The notes below the pieces were generated by a model, which saw only the letters and a list, made by a program, of their open reading frames with translations, searched no databases and was not told the DNA's origin. From NCBI RefSeq assembly GCF_000313135.1, contig NW_004457380.1, forward strand, positions 244,741 to 308,740: DNA of 64,000 nt, in the 5' to 3' direction. A program made the translations under genes and the position numbers. Source of the stretch: Acanthamoeba castellanii str. Neff (lineage: Eukaryota > Discosea > Longamoebia > Acanthamoebidae). Positions 1 through 64,000 of this stretch are shown here, piece after piece. Each line of letters begins with the position of its first letter. Within the stretch, counting starts at the first letter, position 1.

Positions 1-300
1 CACAAAGGTAAAACTACCTGGCTGGCGCGGTGAGTGCGCGTGCGGTGTTAGTACAAACACCGGGCGTGGCCGGCGGCGTACCAACAACTGTCGGAGTTGC
101 CCACACTGCAACCGATAGGCCAGGAAACATCCGTAGCGGTTGTGTTGGTATCGGTGGTGCCGGTGGCTTGGTGTTGGTGGAGAGGCGCCCGAGACCTCCG
201 CGACCCAATACATTGCAGTAGTGGTATGCCGGCCACGAGCGGCCAACGGACTGTCGCATGCCTGTATTGCCTCCCCCCCTCACCAAAGAGCGCTAAATAA
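1..300. other. Unassigned left edge, possible 3' end of a gene
   Basis: No reading frame here can be assigned with confidence. A short cysteine-rich + strand frame (positions 2-115) and several overlapping frames on both strands exist, but none has a recognisable domain or a convincing splice pattern. The AATAAA at about 295 may be the polyadenylation signal of a + strand gene lying mostly to the left of the window. Confidence 0.25.
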
Positions 301-655
301 AGAACAATAGAAGGAGACGCTGGAGGGCATGTCGGCACCTTGTACGTGAGGAGCAAAGGGAGGGAAGCAATGGAGGATGAGTGAAGGCCCGCATGACGGC
401 GTTGCTCATCTTGGCGCACTACACTTGCTTGTGATTTCAGGTGTATTTCTCCAGCACAAAGTCTTTCTTTTTCTGTTTCTTTTTCGTTTCATTAATTTCT
501 AGAAATAGAGGCGAAGACTCCCTCGCGTCCTCCACCCCCTTCCCGTCCCTACCTGCGCACCGTCCTTCCACTTGGTACTGCCCCCCGGCTATTGATTAAC
601 TGGTTTGATTCTTTCTCGCTAATTAGCATTTGTGAATTACGCAAAGTAAAACAAG
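301..655. other. Intergenic region upstream of LIM gene
   Basis: About 355 bases with pyrimidine-rich and T-rich stretches (450-520) and no supportable gene. It probably holds the 3' flank of the left-edge gene and the promoter and 5' UTR of the LIM gene. No specific regulatory motif can be named. Confidence 0.4.
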
Positions 656-2171
656 ATGAGCTTCGTCGGCACGCCCAACTGCTATGTCTGCAACAAGAAG
701 GTCTACCCTGTGGAGCGAATGGACGCCGACAAGAAGACCTTCCACAAGTACGCTCCTCTACAACAACCCAGTCTCTGGGCCTTATGCGGGCTCTAACCGC
801 TTTCGGCCCCTTGCGCACAGGGGTTGCCTCCGCTGTGCGCACTGCAACTGTGCATTGAAGCTGGGCAACTACGCTGCGCTGCAGGGCAACTACTACTGCA
901 AGGTACCACGATTCCCTGCTGGGTCCCTCCTTGCAACGTTGAAGTTGGCAGTGCATTGTGTGCTCCGGCCAGTGGCACTGATCGTGGTGTCTGCCATGTA
1001 GCCGCACTTCAAGCAACTCTTCAAGCTCAAGGGTACTGTGCATTGTTGTGCCTCTGTGACCCAGATGAGCAATTGAGCGATGTGAGGCCATGACGATCAC
1101 ACGCTCTGACCCTCAACAATGCAGGCAACTATGACAGCGGCTTCGGTCGTGAGCCGGCCAAGATGAAGTGGGACGCCAAGGGAGCGCCCTACGGCGTGGG
1201 CTCCGAGGAGTCCGATGAACCCTCCTCCACCTCGGCCCGGAGCGAGGACTCAGCCCCTGTGCGAAGACCACCCTTTTCTGCCGCATTCGACGCAGGACTT
1301 ACGCCACCACCATTCCCTACAGGAAACGAAGCCGCTATGGGGTGAGCCTGGTGACGAGGCCCAGGAGAAGCCGGCGATGCGGTCCAAGTCCTTCCGCGTC
1401 ATCAGGCGCGACGCGCCCAAGAAGGAGCAGCCGACCGCCCACAGCGATGTGGGCGTCGACGAGACCGGCGGCGGCGATGGCGAGAGAGCGTTCCCGCTGC
1501 CGTCGGCCCTCCGCAAGTCGGCCAAGCTGCCCTCACCGCCTCAGCAACAGTCGCCGCCCAAGCAGCCGCAGCCGCAGCCGCAGACCACGCCGGTCTCGCC
1601 GCAGAAGCCGACCGAGGCCGCCGCGACGGCGTCGAGCCAGGGCGACAGCGCGGCGGTCGAGGCGGAGCGGTGCAAGGTGGCGGATGAGAGGCGCAAGCTC
1701 GACGAAGAACGGCGCAAGGTGGACGACGAGCGGAAGAAGGTGGAAGACGACCGACGGGCGCTCGAGGCCGAGAAGGCTAAGGTGGAAGAGGTCAAGCGAC
1801 GCATCTGGGAGGAAAAGAACAAGGTCGCCGCCCAGTTCAAGCAGGAGCGCGAGGCCATCACGAAGGAGCGCGAGGAGCTCGATACCGCGCGCGCCCAGTG
1901 GGAGGAGGCCAAGCGCGCGGCCGCGCAGGCGCCCGTGGCCAAGACCGACACGGCGACACCGCCGCCGCAGAAGGTAGAGGCCGAGCTGCAGGCCAAGTGG
2001 GCCGAGCTGGAGGAGCGCACGCGGGAGGAGAAGGACAGCGTTCAGCGCGACAGGCAGAAGCTGGCCGAGGAGAGGAAGGTGTTGGAGGAGGGTGTGCGCA
2101 AGCTCTACAACCAACTCGACGCCAAGATCAAGCAGCTCGATGACACCATTGCCGGCCTCCAGCAATTCTAG
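656..2171 (+). CDS. LIM-domain protein with C-terminal coiled coil
   Basis: Five exons join cleanly: 656-747, 821-902, 1002-1032, 1125-1258 and 1323-2171, giving 395 residues. Residues about 8-62 form one complete LIM double zinc finger. It opens with CYVC, has the FHKGCLRCAHC centre and ends with YYCKPHF, so all eight zinc ligands (C-C-H-C / C-C-C-H) can be seen. A glycine follows the finger, as in CRP-type LIM proteins. Next come a proline/glutamine-rich linker (about residues 150-220) and a long lysine/glutamate-rich heptad region (about 225-390) that should form a coiled coil. The family usually acts in actin-based structures as a scaffold; that role is inferred here. The start is the first ATG, 9 codons before the first zinc ligand. 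The last exon is very GC-rich and creates long antisense frames that are not genes. Confidence 0.9.
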
Positions 2172-2620
2172 AAAATATCACAGGCCAAACCAGATCAGCT
2201 TACCAGCAAGAAGAACAATCTCTAATTTATTTTATCACACCACTGGTAGCAACAAAGATCCATACTGAACTCACTCTAAATGAAAGGAAGCAAATGCAGC
2301 ATGTGTTGTGTGTGTTGTGGTGTGTGTGTTCTGTGGAAGGGAATGTAGCACAAGGAGGAACTCTGTCTTACTGGAGGAGCAAGTTCAACAGCTCTCACTG
2401 GTGAGGGCTATCCATTAAAAAAAGGTGTGATTAAGAACTGGTAACGGTTACTAGAGTGGAAAAACGGAATGAAAAGAACAGATAATTAGAGGGATAATTG
2501 TCTCTAGTTTTCCAAGACAAAGACACCATCATAGCGCCACGGAAGCAAAAGCGATCAAGCGCAACCTTCAGATCGAAGCAAATAGAAAGAATAGAACAGA
2601 TTTAAAGAGTTAATTTCGTA
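2172..2620. other. Intergenic region between LIM and 5-phosphatase genes
   Basis: About 450 bases with TG-rich low-complexity sequence (2302-2335) and AT-rich sequence (2420-2620). No gene is seen. It should contain the 3' UTR of the LIM gene and the promoter of the phosphatase gene. Confidence 0.5.
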
Positions 2621-5600
2621 ATGTGGATGGAAGGGACCACCTCATCCTCGGCCGATCTTGGCGCTGGCGGTTCGCCGTCCACCCCTCCTGCCGTTTCATC
2701 AACATCGGCCGTAGGGCGCCTCTTGAAGGCATTCTTGCGACCTGAAGACGTCTCCTGCTTTGTACCTACCCCTCTTGATTCGCGCGTAGCGGCTCATTTC
2801 AGATCATTTTATTTAATTTTCTTTAATTCCTTGCGAATGGCTGGGCGAGTGCACACGGTGTGCCGTGAACCTCCTTCTCTGACGTGGTCCTTCCTCGCTA
2901 CCTGTTGATTTGATTTGTGACACCACACGTACCACTTGAAGCTTTACGAGGCGGTGGCAGTTCTCGCAGACGGAAGACGTAAGCCGTGCTACCTGGCGTT
3001 GGTGAAGCATGAGCCCACCCCCGAATACGCGTACGTGCCAGCCCTTTCCTTCGTCCCCAAGCACTGTTTCTTCTTCTTCTTCTTCTGGCCTCTTCCCCAA
3101 GTCTCCATTTCTCTCTTTACATTCTCGCTTGCGCACGACACCTCCCCTTCTCACCGGTGGCTGATGTCTCACCGCACCTGGGTTCTATGACGTCTCCTTC
3201 TCCTCTCTCCCTGCCAGTCTGTTGTCGCTGGTGAAGGAGGACGGCGATTCTGGACCCTACCTGCGAACAGCCGAGGTACTCCCGGTGTACGAGGACCTGC
3301 GCCACACCCTCCGCGGCGAGACGACCGTACACTCCCCTTCCCCTTCTGCTTTCCTGTGAGCTCTTGCTCCTCTGTCGTCAGTGCTTGCCGACTTACCCAC
3401 GAGATACTTATTCTCTTGTTCTTCCTCTTTTGCTTCTTCTTGTCAGATGGAGCTGTCTTTTGGAGCACGCAGCGACGGCTCGCTCTTTGCCTTCCAATTT
3501 CAGAGCGCCGATTGCGCTCTCAACGTCAAGGTACCCATCTAACGTCGTACACCAGGCCTACAGGCTCGATTACGAATTGTTAATACCTACGCTTTGTTGT
3601 TTGTTGGCACAGGCCCACCTTACCAAAGCGATTCGCCTAGCACGTGCGTTGATTGAGTGTCGAGCTGTGTGTGTGTGTGTGTGTGTTACGCTCATGAACG
3701 AATTGATCTCACCTGACGGTACCTTCCCTCCTGTGCAGAACAAGACAATTTCGTGTTCAACGGACCGTCTCACGCATGGACCAAGGTGCGCACTGGTATC
3801 GCATTGAACTTATGGTTGATCTACAAAACAGACCACTAACTTGACAACTCTCGATTGCAGCCGTACATCAGCAAAGAATCGAAGAGCGGGGGTCAGTACT
3901 TGTCGCTCACGGGTCTCTCCGTGCATTTCATGTTCCTCACTCACGCGCACGTGTGCACGTAAATAGAGGGTTCCTACACCAACCGGCCGTACGGCATGGC
4001 CAAAGTGAACGAGCTCCAAGCGGCGATGCAGGGCCTTCTCTCGATCGACGATGAGCGGATGAGGCGAGACCCGTCCAGGTAAATGAAAAGCACACCTTAC
4101 ACCCACGCACGCGACATGGACGAGCTCACCAACACGCAACTCGATCGCAGGGAGTCTGCTCTGGGCGACCTGGACGAGGGCGGTAACCCACTCGTGTCGT
4201 TCGCCAAGTCGCGTAACGGCGGCGAATACGATCCCTCCAAGTTCATGTCCGTCAAGGAGGTCTGGGTCAATCAGCAGATGGACCAGCGCTCCTCTGAATT
4301 CACGGACTACAAGCCACTTCGGTACCGCACTCACATCCTACTACCACGCGCACGTCACACCGCACACACACGACACCCAGCCTGTGGCTTACCGTTGTTT
4401 GTTGATTGTGTTAGGTTCATGTTCGGCACATGGAACGTGAACGGCAAGATGCCTGAGTCGCTGGACGGATGGCTGCGCACCGATCAGCCGCCGCCGGATC
4501 TCTACGCCATCGGGTACTTACAGGATCTGGTGGCACGACGAAGACGTGTGGGTGTGATAGTCATCAGTCTTCTGATGGGGCGACTTTTGATGTGGTATGC
4601 GTAGGTTCCAGGAGCTGGATTTGAGCGCCCAGGCGTTGGTGCTTGGCGACACGACCCGCTCACACCCGTGGGTCGAGGCCATCATGCTCTCCCTCTCCAA
4701 AGTGGCCGACTATCACATGGTACGAACCAATCACATCGCGCCACTACCAAGACACTGGAGCGCCGCTCCAGCATTGAGATGGTTTGGCTAAAATTACACT
4801 CTCTTCATCTGTCTTGTCTTTGCCGGTGCCAACAGCTGGTGACCAAGCAGCTTGTGGGCATATTGCTGGTCATCTGCGTGCGGCAGGAGCACGTGCCCCA
4901 CATCCGCTCCATGCAGACCGCAGCGGCGTCTGTGGGCATCATGGGTATCATGGTACGCCAACATGAGGCTCCTCTTTCTCTTCGCGCACTTTACACTTCT
5001 TGGCTAAACATTCCGCGCATTCCTTTCTCTTTGGTGCGAATGCACAATTACAGGGAAACAAGGGTGGCGTGGCCGCGCGGTTCATGTTCTATGACAGCAG
5101 CATCTGCATCCTCAACTCGCACCTCAACGCCCACTACGATCGCGTGCAGCGGCGGAACCAGGACTACAAGGACATCATCAGCAAACTGCTTGTACAGAAC
5201 GACCTCGATATTTTCGATCACGAGTACGTGCAGTCAGTCGCACAGCTCTTCGCGTACTGGGCTAGCTCTCCTGAAAACCAGCAATAACTAACCCTCTGCA
5301 CGTGTGTGTGTGTGTGTGTGTCATGTGTCGTGTGTAGTCATGTGGTGTGGATCGGCGATCTCAACTACCGTATTGAGGGCCTCGATGCGGTGGTCAGGAA
5401 GAAGATCCGCGAGGGCGACTTGGCCTACTTGTTTGAGCGCGACCAGGTACCTCCCTCGCGCGAATTGACGCACAACACAATGAGGTGTTAACTCAAGGCG
5501 GCTGGGTGCAGTTGCGTATGCAAATGGCCAGGCGATTGGCGTTCGAGGAGTTCAACGAAGGCGTCATCAACTTTGCGCCCACCTACAAATACGATCCCGG

Positions 5601-7876
5601 CACCGACGTCTACGACTCGTCGGAGAAGAAGCGCACGCCGGCGTGGTGCGACCGCGTGATGTGGCGCGGCCGCAACATGAAGCAGATCAACTACCTGCGG
5701 CACGAGCTGCTGGCCTCCGACCACAGGCCCGTCTCGGCCACCTTCGAGATTCAGGTCAAGTCCGTCAACGCCGAGAAGCGCAACTCCGCCTACCAGGAGA
5801 TCGTCAAGAAGCTGGACAAGCTCGAGAACGAATGCATGCCCGACGCCACAGTCTCCTCGAACAACGTCACCTTCAACAATGTCAGGTATGCGTTGTTGGT
5901 TAATATTGGTTGTTGTTGGTTGTTGTTCGAGGTGGTGATGCTGATAATTCATCTTTGCCAGGTACATGGTGCCCTCCGAACAGACGATTGAGCTCGAGAA
6001 CACGGGCAAGGTACGAATCATTGTTGTAGCACGTGCGAGACTTGAGTCTGCTCACTTACCTTTTACTTCCCGTCATCACCATCATCTCCACCACCATAGG
6101 TTGTCGTTCGCTTCCGTTTCATTCCCAAGCTCAACCAGAAGAAGTTCAGCAAACCTTGGCTCGACGTTCGACCACCCTTCGGCATGGTACATCACACTGC
6201 CTGCATCACTACGCAAGCAAGCGAGTGCCCAGCGAACAATACCGACACTGCTTTAATTTGCCGCAGGTGATCCCGGGCGAGAAGATGAAGATCAAGCTTA
6301 GCGTGCTCATCAACAACAGCTGGGCGCCCGACTTCAACCTGGGCCGGGAGAAGCTCGAAGACATTCTCATCCTCCATCTGGAGAAGGGTACTGTTTGTTG
6401 TATTATTTTATATCACCTCTTTGCTCTTCTTCTGCTGCTATTCTCACACAACGGGAAAACGACAACAGGTAAGGACTACTTCATCTCGATCTCGGGCAGC
6501 TACATCCAGTCTTGCTTCGGCTCCACGCTCGAGCACCTTGTACCCTCCCCCACCATACTTTCCTGTATTGTTTTTCTGGAGAGACTCAATTACGCGTCAT
6601 GTGCGCACTTGCAGGTGTGCTTCCCCGGACCCGTGGCTTCGTCTCCGGCGGGTCCGCCCACAGCAACCGATCGTCTCTCCATCCCCAAGGTAAACGCCCG
6701 CGGCTGTCATGCGGAGAGAGAGAGCGAGAGAGAGAGAGAGAGCGGAGAGCTTCCTCCTTGCCTCTAACAACAAACACCTTACCTTGTGCAGGAATTGTGG
6801 CGCATTGTGGACTACATCTACAGAAAGGGAATGGATGAGGTGCGCGTTCTTTTACTTCTACACCTCGCACTTGCTTGTCCAGTCTTCCGACTTCCCGCCT
6901 CACAAAATTGATCGATGCGTGTTGTTGATTTTGTAGAGAGGGCTGTTCTCGCAATCGGGCATCCAGAGCGAGATGGAGCAGCTGCGAGAACTGCTCGACT
7001 ATGGACGCTCGTTCGATGAGTACAGTACGTCGCCCGTGTGCCAGTGTGAGGGAAAGGCGAGGCAAAGCACACGCTCCAGGGCTGATGCTAACTCAACCGG
7101 TTCTCTCTCGACAACACAGCCGGCAGCATCCACAGCGTGGCGGAGATCCTCTTCCGCTTCCTCGAGTCGCTCGCCGAGCCAATTATCCCCTTCGCGCTCT
7201 ACAAGCAAGCCCTGGAGAGCTCGGCCTCTTACAACCAGGTGCGCGCCCACCCAGCCACGATCGTCACGATATCACGCAAGAAGTACCGAACTGAACCGGC
7301 CCTAACCATCGTCCCATCCACCTTGTTCGTTGCCAGTGTAAGCAACTGCTGTCGTATCTGCCGGTGGTCAACTACAACGTGTTCTACTACCTCATGGCCT
7401 TCCTGCGAGAGGTCCTGCAACACGGAGACAAGAACAAACTGCAAGCCGACAAGCTCGGTACACTCCTCGCCTACGCACGACACGCACGACACGCGCCGCA
7501 CACGATACGAAACACGGCGCAGTCCATGCAGCGGGCCAAAAACTGACACGGATCTGGTTTGAATTGCTTTTCTCTTACCTTCTATCATCTCAACGCAGCG
7601 TTGCTGTTTTCCAGCGTGCTTGTGCGGAGCCCCAACCCAAGGAACGTGAGCGAGGGCAGCCAGGAGAAGAAGAGGGAGTTTGTCTACCAGTTCCTCTCCT
7701 CCAAGGAGAAGCTCAAGGTGCCATGATGATGGGTGTGCTCTCACACTCCGCACACACTCACAACTCCGCAGTTCCTCGGTAGCACGCGCGGGCATTTTCG
7801 CTTTTATAGAAAAACATTGCCGACATATTTTTCGCATATCGTCTCGGCGTTGTGGTTGGACGGCCCGAATATGTAG
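2621..7876 (+). CDS. OCRL/Dd5P4-like inositol polyphosphate 5-phosphatase with ASH and RhoGAP-like domains
   Basis: A gene of more than 20 small exons. Order: a PH-like N-terminal region (about 2939-3310); a 5-phosphatase domain (about 4414-5770) with [27 protein letters not shown] and SDHRPV, so the catalytic and substrate motifs are intact; an ASH/immunoglobulin-like segment (about 5820-6620); and a RhoGAP-like domain (about 6790-7660). This is the OCRL/INPP5B architecture, which removes the 5-phosphate from PI(4,5)P2 and PI(3,4,5)P3 on endosomes, phagosomes or the contractile vacuole. The RhoGAP loop reads GLFSQSG (about 6942-6962) where active GAPs have an arginine finger (FRxSG), so GAP activity is probably lost, as in human OCRL. 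The last exon (7772-7876) has no recognisable domain, so the exact stop is less sure. The ROCO gene begins only 190 bases downstream on the same strand. Confidence 0.9.
6716..6746 (+). repeat. GA-rich microsatellite in an intron
   Basis: A run of GAGAGA with one GC interruption, inside the intron between the ASH and RhoGAP exons of the 5-phosphatase gene. Confidence 0.8.
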
Positions 7877-8065
7877 CTACCACCATTTATTCTCCCACTG
7901 GCTACAGGAAGCGTCTTCTTCGACGAGGGTCCGCACTCACCAAGAAGACGCTTGGTGTATCGGAGTGCTTTTTCCTCCAGAAGGTGTCGCTGTAAACCTT
8001 GACCGGCGCGCAACGGTTGTGGGAGGGTGAAGGCAGACAATACCCAGCACACGGAGCGTAAGAAG

Positions 8066-11000
8066 ATGAAACGCGAGGAGGAAGAGGAAGATGAGCTCGT
8101 GCCGGTCGGCGGCTACGACACGAAGACGGTGGTGCGCGAGGGCGCCCTCGAGAAGCAGTCGCCCGGCATGGCGCTCAAGCGGTGGCAGACCCGACACTTC
8201 ACCCTCACCCCCTCCGCCCTCTTCTACCGCAAGAAGAAATCCACTGGTACCAATCACCCCAACCTTCATCTTATCAACCCACCATCACCATTCCCATCGC
8301 TCGCCACAGTTTGGCCAATGGGCCGCTACACGAGAGTTAATGTGCCTCAAGGCACCACACGTCTTACAACTCGACCCGTTTCTGCACAGAGGCCACGCTG
8401 GGCGCCATCAAGCTCAGCCACATCAAGAGCTGTGCGGCCCGACAGCCGGCGGCCGGCGGCAAGGGGGCGACCAAGCGTGTGGTGTTTGATATAGCGACGG
8501 CCAATCGGGTCTACGCGCTGGCTGCAGACAGCGAGGCCAACGCACAACAGTGGATCGACGCCATCAACCGCGAGCGAGCATCCCCCTCGACGGCACCCAC
8601 ATCATCACCGCCACTGTCGCCCTCCACTTCCTCCTCCTCAACGGCCGCAGCAACGGAGGGCGACTGGATCGCGGGCGAGAAAGTTCTCTACGCGAGCCCG
8701 ACGGCAGGACCCGAAGATGTGCTCTTCACGCACCACTCGCTACGGGATGGCAGGTGGGCCAAGTTCACCATGACCACCTACCGGCTCATCTTCACCCACA
8801 AGGTGCCACCCCTCACGATCAATTCACAATCTCTTCTACTCTTGCAGATGATTATAATCGTAATTAAATTCGCATATATATAAATAATGCCCGATATATT
8901 ATTCGAAACATAATTAAATTTACTGACATGGGAAATGTAACGGGAACTTTTACCCACGCGACAATCACCATCAACCACGGCGACGGCCAGGATGGGCTGG
9001 AGTCGGTGCCGCTCGGTCTGGCGATGCGGGTGGAGCCGGCGAGGCACGAGGAGCGCAACCTGGCCGGCTTCGTGATCGAGTGCAAGGACTTCCGGACCCT
9101 CTCCATGTTCTTCCTCTACCCCGAGCCCGTCAAGGCCCTCACCAACCTCTTCAAGCAGCACATCTGTCCCCAACAGATCTTGTACGTGTCCCTTTACATG
9201 ACGGTGTCGTGTGTGCGGCGTGCACTGTGGAGTGTGTGTGTGTGTGCGTGTGCGTGTGCGGGCGCACTGACAGTTGCGTTGTGTTGTATTGTGGTGCGAA
9301 TGAAGCCATCTCTTTGCGTACCAGAACAAGGAGAAGTTTGCGACCGCGACACCGCAGGACAGCGCCGGGTTCACGATGTACAACCTGGAGCGGGAGTTCA
9401 AGCGGCTCCGTATTCCCACCAAGCAGTGGCGCATCACCAGCATCAACAAGAACTTCGCCTTCCCCCAGTTCCCCAACCAATTCATCGTCCCCGCAGCCAT
9501 CAGCGACGGTAAGCCGCCATCGTGTGTGTGGTGTGTGGTGTGTGTAGTGTGTGTAGTGTGTGTGGTGTGTGTGTGTGCGGCTCGTAATTGATCGCTTTAT
9601 CTCTCCAGAGACGATTTTCCAACTGTGGAACTCGCTGCAGAAATGGCAGCGATGGACGCTGGCGCTGACGTGGCGAAACCCCACAACGGGCGCGTGCCTG
9701 CTGCGCAGCTTCAAGTTCCTGCTGGGCGGGGAGAACATGGCCGTGTCCGAGTCGGACTGGATCTCCGAGCTGGGCAAGGCCAAGCGCGGCCACCGCAGCA
9801 TGCTGCAGTACGTGCTGCTGATCCAGCGCCAGGCCGAGACGCTCCACGTCTTCGACACCTCGCGAATCAAGCTCAAGGCCGGCGCCGACGCATCGGCGCC
9901 AGTAAAGATCGAGCCCGCGCAGAACGTCAAGACCTTTACCACAGGTGGCGCACCTCCGCCCAGCCAATTTATATTGTTATCGACAAACTAACACGTGTCG
10001 TCGGTGCGTGTCGTGCGCGACAGACGAAGGCCAGATTATGACGCGCAAGACCGAGCTACTGCCGCCGGCAGCGGTGGAAGACAGTCTCGGCAAGCTGGCA
10101 CAGTTGGTGTCGTCCTTCGACGCGCACGCATTTGCGGCTCACAAGGAAAAGGCCACGCAGTGGCGCGAGTCGGTCGAGGCCACGCGCTGGCTCACCGGCA
10201 TTCGGCGCCTGTTCGAGGCCACCGCCAAGGTGGTCACCCAGCTGCAACTGGGCAATCCGGTACCACTCCCTACCCTTACGAGCCCACGCGTGCCGCTAAC
10301 CAATGACCTCACTCGCCTCGTCGCCAGGTGGTCGTATTGAACCACGACGGATCCGAGGCCGTGCCGCAGGTCGTCAGCTTGGCACAGGTATGACCACACA
10401 CACACGCACACACACACACACACACACACACCACACAGGGGGCGATGGACTCACTCACAATGGGCGGGGGCAGTTGTGCTTGGACCCGCACTACCGGACG
10501 ATCGCTGGCCTCTGCCTGCTGATCGAGAAGGAGTGGATGGCCTTCTGCTTCGAGTGGGGCCAGGGCAACAAGAACAAGTACCTGCCCAAACAGCACTCCT
10601 ACCTCTTTGTCCAGTTCATCGACGCCGTGTGGCAGCTGTGGACCCAGTCGCCGGCGCAGTTCGAGTTCAGCCCGCACCTGCTCGTGTTCCTCCTCGACTC
10701 CGTTTACTCCTGCCGCTTTGGCTCCTTCCTCACCAACACCCACCGCGATCGACTCAAAAGTGCGTCTCGCTCGTGTCTTGCGTGTCGTGCGATGTCGGTG
10801 TGTGAGGTGTGTGCGTGTGTGTGCGGCTTGGCCACCACTCAACGGCCGCTTCTCCAGAAAAATTCGGCATTTTGAACAAGACCGGCTCGGTCTGGGCGTA
10901 CATCACCTCGCACGAGAGCGAGTTCGTAAATTCGCTCTACGACCCCAACTCGCACAAGACCTCGCCTCGTCTCGCCATACACCCCTCGCAAGTGACGCTC

Positions 11001-14000
11001 TGGACTGGTACCACACCTCCGACGCGCGCACGCCGTGTGCGGTTCAAAGCTTAACGTGCACTTCCTGCTTTGGTAGAGTACTATCTCCGATGGGCCACTG
11101 CGGCCGCCAACGAGCAAGTCATCAAGGAGATCACCATACAGCTCGCCAGTACGCTCCCCCCAATACGACGCACACGACACACGAATTCTTGGAGGGCTCA
11201 ACTAACGCTTCTGCAGAGCAACAGCAAGCGAAGAGCGACAGCGTCGGGCTGGATATCAGCAACCACGCTCTGACACGCCTGCCCGCGCCGCTCATCGACC
11301 GACTGCCGCTGCTCTCGTCGCTCGACCTCTCGAGCAACTTCATCTCCTCAGTCGCCGCTCACCTGCCCCACTTCTCGGGCCTTGTGTCGCTCGACCTCTC
11401 GCACAACTTCATCACCTCGTTCTCCCCGCGGCCCCAGGACCACAACGCCACGGCGCCGGCGGCCATGGACGACAACGGCCAGCTGCGCAGTCCGGACGCG
11501 TCGGCGAGCGGCTCGTTCGAGCGCCTTGACAGGCTGCACCTGGCCGACAACCGGCTGTGGGTCGTCGATCAGCTGCCGGCGAGCCTCACCGAGCTCAACG
11601 TGGCCCACAATGCGATCGAACATCTGCCGCGCCACCTCGCTACACTCACCCAGCTGCGCGTGCTCAATGTTGCGTACAACAAACTTCTCACAGATCAAGG
11701 TAACGTTGCGCTGTACGCATGCCGTGCGTGTGTCGTGTGTATCGTACGTGTGCGTGTGCGTATGCGTGTCGTGTTGTGCTAACATATTATTCGCTCGGCA
11801 GGCCAGAAGGGCATGCCGGAGGTGCTGCTGAAGCTGACCTCGCTCACTTCGCTCAACCTCGCCGGGATCGGCATGCCGCAGCTGCCCGCTGATTTCTTCT
11901 CTGCGCTGCCACACCTCGAAGTGCTCGACCTGTCGCACAACCAGCTACCGAGCCTCCCGGCCGACATCGCTCGCGCCACGAGCATGCGAGTGCTCAACAT
12001 CTCCAACAACCCCTTCACCCGCCTGCCCAACGCCATTCTCCACCTGGGCTCGCTCGAGGAATTCTATGCCAAGTACGCATTCCAGCAACATTCCTTAACA
12101 TTCCACAACCAACAATGTTCATACATGAATACAGCAACGTGGCTGCGGAGGAATGTCTTCGATTGGCCGACCTGGTCGGGATGACGCGGCTGCGCTGCCT
12201 CGATCTCCGCAACAATCAAATCACGGCGCTGCCCCCGGGCTGTTTCGCGCGGTGGACCAACATGGAGCGCCTGTGGCTGTCCCACAACCAACTCTCGGCG
12301 CTGCAGGCCGACGGCATCGGGTGCCTGGCCGCCACGCTCCAGGAGCTCCACCTGGGCCACAACCATCTGGACTGCATGCCGGCCGAGATGGCCAAGCTCA
12401 CCCGGCTGCGCGTGCTGACCGTCGAGGGCAACCTCATCGTGGAGCTCCCGGCCCAGCTGGGCATCCTCACCCAGCTGGAGCGGCTCGACGTCGGCTCACA
12501 GAACGGCCGACTCAGGTTTGCCCCTACCACACACATTCCTCACATTCTACCGATAGTCTGCTCTCGATGTGCAGCTGACGCACGCATTCCATTCATTCAT
12601 TTAGGTCGCCGCCGGCAGAGGTGGTGGCGTTGGGGTCAGCGAGCATCGTGGCCTATCTGGGCCAGCTGCTCAAGGGCCAGGAGCCGTGCTACCGGCTCAA
12701 GCTCATGTTCGTCGGCCAGGAGAACGTCGGGTACTTTTTTGCCGCGCCCGACTCGCTTTTTTGTATGGGCATTGTACGACTCAGATTTTGTCTGTAACAC
12801 AGCAAAACATCACTGCTTCGCGCCCTGAACCGAAGAGAGAGAAGGGGCAAGACGATGATCATACGGCAAGGGTCGGATTTGCCCGATCCATGTACGTGGG
12901 GTTTCATATTTATCAAGTTTTTACATTCTTTCTTTTCGTACGCGTTTCCCACCTGTGCTTACGACTGTCGTGTTACACTTGTAGCTGTGGCGCCGCTCTC
13001 GACGGACGGTATCGATATCAACACCTGGAGTCTGTCCATGAACAGCGTGTGGGGTCCAGACGCGGCTGCGGTCGATCTGTCCGCCTGGGACTTTGCCGGT
13101 AACTCTCCTCCTCTCTCAATGCCATCGACGCCGACAGAGCGCGCTGACCGCTCCATTTGAACAGGTCAGGAGATCTACTATGCGACGCATCAGTTCTTCC
13201 TGTCGGAGCGGTCCCTGTTCCTGGTGGTGTTCAACCTGCTCTCCCCTGTCCAGTCTCGCATCGAGTATTGGTACGACCGCACGCTCGGCGCTCACGGCAG
13301 CACGGCAGCACACAATACACAACACACCACACACACGCATTATTCATTACCCGAACGCTCCAGGCTTCAATCTGTGCGAGCAGCGGCCAAGGGCTCGCCG
13401 ATCCTCATCATTGGCACACACGCCGAACACGAGCGGTGTACCGAAGAATATCTGGCCGAGATGCAACGAAGGTGGGTCGCCTCACAATCTGCCGTCGGCT
13501 GCCAATAACTCATCCACTGACCGCCCACGCCGCACATGTCGCACACGTCGCACACGCAGGCTCGAGGCCAAGTTCCGATACAAGTACCCCAATATGGTGG
13601 GCATCCACTTTGTGAGCCCCGTGCAGGGCAAGGGCATGGACGCGCTGGTCAACAGCCTCCGGCAGGTGGTCGCCAAGCAGGACTATATCGGGCGCACGCT
13701 GCCCTCGAGCTACCTCGCCCTCGAGAAGGTCGTGGCTGCCCAGGCCAAGGTCAGGACCCCGCCCGTGCTGACGTGGCACGAGTACCGCGACCTGGCCAAG
13801 CTATGCATGATCGAGGAGGACAACGAGGACCTGCGCACAGCCACCGCACTGCTCCACAACCTGGGCTCGCTCGTCCACTTTGCCAGCGACGAAAAGGTAA
13901 CCTCGCCCGTGACATTTAGCTCTAAACGTCACATGCTGACCTGCTGGTGTATCGTGTGCCGTGTGGTCATGATGGTACCACCAGCTGCAAGACGTGGTGA

Positions 14001-17000
14001 TCCTCGACCCACAGTGGCTGATGGACGTATTGGCCACGGTCGTGTCGACGAAGCACAACTATTGCCGGTACCCTCCTCTTTCTTTAACTTAGTAAAAAAT
14101 ATTTTATTTACTTAATTTATTATTTTACTTAATTTATTATTTCAACTCATTCTGTTCACAGCACCGGCGTACTGCCGCATTCGGCGTTGCCGCACATTTG
14201 GCGAGCGCCTGCCTTCCCGCGTGAGCTTCACGGATTCCTGCTGTCGCTGCTGGAGCGATTCGAGATCACCTTCCCCATCCAGTCCTACGCCCACAAACTC
14301 GGTACGCATATTAAGTTTAACACCATCCAATGCTGTGTGACATGGCTGACTTAACGACAACGACGACGACCACAACAGACTACATCCCGACCACGGCCGC
14401 AGACATTGGGTCGTCGCCGGAAGACACCCTCTCGTCGTTGGTGCCTTCGCTCCTGCCCGAAGAGGCGCCAGCAAAGCTGGCCGAGCTCTGGTCGAGCCGC
14501 ATCTGTACGTAACTAACATCTCTTTCTTTCTTTCTTTCTTTTCTTTTAGTTGTACCTAAGATTTCTTGATGTGTACGTTGATCGTGCGGGTGACTTGCAG
14601 GTGCTGGCGAGAACGTGTTCGGTCGCACCTACCAGTTCGATTTTGTGCCAAAGGTGCGCATGCAAGGCCTGCCCTATGTTTATTATAATAATCACAGTTG
14701 TCACCTCACGATCACCTTTTGCTGGAACTTCCGCAGGGGTTCATGGGTCGGCTTATGATCCGTCTGCTCGGCTTCCCCTTGGTCGCCCAGGTGATCTGGC
14801 GCTACGGAATGCTTGCCCGCATCGCCAAGTACATTCACCTCCTGCTCGTTTTTATTGGATTATTGTTATTTTCTTCTATTTGCCATTTTAATGCACAAAA
14901 ATAATAGTAACAGTTTTACTAAAACATTAATGATTTTGATATTTTCCACAGGGAGCAGATATTGGTGGAACTGACGCCCGAGAAGGACCAGCTCAAGATC
15001 CTGGTTCGCACGGAGCTGCGCGGCGAGCAGATGTCCAACCTGTGCTGGCTGGTCTTTGCGGCGGTAGACTCCCTGGTCAAGGAGTGGTACAACCTCGAGG
15101 CCCGCGTCTTGGTCCCGTGCCCACATTGCATGGTGTTCAGCGGCCTCGACCAGAGGCCGTACATGTTTCCCATCGAGGAGTGCCAACAGGCGGCCATGCT
15201 GCCCAACGACGCCTTCCTCTACTGCCGCATCTCTGGTAAGCGCCACGCCCACGCCCACGCCCACGCCCACGCCCACGCCCACGCCCACGCCCACGCCCAC
15301 GCCCACGCCCACGCCCACGCCCACGCCCACGCCCACGCCCGCGCCCACGCCCACGCCCACGCCCACGCCCACTCGCAGCAATTAATTGGGGCACAGATCG
15401 TAGCAGCAACGAGCCCACGGCTGTGCGACTGGACACAGCGGCGCCCGATCTGGCGATGGTCCACCTCGACAGCCACAAGATTGCCTTCGGCGAGCTCGAC
15501 AAGCAGGAGCCGCCCATCGGCGAGGGAGGCTACGCGACGGTGTACAAGGGCACCTACAAGGGCGAGGTGGTGGCCATCAAGCAGCTCCGACCGGCCGCGG
15601 TCGACGCCTTCGAAGACACGCCGGGCGGCGATGGCGGCAGCTTGGACGAGGAGGCCGAGTCGCGGCGCCTCACCTACGAAGAGTTCCGCCACGAGGTGTG
15701 GATCATGAGGTAAAACTCTCCTCACACTTTTTTCGTTTTTTCGTGTTCAGCACTGACACACGCACACGACGCGCGTTCATTGCTTTAGTGGCTTGGCGCA
15801 CCCGAACCTGGTGGCGATGCGCGGATTCTGCACGGAGCCCGCGTGTATCGTGACCGAGTACGTCGGCAAGGGCGCGCTCATCGAGTATCTCGAGTCCGAC
15901 AAGCCGCTCGACTGGCCGCTGCGCCTCAAGATCGCCAAGGACATCGCCAAGGGTTGCGCGTTCCTGCACAGCACGTCGCCGCCGGTGATGCATCGCGACC
16001 TGAAGAGTCCCAACATCCTGTTGGCCGACGTGTCGCCCGAGGCCGAGGTGGTGGCCAAGGTGTGCGACTTTGGCGTTTCCCTCAGCGCCGCCGCCCACAC
16101 GGCCGGTCGACGAGTCGACTGTCCTGGTACCCGCTCCCCGCCCATTCTTTGCTCTTCATTTCACATTTGGCTCACCTTCATCATCACCGTCGTTGCCGTC
16201 GTCGTCGCGTCGTCGTCGTCGTCACAGTGTGGCTGGCGCCGGAGGTGATGGCGGACAAGATCTACACGGTCAAGGCCGATGTGTACTCGATCGGCGTCAT
16301 CCTGTGGGAGCTCCTCACGCGCAAGGCCTTCTTCGGGGAGATTCGCTTCATGTCCCTCCTCGAGGACAAGGTCAAGTCGGGCGAGCGGCCGCCGATCCCC
16401 GACGACTGCGTGCCGGCCTACCGGCAGCTCATCGAGGACTGCTGGGCGCAGGACCCCGACGCGCGGCCGTCGTGCGCGGTCATCGCCGAGCGGCTCACCG
16501 AGATCATGCGCCAGCTGTGCCCCGAAGCCAGCGGCTACGACAGCCAGGTCGACAACAAATACAAGGCCCAGCGCAAGGCCGAGGCCGAGGAGAAGCGCAA
16601 GGCCCTCGCCGCGCTCCGCCAGAAGATCTCCGAGAACAGGTTCGCGCCTCCCACCAGTTTGGTGTTTGTTAAGGTGACAGTCCAGCTCACCTGTGGTGTC
16701 TGTGTAGGCTCGCGCGAAAGACGGCGCCCGTGGCCATGATGGTCTCGTCCGAGTCCAAGAAGTCGCTGCTGTCGCAGTGCATCAAAGATGTGGCGCAGCT
16801 CGACGAGTGCTCGAAGAAGGACATCGTCGTGTTCATGGAGCAGTTCCTCAGGCAGCGACGCAACCACCTCATCGGCGTCAGTGATGATGACGACGACAAA
16901 GACAAGGTGGTGAAGGCCGCGGGCGCCGGCGGCTCGGCGCAGTCGGCCAAGGCCGAGGAGCGGCGGTGGATCGAGGAGTTCCTGCAGCAGCTCGAGGCTG

Positions 17001-17188
17001 AGAAGAAGCGCGCGCACGAGGACGAGGTGGCGGCGCTCATGGCCCAGCCGCTGGAGCGACCACCATCACGGAACAGCAACAGCCCCGACAAGGCCCTGGG
17101 AGGAGCGGTCTCGCGGCTGGAGCGGAGCACGACCGTAGCCGTGGCTGTCGCCCACAGCAGCCAGCAGTCGCTACGTGCGCAAGACTGA
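8066..17188 (+). CDS. PATS1-like ROCO protein: PH-GRAM-pseudomyotubularin-LRR-Roc-COR-kinase
   Basis: About 25 exons over 9.1 kb. Order: PH domain (8095-8580, core RWQTRHFTL); GRAM/PH-G region (8650-9180); myotubularin-like phosphatase fold (9325-11140); leucine-rich repeats (11216-12520); Roc GTPase (12604-13650) with P-loop GQENVGKTS, switch DFAGQE and G4-like THAE; COR (13560-15230); protein kinase (15500-16540) with [27 protein letters not shown] and APE; and a charged coiled-coil tail ending at 17188. The kinase has all its catalytic residues. The myotubularin signature HCSDGWDRT is replaced by LNHDGSEAV (10337-10363), which lacks the nucleophilic Cys and the Arg, so that domain should bind phosphoinositides or protein but not hydrolyse them. 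Dictyostelium PATS1, a cytokinesis ROCO kinase, has the same overall order. ATG 8066 is the first in frame, just before the PH domain. Confidence 0.94.
10386..10432 (+). repeat. CA microsatellite in ROCO intron
   Basis: An (AC)n run with minor interruptions, inside the intron just after the degenerate phosphatase-signature exon. Confidence 0.8.
15239..15372 (+). repeat. Hexanucleotide (CCCACG)n array in ROCO intron
   Basis: About 22 copies of CCCACG with a single CCCGCG variant fill an intron between the COR and kinase exons. The array is open in several frames on both strands, giving His-Ala on one strand and Trp-Ala or Gly-Arg on the other. Retaining it would shift the kinase out of frame. 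Splicing from the donor at about 15234 to the CAG just before ATCGTAGCAG restores frame, so it is intronic. The - strand reads (CGTGGG)n and could form G-quadruplexes. Confidence 0.92.
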
Positions 17189-17536
17189 GCCGTATCGAAC
17201 GACAAGATAGACACTGCAATGCGCGAGTGTGTGTGATTGCATTCCCACGCACCTGGGCAATGAAAAGGCAGGGCGAGGATTGGGTGGGATAGTGTGAAAC
17301 ACCAACATCATAGCTAGCTCTCTTGTTGCTCTGGTGATGTTGGTTCTGCTTGACGCCATTCGCCCACCCAAACAGAACAAACAAGACAGCAACAAGAAGG
17401 GAGGCTTGAAAGTTCTTTGCATTCCAAGGCACGAAGAGAGAAGTCACTTTTTCCACTTCGTGCCCGCAAGGATCGTTCGAATCATTATTCGATTTGAGTC
17501 CCCTTGGGCTGATTTCTAGAACACCCGCTGCGAGGG
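17189..17536. other. Intergenic region between ROCO and rhomboid genes
   Basis: 348 bases holding the ROCO 3' UTR and the rhomboid promoter. No further gene or recognised motif is seen. Confidence 0.5.
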
Positions 17537-19547
17537 ATGAGCAACCACTACAACCACAGATGGCTGGGCGACGCGGAGGAGCAACGCCCCCTGCATCAAC
17601 CCTACCTGCACCAACAGCCCCCACCCCCTTCATCTGGCGGCTACTCGCAGGCCTCTCACCCGGGGCCGGTTGGCCCCATCCCCTACTACACGGGCACACC
17701 CGATTACTACAACGCACCCCGCCGCCCCTCACCCGAGCTGCCTCCGCATCTTCTCCCGGCCGTCTCCTCGCCATCTTCATCTTTTTCTGCTTCTTCTACG
17801 TCGGGCGGGCGCCCGGTGACCCCGCCCGTGTCTGCCCCGAGCGCCTACGCCCACAACCCCGACGACCTGTTCCGCACAACGACCACCGCCGGCGGTGGCG
17901 GCTCGTACCACCCGCAACAGCAGCAACACCTGCCCTTCAACACCCGCGTCCCTGTCGGTACGTGTTGTGTGCGTGTCGTGCGGCGTGCGGTGATGCGTGT
18001 GTCGTGTTCTGAACGATTACGTTCATTGCATGTTATGCACAGAGGCGGATGGTGCCGCCTACGAACGGGTGGATCAGTGGCATCAGACGCGACTGCGGAA
18101 CGCCCGAGTGGTCGAGCAGCAGCGGACCATCCAGGAGTCCAACCACAAACACTTCCCCTTCTTCCTCCTCCTCGGTAACGCGAATCACCACCATTTGGCC
18201 CACACGCGACACGACACGACACGCACAACGACACACACGACGACACGCACACCCGCGTTCAGCGTTGGTCGCTGATGATGCGTGGTTTTTGTGTCCCACT
18301 GCAGCCTCCATTGCGCAATGCGTGCTTATGGGCGTGGCGATCTGGAAGAACGGAGGCTTTGAGCCCATTTCCGTCAACCCTTTCTTCGGCCCCGATGGTG
18401 CGTTCACATGCCGCACCACGCACACGACACGACACGACACGACACGACACGACACGACACGACACGACACGACACGACACGACACGACACGACACGACAC
18501 GACACGACACGACACGACACGACACGCACGCTAGGGGGTTCGTGTATGATGATTAAGTTATTTTTTTCTTTATTTGTCAGCCGAAACTCTGATCGCGTTG
18601 GGCGCCAAGGACGTGCCCAAGATCGTGGAGGACTACGAGGTGTGGCGCTTCTTCACTCCCATCTTCCTCCACGCCGGCCTCATCCACCTGGCCCTCAACT
18701 TGAGTACGCACCAACCCAAGCCTGATCGTGTTCGCCCCATCCGTCATTCCTCTGACCACGGCGTGTGTCGTGCTGTGTCATTTGTGTCGTGTGTGTGTGT
18801 CGTGCTGTGTCATTTGTGTCGTGTCGTGTCGTGTGTGTAACAGTTTTCCAGCTCCAGTGCTTTATGCTGGAACGACAAATGGGCTTCGTCCGAGTGGGGC
18901 TCGTGTACATCGTGTCGGGCTTCGGCGGCAACCTGGCCTCGAGTCTCTTCCTGCCCCGGCTCATTTCCGTCGGCGCCTCCGGTGCGAGCCATACTTTATT
19001 TATTAGTCTTTATTATTTATTTTTCATTTGTATATTTATTTTATTTATTTATTTGTTGTCGATGACCTGCAGGTGCGCTGTTTGGGCTGGTGGGTATGAT
19101 CTTCGTGGTGATCTTCCGCAACTGGTCCCTCGTGGTGAGCCCCTGCCGCAATCTCGTCGTGCTCTGCATCATGGTCGCCATCTCGCTCTTCCTCGGCCTC
19201 CTGCCCAACGTGGTAACGTGCATCGTCAACTCTGCTCGACTCCTCCATGCAATCACTCACCACCACACCGCACACACCGCACACGACAGGACAACTTCGC
19301 CCATGTCGGCGGGTTGGTGACGGGGCTGGTGGCGAGCTTGATCGTGGTGCCCTCGCTGAAGCACGGCGCCAAGGCCGGGCCGTTCCGCCTCCTCGTGGCC
19401 TCGGTCGCCCTGCTGGTCCTCGCTGCGGGCCTCGGCCTGGGCGTCTACGCGCTCTTCGAGGATGTGCCCCTGCGCGAGTGGTGCAGCTTCTGTTCGCTCA
19501 TCAACTGCGTCGACTTTGGCCAGGACTGGTGCGTCGACCAGACCTGA
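17537..19547 (+). CDS. Rhomboid-family intramembrane serine protease
   Basis: About seven exons. The first 140 residues are a Pro/Gln/Ser/Tyr-rich cytosolic tail. The rhomboid core follows: [19 protein letters not shown] (18639-18702), containing the conserved HxxxxHxxxN; then several hydrophobic segments; the catalytic GASG, whose Ser codon is at 18978-18980 with an intron starting one base into the following Gly codon; and the catalytic His in NFAHVGG (19302-19304). Both dyad residues are present, so the enzyme should be active. A last membrane segment and a Cys-rich lumenal tail ([11 protein letters not shown]) end at 19547. Rhomboids cut transmembrane substrates in secretory or plasma membranes; the substrate here is unknown. 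The intron at about 18412-18580 carries a long ACACG repeat. Confidence 0.92.
18419..18530 (+). repeat. Pentanucleotide (ACACG)n array in rhomboid intron
   Basis: More than 20 near-perfect copies of ACGAC/ACACG lie between exons of the rhomboid gene. The repeat keeps frames open on both strands (His-Asp-Thr-Thr-Arg in + frames), but the flanking splice sites place it in an intron. Confidence 0.92.
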
Positions 19548-19647
19548 GAACCGATACATGTTTGACATTCTACACCCACGCCTATGAAAATCAATGCGAG
19601 TGGCGAGGAATGTGAAGACTGTTTCTAGCTTACTAGACAGCAGGGCC

Positions 19648-20316
19648 TCAGTACGCGTTGCCGACGACGCTGCCCATGGTTATGGCGAAGACCTGGGACT
19701 GATTGACGGGGAGGAGGCGCGGCTCGTGCAGGTCGGCGGTGATGCTCGACTTGGCGCCGAAGTCGAAGCGGCCGTGGTAGGCCGAGCGCCAGCCGGCCAC
19801 CGACTCCAGGGCCTGCAGCCGCTCCGTGGCCGCCAGCGCCGTCGCGTTGGTACCCTCCACCGCTGGCCGCCACTCGCCCTGGCTCACCTGAGACACCATC
19901 ATAGCCCGTAAGTCGTTGTGTATCGTGTGTGTGTGTCGTGTGCGCCGTGTGCGTGTGCGTCGTGTGCGTGTGCGTGTGCGTGTGCGGTTGGACACCTTGA
20001 GGCCCTTGGCGTCGGCGTCGTCGGGGTGCAGTGGCGCGGCGGCGACTTCGAGGATCTTGTACAGGGAGCCGTCCCACTCGCCGTTGTACAGGAGTTGGTT
20101 GGTGTTGCGTTCGTGGCGCATGACGTAGTCGAGCAGGGCGGCCTGGAGGCCCGCGTCGTCCAGGTCGGGCGCCAGGCCCGCCGCTGCCGCCTGCTTGTCC
20201 ACCAGCACGCCCTCCCAGAACTGGGTCATGGCGCCTCCGGCGGCTTCGGTTCCCTGGTGCCAGAAGTAGAGAGTGGTGCGGACCCGCACAGTGATAGGGT
20301 GGTCGGTGCTGGACAT
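19648..20316 (-). CDS. Conserved-looking protein of unknown function, 186 residues
   Basis: Two exons, 20316-19996 and 19887-19648, joined across a GT-AG intron in phase 0 to give 186 residues. I do not recognise the family. The N-terminal third reads like a beta-rich domain (ITVRVRTTLYFWHQGTE). The rest is mixed helical, with one mildly hydrophobic stretch near the C-terminus (VFAITMGSVVGNAY). There is no signal peptide or membrane segment. Strong GC3 codon use in both exons supports real coding. The 3' end faces the rhomboid gene end (19547), a convergent pair only 100 bases apart. The intron contains the genome-typical GTGTCGTGTGC repeat. Confidence 0.72.
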   Translation of the reverse strand: MSSTDHPITVRVRTTLYFWHQGTEAAGGAMTQFWEGVLVDKQAAAAGLAPDLDDAGLQAALLDYVMRHERNTNQLLYNGEWDGSLYKILEVAAAPLHPDDADAKGLKVSNRTRTRTRTRRTRTRRTRHTHTIHNDLRAMMVSQVSQGEWRPAVEGTNATALAATERLQALESVAGWRSAYHGRFDFGAKSSITADLHEPRLLPVNQSQVFAITMGSVVGNAY

Positions 20317-20518
20317 GGTTGGTTTGATGGTAGATGAGGAGGATGATTAAAAAAACAGAGAGGCGTGGGATTTTGATTTTATATGTCATTTGGTAGTTGT
20401 TGAAGTTAAAAACGAGCTGGTGCTTCGCTGAAGTGCAACCGCTGGCAAGCCGCGATAACCAAACAAAACCCCATGGCGAGTTTGTGGTCAACCCTGGTTT
20501 GCGGTTGGCGCGGTTGGT

Positions 20519-21021
20519 TCAGGCCCAGTTCCAGGAGATGGGAATGTCGCCCGCGTTGAGGTTGGCCAGGCGGGAGAAGGCGGCCGGGCTCAGATCGAGA
20601 GAGCCGTAGCCGCAGCCTGGGCATTCGTCCTGCATTGATTTCACGACATGTTTGAGCGCCTGTTCAAACAGTCACTTTGGAGATAGCGCATACCACAATA
20701 GTGACCTGAACTTGACCGTTGGGTCCATTGACGATCGCCTGCTTGCCGCAGTAGGCGCCATTGCTGTACTGGGCCGAGTTCTGTTGGGTTATAAAAACAT
20801 AAAATCTATATATTAGCAATATAAAACTAAGGCAACATGGATAGAGTTTAACAAATAAATTAATGTACCAGGGCGGCGACGAGCTGGTTGTTGTTATTGT
20901 ACTGGCCGCAGGCGCCGAGGCCCACGTTGAACCAGGTGCCCCGGCCGCTGAAGGCCACGACGGTGGCGACCATGGCCAGGAGGGCCAACAACACGACGAA
21001 GGCGAGGCGGAGGCGAGACAT
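20519..21021 (-). CDS. Small secreted double-psi beta-barrel (RlpA/expansin/barwin-like) protein
   Basis: Three exons (21021-20869, 20780-20694, 20629-20519), all phase 0, encode 116 residues. A signal peptide is clear: basic start, then a hydrophobic core rich in L, V and A to about residue 24. The mature part matches the DPBB fold: GRGTWFNVGLGACG, YCGKQAIV, VTIVDECPGCGYGSLDLS and a closing IPISWNW. The VxDxCPGCxxxxLDLS motif and the four cysteines are typical of the family. Such proteins bind or loosen polysaccharides such as cellulose or peptidoglycan. In a cyst-forming amoeba a role in cyst wall remodelling or against bacterial walls is plausible but inferred. Length and layout resemble fungal and amoebal short DPBB proteins. 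Confidence 0.86.
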
Positions 21022-21623
21022 CTGGAAGCAATAGTGGTGGTAGTACGGCGGATGGATGTGTTTGTTTCCTTGCGCTGTGGCCTTTCCACCAGTTAGGCCT
21101 ACGGTTGGCGGACTAATGTCTACAGCCTATCAGGGCAGTGTTTACTTTTCATTCGAATCTTCCACCTACCGAATTTTAACTCCGGATTTCCGTGAAGGCC
21201 ACTACACGACATTTTAAGTTTGATGGTACAGCATGTTGAGTCCGTCCTCCTCGCCGTCGTCATCCTCGCTGCCCTTCCACAGCTCGCCCAAGCGTTGCTA
21301 GGGTCTTACAAGAGCTGACCGACAACAGAAGATCTAAGTTTGAATCTGTGGGCCACCATTGGTGTGAGGAAGAGATGCCAAGCGACTCCCACATGGCAAC
21401 TGTTCCATAGCGCAGGTTTCGTGGGAACTTAACGCACGATTCGTGTCCTCCCAGCCAGCGGCACAAAAGCCAACGAGACCAAGAATCTCATCACACCAGC
21501 AACGTAGCTTACCCCTGTAACACCTGCCCCAGCCACTACCCACCTCTCAGGGCTAGAGAAGGCCCCACGCACCATCAACCGCTACTACCACCACCTTCAA
21601 CCGCTACCTAGCTAAAAGATCGA
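21022..21623. other. Divergent promoter region
   Basis: About 600 bases between the - strand DPBB gene and the next + strand gene. Base composition drops towards neutral. Short open frames exist (21260-21543, - strand) but lack codon bias or motifs. I see no tRNA-like fold on either strand. Confidence 0.45.
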
Positions 21624-22167
21624 ATGGCGATGGAGGCGCCTAGAAGGAGCGGGCGGTTCAACTTGCCCTTTGTACACAAGTCCTCTTCGTTCGATGTGCC
21701 GCCCGACGCCTTCTCCTTCTTCCCTCTCCGCCCGCCGCCTCAGCAGCAGTTCTGGGAAGAAGACGACCAGGAGGACCTGCTGCTGGCTGCCCGAGTTGAC
21801 GGAGCCGGAGGAGGTCAAACTGTTCAAGAGCAGCCAAGAGGTGGTGATGGAGGAGCGAGGGGAGAAGGAGCGCAGCCGATCGTTCGATGTCCAGGACCTC
21901 TCGAGCTCGCCCAGGCCCAGGCTCCCAGCGGGAGCGCAGCCACCCAAGAGGCTGTCTCTCGCCTACGGCCCCGGCGAACTGAGCAAGGCGCTGCAGGCGC
22001 TGATGAGCCTCCACGAGCAAAGCGACAGTGAGGTCAAGTCGGACAGCAGCGAGGACGAGGAGTGCAGCCTGAAGAAGAAGGAGAAGAGGCGGGACCGGTC
22101 TCGACACAGGCGAAGCTTCCTGTCCCTGCTTCTACGTAGGACAGCAAGTGACAAGCGCACCCGCTAG
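21624..22167 (+). pseudogene. Small hypothetical protein gene with an apparent frameshift
   Basis: Two coding-biased segments lie in different frames with no room for an intron. From ATG 21624 frame one reads RRSGRFNLPFVHKSSSF and an acidic EEDDQEDLLL segment. From about 21790 the coding bias moves by one base to a frame containing LTEPEEVKLFKSSQEVV, a GELSKALQALMSLHE helix and a basic KKKEKRRDRSRHRRS tail ending at 22165-22167. The product would be about 180 residues, charged and mostly disordered; the family is unknown. The frame change is either a real mutation or a one- or two-base assembly error. An assembly gap 540 bases downstream makes an error likely. Confidence 0.5.
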
Positions 22168-22271
22168 GAATTGTAATGTGTTGTAAAAATGTAAACTTCC
22201 CAAACGAACTTTCATTAGCGACCAACGCTCATTTGACGCAAAATTGCAACAAAAAAAGAGTATATCTTAAG

Positions 22272-23176
22272 ATGGAACGGGAGGGGGCGGCCAGCGCTCT
22301 TCTCGAGCTGCCGCAGGAGCTGTTATGCCACATTTTCTCCTTTGTCGTCGCAGTTCAACCCGCCGCATCAGCACCGACCAGGGACGCTGCAGCGCGAATG
22401 GTGATGCGCGACCTCGGGGCCTGGTCCCTCACCTGCACAGCCTTCCGCACGCTCTGCAGCGCCGAGACCAAGTGTCGCCACTTGTGCCTGGCCGCCAGCC
22501 CGGTCCTGTTCGGCCTCGGCCTCTCGCCCCTCTACGCTGCGCCTTCACCGCCACAGCTCGTTCACGGTTTTAACTCCGATGCCGACTCACCCACGAGTTT
22601 TAACTCCGATCACTGCTGGTGGCAGTTGCGCGCTCGGCTGCTGGTGGCCCGGCCCCACCGGCTCACGGGCCAGCGCGAGGTCCATCCGACCGTAGGCCGC
22701 GACGGTGGNNNNNNNNNNNNNNNNNNNNNACAATCGGCGCCTGGCCACGCAGCCGTTCGTCGGCTCGAGCCGCGAGACGCTGGCCGAGGCCTTTGCAGAG
22801 GTGGCGCGCGCCACCATGGACCAGCCCCTCGTTTCGATCGAAGAAGAAGAAAAGCGTTTCATGGCGGCGGTCCTCTTCCGCGGACGAGGAGCCCAACACG
22901 ACCGATGTCTTCGTGTGCCGTTTCCCGCTGGACCGGAAGGAGACCTATCCCGCAGTCGGTACTGCCCCCCCCCAGACATGATTCATTTTTGTGTTTTTGG
23001 CCCGCCTGACTTCACAAACAGGCGCAGGTTGTGTGGCCAGGATCAACTTTGGCGACGAGCCCTTTGTGTTCGATGTCAAGACCTTCGTTGAGCGGAAGCG
23101 CGCCGGCCTGTTGGCCACCCTTCCACACCTGCGGCTCACCGGGAGCTGGGAGGCCGCAGCCCCCAAGCATTGTTGA
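22272..23176 (+). CDS. F-box protein with SPRY-like C-terminal part, interrupted by an assembly gap
   Basis: From ATG 22272 an F-box is clear: ALLELPQELLCHIFSFV, then WSLTCTAFRTLCSAETKCR. F-box proteins link substrates to SCF ubiquitin ligases through Skp1. Coding continues to the 21-base N run at 22709-22729. After it one frame reads TQPFVGSSRETLAEAFAEV, then at about 22860-22890 the coding bias shifts frame to EEPNTTDVFVCRFPLDRKE. A GT-AG intron (about 22959-23021) leads to GAGCVARINFGDEPFVFD, which resembles the core of a SPRY/B30.2 domain, and the frame stops at 23176. The gap and the shift mean the middle is unreliable. A 14-base direct repeat (GTTTTAACTCCGAT, 22566 and 22597) lies just before the gap and may have caused the misassembly. 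Confidence 0.7.
22709..22729. other. Assembly gap (21 N)
   Basis: Unresolved bases inside the F-box gene. The true gap length is unknown, so the reading frame across it cannot be judged. Confidence 0.99.
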
Positions 23177-23294
23177 TGGCCGCAACACCACGCACTCACA
23201 CGTTTTCTTCATTCAAGAAAAAAATGCATTCATTCGCCATCACACCTCCCAACTAAGTGCCATCAACGAGTGGCTGGGCGTTGTCGCCCCTTCC

Positions 23295-26156
23295 TCAGTG
23301 GTGGAAGGCCTGCAGGCGTTGAAGGAACTCCTGCTTGCGCGCAATCTTATTGTGCTCCGCCGCCGTGAGTTGCACGCCCTGTGTGTCGTGTTGTGTGCGT
23401 GCGTGTCGTTGTCGTCGTCGTGTGTCGTGTCATGTGAGCAACAGAAAGGAGGGGGAAAAGGGTGGTCGGGTAGGCCGTACGTCGCGCAGCATCGTCTCCA
23501 GCTTGTCGATCTGCGCCAAGCGGCGATGGACTGCCGCCTCCGCTGACTCCTCCGCCGACCTACGCCACAGTTGAAGTCAGACACGCGCACCACCGCACAC
23601 ACTGCATTCACACCGCACACGCGCACGACAAAGAGCGGTGCGTACGGGGTGAGGGCGGCGATCTGCTGTTGGAGCGCGAGCTTGAGCTCCTCGGAGGCGT
23701 TTGACGCCTCGAGCGAGCGGAACCGCTTCTTGAGTTTCCGCAGGCGGTTGAGCGTGGCCTTGTCGTCCAGCTTCGGCTTCTTGGCCTCGCCCTGTCCCTC
23801 CACTTGCACCGCCTTGTCCGCGTCTACAACAAATAATGGCAACCCAAAGAACGAATACGCGACGGGGGGGGGACGTCAGAAAGAACGAAGAAGAACGAAG
23901 TGCAAAATGCGAGGGGGGGGGGGGACGGACCTTGTTGCTTGCGCTTGTCTTGGGCGTCGCCAGCGGTGGTCGCCTTGGGAAGGCGGTAGTCGCTCTTGAT
24001 GTCCCTCAGCTCGCGCAGTCGCTTCTGCTCGTCCTCGGGCAGCGCCGACGGGTCCAGCTTCGCCGCGCGCGCCTTGTTGCGGGCCACCAGCGCCTTCAGC
24101 TGCGCCGCCAGGCTCGCATTCGGATGCCTCTGTTGAGCGTAGTTGAGATCGTGAACACACACACACACACACACAGCACACAACACACAACACACACACA
24201 CACACACACAACACACACACACACACACACAACACACACACAACGAACCTGGGAGGCGTTGGCGAGGGTGAGCTTGGAGAGGGTCGTGTTGGTGGTGGTG
24301 AGGACGTCGGTAAAGGCCTGGTAAACGGGCGCCGTGGGCATGCGGTTGCGGTCGAGCACGAGGTGCGTCAGCGAGGTGTTGGTGCGCAGGGCCTCGGCTA
24401 CAGCCAGGTAGCCGGCCTCGCCGATCCCGTTCTGGGTAAGATTGAGCACACGCAGCGACGTGTTCTGCGCTCACGACCAATCGAACGTATGCGGTGCGTG
24501 CGTGCGTGCGGTCAGTGACGGAGCAATCGCGAGTGTGACAGCGGCTGGCGCGAACCTCGGCCACGGCGGCGGCGATCGCCTGGGCGCCAGCGTCCTCGAT
24601 AACGTTGGGCTTGCCCTCCAGCGCCTTCGTGGCTTTGGCATAGCCCAGATCCTGCGACACGCAACACACACACACAAACACATGTGAGTGCGTCGACGCA
24701 CACAACACACACACACACACACGTGAGTGTGCTGCATGCCCTTGGTAGTGGGTAGGTGGGCCGTACGAGGCAAGTGAGGGTATTGTTGAGGCGGAGCGCG
24801 TCGGCGAATGTGGCCGCAGCGCGCGGCCCGAGCTCGTTGGACAACACGGCCAGCGTCAGCAGGGTCTTGTTCTCCTTGAGGGCCTCGGCGATGAGCAGCC
24901 CGCCCTCTTCGCCCAGGTTGTTGAGGCCCAGGTAGAGGTGCTTGATGGTGGTGTTGCGGCGGATGATGCCCGCAATGTGCCGCGCGCCGTCCACGCCAAA
25001 CTCATCTGGCGGACGCGTATGAGCGAGCGCACGACACGACACACAACACACGACACACGCACACGACGATACACGACACACAACGACATATGACGACGCG
25101 TACTGCCCGAGAGGTAGAGGCTGATGATGGAAAGCGGGTGCGCGGCGTCGACGAACGCCTCCTCGAGCAGTCGCGCGCCCTCCACGCCCAGGTTGTTCTG
25201 CACCAGATCGAGCGTCTTCACCCTGCATCGATGATTGACCGATTTAACCATCCATGATCGACCAATCGGTGATGTAGTGGTTAATTATTAGCCAATCGCC
25301 CGCGGGTCAGGGTGTGACGCGTACGATTGGTTGGTGCGGAGGGCGGAGAGGATGGCCTGGAGGCCCGTCAGGCCGATCTGGTTGCGCTTGAGCCAGTAGC
25401 CCTCCACCACGTCGTTGTTCTCGATCGCCTCCGCGATGTACTTGGCGCCCTCCTCACCGATTCCGTTGCATCCCTAGGTGCGTGTCGTGTGTCGTGTGTG
25501 TCGTGTGTCGTGTGTGTCGTGTGTGTCGTGTTTCGTGTGCGGTGTATTGTGTGGGCGATGTCTGGGTCAGCGCTGGAGCTGGGGGGCTGATGGGCGGGAC
25601 CTGGCGCACATACGAGGAACACGGTCTTGAGGCTCCTGTTCTTGAGCAGCGCTTGGCCAACTGCACCAGGTCGGGGTCGGTCAGTCGCGCATGTGCGGTG
25701 GTGCGGTAGTGTGGTGGTGCAGTGGTGCGGTGGTGCGGTGAGACGATGATGGTGGCGACGAAATGTAAGCGGGCGGGCGAGGCGGTACCGGCGCGGGCTC
25801 CCTCGGGTCCGATTTCGTCGGCGCCCAGTAGTACGCTGCGCGCGGTGGTGCTGTTCTCCAGCGCCTCCATGATCTCCCTCGCACCTGCACGCACGGCCGT
25901 GTGCGTCAGCTTCACCTTTCCACATTAACTGAAATATATTAAAACAGCAAGAATAAAATAATAATGAATAATCAATAACACGGGCGTACCCTCGGGGCCG
26001 AGCATCTGTTTGCACAGGTCGACCTTGACGACGTTTGATTGATTGGCCCGCAGCCGCTGCACGTACCAGTCAAGTTCCGTGCCGGGTCCCACGCCCTTGA
26101 GCGTGCCGCTGGGGTTCGTCCAGACGTCCTCGATCTTCGCCTCCGTGTCCATCATT
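23295..26156 (-). CDS. Leucine-rich repeat (RI-type) protein with helical C-terminal region
   Basis: About ten exons. The start at 26156-26154 gives MMDTEAKIEDVW. Then come repeats of the ribonuclease-inhibitor/NLRC type: GARLLEEAFVDA, GARHIAGIIRRNTTIKHLYLGLNNLGEEGGLLIAEAL, GPRAAATFADALRLNNTLTCL and GEAGYLAVAEALRTNTSLTHLVLDRN, each with the N-x-[IL]-G-x-x-G-A pattern. At least eight repeats should form a curved protein-binding solenoid. From about 24110 down, the sequence becomes charged and helical (LAAQLKALVARNKARAAKLD, LNRLRKLKKRFRSLEA, EHNKIARKQEFLQRLQAFHH) and stops at 23295. No enzyme domain is seen; a scaffold role is inferred. The introns carry CA and ACACG repeats. The start lies about 136 bases from the + strand MRH fragment, head to head. 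Confidence 0.85.
24158..24244 (+). repeat. CA-rich microsatellite in LRR-gene intron
   Basis: A dense (AC)n run with CACAACAC variants, between two LRR-gene exons. A shorter similar run lies at 24662-24722 in the neighbouring intron. Confidence 0.85.
25484..25550 (+). repeat. (GTGTCGT)n-type repeat in LRR-gene intron
   Basis: Interspersed GTGTCGTGTG units directly after the exon that ends near 25475. It belongs to the same ACACG/CGTGT family seen in many introns of this window. Confidence 0.8.
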
Positions 26157-26291
26157 TTCTGCACCTTTTTTGCTGGTATCCACGAAATATGGTGGTTCGT
26201 ACCGCTAAATTTTGTTTCGTATTTGTTAGCGCCATGAATTTTTTATTTTAAAATTTCATTTTCAATTTTTATTTATTTTTATATTTGGCAG

Positions 26292-26601
26292 CGACCCGAG
26301 CAAGGACCCTGGCGTGTTCTCCTTCGCCAGCGAAAACCCCGTCAAGACCTACAACCTCCAGTACGTGTCCAAGTACGCCTGCCCGATCGGCGTACCCACG
26401 CCCAGCCCGAGCCTGAGCCCGAACCCGGCGCCGCCGTGCAAGGGCAACGCGTGCTGCCTCTACCAGTTTGACTCCGACCCGACCATGACCCGGACCCTGT
26501 GCGCCACCAAGTGTCCGCCATTCTTTGGCGGCTTTGCGCTGGTCTTCAACTGGACCGTGTCGCCGTGCACCAGCGACACCTGCTTCTTCCACAAGAAGTA
26601 A
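26292..26601 (+). pseudogene. 5'-truncated duplicate of the last MRH-gene exon
   Basis: This stretch matches the last exon of the MRH gene at 30706-31024 almost codon for codon: DPSKDPG, NPVKTYNLQYVSKYACPIG, a PSPSLSP linker, CCLYQFDSDPTMTRTL, VSPCTSDTCFFHKK and stop. Like that copy it is preceded by an AT-rich intron end (TTGGCAG). The upstream exon is absent: only short matches (TGGTTCGTAC, TTTCG) remain before 26292, and the LRR gene starts at 26156 in the other direction. It is therefore a partial duplicate, probably not expressed as a functional protein. The two copies flank the CpG-poor island. Confidence 0.78.
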
Positions 26602-26824
26602 GATGTGTGTTACATGCATGCCCATTAACGTGTGGGCCACAAACACATGGTCCACCTTGTTGGATATTCGTCCTCTCTTTCTACACTCCGGGTTGGGAGG
26701 CCTCGCCACGGTAGCCCCAGGCCAGGTGCGAGAGAAAATATTTTTCTTTGTACGTTCCTGTTGTGCGCACCACTCCCCCCTTGGGTTTAGCCACCAGCTA
26801 GATCTTCTGTGTGCTGGTGCTACG
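26602..26824. other. 3' flank of the truncated MRH copy
   Basis: Non-coding host-like sequence with normal CpG content, ending where CpG disappears at about 26823. No gene is seen. Confidence 0.5.
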
Positions 26825-27495
26825 TAGTGGGCAGGATTACTGGGGTAGCCAGTGTTCTTTATTTTATTTGCATGGTGGTGATTGTCATTGAGCACATGCC
26901 TGGAGGAGGAAGCTTTTTTTGATGAATTGGGAAGTGAACAAAGGAGTTTATTTTAAAAGTTGGAAAGATTGGAAAGACAGAGTTTAGTATTCACTCCTAT
27001 CCACATCAGAACCAGAGTGGAAAGGGGAAAGTGACCCAAGGTCAGGCAATTGGTCAATGTCAGAGTTGTGGCTTCTGTCCCTGCTCTGGCTCCTGCTCTG
27101 GCTCCTGCTCTTGTGGTGCTTGTGTTGTGATCCATGGCTGTGCTTGTGGCAGTCATTGTGGGCACTGCTGCATCTGTGGGTGTGGGTGTCAGTATCCTCA
27201 TGATCTCAGTGCTTTCTCTTAACACTGTGTCTGGAAAAAGGTGCCAGTGGCACCTTTTGTTAAGTAAAATCTGTACAAGTGATATATGTGTATGTGCAGC
27301 AAAAGCAGTACTTTTGTGAACATGGTGTGTGAGTGGTTTTGGCAAAATATGTACAGAGAGTGGCAAAACAGGGAAAAAATGGTGTTGGTCATGGTAAAAG
27401 CAGATGGGGCCAAGGAAGAATTTCAAGGCATAAGTCCACAAAAAGGGCTAATGTATTTTGTTGGAATGAGGAACAGAACAGAGTGGAGGGAAACA

Positions 27496-30285
27496 TTAGC
27501 CAATGGACTTCCACACTTTCCATGGACTGGAAGAGGAGGAGGAGCTGGTCTTGGGTGTGAGAGGGGCAAGGGCAGGATGTGAAGATAGGCCTTGTAGGAA
27601 GGAAGTGATGGCTGTGAGATCTGACTCCTCCAGGAATTTAGAGTGGAAGGTGAGGAGCCAGTTGCTGAGAGAGGAGATGTTGCCCTCTGCTATGGGGGTA
27701 GAGGAGAGGCAGACAAAGCTGGAGTAAAGGGCAGCACAGAAGGAGAGGAAGTAGGTGGGATTTGCCTCATAGAGAATGTGGTAGGGGGTGGTGGGCGATG
27801 TGATGGGGTGGGGAGAAGGATTGGGAAGCTCTAAGCTCTGGATGAGGAAGCTGTAGAGGCTGATGTGAAGCAGGGTGCAGTCCAATGATTGAGCTGTGAG
27901 GAAAGCAGGAGCAGAGTGGACAACCTCATGTGTTGGGTGTGGGATGGGGATGTGGTGCAGATAGCAGAAGGGTTTGGGGATGGTGTTGCTGGCCAGAGGA
28001 TGCCAGATGGTGGACATGTTAACCCTCTTGTGGCTGAAGATGAGAACATTGAAGCCACTGATGAGAGGTTCAGAGGTGGGCATGGAGCTGGAGTAAGTTG
28101 GGGAGCTGTAGTAGAAGTGGAGTAGGTGGAAGACCTGGAGGGTGGAGTGTGACTTGAGTGAGGTGATGGTGTTGGTGATGTTGGAGGGAGATGAGGAGAT
28201 GTAGAATCTGAGACTGTAAGACTTTGATAGGCAAGTTGCTGTGTTGTTGATGTTGAGAGGAATGTCTGCACTGTGGATGGTAAAGTTGTGCATGTAGATT
28301 GACACCTGTGGAAGAAAAAAAACGGTGGACATCAGGAATAAGTGAAAAACTGATGTGCATTGGGGAAAAGAGTTGACAAATAAAAACCTGATGTGCATTG
28401 GGAAAAGTGTCAACAAATAAAAAACTGATGTGCATCAGGAAAACAATGTGGGCTGATAAATGCACCGGCCATTCATGGAATTGCATTGGTTGGCCAAGAA
28501 GCTTGGTGAGCAGCTTGGTGAATTGGGGGAGATACTTTTTCTGGAGAGCAAGCTCTGCCTTGTGCTTGATGGTAGATGGTGACTTTTCCTCTTCAGCCTT
28601 ACCCTTGCCACATTTCTTGGTAGCTGTAAAGAACAAGCATGTGGTGAGCTTGGAACTTTACCAGCAAAATGAAAACGTACTGGTTGGGGTGGTTGGAGTG
28701 GTGCCAGAAGCTTCAGCAGCAGTGGGCTGAAGTCAGAAAATAGTGGTGTAAGTGAAAGTAATGGGGTGTGAATTGGAACAGGAAGGAGTTGATTGTACCA
28801 TTTTCCCCTTGGCCAACACAGAAAGATGCTGGCGCTGTTCACTTGTGGACATTGAGGCAAGGGAGGCCTCCTCTGCTTGAGAAGCTGCAGTGGCACATGC
28901 AATCTCCCCTCATAACTGGCAAGGTGTGGTCTCCTCTGCCTCATCACTGAGAAGTTTTGACTGGAACAGGTGCTTGCAGAACGTGTCAACAACTTCAGAG
29001 GTGATGCTGTGGGGCTGCTTGATCTCAATGTTTTTACCACACAGCACGATGTATTCCACAACACAGATCCAGTCCCAGATGAAGCTCCTCAGGATCTTCA
29101 CAGCAGCAGTCAGCCTCCATGGCTGCATGAACAGCCTGATGAAAGGCCTCCATCTGCCTTTTGATCTTGCTCCAGTGGTTGGTGATTAGTGACCAGAAGT
29201 TCTCTGGCAAGAGGGAAGTAGTTAGACTTGTGGGGAGAAGAACAAAAGAACTAAGAAGAAAGGACATACTCTTGGAAGGGGCTTGGTGTTGATAGTGCTT
29301 ATAATGATGAAGCATGGTGATCATGTCATTGGCACTCAATTCCCTGAAGGCACCAGAGTTGAGGTTGTCAAGGGAGATGAACACCTGACCCTCTGGAACG
29401 AGGCAATTGAGTTCCTTGATAAGACTGGAAAAGGGGAACAGTTAGCAAGGACTCAAAACAAAGGGGAAGAGTTAGAGTAGAAATAACATACTCCACCACT
29501 CCTGGAGCATGGAACAGGGCCCTTAAGGTAGTTGAGTACTTCTGCAGAGTGGTGGGCTTTGGTGCAGCATGACCCTTGAGCGTTTTCTGTTAGGTGTGGG
29601 GTGATGAGTAATGGTTTGAAATATGAGGGTGGTGGACATACCAGGTGCTCAGCAAGAGCATTGTAGTCAGTAACAGTTTTTTTGCCACATGTGATCTGGA
29701 AGAGTGGGTTTTGGCTGAGGGTGTAGTAGTTCAGGGCCTTTTTGAAAGCATTCAGGATGACTGAGCCCACCAAGTTGATGTAGTTCTCAAAGCTGGAGAT
29801 GCAGTCAAGGATGATCCAGCTGAGTTCCATCCCTGCAGCTGCTGGCACAACTTCATAGACATTCTCCCACTGCCAGTGCTCAACAAGGTTCCAGACCACA
29901 ACTCTGTGGTTACAATCAACAGCCTCTGGAAGGTTAAAAGTTAGTACCCAAAAAAACCAATGCACATTGGGAATTGTGAATAGCCTAAAAACTGAATGAC
30001 CATGAGTGCAGCTAAATCAAAGTGGTGTGGGAAGTAATACCAAACTCATCAACATTGTTTCAGTCAAGGCGCTCATCTTCATTGAGAAATCTAACAATGA
30101 AGGGCTTGGTTGTGAGACACTTATCACAGATGTGTTGGTGCAGAGTAAAATCTGACTCTACCTTGTTTTGTGTTGGTGCTACTTGGAACAACCTCAAAAT
30201 GCACCTTGCTTTTGCTTTCACCCCCTCCATCAATTCCATAATCAGTGGCCAACATGCTGCCCTCACTTCCAGTTCATGTAAAACC
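27496..30285 (-). pseudogene. Unrecognised spliced gene inside the CpG-poor island
   Basis: At least nine segments join through GT-AG introns. Examples: HRVVVWNLVEHWQWENVYEV (about 29930-29650); KTLKGHAAPKPTTLQKYSTT, ending at a GTATGT donor (about 29493); SLDNLNSGAFRELSANDM (about 29430-29275); NFWSLITNHWSKIKRQMEAF (about 29200); KCGKGKAEEEKSPSTIKHKA (about 28620-28466); and a long last exon from about 28303, starting VSIYMHNFTIHSADIPLN and stopping at 27496. Donors are GTATGT, GTACGT and GTGCAT. Two in-frame TGA codons (28910-28912 and 30060-30062) interrupt otherwise good frames, and one frame change occurs near 29125. I recognise no family: there is no reverse transcriptase, integrase or capsid motif. 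The 5' end stops at the MRH gene. It may be a transposon gene, a viral remnant or a silenced gene copy. Confidence 0.6.
28346..28441 (+). repeat. 38-39 bp tandem repeat inside the island
   Basis: Two full copies and one partial copy of a unit containing AACTGATGTGCATTGGGAAAA followed by a CAACAAATAAA-like end. It lies in the last intron of the island gene. Confidence 0.8.
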
Positions 30286-31024
30286 TCTGGCCAGAGCGAC
30301 TGCCAGGGCAAGGTGGGCGGCTACGCCTATGACCTCACCCCGCTCGCCCAGAAGCTTGGCGCTGTGGACCTCCAGACGCAGGATACACGCAGCCAGACCT
30401 ACTACTACCGCGTGTGCGGCGTGGTGAGCAACAACTTCTGCCAGACCGTGGACGACATGACGCCCGCCGTGTGCCAGAAGGACTCGCGCATCCCTGCGGA
30501 GTTCCACGACCTTGGGAACCAGAAGACGGCCACCTTCAGTTCGTTGCCGAACCGCCCCGACAACGCCGGCTTCACTGTCTCCTACTCCGGCGGCCAAGAC
30601 GGCCGCGCTTCCAAGATCTATTTCGTGTGGTTCGTACAAAGCGCATCATTTCGGTACCACTTAATTAATCTTCATTTTTGCACTTTTCTTTTTTATATAT
30701 TGCAGCGACCCGAGCAAGGACCCTGGCGATTTCTCCTTCCTCCAGGAAGACCCCATCAAGACCTACGACCTCCAGTACGTGTCCAAGTACGCCTGCCCGA
30801 TCGGCGCACCCACGCCCAGCCCGAGCCTGAGCCCGAGCCCGAACCCGGTGCCGCCGTGCATGGGCAACGCGTGCTGCCTCTACCAGTTCGGCTCCGACCC
30901 GACCATTACCCGGACCCTGTGTGCCCCCCAGTGTCAGCCGTCCTTTGGCGGCTTCACACTGATCTTCAACTGGACCATGTCGCCGTGCACCAGCGACACC
31001 TGCTTCTTCCACAAGAAGAAGTAA
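30274..31024 (+). CDS. MRH (mannose-6-phosphate receptor homology) domain protein, 5' incomplete
   Basis: Two exons, about 30274-30629 and 30706-31024. An upstream acceptor (CACTTCCAG) could start the first. The joined frame reads SGQSDCQGKVGGYAYDLTPL, YYYRVCGVVSNNFCQ, a VSYSGGQ segment, YFVCDPSKDPG and a Cys-rich end CTSDTCFFHKKK-stop. The YDLTPL opening, the paired cysteines and the glycine-rich core are typical of MRH/ATG27-like lectin folds in the secretory and endolysosomal pathway. Such a protein needs a signal peptide, but none lies upstream: the sequence changes abruptly to the CpG-poor island at about 30285. The first exon is therefore lost, displaced or beyond the island. A Pro/Ser linker (PTPSPSLSPSPNPVPP) divides the second exon. 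Confidence 0.7.
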
Positions 31025-31208
31025 GATGCGTGCTCCGCGGCCACACTACAAATACATCAATGTCCTCCGGCACTCTCGTGTTGATGAGGTGTTTACATGG
31101 TGTCACTGTTGCAGCCGGTAATGGCCCGGAGATCGGTTTGGCCCAGTCCACGTAACGGCTTATTTTTGAAGTGATCGCTTGCCACGCGCTGGTGCAACAA
31201 GCAACGTG

Positions 31209-33585
31209 TTACGGCTGCTGCGGGCGCAAAGCGTCAAGCTGACGCCAAACCTGGGGCGCCATCATTCTGCCGTAGCGCTCGACCCGGCACTCGGCCTCCT
31301 GTTCGTTGTCGCCGCCTTCTCTATCATCTTTCGCCTCCTCGTGTTCTTTCTTCGAAGCTTCTTCTTTTTGGTCGTCTTGTTGGAGCTGGCGCTTGCGCTG
31401 GTGGTGCTTCCATCGCCTCTCCCACGAGGCCACCCGCTCGATCTCTCTCAGGGCGTCGTCGCGGCGCATCGTCCGTCGGTGGTACTCCACCGCCTCGGCC
31501 CAGTACGCCTCGTTGGCCGCTGCCTGCTGGCCCTCGAGCTCCTCGCCTCCGCCACCAGTAGCTGAGACGGGCTGGGCGCCACCTGTGTCGACTGCTGCGG
31601 CCGCTGCTTGGTCTGCTTGGTCGATGCCGAGGAGCTCGCCGAGCTCGGCCAGGCTCATGTCGCACTCGCGGCCCTTCTTGGTCCGGTGGAAGTGCGACAT
31701 GTTCTCCTCCCACAGCGCGTCCACGCTGTCGGCCTCGGCCGCCTGGTTCTGCTTCGTCACCACCACCGCAGCCGCTGCTGTCGGCGTCGCTGCGTCGTGG
31801 TCCTCCACCTCCATAGCGTCGGTGTGTGACTTCTCAATACTGCCTCCGCTGCTGCTCGAAGATTCAGTTGGCGCTGACGTGACCTGTGGCCTGTCCTTTG
31901 GCTATTGTATTGTGTAATGGTAAGGACAATGTTACTATCAAGTAGGTGTCGGGTCGTTGGTCGTGTCGTTGGTCGTGTCGTGTGGTCATGTCTCGGGTGT
32001 ACCTTTTGATAGACGTGTTCGTAGATCTTGCTCTCCACAGTACTCTGAATGAAGAATCTATACACGAAGGTCTGCTTGGACTGCCCGATCCTGTGCACTC
32101 GACCCACCGCTTGCGCCTCTGCTCCCAGGCTGTACATTCAATAACAGATTTTATTATTTATTATAATTTTATCCCTGAGTTAGCTATGATTATTCATCAC
32201 TTTCATTGCTGTGATGTACGGGCGGTGCGTACTTGAGCGATGGCTCGACGATGAACACATGAGTTGCTTCGATCAAATTGAGTCCGTTGCACCCAGTCCT
32301 AGTGGCAGCAGAAAGAAGCGTGAGCGGTTCGATTTCCTTGAATGAGACCGAAAAGAAAAATAAAGAGAGGGCACCGAATGGGCAGAAGAAGGACGGGCAC
32401 GTCGGAGCGCGACTTGAAGTTGTCCAGATCCCGTTGCAGTATCTTCTTGTTGGCCGTACGCAGACGAATATTATTCACCCCGTTCTCGCTCAACGCCCTA
32501 CGTCATCACAACCCAATCAGCCATCGTCATCACCACCTCCATCGTCATCATCGTCATCATCGTCATCATCAACATCATCATCGAGTGGTGGTACCTCGAC
32601 ACGAGCAACAGCACGTCGTCCCACTGGCTGAAGACGAGGCACTTGATCCTGCTATTATTGTCGACACGCGTGATGTTTTGCAGGAGGAGCTCGTCGTCCA
32701 TGGCGCCGGCATCGGCGTCAGCCTTCTCCTTGCCCTTCTCTCGCTCGCGCTCCTGCGCCTGCGCGCTCTGTTGCACGTGAAGGATGCAGCGCACGACGCC
32801 CTCGATCTTCGTGCCCCAGCTGCCCTTCACCTCGACCCGCCGCTCCTGGGCCGTCTCCTCGGCCTCTTGCAGCGCTCTGGCCCGCGCCTCCTCCGCAGCG
32901 TCATCGTCGTGGCCGTCGCCGATGACGTGTGATGACGTCAGCACTGTGGGCGGGGCCGTAGTAGTTGTGGCGGATGAGGAGAAGAAGGTGAGCTCGGTCG
33001 TGTTCATTCGCGAGCGGCACGTGGGGCACTTGATCGTTCCATGGAGCGCCCTGAGAGGCCGAATCGCGTGAGTCTTTGCGTGCGTGTGCGGTGTGTGCCG
33101 TGTGTGCTATGTGTGACGCGCGTGTCGTGTGGTTACCTGTCGACCATGGTCATGATGCACGGGCAGCAGAACTCGTGGCCGCACAGGAGGATAGCGACAT
33201 CGCTGTCGTTCTTGAGGGTCTCCTGGCAGATGACGCACTCCTTGACCTCTTCCTCAACTCCGTCGCCTTCGGAGGCATCGGCCTCCAGCTTCTCCTTGCC
33301 CTTCGTCGTGTCGACAGCTGAGCCGTCGATCGGCGGCTGCTGGTGCTCCCCTTCTTCCCGGTCGACCTTGGCCTTGTTCTGCGCGAGGGTCTTGAGGTAG
33401 CGCAGCTGGCCCCGCGCTCGCTGCAGCTCCGACTCGGACTCCTTCTTCATCACCTCCAGCCTCCGCTTGACCTCCTCCACCTGAACGGGCCACAGCTTGA
33501 CCACCTCCTCTTCGGGCGGCACGATCTCACCTGCAACGTTTCCGAAACGTTTAGGAAACACAGAATTGTAAAGTGTGTTTTTTAA

Positions 33586-33617
<32 letters not shown>

Positions 33618-36368
33618 GGCCACGAACCAGGGACGCGGAGCCGAATCCTGACGGTCGCCATCTCCAGCTCGTCAAGAGCCGACAATCGCTCCTTTTGCTT
33701 CGTCCACACCTAGAGCCCAAGAAAAAGCAAATTAGAAAAACAACACGAAACGAAACGAAAGAAAACGAAAGCTGGCATGTTGAAGGAAGGTGGGCACCTC
33801 GTGGCTGAGCTTGAGCTCGTGCTTCATCATCTGCAGGCGTTTGATGTGATCCGCGCCCTCTTCAAGCAACTGCTTCCGCTCCTCATCGCTCTTGGAAGAG
33901 CCGCTGCTGCTGCGCAGGTGGCGCACGATGTGTGCCAGCACCTGCTCGGCCTCCGAACTCTCGCGGAAGCTGCCGAACCCGACCGTCTCGCTCGCTTCGC
34001 CGTCCTCCCCCTGCGCCGGCGTCTTGCCCTTCTTGTTCTTGCTGTGGGCCTTCTTCGCGCCATCGCCGTCATCGCCGTCACCATCTTCGCCGGGCGCCTT
34101 CTGGCGGTAGCGGTAGAGGGATCCGTCGTAGTTCATCAGCAGCACGTGGGCCTTGCAGTGGTCGCACACCTGGCCCGTCTTGTTGAAGTAGCTCCGGCAC
34201 TGCCGGCAGTTGCCGCTGAGCTCGACGTCGGCCGCGGTCGGCGTGCGGTCGCCCAGGTGCAGCAGGGCGTTGACCGCCGCGGCGCGCTTCTTCGCGAGCT
34301 CCTTGAGCTCGTTGAAGAGGAGGTGCTTGAGGGTGGCGACGGTCTGGAACCGGTGCGCGAGGGTCAGGGCGCGCCCGCCCCTCCCGCGCATCTTGCCCTG
34401 CGTGCGCTCCTCCTGGGCCAGCAGCTCGTTGCGCAGCTTGGTGACGAAGTCGCAGTTGTGGTTGTCGTCGGCGCTGTCGATGAGGTTGAGGGCCTCGACC
34501 CACCAGGCGTTGAGCCGCACCTCCCGCTCCACTGTGTCCTCGCCCGTGATGATCTCCGGCTTGACCCTGGACTCGCCGTTGTGGGTGATCGTGGCATCCT
34601 CGGCCTCCTTGATCTTCCGCGTGGCCTCCTTCCACTTGTCCTGCGCCACCAGCTGCTCGAGTTCTGCACAAAAGAGAAAATGAATAAACCAATCAATAAA
34701 ATTATAAATAAATAACCCACGAAGTGGAAGCAGTGAGGATGCGGGGTATGGACCAGCTCTCTTGGCGTAGAGCTCGCGCAGCTTCGCGGCCTCTTCCACC
34801 AGGCGATGGTCGTTGAGGGTGTGCCCTTCAGTCTTCTCCAGTTCTGCCCGCTCGTCGTCCGCCATGCCCTGGAAAACCTCGGCCAGGTTTGCCAACGCAT
34901 GCAGCCTCTGCAAAGCATCAACGCTGATAATTTCGGCTACACACACACACACACACAGTCAGTGAACGCGCGAAAGAGGAGTGGTTGAACACGCGTTGAA
35001 CCTTCGTTGACGCTGGCGGGCAGCTGTTTGCGCCCTTCCTCGTCGATGGGTCGGAACTCCATGCCCAGGACCTGGCGGTAGTTGCGGATCGCCTGCAGCT
35101 TGTCGCCGTTCACCAGCGCCACGCCGGCCAGACCGTTGAGCGACGCGACCAGGTTTCGCTGCCCATCCGCGCATTCGATGGTGGCCCTGTTCAAGAATGC
35201 AAGAAATGTTCACAAATCAAACGAGATAATATTTGAATATTTGATGATTACCTGATAATCAGCTGCAGGAGCAGCTCGCTCATAGACATGGTGTTCTTCT
35301 GGAGGGAGGTGAGGCCCGATTTGCTGCCCACCTAATGCTGAACATTAGTCGAATTCCTCAATTGATTAGATACGAGGAATCGCTCGCGTACCTGCGGATG
35401 GCAGCACGCCTGCCGGAGGGAGAGGAGTGACCCGAAGATCTTGGACACGTTCTTCTCAAAGTTGATCGCACGGTTGTGCTTTAAGCGTTCGAATATGGTG
35501 CGGGTGCGTTGCACGGTGTCGCCCAGCCTCTTCTTGTAAAAGTGCGCCTGCATGTCGCATTACTCCGCAATGAGTGTGTGCGTGTGTGTGTGCGTGTGTC
35601 GTGTCGTACCTCGACTGGAGAAAAGGTGAGGAATCGAGTTTTCTCGTGCAGGGGAGGAATGTCGATTTCGTCGACGACATCGACCTTGCTCGTGCGCCAC
35701 ATGATGGTGCGCAGGAACCCGTGCAGCTTGTCCCGCATCTCCCCGCGCTCGTAGGGCAGCTGCACGCACTGCCGCCACACGCTCCGGGCGTCGAACGGCG
35801 CGAGCTGCAGGAAGGCGATCAGGCCGTGCAGGTCCTCCAGCCCGCGCCGCTGTATGGGCGTCCCGCTGACGCCCCACCTGTTCACCGTCGACAGCCGCAG
35901 CGCCATCTTGGCGACCTTGGTCGACGGCGTCTCGATCATCTGCACCTCGTCTAAGCAGGTGCGCCAGAACCGCACGCCTGTAGCCCACCCAGGGCCATGT
36001 TGAGAGCTATTCAGAAGAATGCGAGGAATGTCTGGAGGCCCACCACGTCCGTACCCAGCAGAGGAGTAGGGATTGGTCGGTATCGCTTCTTGTCCCTGAA
36101 GTTTCTTGAGGGGCTCTGGCTGATGACGTGGCTCAAGTCATTCCTGAAAGAATGCAAGAAGAAAAAAGAAATGTTAGTTTATTGTGCAAAGCGCTTCAAC
36201 GAACAAACAGGACTGGTGAGTACCGTAGGGTGGTGTAGGTGGTCAACACGACGTCGTAGTCGACCAACTGGGCAGGTCGCACGATCGGCAGCCCGCCAGC
36301 GTGCTTGGAGACCGTTCCGCGCACGCCCTCGTAGACCAGGTACTGTGTGTGTACAAGAGAGTCTCAGT

Positions 36369-36428
<60 letters not shown>

Positions 36429-39270
36429 GAATGTTCACCACCAGGCGATACCTTGAGCGCGCCAGGCCTGGTGTGACGTTCGATCTCCTGCTGCCACTGG
36501 GTTAGGATCGAGTCGGGGCACACGATCAAGGTAGCCCTCGACTCGAGCTGCTGTCCGCCGCGGGCCGTGCACTCGGGACACTCGTACGAGTCGCCTGTCA
36601 GCACCTCCGTTACCTCCTGCTTGCTGCGGTCATCCTCTGCCCCTTCTTCTTCTTCTTCCCCTTCCTCCTCCCTGTACTCGTCTTCGCTGCTCTCTCCTTT
36701 CTTCTTCTTCTTGCTTGTCCTCCGCTTTCCCTTCGTGTTCCTCTTCTTTGGCGTCGTGTTCTTGCTGGTCCTCCTTCTCTTCCTGGTCACAGTCCTATAC
36801 GCACGACGCCCCAATCAGGAGTGCTCTGACGACCAATTACACGGCATACGACGCGCGACACACACGACACGACCAACGACCCCCGACGCGATGGGAGAGG
36901 AGAGAGCTGCGTACTGCTTAGGACCGGAGGGCACATAACCCACACACGCTGAGTGTTGCCAACGCCTGCAAGATTCGCACTGTACCCACACGCCGGCGTA
37001 GTCCGGATCGTCATCGCCGCAGAAGCACCAGACCTGGTCCTCCTGAATGCATCCAAAATAAGTAAGTAATAAAGTAATAATAGTAATTATATATTTCTAT
37101 ATTAGTATTATATTCGTATAAAGAAATCCAATGTCAGTCAATTCGAATGAAAGTGTTCGTACCTCCTCGGTGTTCTCCGTGGGAGATTCGATCTCCTTGT
37201 GTTGCCTCTTCTTCCTGTTCCTCTTGCTCTTGCGCAGCCTGCCGTTGGTCTGCCGAATGCCAGATGGCTGGGGGTCGTCATGTGCTGTGGCCTCAGTCGC
37301 GTCACCACCGGTGAGCATTGCGCCTGGCCCGGTTTTCGCCACCACGCCGGCGTGTGGCGGCCGCGGATTGGCGAGTATCAGCGCAAGCACCTCCACGGTC
37401 TTGCCCAGACCTGACGATTAAGCGCGAACCACACAACATCATTAGCTGAGCCTACGACGAACAGCAGCAGCAGCAACAACCGACAGCGAAACACAACCAG
37501 AACTTACCCATTTCATCGGCCAATATACCACCGCTCACGTCCGACGGTGCCGGGAAGCGGGCAAGCGTAAACTTGCCCGTGAACTGGTTGAAGTAGAACG
37601 TCACGCCCGTGGTGGTGTCCACGCCGTCCTCGCCTTCTTCTCTTTGAAGCCTGGTGCCCTGATACTCCGTCCAGAGGGGGTGCAGCGGAGTAGTAATAGC
37701 GCTCTTAGACGATGATGGTGTCACCTCATCCACCGTCATGTCGAGCTTTTCCTTGCCTTTCTTTTCGCCCTCGTCATCGACGTTCGGCTCGTCGATCAGG
37801 CTCTGATCGTCGCCGTCTTGGTCTTCTTCGTCGCTTCGCTGGGCCGTCTCTCGAAGCTTCATCCAGCCGACGGCCTTTCTCTGGTACGACCGAAGCGTAG
37901 CGACGAGGCCGGGAATCTCTAGATCCTCCGCCCGCAGCGCATCGCCGACGGGCCGCGTCTCACGCGCCAACCTCCGCTTCCCCTCCTCGCTGCACCGCGA
38001 CAGCTCTCGGTACAGGTCCATCGGGTCGAACGTAGACTCCTCGCCGCCGCCCTGCTTGCCAGCCTCCGCCGTCCCCGCTGATGGCTTGTTGCGCTCCTCC
38101 TCATAGAGGTCTGCCACCAAACAAATTGTTACCGCCTTGGGCCTTGTGGTAACACAGACAGACCCACACACACGACACACGACACACGACACACACCAAC
38201 GACGGGCCTGCAGAGTTACCGTTAACGGTGCCGGGATAGGCCCAGGCCATCAACCGCCGAATCGCATGAAACGCCTCGCCGGGCTGCTCGCGCTTGAGTT
38301 CGTCAGCGTGTCGTGCACCTGCGCCCAAGTGTGAGTTCCTGTGCGTGCCGTTGTGCGTGCCGTTGGCCGTGTCGTGTGCCGCAAGGGTACCCTTGAAAGC
38401 GCTCGGCCGGAGCAGGAAGCGCAGCTCCACTCGACGCTCGCGCGAGCTGCTGCCAGGACCGGCCCCAACCACGGCTGCCTGTACGCCCACGAGGTGCGGC
38501 TTGTGGCGAAGCAGATAGAGCGCGGCGTCGATAACCTCCTGCGGCACCACCGGCGGCGCCTGCACAGACCCGTCGTCGCCCGTCGCAGCGATGCGGCTGG
38601 CGAAGGCGCTGTCGAACGGCGCGCACGCCACCACATCGCCTTCTGTCGACAGAAAAAGGCCGAGCGTAGCGCGTAGCTGTTGCCGATCACACGAGTCGGC
38701 CGACGTAGAGGAAGAAGATGAAGGAGGCGACGTATGGTCATTGGCCAGGGCGTGGTTGATCTCGGCATCGGAGAGGATGGCCGACTTGAAGGGCACCAGC
38801 CTTATGCGAGCGATGGTGGTAGGTAGAGAAGATGCCGCCGCCGCATCGACGCTCAGGCCCCCTTCACCATCAGCGCTGGCGAGCTCGTCCTGCAGTGCGA
38901 AACCGCTGGCGATGAAGATGCATCTGCTGGCTCCCCCCTCCGCCTCTTCTGCATCTTCGTCGCGCTCGCCGACTGCTCGGATGGTGAGCATCTCCTCTTC
39001 GGATGCGTGCTCCCTCCTCTGGCGTGACCCAGCACCCAACCGCTTCTTGCCCTTCTTCACCTTTTGCCTCTTCCGCTGCTGCTGCTCGGACAGGAGCTCA
39101 TCTTCCTCATCTTTCGCCTCCACAACTTGCGGCGCCAAGATGAAGGCTGCTGCCGCGCCGTCGGCATCATCGCCCGCCCCCGCCACCACCGCCCACGACT
39201 GCGCCTCCTGCTGTCGGGGCGTCAGCCGTTGCACCCTCGACGCCTTTCTCTTGCGCCTGCTTGCATCCAT
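31209..39270 (-). CDS. SHPRH/IRC20-like SNF2 helicase and RING E3 ubiquitin ligase
   Basis: A long - strand gene of 15 or more exons starting at 39270. Order: charged N-terminus (39270-38340); helicase motif I GGILADEMG | LGKTVEVLALIL, split by an intron (about 37520 / 37400); a PHD-type finger with CESCRRWQHSACVGY (about 36990-36910); SRATLIVCPDSILTQWQQEI (about 36500); YDVVLTTYTTLR (about 36230); CLDEVQM as motif II (about 35945); WGVSGTPIQRRGLEDL; a long helical region; a C4 motif CRQCRSYF / CDHC (about 34200-34150); a RING, CVICQETL...CGHEFCCPC (33245-33140), completed by CPTCRSRM after the next intron; and the helicase C-terminal domain ending GRVHRIGQSKQTF (about 32090). In yeast and animals this family polyubiquitinates PCNA or acts at damaged DNA. 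Motif II is DEVQ rather than the common DEAQ/DEAH. The stop is at 31209. Confidence 0.9.
33585..33618 (+). repeat. (TAA)n microsatellite in SHPRH-like intron
   Basis: About eleven AAT units in the intron upstream of the RING exon. Confidence 0.9.
36370..36428 (+). repeat. (GT)n microsatellite in SHPRH-like intron
   Basis: An uninterrupted run of about 28 TG units, within the intron following the exon that contains SRATLIVCPDSILTQW. Confidence 0.92.
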
Positions 39271-39667
39271 CTCCTTTCTTTTCTTTTTCTTTTCTTTGTT
39301 GTTACTTTACTTTTTCTTTTTGCAGCGCGAAATTTCCGTTGGCCAGAACAAAATGGCGTGGCCGGTCTTCGCCTTCGCTCGACAAGCTTCAACTTTGAAG
39401 AATGGCTCGCAAGGCGAAGAAAAAAGAAAACACGCAAGGTACACAGAGGCACAACTTTCACAAGCACACTCTCGCCCACTCAGCGACAGACTTTGGTTAG
39501 TGGCTGACGTGGCATTGTTGGAATGATTGTGCAGGGGTGGGCGACTTCTGGCGAGATTTCCTCCGAATAGGTGGAATGTTAACCCCTAACATGCTCATAC
39601 TGACACGACGACAAAGAAACAAATAACCTGAGAAGAGAAGAGAGAACCAACCTGAGAAGAGAAGAAG
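39271..39667. promoter_or_regulatory. Bidirectional promoter region
   Basis: 397 bases between the divergent starts of the SHPRH-like gene (-) and the HAD-like gene (+). It contains T-rich and A-rich runs near 39280-39320 and 39415-39430. No specific element is recognised. Confidence 0.45.
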
Positions 39668-40951
39668 ATGGAGGCAACGAGCGCACTGAAGCCACAGAGA
39701 GATCTCACGACCAAGATTAAGGGCGTCATCTTTGACTGTGGCGGAGTTCTTGCTGGTGCGTTGATTCTCTCTGCCTGGATTTGAAAAACGACTCCCCCCA
39801 ACTATTGTAGTGTTCTCGCTCGACAGGAAATGTGCCCAGCCGCATGCTCAAGACACTGGCCCAGCGCTACCCCGAAGAACAAAGGGACACCATTCAGTAC
39901 GCACCTCCCTGCTTTTGTTTTGATTATTTATATTATTTATTTATTATTCTGTGCTGTTGCTGACGTCACGTTCGTGTCACGCTACACAAAAAAAACACAC
40001 ACAAATGCCACACGCAACACGCACGAAACGCAAAAGGTACTGCCACAAGGGGCCTGACCGCGCGCCAGGACCGTGCTACAGGTACTGGAACAACATCAAG
40101 TCGATGCCCGAATACAAGGAGGCCGACTACTGGCAGGACTTCAAGACCATGGGTACGCTCCAGTCACTGCACTGAACTCTGGCATGAGCTCACACATGCA
40201 CGCATACGGCACACACACACACCACCGCACACGCACAAAACATAACAGTAAAGCAGGTGAGAGAGCCTGTGGAAGAGCTGCAGCAGATGCTGCAGGAAAG
40301 CTACTACTGCTACACCGAGTGCCTCGAGCTGGCGAAGCAGGTCAAGGCCTCGGGCGTGGCCATCGCCATCTGCTCGAACCATTCCGCCGAGGCACGTGAC
40401 ACGCCCAACCGATTGCTCACTAGCTAGTGCTATTTATTATTTATTTATTTATTTTTGTACATCATGCAGTGGCTGGACCAGATTGCCACCAAGTTCGGCT
40501 TCTATGACGTCTTCAACAAGGACTTGGTGCGGCTTCTACCGCTCTTTTGGTGCTTCTTCAAATGACACCTGTTTCCACTCACTCTTGCTTGCGCGATTCC
40601 CCAGGTGATCGTATCGCAAACTGTGAGGTCAGCCAAACCAGCCAAGGCCATCTACGAGGTCACACTCGCCAAGCTGCGCGAGGAGCTCGGTGAGGACCTC
40701 CAGGCCTCCGAGGTGCGTTATTTTTATTATTACATTATAGATATTATCGCGATTAATTATTAATTATTTATTTATTATTTTAATTATTATTCTACACCTA
40801 CACGCAGGTTCTGTTCATCGACGACAAGCAGGAGAACATCGCCACCGCGTCCGAGTTGGGGATGCTGGGCTTCTGCTTCAATGCCCACGCCCAGCCATCG
40901 GACGTGCTCAAGCAGGCCCTCATCGACCTCCACCTCTTGCCCAAGGCCTAA
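39668..40951 (+). CDS. HAD-superfamily hydrolase
   Basis: About seven exons. The haloacid dehalogenase motifs are all visible: motif I GVIFDCGGVLAG (39719-39756, spanning intron 1), motif II in AIAICSNHSAEWL (from about 40365), the motif III lysine in SAKPAKAIYEVTL (about 40630-40665) and motif IV VLFIDDKQENIATASELG (about 40810-40862). The second motif I residue is Cys instead of the usual Asp (DxD becomes DxG/C), as in HAD dehalogenase or epoxide hydrolase N-domain-like subgroups; the nucleophile Asp is kept. The substrate cannot be told. Exon 3 may start after AAAAG or after CTACAG, and both keep frame. The intron after SAE must use a GC donor (GCACGT, about 40393) to keep frame with WLDQIATKF. 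The stop is TAA 40949-40951. Confidence 0.87.
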
Positions 40952-41295
40952 ATGTGCGCTCAGTGAGCTCAGCAGAGTTTGGCATTGAATCAGATTTATT
41001 GTTTATTGTGTGCATCCGCAGTCCAGGCCTGAAAGGTGAAGGCTCTGCTGAGCTAACTGAGCGCTGCTGCCAACGCAGGAAGGGGTGGAAGGATTTTGTG
41101 AAATGGAAATTATGTGCACTCAGGAGATGTTGTTCACTTAGTGATCCACAAAGAGGGCATCATAGCGACCGTCCAGCTCTTGCAGGTTCGCTATCGGGGC
41201 CGCGCACAGGTCGACCGCCAGAAGGTCCTGCGATTGCACCTCCATCATTACCGCTCAACAGCGGAAGAAGAAGAAGAAGGAGTAAGGGGGCAGAT
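40952..41295. other. Convergent 3' region
   Basis: 344 bases between the stop of the HAD gene (+) and the stop of the glycosyltransferase (-). It holds the 3' UTRs. Open frames here are shadows without codon bias or motifs. Confidence 0.5.
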
Positions 41296-43989
41296 CTATA
41301 CCCCTGGTGGCGGCATTCGGAAGAAGACCTCCTCGTAAGTGGTGACGAGCTCGTGCGTCGACTTGCCCTTCTTGTGGTAGTTGAGCCCGCCTCCTGGTGA
41401 TTGATGGACATGGAGACCAGGCCCTCGTAGGAGGCCAACATGCTCGTGTACCCTCGCTCCGCCGCGAACCGGATGATCCAGGGGGTCCATAGCATCTGCA
41501 CACAGCATTCTTGGTATCAATTTTCATATAATATATAAATTGGTTATTATATATTGTAATACATAGTGTGGCTTGTACCGGCTTCTTGATCATCCATTTG
41601 CTGGGCAGGGTCTTGTCGATGAAGGGCTGGAAGGACGGGTCAGCCGTCTGTGCAGGAGGAATATGTGAAGATGAAGTTTGCATTCCTTGAGAGGGGCACA
41701 GGCCTGAATGATTGGGGCCAAACCTTGATTTGGCGGAACCAATGGATGAACTGCTCCCAGGGCTTGGGGAAGGCCAGCGTGCCCCAGCTGCCGATCAGCG
41801 GGTAGAAGAACGGCGTGGAGTTGGTGAACACCGGCAGCTGCAGCGACCCTGGCGCTCTGGATGTCGTTTTTGGTGTTTTGAGACAACAATAAACAAATAT
41901 AAGAATGTAATAACAAACAAATATAAGTATGTTGGAGGTAATGAATGTATGTACGAGCATGGGACGAGCCACTGTTGCTGAGTCGTGAAGCCATAAATCC
42001 TAATCCATTCATCCAATCAGAGTTGTTCCAACAATAAGTTTGTAATATGTAATGGTGTGCTGGCAGTGTACCGAGGTGTGTAGTGTCGCTTGTCGGTGTG
42101 GTACTGTTGGATGGCGCGCTTGATCCAGCGGTAGAACTGGGTCGACTGCTCGAGGTCGTCCTCCATGATGTAGGCGAACTCGTTGTTGGGCAGGGGCTTG
42201 GCCGGGAGAGGCGGCAGCGGGAAGGCCCTCATGTCTGGTGTCAACGTGCCCTCGGCGGAGGCGGTGGCGGGGGCAGGCCCGTAGGCCGAGTCGACAAACG
42301 AGCCCAGCCACTGGAACGCGAGGCCCACATTCCTGCCTTGGTCAAAGATGCGCTTGCGCCCGTGGGGCCAGTCAAGCTGCTTGGCCGCCTGTAACACCGC
42401 CGCGTTCTGTTGCTCGTCGTAGTCCACGAATACGTCCAGGTTGACCTCGTCCCCGTCGTACTCGGCCCCTACTAAAGATTGGAGTAATCGCTAATAGGCC
42501 ATAATAGACAATATTCAACATAAACGCACAACATAGCACGGTGACGTTAGGAGTGATTGGTTAGTTATACTAAGAGAGTAAAGATGGACATATATGTTAC
42601 CTGAAGAGCTTCTGGTCGTTTGTAGGTGAGCACTTTCAAGACGATCCGCACATCGGAGCCGTCGGGCGGCGCGTTGGGCACTGGCCAGGCGCTCTCGTCG
42701 AACGCCCTGCAGCTCTGCGGCTGGCCCTCCTCGCCCAGTAGCCACAGGCCGTGCCGCACCATGCCTTCCCGGTTCGCACTGGGTGGGAAGTAGGCCACCA
42801 CAGGCGGGATCAGGGGAATGGGCCGGGCCTGGTAGGCCCGCTGCCGGTGCCGCTGGAGGACTTGAGTCGAGTCCGGGTGAAACAGATCAGGGTCGAGGCT
42901 GCGCATCTTGAGCGCTGATGAGAGCGCTCCGACGTCGGCCAAGGCGCACAGGTCGGGCAGGGCGTCGGTGAGCGACACGATGGAGGCGAGTGTGCGCTCG
43001 GTGGCGCCCTCCACGAGTTGGCGGGCCAAGCCGTCGAAGAATCGCACCACGGCCGAATCGCCGCAGGCCACGTAAACGAAAGCGCCGCAAGGATGCACGG
43101 CAGGAGCCGATCTCATCGCCCCAACTGCTATACCACAATCATTCAGAAGTTGAGCCAGCACACACGACACGACACGACACACGACACACACGACACACAC
43201 GATACACACGATACACACGACACACGACACACGACACACGACACTGAGCGGAAGAGTACTGTTGGTGAAGGTGACGCGATGCTCGGCTCGCAGGGTGGGA
43301 TGGCCGATGGTCTGCAGGTCGTCCATCTGGCCTCGGTTCGGGTGCGTGTGCACAAAGTCGAGCGGGTTGCCGACCCACACCTGGCGCATGTCGTTCATTA
43401 CCACCACGTTGAACCTGCGCGCCGCCAAGCCGCCCACGAGCCTGAAGAAACGCGACAGCAGCACATAGGCCGACGATGGCTCTCCATCGTCACCGTCTCG
43501 GCGCATGGAGACCAACTTGTGAAGCAGCGCCGTTCGATCATCGCTCCAATGTTCTTCGTCGCCGAGCAGCAGGTGGTCGATGCCGTCGCCGTCTCGGCCG
43601 AGCGAGATGACGACATAGTCTGAGCTTGGCACGGCCTCGAGCAGTCGCTCGCATTCGGCGTCCGCGCAGGCAAAGGCCACACCAACCGCCGAACCCTCTG
43701 CAGCTGAGCGGGCTCGCCACGAGCACAGCCAGTTGAGCGCGTAGTCGACGGTGCTCTGGTCGACCAGGCCCACCACTATGGTCCCCAGCACGTAGCCGGA
43801 CCGCTGCCCGACAGAAGCTAAGTTGACAGTGCTGCCCCCCGGTGGGGCCAGAGTCTGGTGGCCTGGGCTTGCACCGGAGTCCATCACACCCGGCATACCG
43901 CCCAGCAGGTAGTGGTAGTACAGCAGCAGTGCCAGGCAGCTCCCCACCGCAAGTCCGAAGGGGTGAGATTGTCGAGGCCGGCCTCGCAT
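41296..43989 (-). CDS. Putative type II membrane glycosyltransferase (GT2-like)
   Basis: Starts at 43989 with a short basic end and one membrane anchor (FGLAVGSCLALLLYYHYLLGG, about 43965-43905), the layout of a Golgi type II protein. A lumenal region follows with VVVMNDMRQVWVGNPLDF and SLDPDLFHPDS. The glycosyltransferase part (about 42640-41300) has VLKVLTYKRPEAL, DVFVDYDEQQN, FDQGRNVGLAFQW and FAYIMEDDLEQSTQFYRW, where MEDD resembles the DxD metal site. Near the end are LIGSWGTLAFPKPW and an LNYHKKGKSTHELVTTYEEVF block, with the stop at 41296. The last block is in a different frame from SMSINHQEAG just before it (about 41395-41380) with no possible intron, so a one-base indel or assembly error is likely. 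The sugar donor and acceptor are unknown. The intron near 43150-43245 holds the ACACG repeat. Confidence 0.75.
43153..43244 (+). repeat. ACACG-family repeat in glycosyltransferase intron
   Basis: Interspersed CACGACACACGA and CACACGATA units filling most of one intron. Confidence 0.85.
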
Positions 43990-44224
43990 CTTTCCTCTCG
44001 CACCCCCCTTCCTCTTCTTCCTCTTTTTCTTTTTCTTCTTCTCTACAACTCTGCACCGTGTCTTGTGGCCACTCGGCCGAACGTGGAGCTTTCCTAATTG
44101 GTATTTTGGGCTTTTTCAAAAATTCAAAATATATAATTACTTTTTTCCTTTTTCAAAGAATAAAACCGGGCAACTCCGAGGCGAGAGCTATTTTTCGACT
44201 ATTTACATAGTTTTTAAAAGAATG

Positions 44225-46901
44225 TTACAGTGGACTGGCCGCGAGCGCAACCGGTTGTTCTTCATCGATGTCTTCGCGACTGTCTTCGTTGTTGGGGGAG
44301 TCCTCCTTCTTCAGCCATTCCTCGTTCTCTTCATCCTCCGACGCGTCGTACATCGTCGCGGAATCGTCGTCTTCCTCATCGTCTTCGTTCAACTCCTCCT
44401 TGGTTTGGACGGGCTTTCGGCGAACGCGTACGCCGCGCGTGCGTCGCGCTGCCCTCTCATCGTCGATCCCGCTCTTGCGTTTGTTGCGCGACCACCTCAG
44501 CCCACACGCGTTGCACAACCTGCGTCACATGAAGCCATCATCAATGAGCACGTGTGCGTGTGCGCGTGCGCTATGAGCGTGCGTGCGGTTTGGTACCTGA
44601 CGTTGTCGTAGCCGCGGCGCCACACCGACGAGTTTCCCGTGCCACAGTGTGCGCATCGCTTCTTGCGCGCACCACCTCCACCACATGATGACGTCTGCGC
44701 GAGCGACCGGTCAGCCAAATTCTGTAACCAGCAACGAACGCGCGACGCCACTTAGTACCTTGCGGCCGGCGGCTGGTGAGTGGCCGCAGGTGGTCGACAG
44801 GTCGTGCTGAGGCGGCGACGCACTGCCGTGCGAGTTGGCTTTGGGCGACGACACTGGCGACGATGACGACGAGGAGGACGTGCGCGTAGCCGACGTCGAC
44901 GACGTCGAACTGGCGAGGCTGGTCAGCGCCATGGAGGCGCTCGCGGCCAGCAGGTCGGCCGACGAGTTCGTCGCGCGTCGGTCGCTGAGACTGGCGCTGG
45001 GTTGGTGGAGGGTCGATGAGCCGCACGACGCCGCCGACGGCCACGGCGTGGTGAAGAGCGACAGCAGCGAGGCGGCCGACGAAGACGACGATGTCGTGTC
45101 TGCGGTCGAGCAGAGCTGCGAGAGCATGTGCGCCGAGGCGGACGAGGAAGACGACGCCAACGCACTGGCGGCTGCAGTGCAACCGGCGGAGCGAAGGAGG
45201 TGGAGTCCCACGACGCCGTCGGTGATCACCTCGTCCTCGACTGCCGCGGCTGACTGTGAGTTGTCGGCGGCGGCCCTCGGCCCGGTCTCGCCTGTGCTGA
45301 CGCTTCGCGGGCGGCGCTCGGGCTTGACCTGTCGCAGACTGGTCGGTCCTCGCGGCGCCTGCGGCGACTGGTCTGTCGGTGAAGGCGACGAGGGCGAAGA
45401 AGCAGATGACGTGGCCGAGGAGGACGGGTGGGGCTCCGGCTCGGCCGCGGCCTTGCGCTTGTTGCCGGTCGTGGTGGTGCCGACGCTGGTGGCTTCGTCC
45501 TTGATCAGCTTGAGATAGGGCGAATAGGCGGCCAGCTCGGCGATGTGCGCCAACGCCAGGTCCTGCATAACGTTATGTTAACATTATAGTTAACCGGACA
45601 TGGTCTGCCTGCCGCACGATCAAGATGGCCAATCATGGAAACATGGAAAAGCCAGAGAGGGCAACCAAACACCAAAACATGTGAAGGTAGCCGGGCATGC
45701 GTACCCGGTCACCGTCGGCCAGCTCCCCGCCGAGAGCCTTTTCCGCTAGGCCGGCGATCTTGGTACCCAGCAACTGGACCTAATGGTGACCAGAAAAAAT
45801 GTACGCGGAAGATTATTATTTGCCGCATTAAAAAAAGAGCGAACGAGAGGTGACTTGCGGGGGACAACGACGTACAACGGTCCAGAGGAGATGCGACATG
45901 GGCGCCCCCGATGTCATGAGCGACGCCGGCGTCAGGCCATCCGTGGCAGGAGCTACTCCACCGGTCGGCGCGCAAGACTGTGGCGAGCTGGGTGCGCTGC
46001 TCGTCGACGACCTCTGTGCGGTGTTCGCCGGGGCGGCGTTGGCGGTCACCCAGGACCCGACCAGCGAGATCTGCGGCGGAGAGGGCAGGGCCGCGAGTCC
46101 CGGGCCTGAAATTTGCGGGGCCGCGGCGAAGGCCGGGAATGGCAGGCCGACCGAACCCTGCAGGAAAGGCACCAACAGCGCGCAGGCCGCCGAGGCCGAC
46201 GAGTTCTCGAGCGACATCGACGAGTAGTAGGGGGAGCTCGGCACGAAGGCCTGTTGAGGCTGGTGGGCCTGGGCCTGGTGGTGCGACGAGGCGGGGCTGA
46301 AGGCCGATTGGTGGCGCGACTGGGCGACGGGGCGGAGGCTGTGTGGGCCGGTGGGGCCTCCGACGACGGCGAGCGGCGCCAGGCGGGCAGATGATGAGGA
46401 GGACGATGACAATGAGGTGGCGAGCATGGACGATGCGGGCGGCAGGAGAGGGGGCTGAGAGGACTGTTGGCGAGTAGTGGAGGACGATGTTGAAGATGAT
46501 GACGCAGGAAAGGATTGATTGAGCGACGAAAGATGGAAGAAGGAAGGTGGAAGTGTGGTAATGCTGTGCGGCTGTTGAGAAGACGGAGCGGAGGAGGAAG
46601 ATGAAGGGGGCGGCAGAAGGATTCGACCTTGAAGAGGAGGCTGCCTTTCTAGGCCATGGGCCTGTTGATGTTGATGATGACTTGGATGCAGCTGACGCAG
46701 AAGTAGAGGCGCCGATGATGAAGTTGACGATGCCGCCGCTGCCGGCGAAGAAGAAGACAAAGAGTGTCTCGGAAGGAGAAGATGATCACTTGTTGTCGAC
46801 ACCTCGGCAGACAGAGAACCTGTGGTCCTTCGGCGCTTGGGCTGGCGGTGGTGTGCGGGCAGCGGCGCTGTCAAAGATGATGGTGGTGGCGATGGATTCA
46901 T
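44225..46901 (-). CDS. GATA-type zinc finger transcription factor
   Basis: Five exons. Exon 1 (46901 to about 45884) encodes a long Ser/Pro/Gln/Ala-rich low-complexity region. Exon 2 (about 45780-45706) gives VQLLGTKIAGLAEKALGGEL. Exon 3 (about 45563-44760) gives LALAHIAELAAYSPYLKLIK, then more Ser-rich sequence. Exon 4 gives KKRCAHCGTGNSSVWRRGYD. Exon 5 completes the finger with LCNACGLRWSRNKRK and an acidic tail ending at 44225. The spacing is C-x2-C-x17-C-x2-C with a following basic stretch, so this is a normal DNA-binding GATA finger close to the C-terminus. It should bind GATA-like sites in the nucleus. The activator-like N-terminus suggests a regulator whose targets are unknown. Confidence 0.86.
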
Positions 46902-47879
46902 GTGGTGTTGATGAAGGCGGAGGGGCTCGGTGGCGGTCGTCGTGGTGGGTCGGCTGGGTGGTGGCGGAGGATCAGCTCTCGCCTACTTCTTGGACTGTTG
47001 GTGTTGCGGGTTGCTGGCGCTTGGAGACTGGCGGGCGGAGGCTGGCGCGGTGTGCGCGGCTCGATCGTTGTGCAGTGGTCGCGGTTGGTTGGGCTCAGTG
47101 GTGCCGCGTGTCGTGGTCGCTCTGGTCGTAGCGGCAAAATGAGCTGAAATGACGGCTCGCCAGATCGTCGGCTTTATCTGGTACCTCGGTGGTGCTGGTC
47201 TCTCTGTTGACGTAGGACCGGTCTCTTTCTCTCTTGTGTGCGCGTGGCCTGGCCGCTTTGATGTGCTGTTGGCGTTTTGTTGTGTTGTGTTGGGTAGCGT
47301 CTATCTCTGTTCTCTCGCTTTTGCGTGTTGGCCACGCGCTGCGCTTCCAAAACAGAAGTGATGTTGCGGGCCGGCAACCAAACTACAACTTTCGCTGGAG
47401 GAGTCTGGAGGGTTGTGGGCGCTTGGCCTGTGCCGATTATGATAAAGGTCGGGTAAAGAAGCGAGAGCCCCGGCACCCCACACATGCCACAAATTCCTCG
47501 TGAGACTCGAACATTCCATCTCTCGGCCCATTACGCAATGATCACACTCCTTCCTAAAATGCCGAGTGGGTGCTGCGCTCCGGAGCAACCCGAAGAAAAA
47601 TATCCGAAGCGACCAATGACGGCCTTCATGGAATTAAAGGGACCACTCACGGGTCGTCATTTCAGTTCACCTGCAGCCAACAAAAAGGCATTCTATAAAA
47701 CCAACCAACCAACGCGCCCGCAATGCCCGCAAAACAAACTGTGTCTATGGGAAAAAGGCCAAGGGCACAACACCATACATTTCAGCAGAGCACGGGGCAG
47801 GTTTTGCGGCTTACTGGCTGGCACGCTCGCTGCACGAGAATGTCAGAGAAAGTTGAAGTGATCAGCCAAGGAAAATAAA
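46902..47879. other. Long intergenic region upstream of the GATA gene
   Basis: 978 bases between the GATA start (-) and the pyrophosphatase stop (-). A + strand open frame (47484-47861) has weak codon bias and no motif; I do not call it. The large size for this compact genome suggests an extended regulatory region for the GATA gene. Confidence 0.4.
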
Positions 47880-49289
47880 TCACATGTGCTCACTCTCTGG
47901 CCTGAGAGAAAAGCAAACGTGCGGCACGTGATCTTGTGCACAATGAGGAGAAGAAGAAGGCCGGGTAGAAGAAAAACACCAAAATGGCCAGAGGGACGAC
48001 GTACAGGGAGATGCCCTTGGGCTCAGCCTCGCCCGCAACGAGCCTCTTCCAGAAGGCGCTGTTCTCCTCAATGATCTTGAGGGCATAGTCCTGCACAAGG
48101 TCATGTTATAGTCAGTTAGCGGCTCCTTCAAGGAGTGCTTGCTAGGTCGAAGTGGGGCATAGGCAAGCAGCCCGAGAAGTCGTGGCCTGCGATTTGGGCT
48201 GATGGGCTTAGAGAGTGGGCAGAGCGGGCGTACCCTGGGCTTGGCCTTGCCCTCAAAGGCGAACTTGTTGCCGTTGGCGCCCTTGTAGTCCCTGAACCAC
48301 ACGTAGGTCTCGTGGAGGTAGCCCGGCATCTCCTTCTCTACATCGTCGATGTCGTTGAGCTTCTCGGCGAGGGGATCGTTCACGTCGATGGCGATGATCT
48401 TCCAATCAGTCTCACCTGCGGGTGTAACACCACGACCGAGTTCAACATCTCCACCAGAGTACGAGTCGTTAATCAGCGTAAACGTACCCTCGTCGATGAG
48501 AGCCATGGCGCCGAGCACCTTGACCTGCTTGACGTCACCAGTCTTGGCAACGGCGCTGCCGATCTCGCAGACGTCGAGCGGGTCCTTGTCGCCGAAGGCA
48601 TCAGTGTCGGGGTGCTTGTGCGAGGGGTCCTCCCAGGTCTAGGACGCGCAACGCGATGAAGCCCATCCGCGACGACCGTGGTCAGCAAATGAGACTAATG
48701 ATGGGAAAGAAGATCTCTCACCTGAGGGAAGGCACCATAGTTCCACATGTAGCCCTCACCGTACTCGACGAAGCGGAGCTTGCCGTTCTGTGAAGACAGG
48801 ATTGCAAATTGTAAGAATGCGCACAAAATAAATTATAATTTGCGATCTGCGACTGAGTTGAGCAAATTTCGTACCTTGACGTCCTGCTTGATGGGGTTGA
48901 AGGCCTCCTCCTTGCTGATCTCAAGCTTGGCCCTGAACGGCAGTGGCATTTTTTGATTAAATCAGGCTCAAGGGAAGGGGGCTTTAATCTTCGTAAAGGT
49001 ACCTGGTGTTCTTGGGGATCTCAACAACCATGTTGAAGATGCCCTTCTCCGCATCGACGGCGAGGGGGATGTCGTGGAAGGGCGAGACCCTCTGACCATC
49101 CTTCTCTGCATGCAGAGGGACAATTCGTGAGTCGGGATCGTGCAGATGCAGGTGGGTGAGGCGAGTATACTCGCATTACATGTCGATTTCATAATAATTT
49201 TTGCAGAAAAATGAGTAGGATGCCGCACCGAAGAAGAGCCTGTACTCGAGGGTGCTCTCCTGACCTTCAGCCTTGGTGGTGTAGCTCAT
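47880..49289 (-). CDS. ppa: Soluble inorganic pyrophosphatase (family I)
   Basis: Seven or eight exons from 49289. It hydrolyses diphosphate to two phosphates in the cytosol, driving biosynthesis forward. The signature [11 protein letters not shown] (about 48588-48556) is exact, with the three metal-binding Asp. Other family blocks are [89 protein letters not shown] and [15 protein letters not shown]. Its length of roughly 240-260 residues fits the eukaryotic enzyme. Two C-termini are possible. Splicing GTACGT (48004) to CAG (47902) gives the natural end ISLPESEHM with stop 47880. Reading through gives a hydrophobic tail ending FSQARE. I prefer the spliced form. Confidence 0.95.
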
Positions 49290-50082
49290 GATGGTGATTA
49301 GAAGCACTATTGACGATGAAACAGATCGAGTGTTCGGGCTACTACTCGAATTTGTGCTGATCTCCTCGGCTGACGTCAGCCATCGCCTTAATGTGGTCCA
49401 CTCAACTTGCCAGCGCCTGCCGTCGAATGTGCAGGTTTGTCCACGCCGCTGAGTGGCTCGTACAGCGCTATTTGGCGTCATCATCGGTGACGTGCACCAC
49501 CAAACCGCTGGGTTGATGATGTTGTTGTGTTGGAATTGCCTCTCTTTCCCACAACTGAGAAGAGCTCCGCCACAAGCTTCATCAACCCGAGGCGGTGGTT
49601 CAACTGGTTTGTCTACTTAGTGCTCCGCCGGCGGTGCGAACCAAGCACGCTCTACGCTCCGGTGGCGCTGTGCATCTACACCCCAGGCAGGCAAGCAGTG
49701 GTCAGGCGCAAGGTAGCGGGTTGTGAGCCTCAAGCAGCGGAAACGCGAGGGTGCTTGGCGACTTTCGGTGGTAGAGCTTCCACCATTCTACATCTGTTCG
49801 AAATCACCATCGGTACGCCAAAATCATCATCCCTCATTTGAGCGATTTCTGCCTTTTTTGTTTGCTCAACGATCAATTTCGTGCCTGGGACAAGCTCAAT
49901 CGCGCAAGATCTCATCATCACCACTCATTGATGCAAACAAAATCTCGAGCTCAATCTTTTGGCGTTTTTTATTTACGTGAACTGTGAACTGAGTTGCGGC
50001 ACGGTGGCATCTGTCGCAAGCAACTTACGCTCTGATCTATTTCATCTTCCAACGACCACACAACCATCCCTACAGACCAGCC
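49290..50082. promoter_or_regulatory. Divergent promoter region between pyrophosphatase and SH3 genes
   Basis: About 790 bases. A GC-rich + strand frame (49527-49841) is open and ends near a GGTACG donor-like site, so an upstream exon or a small gene is possible, but no motif supports it. Confidence 0.4.
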
Positions 50083-51636
50083 ATGCTTGCCTTCGCCAAG
50101 GCCAAGTACGCCTTCACGGGCATGGACACCGGCGACCTGCGCTTCGACAAAGACGAGGTACCAAGCACGGCTTTGTTTACATTTTCGTTCTTTTTTTTTC
50201 CAATAAAATTATATTTATGCATGACCAATTTGTATTATTTGCATTTTAATAACTCAATAAATAAAGAAATAAATCCTAAACTAATAAATAAATTGTTGGC
50301 AGGTGTTCTTGGTCACCAAGAAGGAGGGCGCCTGGTGGTGGGGCATGAAAGAGGGCGAGAGCGGCGAGACCAGCGAAGAGTCCAACACACGCAGAGTGCG
50401 CATCATGGAGCCCTCGTCCACCGACCAGGGCCGATTCCCCAAGAACTACGTCATCGAAATCACCCAAGACGGTGCGTGTCGTGCACGCGTGCGTGTCGTG
50501 TGTCGTGCGTCGTGTGTCGTGTGTCGTGCGTCGTGCGTCGTGCGTCGTGCGTCGTGCGTCGTGCGTCGTGTGTCGTGTGTCGTGTGTCGTGTGTCGTTCT
50601 AATTTTGTGTGTGCGACGCGCAGAGTACCTCAAGCTGAAGAAGGAGCAGGAGAAGACGCGGCACGAGCGAAAGCTGGAGGACGCCGATCGGAGGAAGAAG
50701 CAGGAGGAGGTGTGGACCCAGAAGATGGAGCAGATCCGGGCGGAGGAGGAGGCGCGCCGGCGCCAGGAGCGGACGCAGCTCAAGCTTCAGAAGGTGTTCG
50801 GGAGCGAGGGCGACATACTGCTGCTGAGCCCGCGGCTCCAGAAGGAGGCCCGGCTCGACGCGCTCGTCAGCCCGCGACAGCGCGAAAAAAAGAACGAAAG
50901 AGACAAGGAGGCCGAGACGCAAAGAGAGAAGAGCGGCGACGGCGATAAGAATGAAAACGATCACGATGGAAAGAGAGAGAAGAGTAACAAGAGCAGCAAG
51001 ACCAGCAGCGGTGACAACCGGGAGCTCAAGTCGTCGGGCGAAAAGCGGAGCAAGGCGTTCAGTGTCGTGCGCGAGGAGCGAGCGCACAGCGCCGACGACT
51101 CTTCGCGCGCCGACCTCCTCCTCGTCGGCGCCGGGCGCCACCACCCGTCGCCCCTTGCCACGCCCAGCCGCAGCTGCGGCGACATCGGCTCCGGCGTCGA
51201 CGACCAGAGCACCGGCGGCAGCGGCGGCATTACGCGCAAGTGGCTCAAGAAAAAGAAATCGCTGCCGCGCTCGCTCGACAAGGTGGCCAGCGACTACAAG
51301 GAGCAGCGACGACAGCAGGAGGAGACCGCCGAGCTGGCCGCCGGCGCCGCCGCCACCACCACCATCACGCCCATCACGCCCACCACATCAGACGAGATGA
51401 CGAGCGCCGGCGGCGGCGACGCAGCGTCGGCGTCGGAGTCGGCGTCGGCTGAGGTGGACGAATGGGAGAGTGGGGAGTGGGACGGGGCGTCGACGACGAG
51501 ACGACGGCAGGTGTCGGCGTCGACGGCGTTCATGAACGACATGAACTACCTGGCGCCGGAGCTCGCCATGCGGGCGGAGGAGGCCCGGAAGAAGCGCATG
51601 CGCGGACGCAACGCGGTGTCGCTCGACCGGGCCTGA
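50083..51636 (+). CDS. SH3-domain protein with charged coiled-coil tail
   Basis: Three exons: 50083-50157, about 50303-50471 and about 50624-51636. The first two form one SH3 domain: AKAKYAFTGMDTGDLRFDKDE opens it (the ALYDF-type motif), then VFLVTKKEGAWWWGM supplies the WW pair of the ligand groove, and GRFPKNYVIEI closes it (FPxNYV motif). There is a 20-residue insertion before FPKNYV. The last exon is strongly charged (KKEQEKTRHERKLEDADRR, then KERDKEAETQRE), predicted as coiled coil, followed by Ser/Gly/Thr-rich disorder and a basic helix near the end. SH3 domains bind proline-rich partners, often at actin or endocytic sites. No catalytic domain is present. The second intron is filled with a GTCGTGCGTCGTGTG repeat. 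Confidence 0.87.
   Translation: MLAFAKAKYAFTGMDTGDLRFDKDEVPSTALFTFSFFFFPIKLYLCMTNLYYLHFNNSINKEINPKLINKLLAGVLGHQEGGRLVVGHERGRERRDQRRVQHTQSAHHGALVHRPGPIPQELRHRNHPRRCVSCTRACRVSCVVCRVSCVVRRASCVVRRASCVVCRVSCVVLILCVRRAEYLKLKKEQEKTRHERKLEDADRRKKQEEVWTQKMEQIRAEEEARRRQERTQLKLQKVFGSEGDILLLSPRLQKEARLDALVSPRQREKKNERDKEAETQREKSGDGDKNENDHDGKREKSNKSSKTSSGDNRELKSSGEKRSKAFSVVREERAHSADDSSRADLLLVGAGRHHPSPLATPSRSCGDIGSGVDDQSTGGSGGITRKWLKKKKSLPRSLDKVASDYKEQRRQQEETAELAAGAAATTTITPITPTTSDEMTSAGGGDAASASESASAEVDEWESGEWDGASTTRRRQVSASTAFMNDMNYLAPELAMRAEEARKKRMRGRNAVSLDRA
50476..50600 (+). repeat. GTCGTGC/T repeat filling an SH3-gene intron
   Basis: A run of CGTGTGTCGTGCGTCGTG units that makes up most of the intron. It is open on both strands but bounded by matching splice sites. 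Confidence 0.88.
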
Positions 51637-52159
51637 GTGCTGGCGACGACGACCACCACCGCCACATATGTGATGAGCGCTCATCATTCCGTCTCTCCCC
51701 AATTCTTCTCGTCTCGAGAGAATCTTCACAACACACTCATGCACAACACACACAACACACACAACACACACACAACAACAACACAAGCCACCACTACACA
51801 GAAATGTGATTTGCCTCAGAGAGAGTTTAACGAATGAGATACCTTCGTTTTGGGACAACACCAAAGGCTGGCTGCAGAAATTGAGAGGAAGGAAAAACAA
51901 CTTTTCGTTTGTCCTTATTTGGAAAACCATGTCGTGCACAAGGCATGGTTTTCATCTCTTATCCCCGTGCGTGGGGAGAGCACCACGGGGAGAGCGCTGT
52001 AGAGGGCAGGGCCACGCGCTGGGCCGAGGAAGGTAGGCGAGCGCGCAGTGGGCCAATTGGCCCTTCTCCTGTTGCGCGCAAGGGGCTGCGGCAAGGAACT
52101 CGTCGTCAATATATTTCTGTAAACATCAATTTTAATATTATATATATTATATTAAAAAA
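51637..52159. other. Convergent 3' region
   Basis: About 520 bases between the SH3 gene stop (+) and the F-box/Rho gene stop (-). It includes a CACAACA-rich stretch (51728-51785). No gene is recognised. Confidence 0.5.
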
Positions 52160-54675
52160 TCAATTTCTTTTGGAGAAGAGCTGGAAGATTTCGTCCACGC
52201 CTTTCTCCTTCTCGCTGGCTTGGTGGCGGTGATCAACCCTCTGGCGCTTGTGGTGATGACCCCGGTGGTGGTGGAAGAATCGACTGTTGCGGTGGCTGAA
52301 GCCCACCCGCGCCAGCTGCTGGTCGACCTCCCCAACAACGCGATCTCTGCCGTCATCGCCGGCCGAGCCTTCGCCTTCGCCTTCGCCTTCGCCTTCTTGG
52401 GTTGCGTCCAGCAGCTGCCTGGCGGCCTTCTGCTTGACGCCTCTGTTGTTTCGCTCGGCCGAGTAGGGCACCACCCTGTGCTCCACCTTCGAAGAAGAAC
52501 GAAGAATGAAGAAGCGAAGCAGGGAAAGACGGGAGTGGGCGGCCACGAACAAGAAAGTACCTTGCGTTGTATGTGGTCGCGCTTGCAGGAGGAGCACATG
52601 GGTCCCTGTTCGGTGTGACCGCACGACTTGCACCCCCAGGCCTGGCCCACGATCGGCATCGCCGAACAGCGGAGGCACCTATGTGGAATGGTGGAATGTG
52701 TGCCTCGTTATACTTCTTTTATTAGTTTTATTTTTTAGTATTATTATTATTTGTAATAAAATGATTATGTGATAATAAACCCAAACATTTGGTGGGTGAG
52801 TACCTGAGGCGGTAGTGGATGGAAGGGATTGTGTCCAACATGTCGGGCACACGTGGGCTGCGAAAGCGGAGTGTCTCTTCCGCCAGGTCCTTTTCTGGCT
52901 GCAATGCCTGTTGCATGCTGGACCGAATAGCTAGATGCAGTAATGTCGTGCGTGTCGTGTGTGTGTGTGTGTCGTGCGTGGGCCGTGTGGCGAGGTGTTA
53001 GTGGGTTGAAATGCGGCACTGCGAGCAAGGAAGAAGCGCACCCAGTTCGATGATCTCCTTGAGCGTGGCACCGAGACCGACCACCTCATACACCGACACA
53101 TCGACGTAGTTGGACGCGCCAATCCGGTGACACAGCGCAACCGCCTGGTAACACATCACCTTTAGTACTCGAAAAAACAGCTTATTATATGAAAAAAATA
53201 CTAACATATTATATAATATAAAATTAATACAAAATTAATATATCTGGTGGGGTGGTCTGTGCCTGGTCGTGAGTGAAGCAGCCAATCGTGGGCGTGCGGT
53301 GGTCGATGTGCGTGCCCACCAGCAGAACGGGCAGGTGGTTGTATTCCCTCCTGATCGCCGGCATGATCTGGAAATTGTGCGCCAGCGACGTTAGTGCAAT
53401 ACTCTTGTCGAGCGTCGTGTCGTGTCGTGTCGTGTCGTGTCGTGTCGTGTCGTGTCGTGTCGTGTCGTGTCGTGTCGTATGTGAGGTGCTGGCGGTGTGT
53501 ACCTGGCGAGACACTGCGAGGATGGAAGCTGCGTCGGTCACGGCGAAGACGAGCACCACCACGTCCGGACGTACTGCCAAACACTCCGCCATCCGCACGA
53601 TCTGCACCTCTTGCAGGCCATCCACCACACCGGACTCTGTCGCCGTGATATCAGCTGGCTGTGTACGTGTGCGGAGTTGGGTGCGGTGGTGCGTGTGCGG
53701 TGCGTGTGTTACCTTTGTCAGTGGTTGATTGGTTGGTGGGGGTCAGCGTAGCGACTTCGGTGGTGACGTGCACGAGCGCGTCGCCGAATTCGAGGCAGGG
53801 TCCCACGACGGTCCAGTCATCGTCGGCCTTGTTGTCCCACCACCTGCTCCCACCTTCTTCATCGTCGTCGTCATCGGAATGCATCCAGCCCTTGTGACAG
53901 ATGTGGCGGCTCACGCCCTTAAACCGACTGATGACGACGATGATGATGATAATGGTGACGGTAGTGCAATGTCAGCGCACGGGTGCGCTTTGTGAAGTGT
54001 GTTGAGAACGTACTGGTGGAGTATGTGTGCCAGCGCGTGCTTGCCCACTTCCTTGCCTCCCACAATCATAGCACGCAACTCAACTCGGCCTGTCACAAGA
54101 CGTGAGTCATGCTATTACAATCTTAACGGCCAGAACAATAATTTATACTTATTATAATAATAATATTATTAAATATTATTATTATAATAATTTTATATAA
54201 TTTGGGTGGTACCCTCGGCCGTGGCGTGCTTCTGGAGAAGTTTGGAAGCGCGAGCGTGGACCGCGTACCGTTCGCGCAGGGAGACGATCGCTGCTGCCCC
54301 ATCTTCAGGGCCTTCCCACGCCCCCTCCCAACAAAGATGCCGCGGCGTGTCAGCATGGCGCTTGCGCTCAGGAGGACCTCTCTGCGTACGTCGTTTCAGG
54401 GCGGGAGCTGAGGCGGCCTGGTAGGGCTGCCACCACGGGTTGAGGGGTGTAGCGGTGTAGAAGGGTCGCCACAAGCAGTCATCCGCCGACACCTGCCAAA
54501 AAGACTGCTCAAGTAGTAGCGATATTGCCCCCCCCCCAAAGATGTGAGTAGAGGTGCAGTGGTACGGAGGTGGAGCGCGTACACGACAGGTGGCAGCAAC
54601 ACGACAGAGCGAGGGCAGGTCGAGCCACCGAAACACGTTCACCAGAAGCTCCTCCGAGAGCTCTTGCACATCCAT
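52160..54675 (-). CDS. F-box protein fused to a divergent Rho-like GTPase and a Cys-rich tail
   Basis: Ten or so exons. From ATG 54675: an F-box (MDVQELSEELLVNVFRWLDL, then LCRVAATC); a linker exon (54500-54195) starting WRPFYTATPLNPWW; then a Rho-type fold. The P-loop is MIVGGKEVGKHALAH (54070-54030), with His (54037-54039) where GTPases need Ser/Thr. The switch II site reads VVDGLQEVQ in place of DTAGQE. Strand 4 is VLVFAVTDAASILAVSR; strand 5/G4 is LPVLLVGTHIDHRTP (53302-53313 covers THID); G5 lies in IGASNYVDVSVYEVVGLGATL, matching the Rho EIGAxxYxECSA region. A Cys-rich part follows (CKSCGHTEQGPMCSSCKR, about 52640-52565), then a basic tail. An SCF adaptor with a built-in, probably non-hydrolysing GTPase fold is inferred. 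An alternative ATG would lie upstream, but the F-box starts naturally here. Confidence 0.82.
53408..53480 (+). repeat. (CGTGT)n array in F-box/Rho intron
   Basis: About 13 perfect copies of GTGTC/CGTGT. It is the complement of the ACACG array in the rhomboid gene and lies in an intron between the GTPase strand 4 and strand 5 exons. Confidence 0.92.
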
Positions 54676-54951
54676 CAAAATGGAATCAAATTTGTGTTTT
54701 ATCACCGCTCTGGGTACAACTGATAAAACACAAAGAGCGACTGTGCAGTGACTCTGCTCGCCCAAGTTAGTGTGCGTGTGTGCATGGGCGTGTGTGTGAG
54801 AGGTGGAGTGGGATTTGATTGTGGTGATCATGTTGGGGGTGTAGGGTGGTGGGCCATGTGTTGCCTGCTACCCAAGGTTGGACAAAGCAATGTTGTTTTT
54901 CAAAAACTCGATGCTAGCGCCCTGGGTGTGATTTTTTTTTGATTAAAACAT
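54676..54951. other. Short intergenic region between two F-box genes
   Basis: 276 bases serving as the promoter of the F-box/Rho gene and the 3' flank of the SH2/F-box gene. No gene is seen. Confidence 0.5.
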
Positions 54952-57507
54952 TCAGTTGTTGCCATGACGCCAGCGGGTGAGCATGTCATCGAACTGGTAC
55001 TGGCGAGCAGAGGGATCGAGGCCGGACACGTAGGCGGTGTCGGCCATGACCTGGCCTCCGACCGACTCGCTATGCACCGCCCCGCAGGTTGGTTGCTGCT
55101 GCTGCACTGCTTGCTGCACTGTACGGCGACCGCCACGGCTTTGCCGGCGTGGTGACCACCTTTAAGCGCACATGGTGGTCGGCTACTGCAGCCGCCTTGG
55201 GTCGGTCGGGCCGTTGGGCGACGGCCTGGTCGATCTGGGCCTTGATCGGCGCCGGCACCCCGTAGATAACCACCTTAACCACCTGCAGCCCGCAGGCGCG
55301 GAGGAGGTCGGGGAGCGTCGAGAAGTTGAGCGACTGCCCGAGCGGGGCAACTGAACCAGCCGCAGCGGCACGAAAGTTGATCGTGACGCGCTGCAATGAG
55401 CGACTGTGCGCGAGGGCCTCGAGCAGAGCGTGCAGTGCGCCGGGCGTGCAGTGCGACTCTGCTCGCCCAAGTTAGTGTGCGTGTGCGCGCGGGCGTGGTG
55501 TGTGTGTGTGTGCGACAACACGTACTGATGTCCAACGCCAGCACGCGCAATCCGGGGTGTTGTCCTGCAAATGTTACATCAGTATAATTAAGAATAAGTT
55601 TGTTTTGGACAATACTAGCATATCGGGAGCGTACTGATGATATCTGGGATTTCGTTGAGGTCTCCGAGGCCACGAAGACAGAGGCACCGAAGGCTCTGGT
55701 TCGCCGTTGCGATACGCTGCAGTACGGAGCGGGATATCGCCGACAAGGCGTAGCTGGCGCGGACGACCAGCGATCGGAGGTGGGGTGGGTCGGCGGTCAC
55801 GACGGAGGCGAGCTGGTGCCATTCGCGCGGAGTGGAGGACACAAAGACCAGTTCCCTGATGTGGCCCAGCGCTGCTAGGCGCAATTGACACAACAGGGGC
55901 GTACTATTGCGGTGTGTGGAATGAATGTATGAGTGCGTGTCGTGTGTGTCGTGTGGCGTGTGTCGTGTCGTGTGTGTTGAGTTTACCTTCTGAAGACGGA
56001 CCACTGGGGGAAGTTCCGCGCCGCACACACGAGCGACGCCAGACTAGAGTGCACCATGCACGGTTTCTTCGGGTGTTGGTGAAGGGAGTAGCCCACCTTG
56101 TCGCCGCACTGCACCCGGAAGACCAGCGATTTGCCCTGGCCGACATCTGTGTTCGCAGCTGCACAGCCCAAAATAAAAAAGTAAATATATATGTATAAGT
56201 AAAATGCTTGATATCGTTTATTGTTTTGTTATTTTTATTTAATAAGTAGTGAGCAAAGGAAGGAGGCGTACACAGGCCAAAGCCAAAAGGGTCAGAGTCC
56301 TCGGTAAGGATCTTGTGGCTCAGCACGAGGGCGTTGGGGTGGGTGTCGCTGTAGCGGACGAAGGTCTCATTGTTTTGGGGCTCCTTGGCCTCAGCCTCCA
56401 GCCTACTGAACACGAAGGGAGTCGACTCGACGGGCGAGCGATAGAACTGTGTGTGCGCCAATCGTTACAGTGCGTGTCGTGTCGTGCGTGTCGTGTCGAG
56501 TGTCGTGTCGTGTGTGCTGTACGAGATTGTACTCAAACCAGTACTTGAGCTTCCAGCTGAGACCATTGGTGGGATTGCACTGCACCGGCGGCACCCACGC
56601 CCCGAACTCGCTGCAGTACTTGTGTCGCCAGATCGTGTCGTCCTTCGACAGCACGTAGAGCTGCTTGCACACCTGTCGACGGTTCATAAATTCGCCCCGT
56701 CAGCTGCGATCTCAAGTGGCACTTGGCGTCGTTGGGGGGAGCTGGAGAGAGAGAGAGACTGACTGACCAGCGACAGGAGCACCAGGTCGAAGGGCGAAAG
56801 GTGAGCCAAGACGGCCAGCAGGAGCTCGTCCACCAGAAGGCCCAACAGAGGGCTCCCTGTCGTTGATTCGTTTCTTTCCTCGTTCTGTTGTGCACGGCAC
56901 ACACACGGCACACGGCACACGGCACACGGCACACGGCACACGGCACACGACGCGTTTCTGAGCATTCGGTTGACGCGTGAATGGGATGGGGGGAAGATGG
57001 AGTCAACCGCTGATGTGGTTGCGGCGGCGATGGATGGCGCCGAGGCGCGTAGCGGGAAGCGGAAGGCCGACATGCGGTTGAGCAGCGCGTAGAGCGATGG
57101 CCGCACCCGGCCCGGTTGGCGGACGAAGAAGAAGCCCTCGACCTTGGACATGGTCCGCAGCTTCACCTGCGTGTGCTCGCACCTCAAGCCCGCCTCGCCC
57201 GGCTACCGCCAGTGCCTGCCACATAGGACAGCACCAGGAGGGCCGACGTCGAGCTGTCCTTCTGGTGCGCAGGGTCGGTGGTTGCGGGGTTGTGTTGGCT
57301 CTCCCGCACCAGAAAAGTGCCCGCGGGCTGACCGACGAGCAGAGCCTCGGCTTCCTCTCTTTGGTGTGTGGTAGAGGGGGAGTCAGCTCTGGTTCAAATA
57401 ATACACGGGTAGCGCATGGCCCCGAGGTCAACTCACCTGGACAAATGGGAGTGGAAGGCGGCCAGCAGGTCGGCCTCGGTGTAGGTGCGCTCGTGCTCCT
57501 GTTCCAT
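54952..57507 (-). CDS. SH2 and F-box protein with LRR-like C-terminal part
   Basis: About nine exons from 57507 (MEQEHERTYTEADLLAAFHS). Exon 2 carries a complete SH2 domain: EEAEALLVGQPAGTFLVRES, with the phosphotyrosine-binding Arg of FLVRES at 57304-57306; LLVLSYV; HTQVKL; GFFFVRQPGRVRPSLYALLNRM. Next is an F-box (GLLVDELLLAVLAHLSPFDL, LLSLVSQ | VCKQLYVLSKDDTIWRHKYC) at about 56860-56600. A beta-rich region follows, then LRR-like segments (LRSLVVRASYALSAI, SLRCLCLRGLGDL, LRVLALDIS, at 55860-55540). The last exon (55068-54952) is reached by splicing GTACAG to CATAG and ends YQFDDMLTRWRHGNN. The protein would bring tyrosine-phosphorylated targets to an SCF ubiquitin ligase. The stop at 55070 would apply if that last intron is not removed. 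Confidence 0.86.
56893..56950 (+). repeat. (CACGGCA)n repeat in SH2/F-box intron
   Basis: About seven copies of CACACGG in the intron between the SH2 and F-box exons. Confidence 0.88.
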
Positions 57508-57685
57508 CTTTTTTTTTAACTCACTCTCGGTCGGTGTAGGGTTGTAGAAGAGAAAGACAGGCACAGGGAACTTCTTCAGAAGAATCCGATTCGTGCTTGC
57601 GTTAAAATTAATATGCGAATTCTGGTCACGCCATGTGCTGAGTGTGTTTGAATTCCACTGGACGGTGAGAGGTGGTCTATGTAGA

Positions 57686-60600
57686 TCAGGCGTTCTCCAC
57701 GGCGCACTCGGAGTCGTCGGAGATGTCGGGCAGGAGGGACTCAGCCTTGATGCCCAGCCTGTGCGCCAGCGCGCCTGCAATCGAACGATTGGCAATGTCA
57801 ACGTGAGTTTTGACAATAAATTACTTCCAATGCGCTGACTTGCGTTGATGTAAGAATGGAGTATAATAATAACAACATACCGAGGTCGGCCATGTTGGCA
57901 ACGGCGACCTTCTCGGCCACGTACTCGATCATCTTCCTGCAATTGTGTAAAGAATGTTGCGGAATGTGTGTTAGCACCGCATGGTCATTAAATGCCACGA
58001 AGATTGAGCCAGTTGAGGAGGTAGCCAAGTATACTTGAAGAAGAGCCTGTTGGCGAGGACCTCGCGGTGCTCGGCCCCGTCGAGCTCCTCGATCGTGAGC
58101 TGCGGGATGTCGTTCCTCCAGCGCGCGCAATGGTTCAGCGAAGAGTAGGACACTACGACCAAAAGAGAACGCTCACGTCAACACCACGTGCGGCGCTGCG
58201 GCGGTGGTGGTGCGGCGGTGTGACTGTACCGGTGCCGTCGCCGCAGGTGAATCCGTCGACGCCGGTCATCTCGCGGACGATGCCCTGCTTGCTCTTGCTG
58301 GTTTCGTACACGATGCCCTTCTTGAAGACGAAGCCGTCGTTTTGGAGGCCATTCTTGCTCGGGGGCGAGTTGTCGTCCAGGGCGAGGCTGCCGGACTTCT
58401 CCCTCTTGAACACGTACCCGATCTCCGTGTCCAGATTGATTCCTAGTGCGTTCCCCATCAGCACGACACACACGACACACACGACACACACGGCGCACAC
58501 GGCGCACACGGCGGCGCACGGGTGTAGTACCGTAAATGGCGTAGAGCCTCCTGACGGGCGGGGCCTTGAGGATGTACTCGTCGCCGACAGAGCCGCCGAA
58601 GAGCGGATTCTTCATCAGGTATTCCTCGCACATCGTCATCGGACGCTGAGCGTGGTCGATTGCCGAGGTGAGCGTTGTTAATAATAATCTAACAAATAAA
58701 TAAATAAATAAATAAAAGCAGAATACCACAGCGTCGGCCTCCTTGACCAGGAAGTCGCGGTAGGGCACGGGTCTGGCCTCGTCGGCACGATCGTCATGCT
58801 ACACACAGAAATATAGGAAGGAATGTAAGGTGCAGTGTGCATTCTCTACGCAATCCTTCCAATGTAGGAAGGATTGCGTACCAGGAAAGTGAAGGACCCG
58901 AAATCGGCGGGCAGGTGGTGGTGCTTGTCCTCCAGACCCACGGGAAGCAGGAATGCGGTCGACGCTATTAAAGTAGTAAATCAACACAACATTCTTCAAT
59001 TGAGAGTTGCAGGGCAACAACATTCTTGATCGGCGCGCTGAAGTTGGGGAGGTTGGTGGTACCAATGCGGTGCGAGAAGGTGATGGCCTCGTTGTCGTTG
59101 AGGAAGGCGTCCATGCCAAACTTCTCGCCCGTCACCAGGCCACGAATGGCCTTCGACGCGCCCAGCCACGGCGCGCCCACCGCCATGAACGTGTGCACTG
59201 GCCCTCTCGTCGTCAGACAAAGAACGAAGACGAAAGAGCGAAGACGAAAGAAAGGCGAAGAAAGAACGAAGAAAGAACGAAGATTGAAGCGCAGCTGCTT
59301 ACCGTTGTCGTCGATCCACTTGCGGCCGTAGCGGTCGTTCTGCATGACCCAGTTGAGGAAGTACTGGATCACGCGGTTGCCCATGCTGTGGCCCACAAGC
59401 ACGACCGGGCCGTAGTCCTTCGACATGTCCTGGATGCTCTGCTTCAGGTTGGTGAAGTACCGGTCCCTAATCTCCAGCTGGTGCGGCGGCAGGCGCCAAT
59501 CGTACTGCAGGAAGGGGGGGCGGTCAAGTCGGGTCAAGTCAAAGACGCGAGCGAGCGCCAATGAATTGGCTCGGAGAGAAATGAGGAATGTGAATAACGT
59601 ACACCGGCGGCGAGAAGGTTCTTGCCATAGGCATAGCCCAGCTGCTGCAAGTTGTTGATCAGCGGCCCGAGCACCTGCAGCGCATGACACACGGGGCGAC
59701 GCACGACACGACCAACGACACGACCAACGACACGACACGACACGACACACACACACACACACACACACACGATGAGAACAACGATTCGGGTGGGCTGCAG
59801 AGTTGATTGATTGATCGGTAAACGGGTGATATAGCGGAGGCTCGCGTACGTAGGAAAGGGGCGAGGTGAGAGCGCCCGGGTCGAGGTAGGTCACGGCGTC
59901 CATGCCCTTCACGGGGCGCACCTTGATGGCTGACATACGCGAATGTGCCGCAACGGCGACGTCGACGGCGTGAGCGGACACAAGAATGATGATTGATTCG
60001 CCACTCTCGAGAAATGGGGGTGGTGGGTGCACGTACTGTCGGGATCCGAGTAACCGTCGGGTCCCAAGCTGATGTGGGCAATCCAGCGGTTCTGTCAAGG
60101 AAAGTTGCGGGAAAAGAGAAGGAAAGGAAAGGAAACGACGTGTATATGAGTGCATGGTGGCATGGTGGCACGGTCGGAACGGCTGGCAGGTGGAGAGAAA
60201 GGGTTAAGGGAGAGTGAGAGTGAGAGTGAGACCTTGAAGGCGATGTCCTCGGCGGTGAGCTGAGGGTTGGTGTTCTCCCCCGCGCTCGATGCGCCCATAC
60301 CGCCGGATCTGCCCACAGTGGCCAGCTTTCTCGCTGCCTTCAGCTGCTGGACCTGGCGCCTATGGAGGTAGCACGAACAATCAAAACAAAAAAACAAGAA
60401 AAACAAACCAACAACTATGTGTGTTAGAATGGGGGAGAAAAAAGGAAAGAAGAGAGAGAAAGAGAAAGGCGAGACCTGATCGACAGAGCCTGCCCTCCGA
60501 TCTTGGAGATAGATAGCCACACGCGCTCGCCCTTCCACTTCTCGTAGCCCTCGATGACCTCGAGTCCAGTCGAGCCAAATCCTATGTTTGTAGTGAGTGA

Positions 60601-63303
60601 GTGAGTGAATGAGTGAATGAGTGAGTGAGTGAGTGAATGAATGAATGAAAACCCTCGCAGGGTACCGGCACGATGACAATGGGCAGCTTGGGTGCCCAGC
60701 CTTCCTCGGCCATGTTCTTGCCCAGCTTCTTCTGGAGGCCCTTCTGGGTGGGGGCCGGACCGACCAGGTTGACCCACATGTCCCTGACCAGGCCCGGTTC
60801 CATCTCCTCCACCAGCAGCACGGCGTCGCCGATGAGATCGCGAGCACCTGTATACATTCATTTCGTATATGTTACCCCATTGTTTCAGATACGTATTACC
60901 CCATTAGCACCCAATATGGTAACGTACTGACAGCATCCCAGTCGTAGGCGTCCATCTCGAAGCGAAGCCCGCTCAGTTGGTCGTGCGGTACGTAGAAGTA
61001 GAACGTCTGGATGGGGCCGGTGGTGTAAATGAGCAAACAAAACAAACAAATAGGAAACTGCCCATGTCGCGTTACAAGAATTCAAGAGAGGCTAATAAAT
61101 AATACCTCCTTCCAAGCGGGCGTGGTGGTCCTCTTGACGGTCTTGGTACGGTACCTGTGCAGGAGTCACCGATTGAGTGTTGTTGTTTGTTGTTTGTTGT
61201 TCCGGAAGTGTGTGTGGTTCTTGGTACCTCTTGCCCGCGAGCGACAGCACGACGTACGGATCGGAAGTGCCCCTGCGATCCTTGGCTGGCAATTTGCTCG
61301 CCTCGATGACTGGTGTGGGCCATGCCGTGCACACCGCACCATTCAGTGGACTGAGACTCAGCCAACGTTGCACTCGCCCCTCTCTATGGGCCAAGCCGTA
61401 CCGTTGACTGTGAGGTAGCCGTCCCAGTTGCCCAGCGGCGGATTGTAGAGAATGGAGAGATGGAGCTTGCCCGCGGGGCGCTCCTTCTCCTTCTTCTCCT
61501 GCCTGCTGAGGCGTTCGGCCCTGGGTTCGTGTGTGATGGTGGCGGTGATCGATGACACGATGTGAGCGAGACGAAGAAAAGTTCATCACAACTTCTGCGC
61601 GGTGGTCTGAGCTGAGCGAGATGTGGGTAACTTACTTGCATTGCTGGATGGCCTCAATGTCCTCCTCCTCGCTACGCTTCGGCTCCAGGTTGATACCGCC
61701 GGTCTTGGACGTCTGCACAAGTGTGTGTTTTGTTTGCAATTGCAATTAACGTAAAGTTTCGATATTGTTTGGATAAAGAGAACACGTACGACGTGGTGGA
61801 TGCGGAGGAGGAGCTCGCCGTGGACGACGTCGCCCTGCCTGGCCTTGGTGCGGTACAGCGGGAACCAACGCAGCACCTCCCTTCCGGGTGCAAAAGAATG
61901 AAGAATGTTGGTGTTTGCGTTCACTTGTCAGAACCCAGCAAGACGGCGGCCAAGGGGAGCGCGTACTTGTTGAAGGGGATGTCGTCCTTCTTCAGGGTGA
62001 CACGGCCCAGGAAATCGTTGCGTGACGCCCGATCCCAGTCCCAGAGCGAGAAGGTGACCGCACCCACTTGATCGGACAAGTCGCTGTGGTGTGCGCAGAT
62101 CACATGAATCGCGAAAGCGGTTGGGTTGTGGTGGACGTGAGGGGCGAGGGGAGAAGAGGTGGGAAGGAGTAGTACGTACAAGGTGAAATCTTCGTCTTTC
62201 CATACAGGATTGAGCTGCGTCATGAGAAGAATTGAGACAGGTACGGTGGTTGGTGGGTAACGAACCAAAAGAAAGAGGAATGATGGCAAAAAAAAATACG
62301 TACGGTGCCCTTGATGGTCTCAGTCTTGACGCTCTTGCCGGTGACTTTGTCTTCTTCATCCACGATAGACACGCGGACAAAGGGATCGCTCTTGCCTGCG
62401 TGTACGTGTGCGGTGATGTGTGTGTGTGTGGTGTCGTGTGTCGTGTGTGTGACAAGGCGAGTTGAAGGCTCCATACACATACAGTGCGTGGGCAAGCAAT
62501 GAATACCGTTGTTATCCCGGGCAGCGAGGTTGCGGCCCTGGAGCACGCTCACGTGGAGCAGATGAAACTGGAAGGGCTGCACGGACGTGTGTAAGAAAAT
62601 GAAGTGTCACCAACGACTGGGTGAAGGAGTGGCGGCGGGTCTCCTGGGGACTCACCCTGGGTGTGATGAAGTCACGGAACGGCGCGGCCTTAGCGGCGTG
62701 CTTGACGTATGAGGCGAGGCAATCGTTAATCTTCTTTATCCGCTTTTCCTGTTGTGGTACAACGACGACATCAAGCTCGAGGTCAGCACCGCATGGCGCT
62801 CGCAACATGAACGCACCGCACAACGCACACGCGCCAAAGTACCAGTTTGGAACCCTTGACCAGGTGAGAGAACAGCTGCACGGGGAACTTGGAAAACTTG
62901 GCCTTGGGGAAACACTCCTTGAGCTGCATAACGAACAGCGAATGTAAAATGTGTGTACTGTGTGGAAACAAGATGGTTCAAGCTGGACAAGGGTGAAGAT
63001 GGAGCAGAGAGGCATGGTACAACGTTGACTTACCACTGCATGCCTGTCCTTGAGTTCGGTAAATGTGCGGTGGATGATGTAGTTACCGTTGCTGGTGCTC
63101 ACCTCAATCTTGTACAGCTGGATTGCGACAAAAGCCAAACCACAGGGGGTATAGAGCGCAACGTGAGAAGAGCGGGAGAAGGGGATGTGGAACGTTACCT
63201 GCGTTGACTCGGTGGCGGTCAGGAACTGCTGCGCGCCGAGTATGCGCAGACTGGTGACCGCAATGTCTGGATTATTGATCTTGAACTGGATGTTGTCGTC
63301 CAT
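57686..63303 (-). CDS. PX-C2-C2-LCAT/PDAT-type acyltransferase or phospholipase
   Basis: More than 20 exons from ATG 63303. Order: PX domain (63130-62640) with YIIHRTFTELKDRHAV, FPKAKFSKFP and EKRIKKINDCLASYV; first C2 (62580-61930) with LHVSVLQGRNLAARDN, KSDPFVRVSIV, LNPVWKDEDFTL and LWDWDRASRNDFLG; a linker; second C2 (61480-60700) with VIEASKLPAKD, TSDPYVVLSLAG and LIGDAVLLVEE; then an LCAT-fold hydrolase (60690-57686) with PIVIVPGFGSTGLEV, YDWRLPP, the nucleophile elbow VVLVGHSMGNRV (59410-59377), CGDGTVSYSSLNH (Asp) and AEHREVL (His). The whole catalytic triad is present. No signal peptide exists, unlike secreted LCAT or ER-lumenal PDAT, so this should be a cytosolic enzyme targeted to phosphoinositide membranes by PX and by Ca-dependent C2 domains. 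The C2-LCAT junction is within continuous exons, so the fusion is real. Confidence 0.9.
60592..60650 (+). repeat. (TGAG/TGAA)n repeat in LCAT-gene intron
   Basis: About 13 copies of GTGA/ATGA tetranucleotides lie between the exon starting GFGSTGLEV and the exon ending PIVIVP. Confidence 0.85.
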
Positions 63304-63671
63304 CTCGCTCACACCGCTACTCTTGCGGTTCAAGACTTTGTTGTGGAGTGGGCAGAGGTGGTCACTTGAGTTGAGCTGACTGACTCGTAGCAAAACGACG
63401 ACTTCTCTTTTGAGCAGCGAGGTCGCCGAACAACCTAAACCTAAACGTGGACCAAAACCGCAAAAGGAAACTGGTCCGTTGCCTTGCAAGGTTCGAAAAG
63501 AAAAATATAATTAAAAAAAAAACGGAGGTATTAAGGGGGGGGTTGCTTTTGTGAATGTGGATTTCCAGAGCAAGAGGGCGGACGTACGTCGCAGCACTGC
63601 TGTGGATCTTCAATCTTGCATGATGACGTTAAGATTACTTCCTTCCTGAATATGGAATTACGACTGATAGG
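63304..63671. other. Upstream region of the PX-C2-LCAT gene
   Basis: 368 bases with an A-rich run (63500-63522) and no gene. It is the probable promoter, shared with the 3' flank of the gene at the right edge. Confidence 0.45.
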
Positions 63672-64000
63672 TCAATCGAAGATTGGCGGCGATCTTGCGA
63701 CTTCATCTTTTCCCGTAAGGTTCATCTTCTTTGGTTCATACACCAAGGCAGTGAGGGCACCCGCCACAGGGGCCTGAAGAAAAGATAAAGAGCGAAGAGC
63801 AAAGAGCGACAAGCAAAGAACGAATACCCAGCAAAAAGGGGAGCGACGAAGTGGGTCCGGTTCACTCTGCCTTCATTCAGGTCTGACCTCGTGGGTGGTT
63901 ACAGGGAAGAAGAGGGTAAAGCGAGGAGGTGAGCGCGAGCCCTGCGCACGTCCTCGTGGCCTGGATCAGCTGGCGCTGCGCCGCGATCTTGCGCTCCTTC
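63672..64000 (-). CDS. 3' end of a gene running off the right edge
   Basis: A last exon from about 63776 (acceptor CTTCAG) reads APVAGALTALVYEPKKMNL and ends PPIFD-stop at 63672. An upstream segment (64000 to about 63945) in the matching phase would end PADPGHED before a GTGCGC donor. An alternative frame there (ERKIAAQRQLIQ) looks more coding-like but does not join in phase. Both the product and the exact splice are uncertain. Confidence 0.38.

What the first reader, a model, noticed from the sequence alone, without database searches (positions are those of the whole stretch)
26825..30285. A sharply bounded 3.4 kb CpG-free island in a CpG-rich genome
The host sequence on both sides has a CpG every 10-20 bases; this segment has 11 in about 3460 bases, an observed/expected ratio near 0.06, with excess TG and CA. 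The borders are abrupt. Such loss is the classic mark of long-term cytosine methylation and deamination. It suggests a foreign insertion (transposon or virus-derived) that the amoeba silenced by CpG methylation, in a lineage where such silencing is not widely documented. Alternative: transfer from a donor with CpG avoidance.
Basis: partly seen in the sequence, partly recalled or inferred. Interest (0 to 1): 0.88.

Follow-up and report, generated by a model that had tools for sequence, protein, structure and literature searches.

The report
RIP-like CpG mutation of amoeba transposons
This CpG-free block in an amoeba genome is a broken piece of two nested transposons, and most sister copies have each lost about nine in ten of their CpG sites separately, with nearby losses tending to fall on the same DNA strand, which would be a sign outside fungi that the cell likely mutates its own transposons.

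Summary
In detail: 10 CpG in 3,461 bases, o/e 0.057 against 1.03-1.04 around it. The genome is almost certainly Acanthamoeba castellanii Neff. The block is the left 2.9 kb of a DUF7869-type DNA transposon lodged in fragments of a second one, cutting into a host gene. One sister copy keeps 107 CpGs in the same segment. At 106 of those sites the 21 other copies hold both TG and CA, and copies agree in 1,934 of 3,918 comparisons, as by chance: each lost its CpGs separately, at 46-235 times the C>T rate elsewhere in the same DNA. Nearby losses tend to share a strand (0.66 under 15 bp, 0.50 beyond 1 kb; 0 of 400 site-permuted sets), and a second family repeats this. RIP in Neurospora does this; independent deamination would not. 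Transposon methylation in this species is published; I found no report of strand-coordinated CpG mutation in it. Enzyme, timing and methylation of these copies are untested. The block's own borders show almost no flanking decay, so it likely arrived already decayed.

The parts
26833..27220 (+). Fragment of the outer transposon (positions 240-627 of the 6.25-kb copy in L043); the outermost 239 bases are missing
27217..27220 (+). TCTT, the expected left 4-bp target duplication of the inner transposon; its partner is absent because the right end is missing
   Evidence: sequence; 4-bp rule
27221..30120 (+). Left 2.9 kb of the inner transposon (up to about 7.4 kb in copies with both ends), truncated on the right
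   Evidence: (full-segment copies at 91-94% identity)
27221..27254 (+). Left terminal inverted repeat of the inner transposon, beginning AACACTGTG and holding a GGTGCCAGTGGCACC hairpin
27496..30120 (-). Decayed exons of the inner transposon's left gene; no Pfam family above cut-off; the one exon searched (29453-29965) has 11 relatives, three of them named uncharacterized ACA1_ proteins of A. castellanii Neff
30121..30287 (+). Second fragment of the outer transposon (positions about 5750-5916 in L043), truncated on both sides; joined to the inner transposon without shared bases
30286..31024 (+). Host gene without its start codon and leader: the join falls in the codons just after them, judged by reading the paralogue on C54 (L064)
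26276..26598 (+). Partial tandem copy of the last exon of that host gene, 89-91% identical, CpG-rich: a small internal control

Best explanation
The CpG-free block is a rearranged fragment of two nested DNA transposons of an amoeba (Acanthamoeba castellanii, by inference), most of whose copies have each lost about nine in ten of their CpGs separately, through what is likely a RIP-like process that changes C to T at CpG sites on one strand at a time over stretches of a few hundred bases. Shown here: the nested structure, the transposon ends and target duplications; CpG as the ancestral state; separate loss in each copy; a CpG rate 46-235 times that of other C>T changes; same-strand clustering in two families; and the flanking preference (YCGR lost, RCGY kept). 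Inferred: that an enzyme, probably of the cytosine-methyltransferase type acting on repeats or heterochromatin, makes the changes in bursts rather than hydrolysis acting site by site; that the sites were methylated (not measured on these copies); and that the window's copy decayed elsewhere and reached this gene afterwards as an end-joined piece, which would explain its missing outer ends, the deletion join inside it and its near lack of a halo.
For: Separate loss: at 107 CpGs of copy L005 the 21 other copies read TG 521, CA 562, CG 145, other 14; 106 of 107 sites show both products; pairwise agreement 1,934 of 3,918 over 83 pairs. GpC control: 5 of 171 sites with both products. Rate: 46-235 times in the 17 copies with at least 20 sites; window copy 97 of 106 lost, 138 times; likely a lower bound, since non-CpG differences include older ones, though three copies rest on 1-3 non-CpG events. 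Strand clustering: 0.66, 0.64, 0.59, 0.57, 0.57, 0.53, 0.51, 0.50 with growing distance; 0 of 400 site-permuted sets reach the values below 500 bp and 0 of 400 within-copy-permuted sets those below 250 bp; 0 of 200 below 250 bp when site and copy totals are both kept; all 14 copies with 30 or more lost sites have negative runs scores, window -3.57. Repeated in the outer family (0.70 falling to 0.50) and, up to 120 bp, in the rest of the inner element. A tract simulation, compared by eye, brackets the data with stretches of 300-600 bp and 0.3-0.6 of CpGs hit per event; independent hits give 0.50. Context: kept YCGR 9 of 430, RCGY 63 of 283, 0 of 10,000 permutations; the same skew in 142 CpG-poor blocks, which include these families. 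Host control: 23 of 34 CpG sites kept in a host duplication at 7.8% divergence.
Against: No enzyme is identified: RID, the RIP methyltransferase, appears confined to fungi (PMC12344493 section 5). That paper found no enrichment of methylation on DNA transposons as a class, only on some inserts (section 6). Clustering is partial (0.66, against 91.9% single-strand clusters in Neurospora, PMC7296669 passages). The intermediate copy L009 alone shows none beyond 15 bp, while L003 does. In the outer family 3 of 10 scored copies have positive runs scores. The context skew is weaker there (YCGR 4 of 189, RCGY 18 of 304). The mutated strand does not follow the 5' base (199 of 442, my sum from the table), which fits a methylation preference under passive decay as well. 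In the host duplication 9 of 11 changed CpG sites are also TG/CA, so host CpGs have some excess too.
Confidence: 0.6

Rival explanations
1. Passive decay: copies are CpG-methylated for silencing and 5-methylcytosine deaminates spontaneously, site by site, over long times, with poor repair of T:G mismatches.
For: CpG methylation of A. castellanii transposons with DNMT1/DNMT3 present is published (PMC12344493 section 6); graded retention from 107 to 29, 22 and 0-12 CpGs; a halo into flanks; a context effect without strand bias. Only one UDG and one HhH-GPD match were found in the genome, though the exon-by-exon search makes that weak.
Against: Predicts no strand agreement between neighbouring sites: the independent simulation gives 0.50 with a maximum of 0.556 under 15 bp, observed 0.674 on the same 97 sites. 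The ratio of 46-235 is far above the roughly tenfold excess that I recall for methylated CpG in mammals (recalled, no call).
Confidence: 0.22
2. Single-stranded exposure or patch repair: resection, gaps or mismatch-repair patches expose or copy one strand over a few hundred bases, so methylated cytosines deaminate or are fixed together without a dedicated defence; long cyst dormancy could add to it.
For: By reasoning, it gives local same-strand tracts with CpG specificity, because U would be repaired and T would not; no dedicated enzyme is needed.
Against: Dormancy followed by replication alone would give agreement over the whole copy with no fall with distance, but agreement falls to 0.50 beyond 1 kb. 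Recalled deamination rates are too slow to place several hits within 100 bp in one dormancy (recalled). Non-CpG C>T changes within 250 bp show no clustering (7 of 21 pairs against 11.1 expected; few events).
Confidence: 0.13
3. Foreign donor with CpG avoidance, or a virus insertion, so the block arrived in the genome CpG-free.
For: Abrupt borders; giant-virus insertions exist in this species (PMC12210455 abstract).
Against: The same element has a copy with 107 CpGs at o/e 0.63 in the same genome and separate losses in the others; ends, target duplications and DUF7869 mark a transposon.
Confidence: 0.01
4. The block's place in the host gene is an assembly join, not biology, in a draft assembly.
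For: Repeats lie at each join; a 21-base N run elsewhere in the window; almost no halo at its borders.
Against: The inner-outer join shares no bases and the right host join at most about two, which overlap assembly does not usually make; the left host side has no relative to compare. The CpG findings rest on the family, and the strand result holds without the window copy.
Confidence: 0.1

Closest known systems
Repeat-induced point mutation (RIP), Neurospora crassa
   Same: C>T change in repeats, dense, clustered within about 1 kb on one strand (PMC7296669 passages)
   Different: CpG here, while most fungi with RIP favour CpA (PMC2621366 abstract start); amoeba, not fungus; no RID known (PMC12344493); graded loss with partial clustering; sexual timing unknown
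CpG-biased RIP-like mutation in basidiomycetes
   Same: CpG>TpG change (PMC4014442 passages); the TCG bias in Pucciniomycotina cited there resembles the YCGR loss here
   Different: In R. solani genes and repeats are affected alike (same passages); here the host DNA of the window keeps its CpGs; strand clustering was not in the passages I saw
Dim2-dependent mitotic RIP-like mutation, Zymoseptoria tritici
   Same: Methyltransferase-linked C>T mutation in transposons (PMC8016269 passages)
   Different: Acts at CpA, not CpG
CpG depletion of transposons by 5mC deamination, rust fungus Austropuccinia psidii
   Same: CpG-poor old transposons, younger ones richer (PMC12774611 passages)
   Different: Read there as deamination of methylated cytosine, with RIP argued against
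DUF7869 (PF25273) proteins
   Same: Pieces of both the inner and the outer transposon match it

Membership tests
RIP | C>T transitions in repeated DNA, sparing ordinary host DNA | tested here: met
   the gene control is one 333-base host duplication
RIP | Mutations clustered on one strand | tested here: met
   weaker than in Neurospora, and absent beyond 15 bp in L009
RIP | RID/Masc1-type methyltransferase needed | not tested
   PF00145 search gave 6 matches at 4 places, not classified; RID published as apparently confined to fungi
RIP | Premeiotic timing, triggered by pairing of homologous DNA | not testable with these tools
   needs crosses or mutation-accumulation lines
RIP | Leak into single-copy flanks | tested here: inconclusive
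   halo at 9 of 22 transposon flanks, chosen for CpG-rich far DNA; of 3 checked, one has no second match over its nearest 307 bp, one begins in a repeat, one is patchy
Passive methylated-CpG decay | Losses independent between neighbouring sites | tested here: not met
Passive methylated-CpG decay | Sites methylated | not testable with these tools
   published for this species' LINE and LTR elements and for some DNA-transposon inserts, not for these copies
DUF7869 DNA transposon | Terminal inverted repeats and target duplication of constant length | tested here: met
   inner: 9 of 10 end pairs share 4 bp, the tenth (C94) lies the wrong way round to be one element; three further right ends had no left end compared; outer: 28-bp perfect repeats and TGGG in L043, the only copy with both ends read
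DUF7869 DNA transposon | DUF7869 protein encoded | tested here: met
   in the window's own copy that part is missing
Giant-virus insertion | Viral genes | tested here: not met
   No viral family in the open-frame pieces tested, Pfam only; multi-copy element with transposon ends

The most novel reading that the evidence does not exclude
Acanthamoeba runs a RIP-like genome defence without RID: an enzyme, perhaps a DNMT1/DNMT3-family methyltransferase, sweeps a few hundred bases of one strand of a new transposon copy and turns a third or more of its CpGs, YCGR first, into TpG, round after round until about 90% are gone. It would be the first programmed mutation of mobile DNA known outside fungi.
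Probability: 0.45. Interest if true: 0.94.

Novelty: new variant of a known kind. Interest (0 to 1): 0.8.

Why it matters
[quoted passage not shown] Here is a genome where that can be tested directly: an amoeba kept in axenic culture with a published methylome (PMC12344493), transposon copies that run from CpG-rich to CpG-free, and a clear mutational signature. If true, RIP-like defence is older or more easily evolved than thought; if false, passive decay must explain same-strand tracts and a CpG rate some hundredfold above other C>T change.

Tried and rejected
Virus or foreign donor: rejected by the CpG-rich sister copy. A CpG-free master element spreading as such: rejected by random TG/CA agreement between copies. 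Helitron or LINE with 5' truncation: considered because the copies share the left end; dropped once right ends with inverted repeats and target duplications were read. A single-strand cytosine deaminase with a 5'-base preference: the mutated strand does not follow the 5' base (199 of 442, summed). Gene conversion as the source of strand tracts: reasoned away, not tested, since copying from unclustered sources gives no clustering. Rfam on 20000-36000: nothing. Pfam on the left gene: nothing above cut-off. UDG and HhH-GPD searches: inconclusive. Rows dropped: L001 is the window itself; L019, L020 and L025 overlap L009, L011 and L014; alignment pieces under 200 bases or under 85% identity were left out; copies with under 10 lost sites were left out of the strand test and those under 30 out of the runs test; most of the shorter of the 86 matches were never fetched.

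Full report
THE OBSERVATION. Window 26825-30285 has 10 CpGs, o/e 0.057, TG+CA o/e 1.53 and GpC 0.99; the flanks have CpG o/e 1.032 and 1.041. The genome (G000, 38.4 Mb, 250 contigs) is almost certainly Acanthamoeba castellanii Neff: 3 of 11 relatives of one left-gene exon are named ACA1_ proteins of that strain, and one of these lies on a contig of 165,220 bases, the exact length of C248. The block is one of many: each of the 16 loci L037-L052, fetched because they match these repeats, mixes CpG-poor blocks with normal DNA.

WHAT IT IS. The block matches three separate repeat segments: 26833-27220, 27221-30120 and 30121-30287. The middle one is the left 2.9 kb of a DNA transposon with inverted ends AACACTGTG..., up to about 7.4 kb in copies with both ends. 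Nine of ten end pairs share a 4-bp target duplication; the tenth, on C94, is not one element. The right gene, missing from the window's copy, encodes a DUF7869 protein. The other two segments belong to a 6.25-kb transposon of the same kind, with 28-bp perfect inverted ends and TGGG duplications in L043, also matching DUF7869. In the window the inner element's left end sits in the outer one at 27220/27221; the inner right end and most of the outer element are gone. The inner-outer join at 30120/30121 shares no bases, the right host join shares at most about two, and the left host side has no relative to compare. The right join falls in a host gene just after its start codon and leader, judged by the paralogue on C54. 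So this is a relic, not a clean insertion.

HOW THE CPGS WENT. I aligned 22 copies of the 2.9-kb segment. One, L005, has 107 CpGs (o/e 0.63); L003 has 29, L009 22, and the rest 0-12. At the 107 sites the 21 other copies read TG 521, CA 562, CG 145 and other 14; 106 of 107 sites carry both products in different copies, and two copies agree on TG or CA in 1,934 of 3,918 comparisons. Retention is 0-12.5% in 17 of the 21 and 16-26% in L003, L009, L013 and L015. GpC sites carry both transition products at 5 of 171. The ancestor was therefore CpG-rich, and each copy lost most of its CpGs on its own. The outer family shows the same: agreement 1,059 of 2,132 at its mixed sites. Outside CpGs the 14 copies with more than 1,200 aligned bases, window included, differ from L005 by 0.6-3.5%. 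Per cytosine, CpG loss is 46-235 times the C>T rate elsewhere in the same DNA, 138 times for the window's copy (17 copies; three of them rest on 1-3 non-CpG events). In a host duplication beside the block, 23 of 34 CpG sites are kept at 7.8% divergence, though 9 of the 11 changed ones are TG/CA.

STRAND TRACTS. If each loss were a separate accident, neighbouring sites in one copy would agree on strand half the time. They agree in 0.66 of pairs under 15 bp, 0.64, 0.59, 0.57, 0.57 (120-250 bp), 0.53, 0.51 and 0.50 beyond 1 kb; 0 of 400 site-permuted sets reach the values below 500 bp, and 0 of 400 within-copy-permuted sets those below 250 bp. Keeping both site and copy totals, 0 of 200 reach them below 250 bp but 39 of 200 do at 250-500, and dropping the window, L002 or L010 changes little. 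Leaving out the 37-bp repeat stretch changes little. All 14 copies with 30 or more lost sites have negative runs scores. The outer family, at other loci, repeats it (0.70 under 15 bp, 0.585 at 120-250, 0 of 400), with 7 of 10 copies negative; the rest of the inner element, largely in the same loci, repeats it up to 120 bp, with 10 of 11 negative. In L005, where 27 inferred sites are lost, 11 consecutive losses from 28242 to 28967 are all on one strand, though some L005 losses may be older (agreement with others 188 of 304). Non-CpG C>T changes show no such clustering, but only 21 pairs could be scored. Against: L009 alone shows none beyond 15 bp.

CONTEXT AND HALO. Kept CpGs are 9 of 430 in YCGR, 73 of 515 in mixed and 63 of 283 in RCGY contexts (0 of 10,000 permutations); in 142 CpG-poor 500-base blocks of the window and L037-L053, which include these families, the remaining CpGs are 6.2% YCGR and 46.7% RCGY, against 21.6% and 26.2% in 240 normal blocks. 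The outer family leans the same way more weakly. The mutated strand does not follow the 5' pyrimidine (199 of 442, my sum from the table), so the preference acts on the whole palindromic site, as methylation would. Nine of 22 transposon flanks lie in CpG-rich DNA; their CpG o/e is 0.04 in the first 50 bp and nears 1 only past 800 bp, while the window's borders have 0.44 then 0.80-0.84 at once. Of three such flanks checked, one has no second match over its nearest 307 bp, one begins in another repeat and one is patchy, so the halo is suggestive only. The block's sharp edges thus point to late arrival of decayed DNA.

READING. A tract simulation run at 0.1, 0.3 and 0.6 hits per CpG brackets the data, by eye, with stretches of 300-600 bp at 0.3-0.6. 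That resembles RIP, where 91.9% of clusters are single-stranded (PMC7296669 passages), shifted to CpG. Passive decay of methylated CpG explains the CpG specificity, the halo and the context, but not the strand tracts or, by recalled comparison with mammals, the speed. The enzyme, the timing and the trigger are unknown; methylation of these copies was not measured here.

LITERATURE. A. castellanii transposon methylation and its DNMT1/DNMT3 are published (PMC12344493 sections 5 and 6; PMC12210455 abstract and passages). Section 6 finds LINE and LTR elements, younger ones above all, preferentially methylated, and DNA transposons as a class not enriched, with some inserts highly methylated; that counts against methylation of this family, or reflects how few CpGs such copies keep. 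[quoted passage not shown] the CpG loss here looks like an exception. I saw no report of CpG-poor transposons or RIP-like mutation in Acanthamoeba in searches; most subscription papers are not in that library.

Noticed in passing
window 26276-26598 and 30690-31018: Tandem partial copies of a host exon on either side of the block; the right gene has lost its start codon and leader.
   Followed up: partly
P0002 and P0017: Proteins named Candidatus Protochlamydia amoebophila on contigs of 1.6 and 1.0 kb match these amoeba transposons at 81% and 90%: probably host DNA in an endosymbiont draft genome.
   Followed up: no
G000 C215:64255-65683, C248:16663-16821, C94:880810-880986, C155:85035-86104: Six PF00145 methyltransferase matches at four places; which are DNMT1, DNMT3 or orphan was not worked out.
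   Followed up: partly
G000 C59, C236, C94:303250-304234, C142:64956-66325, C48: Diverged (71-78%) relatives of the DUF7869 transposon: a larger family in this genome.
   Followed up: no
window 28325-28446 and copies: A 37-38 bp tandem repeat inside the transposon; matching repeats recur in varying numbers further along other copies.
   Followed up: no
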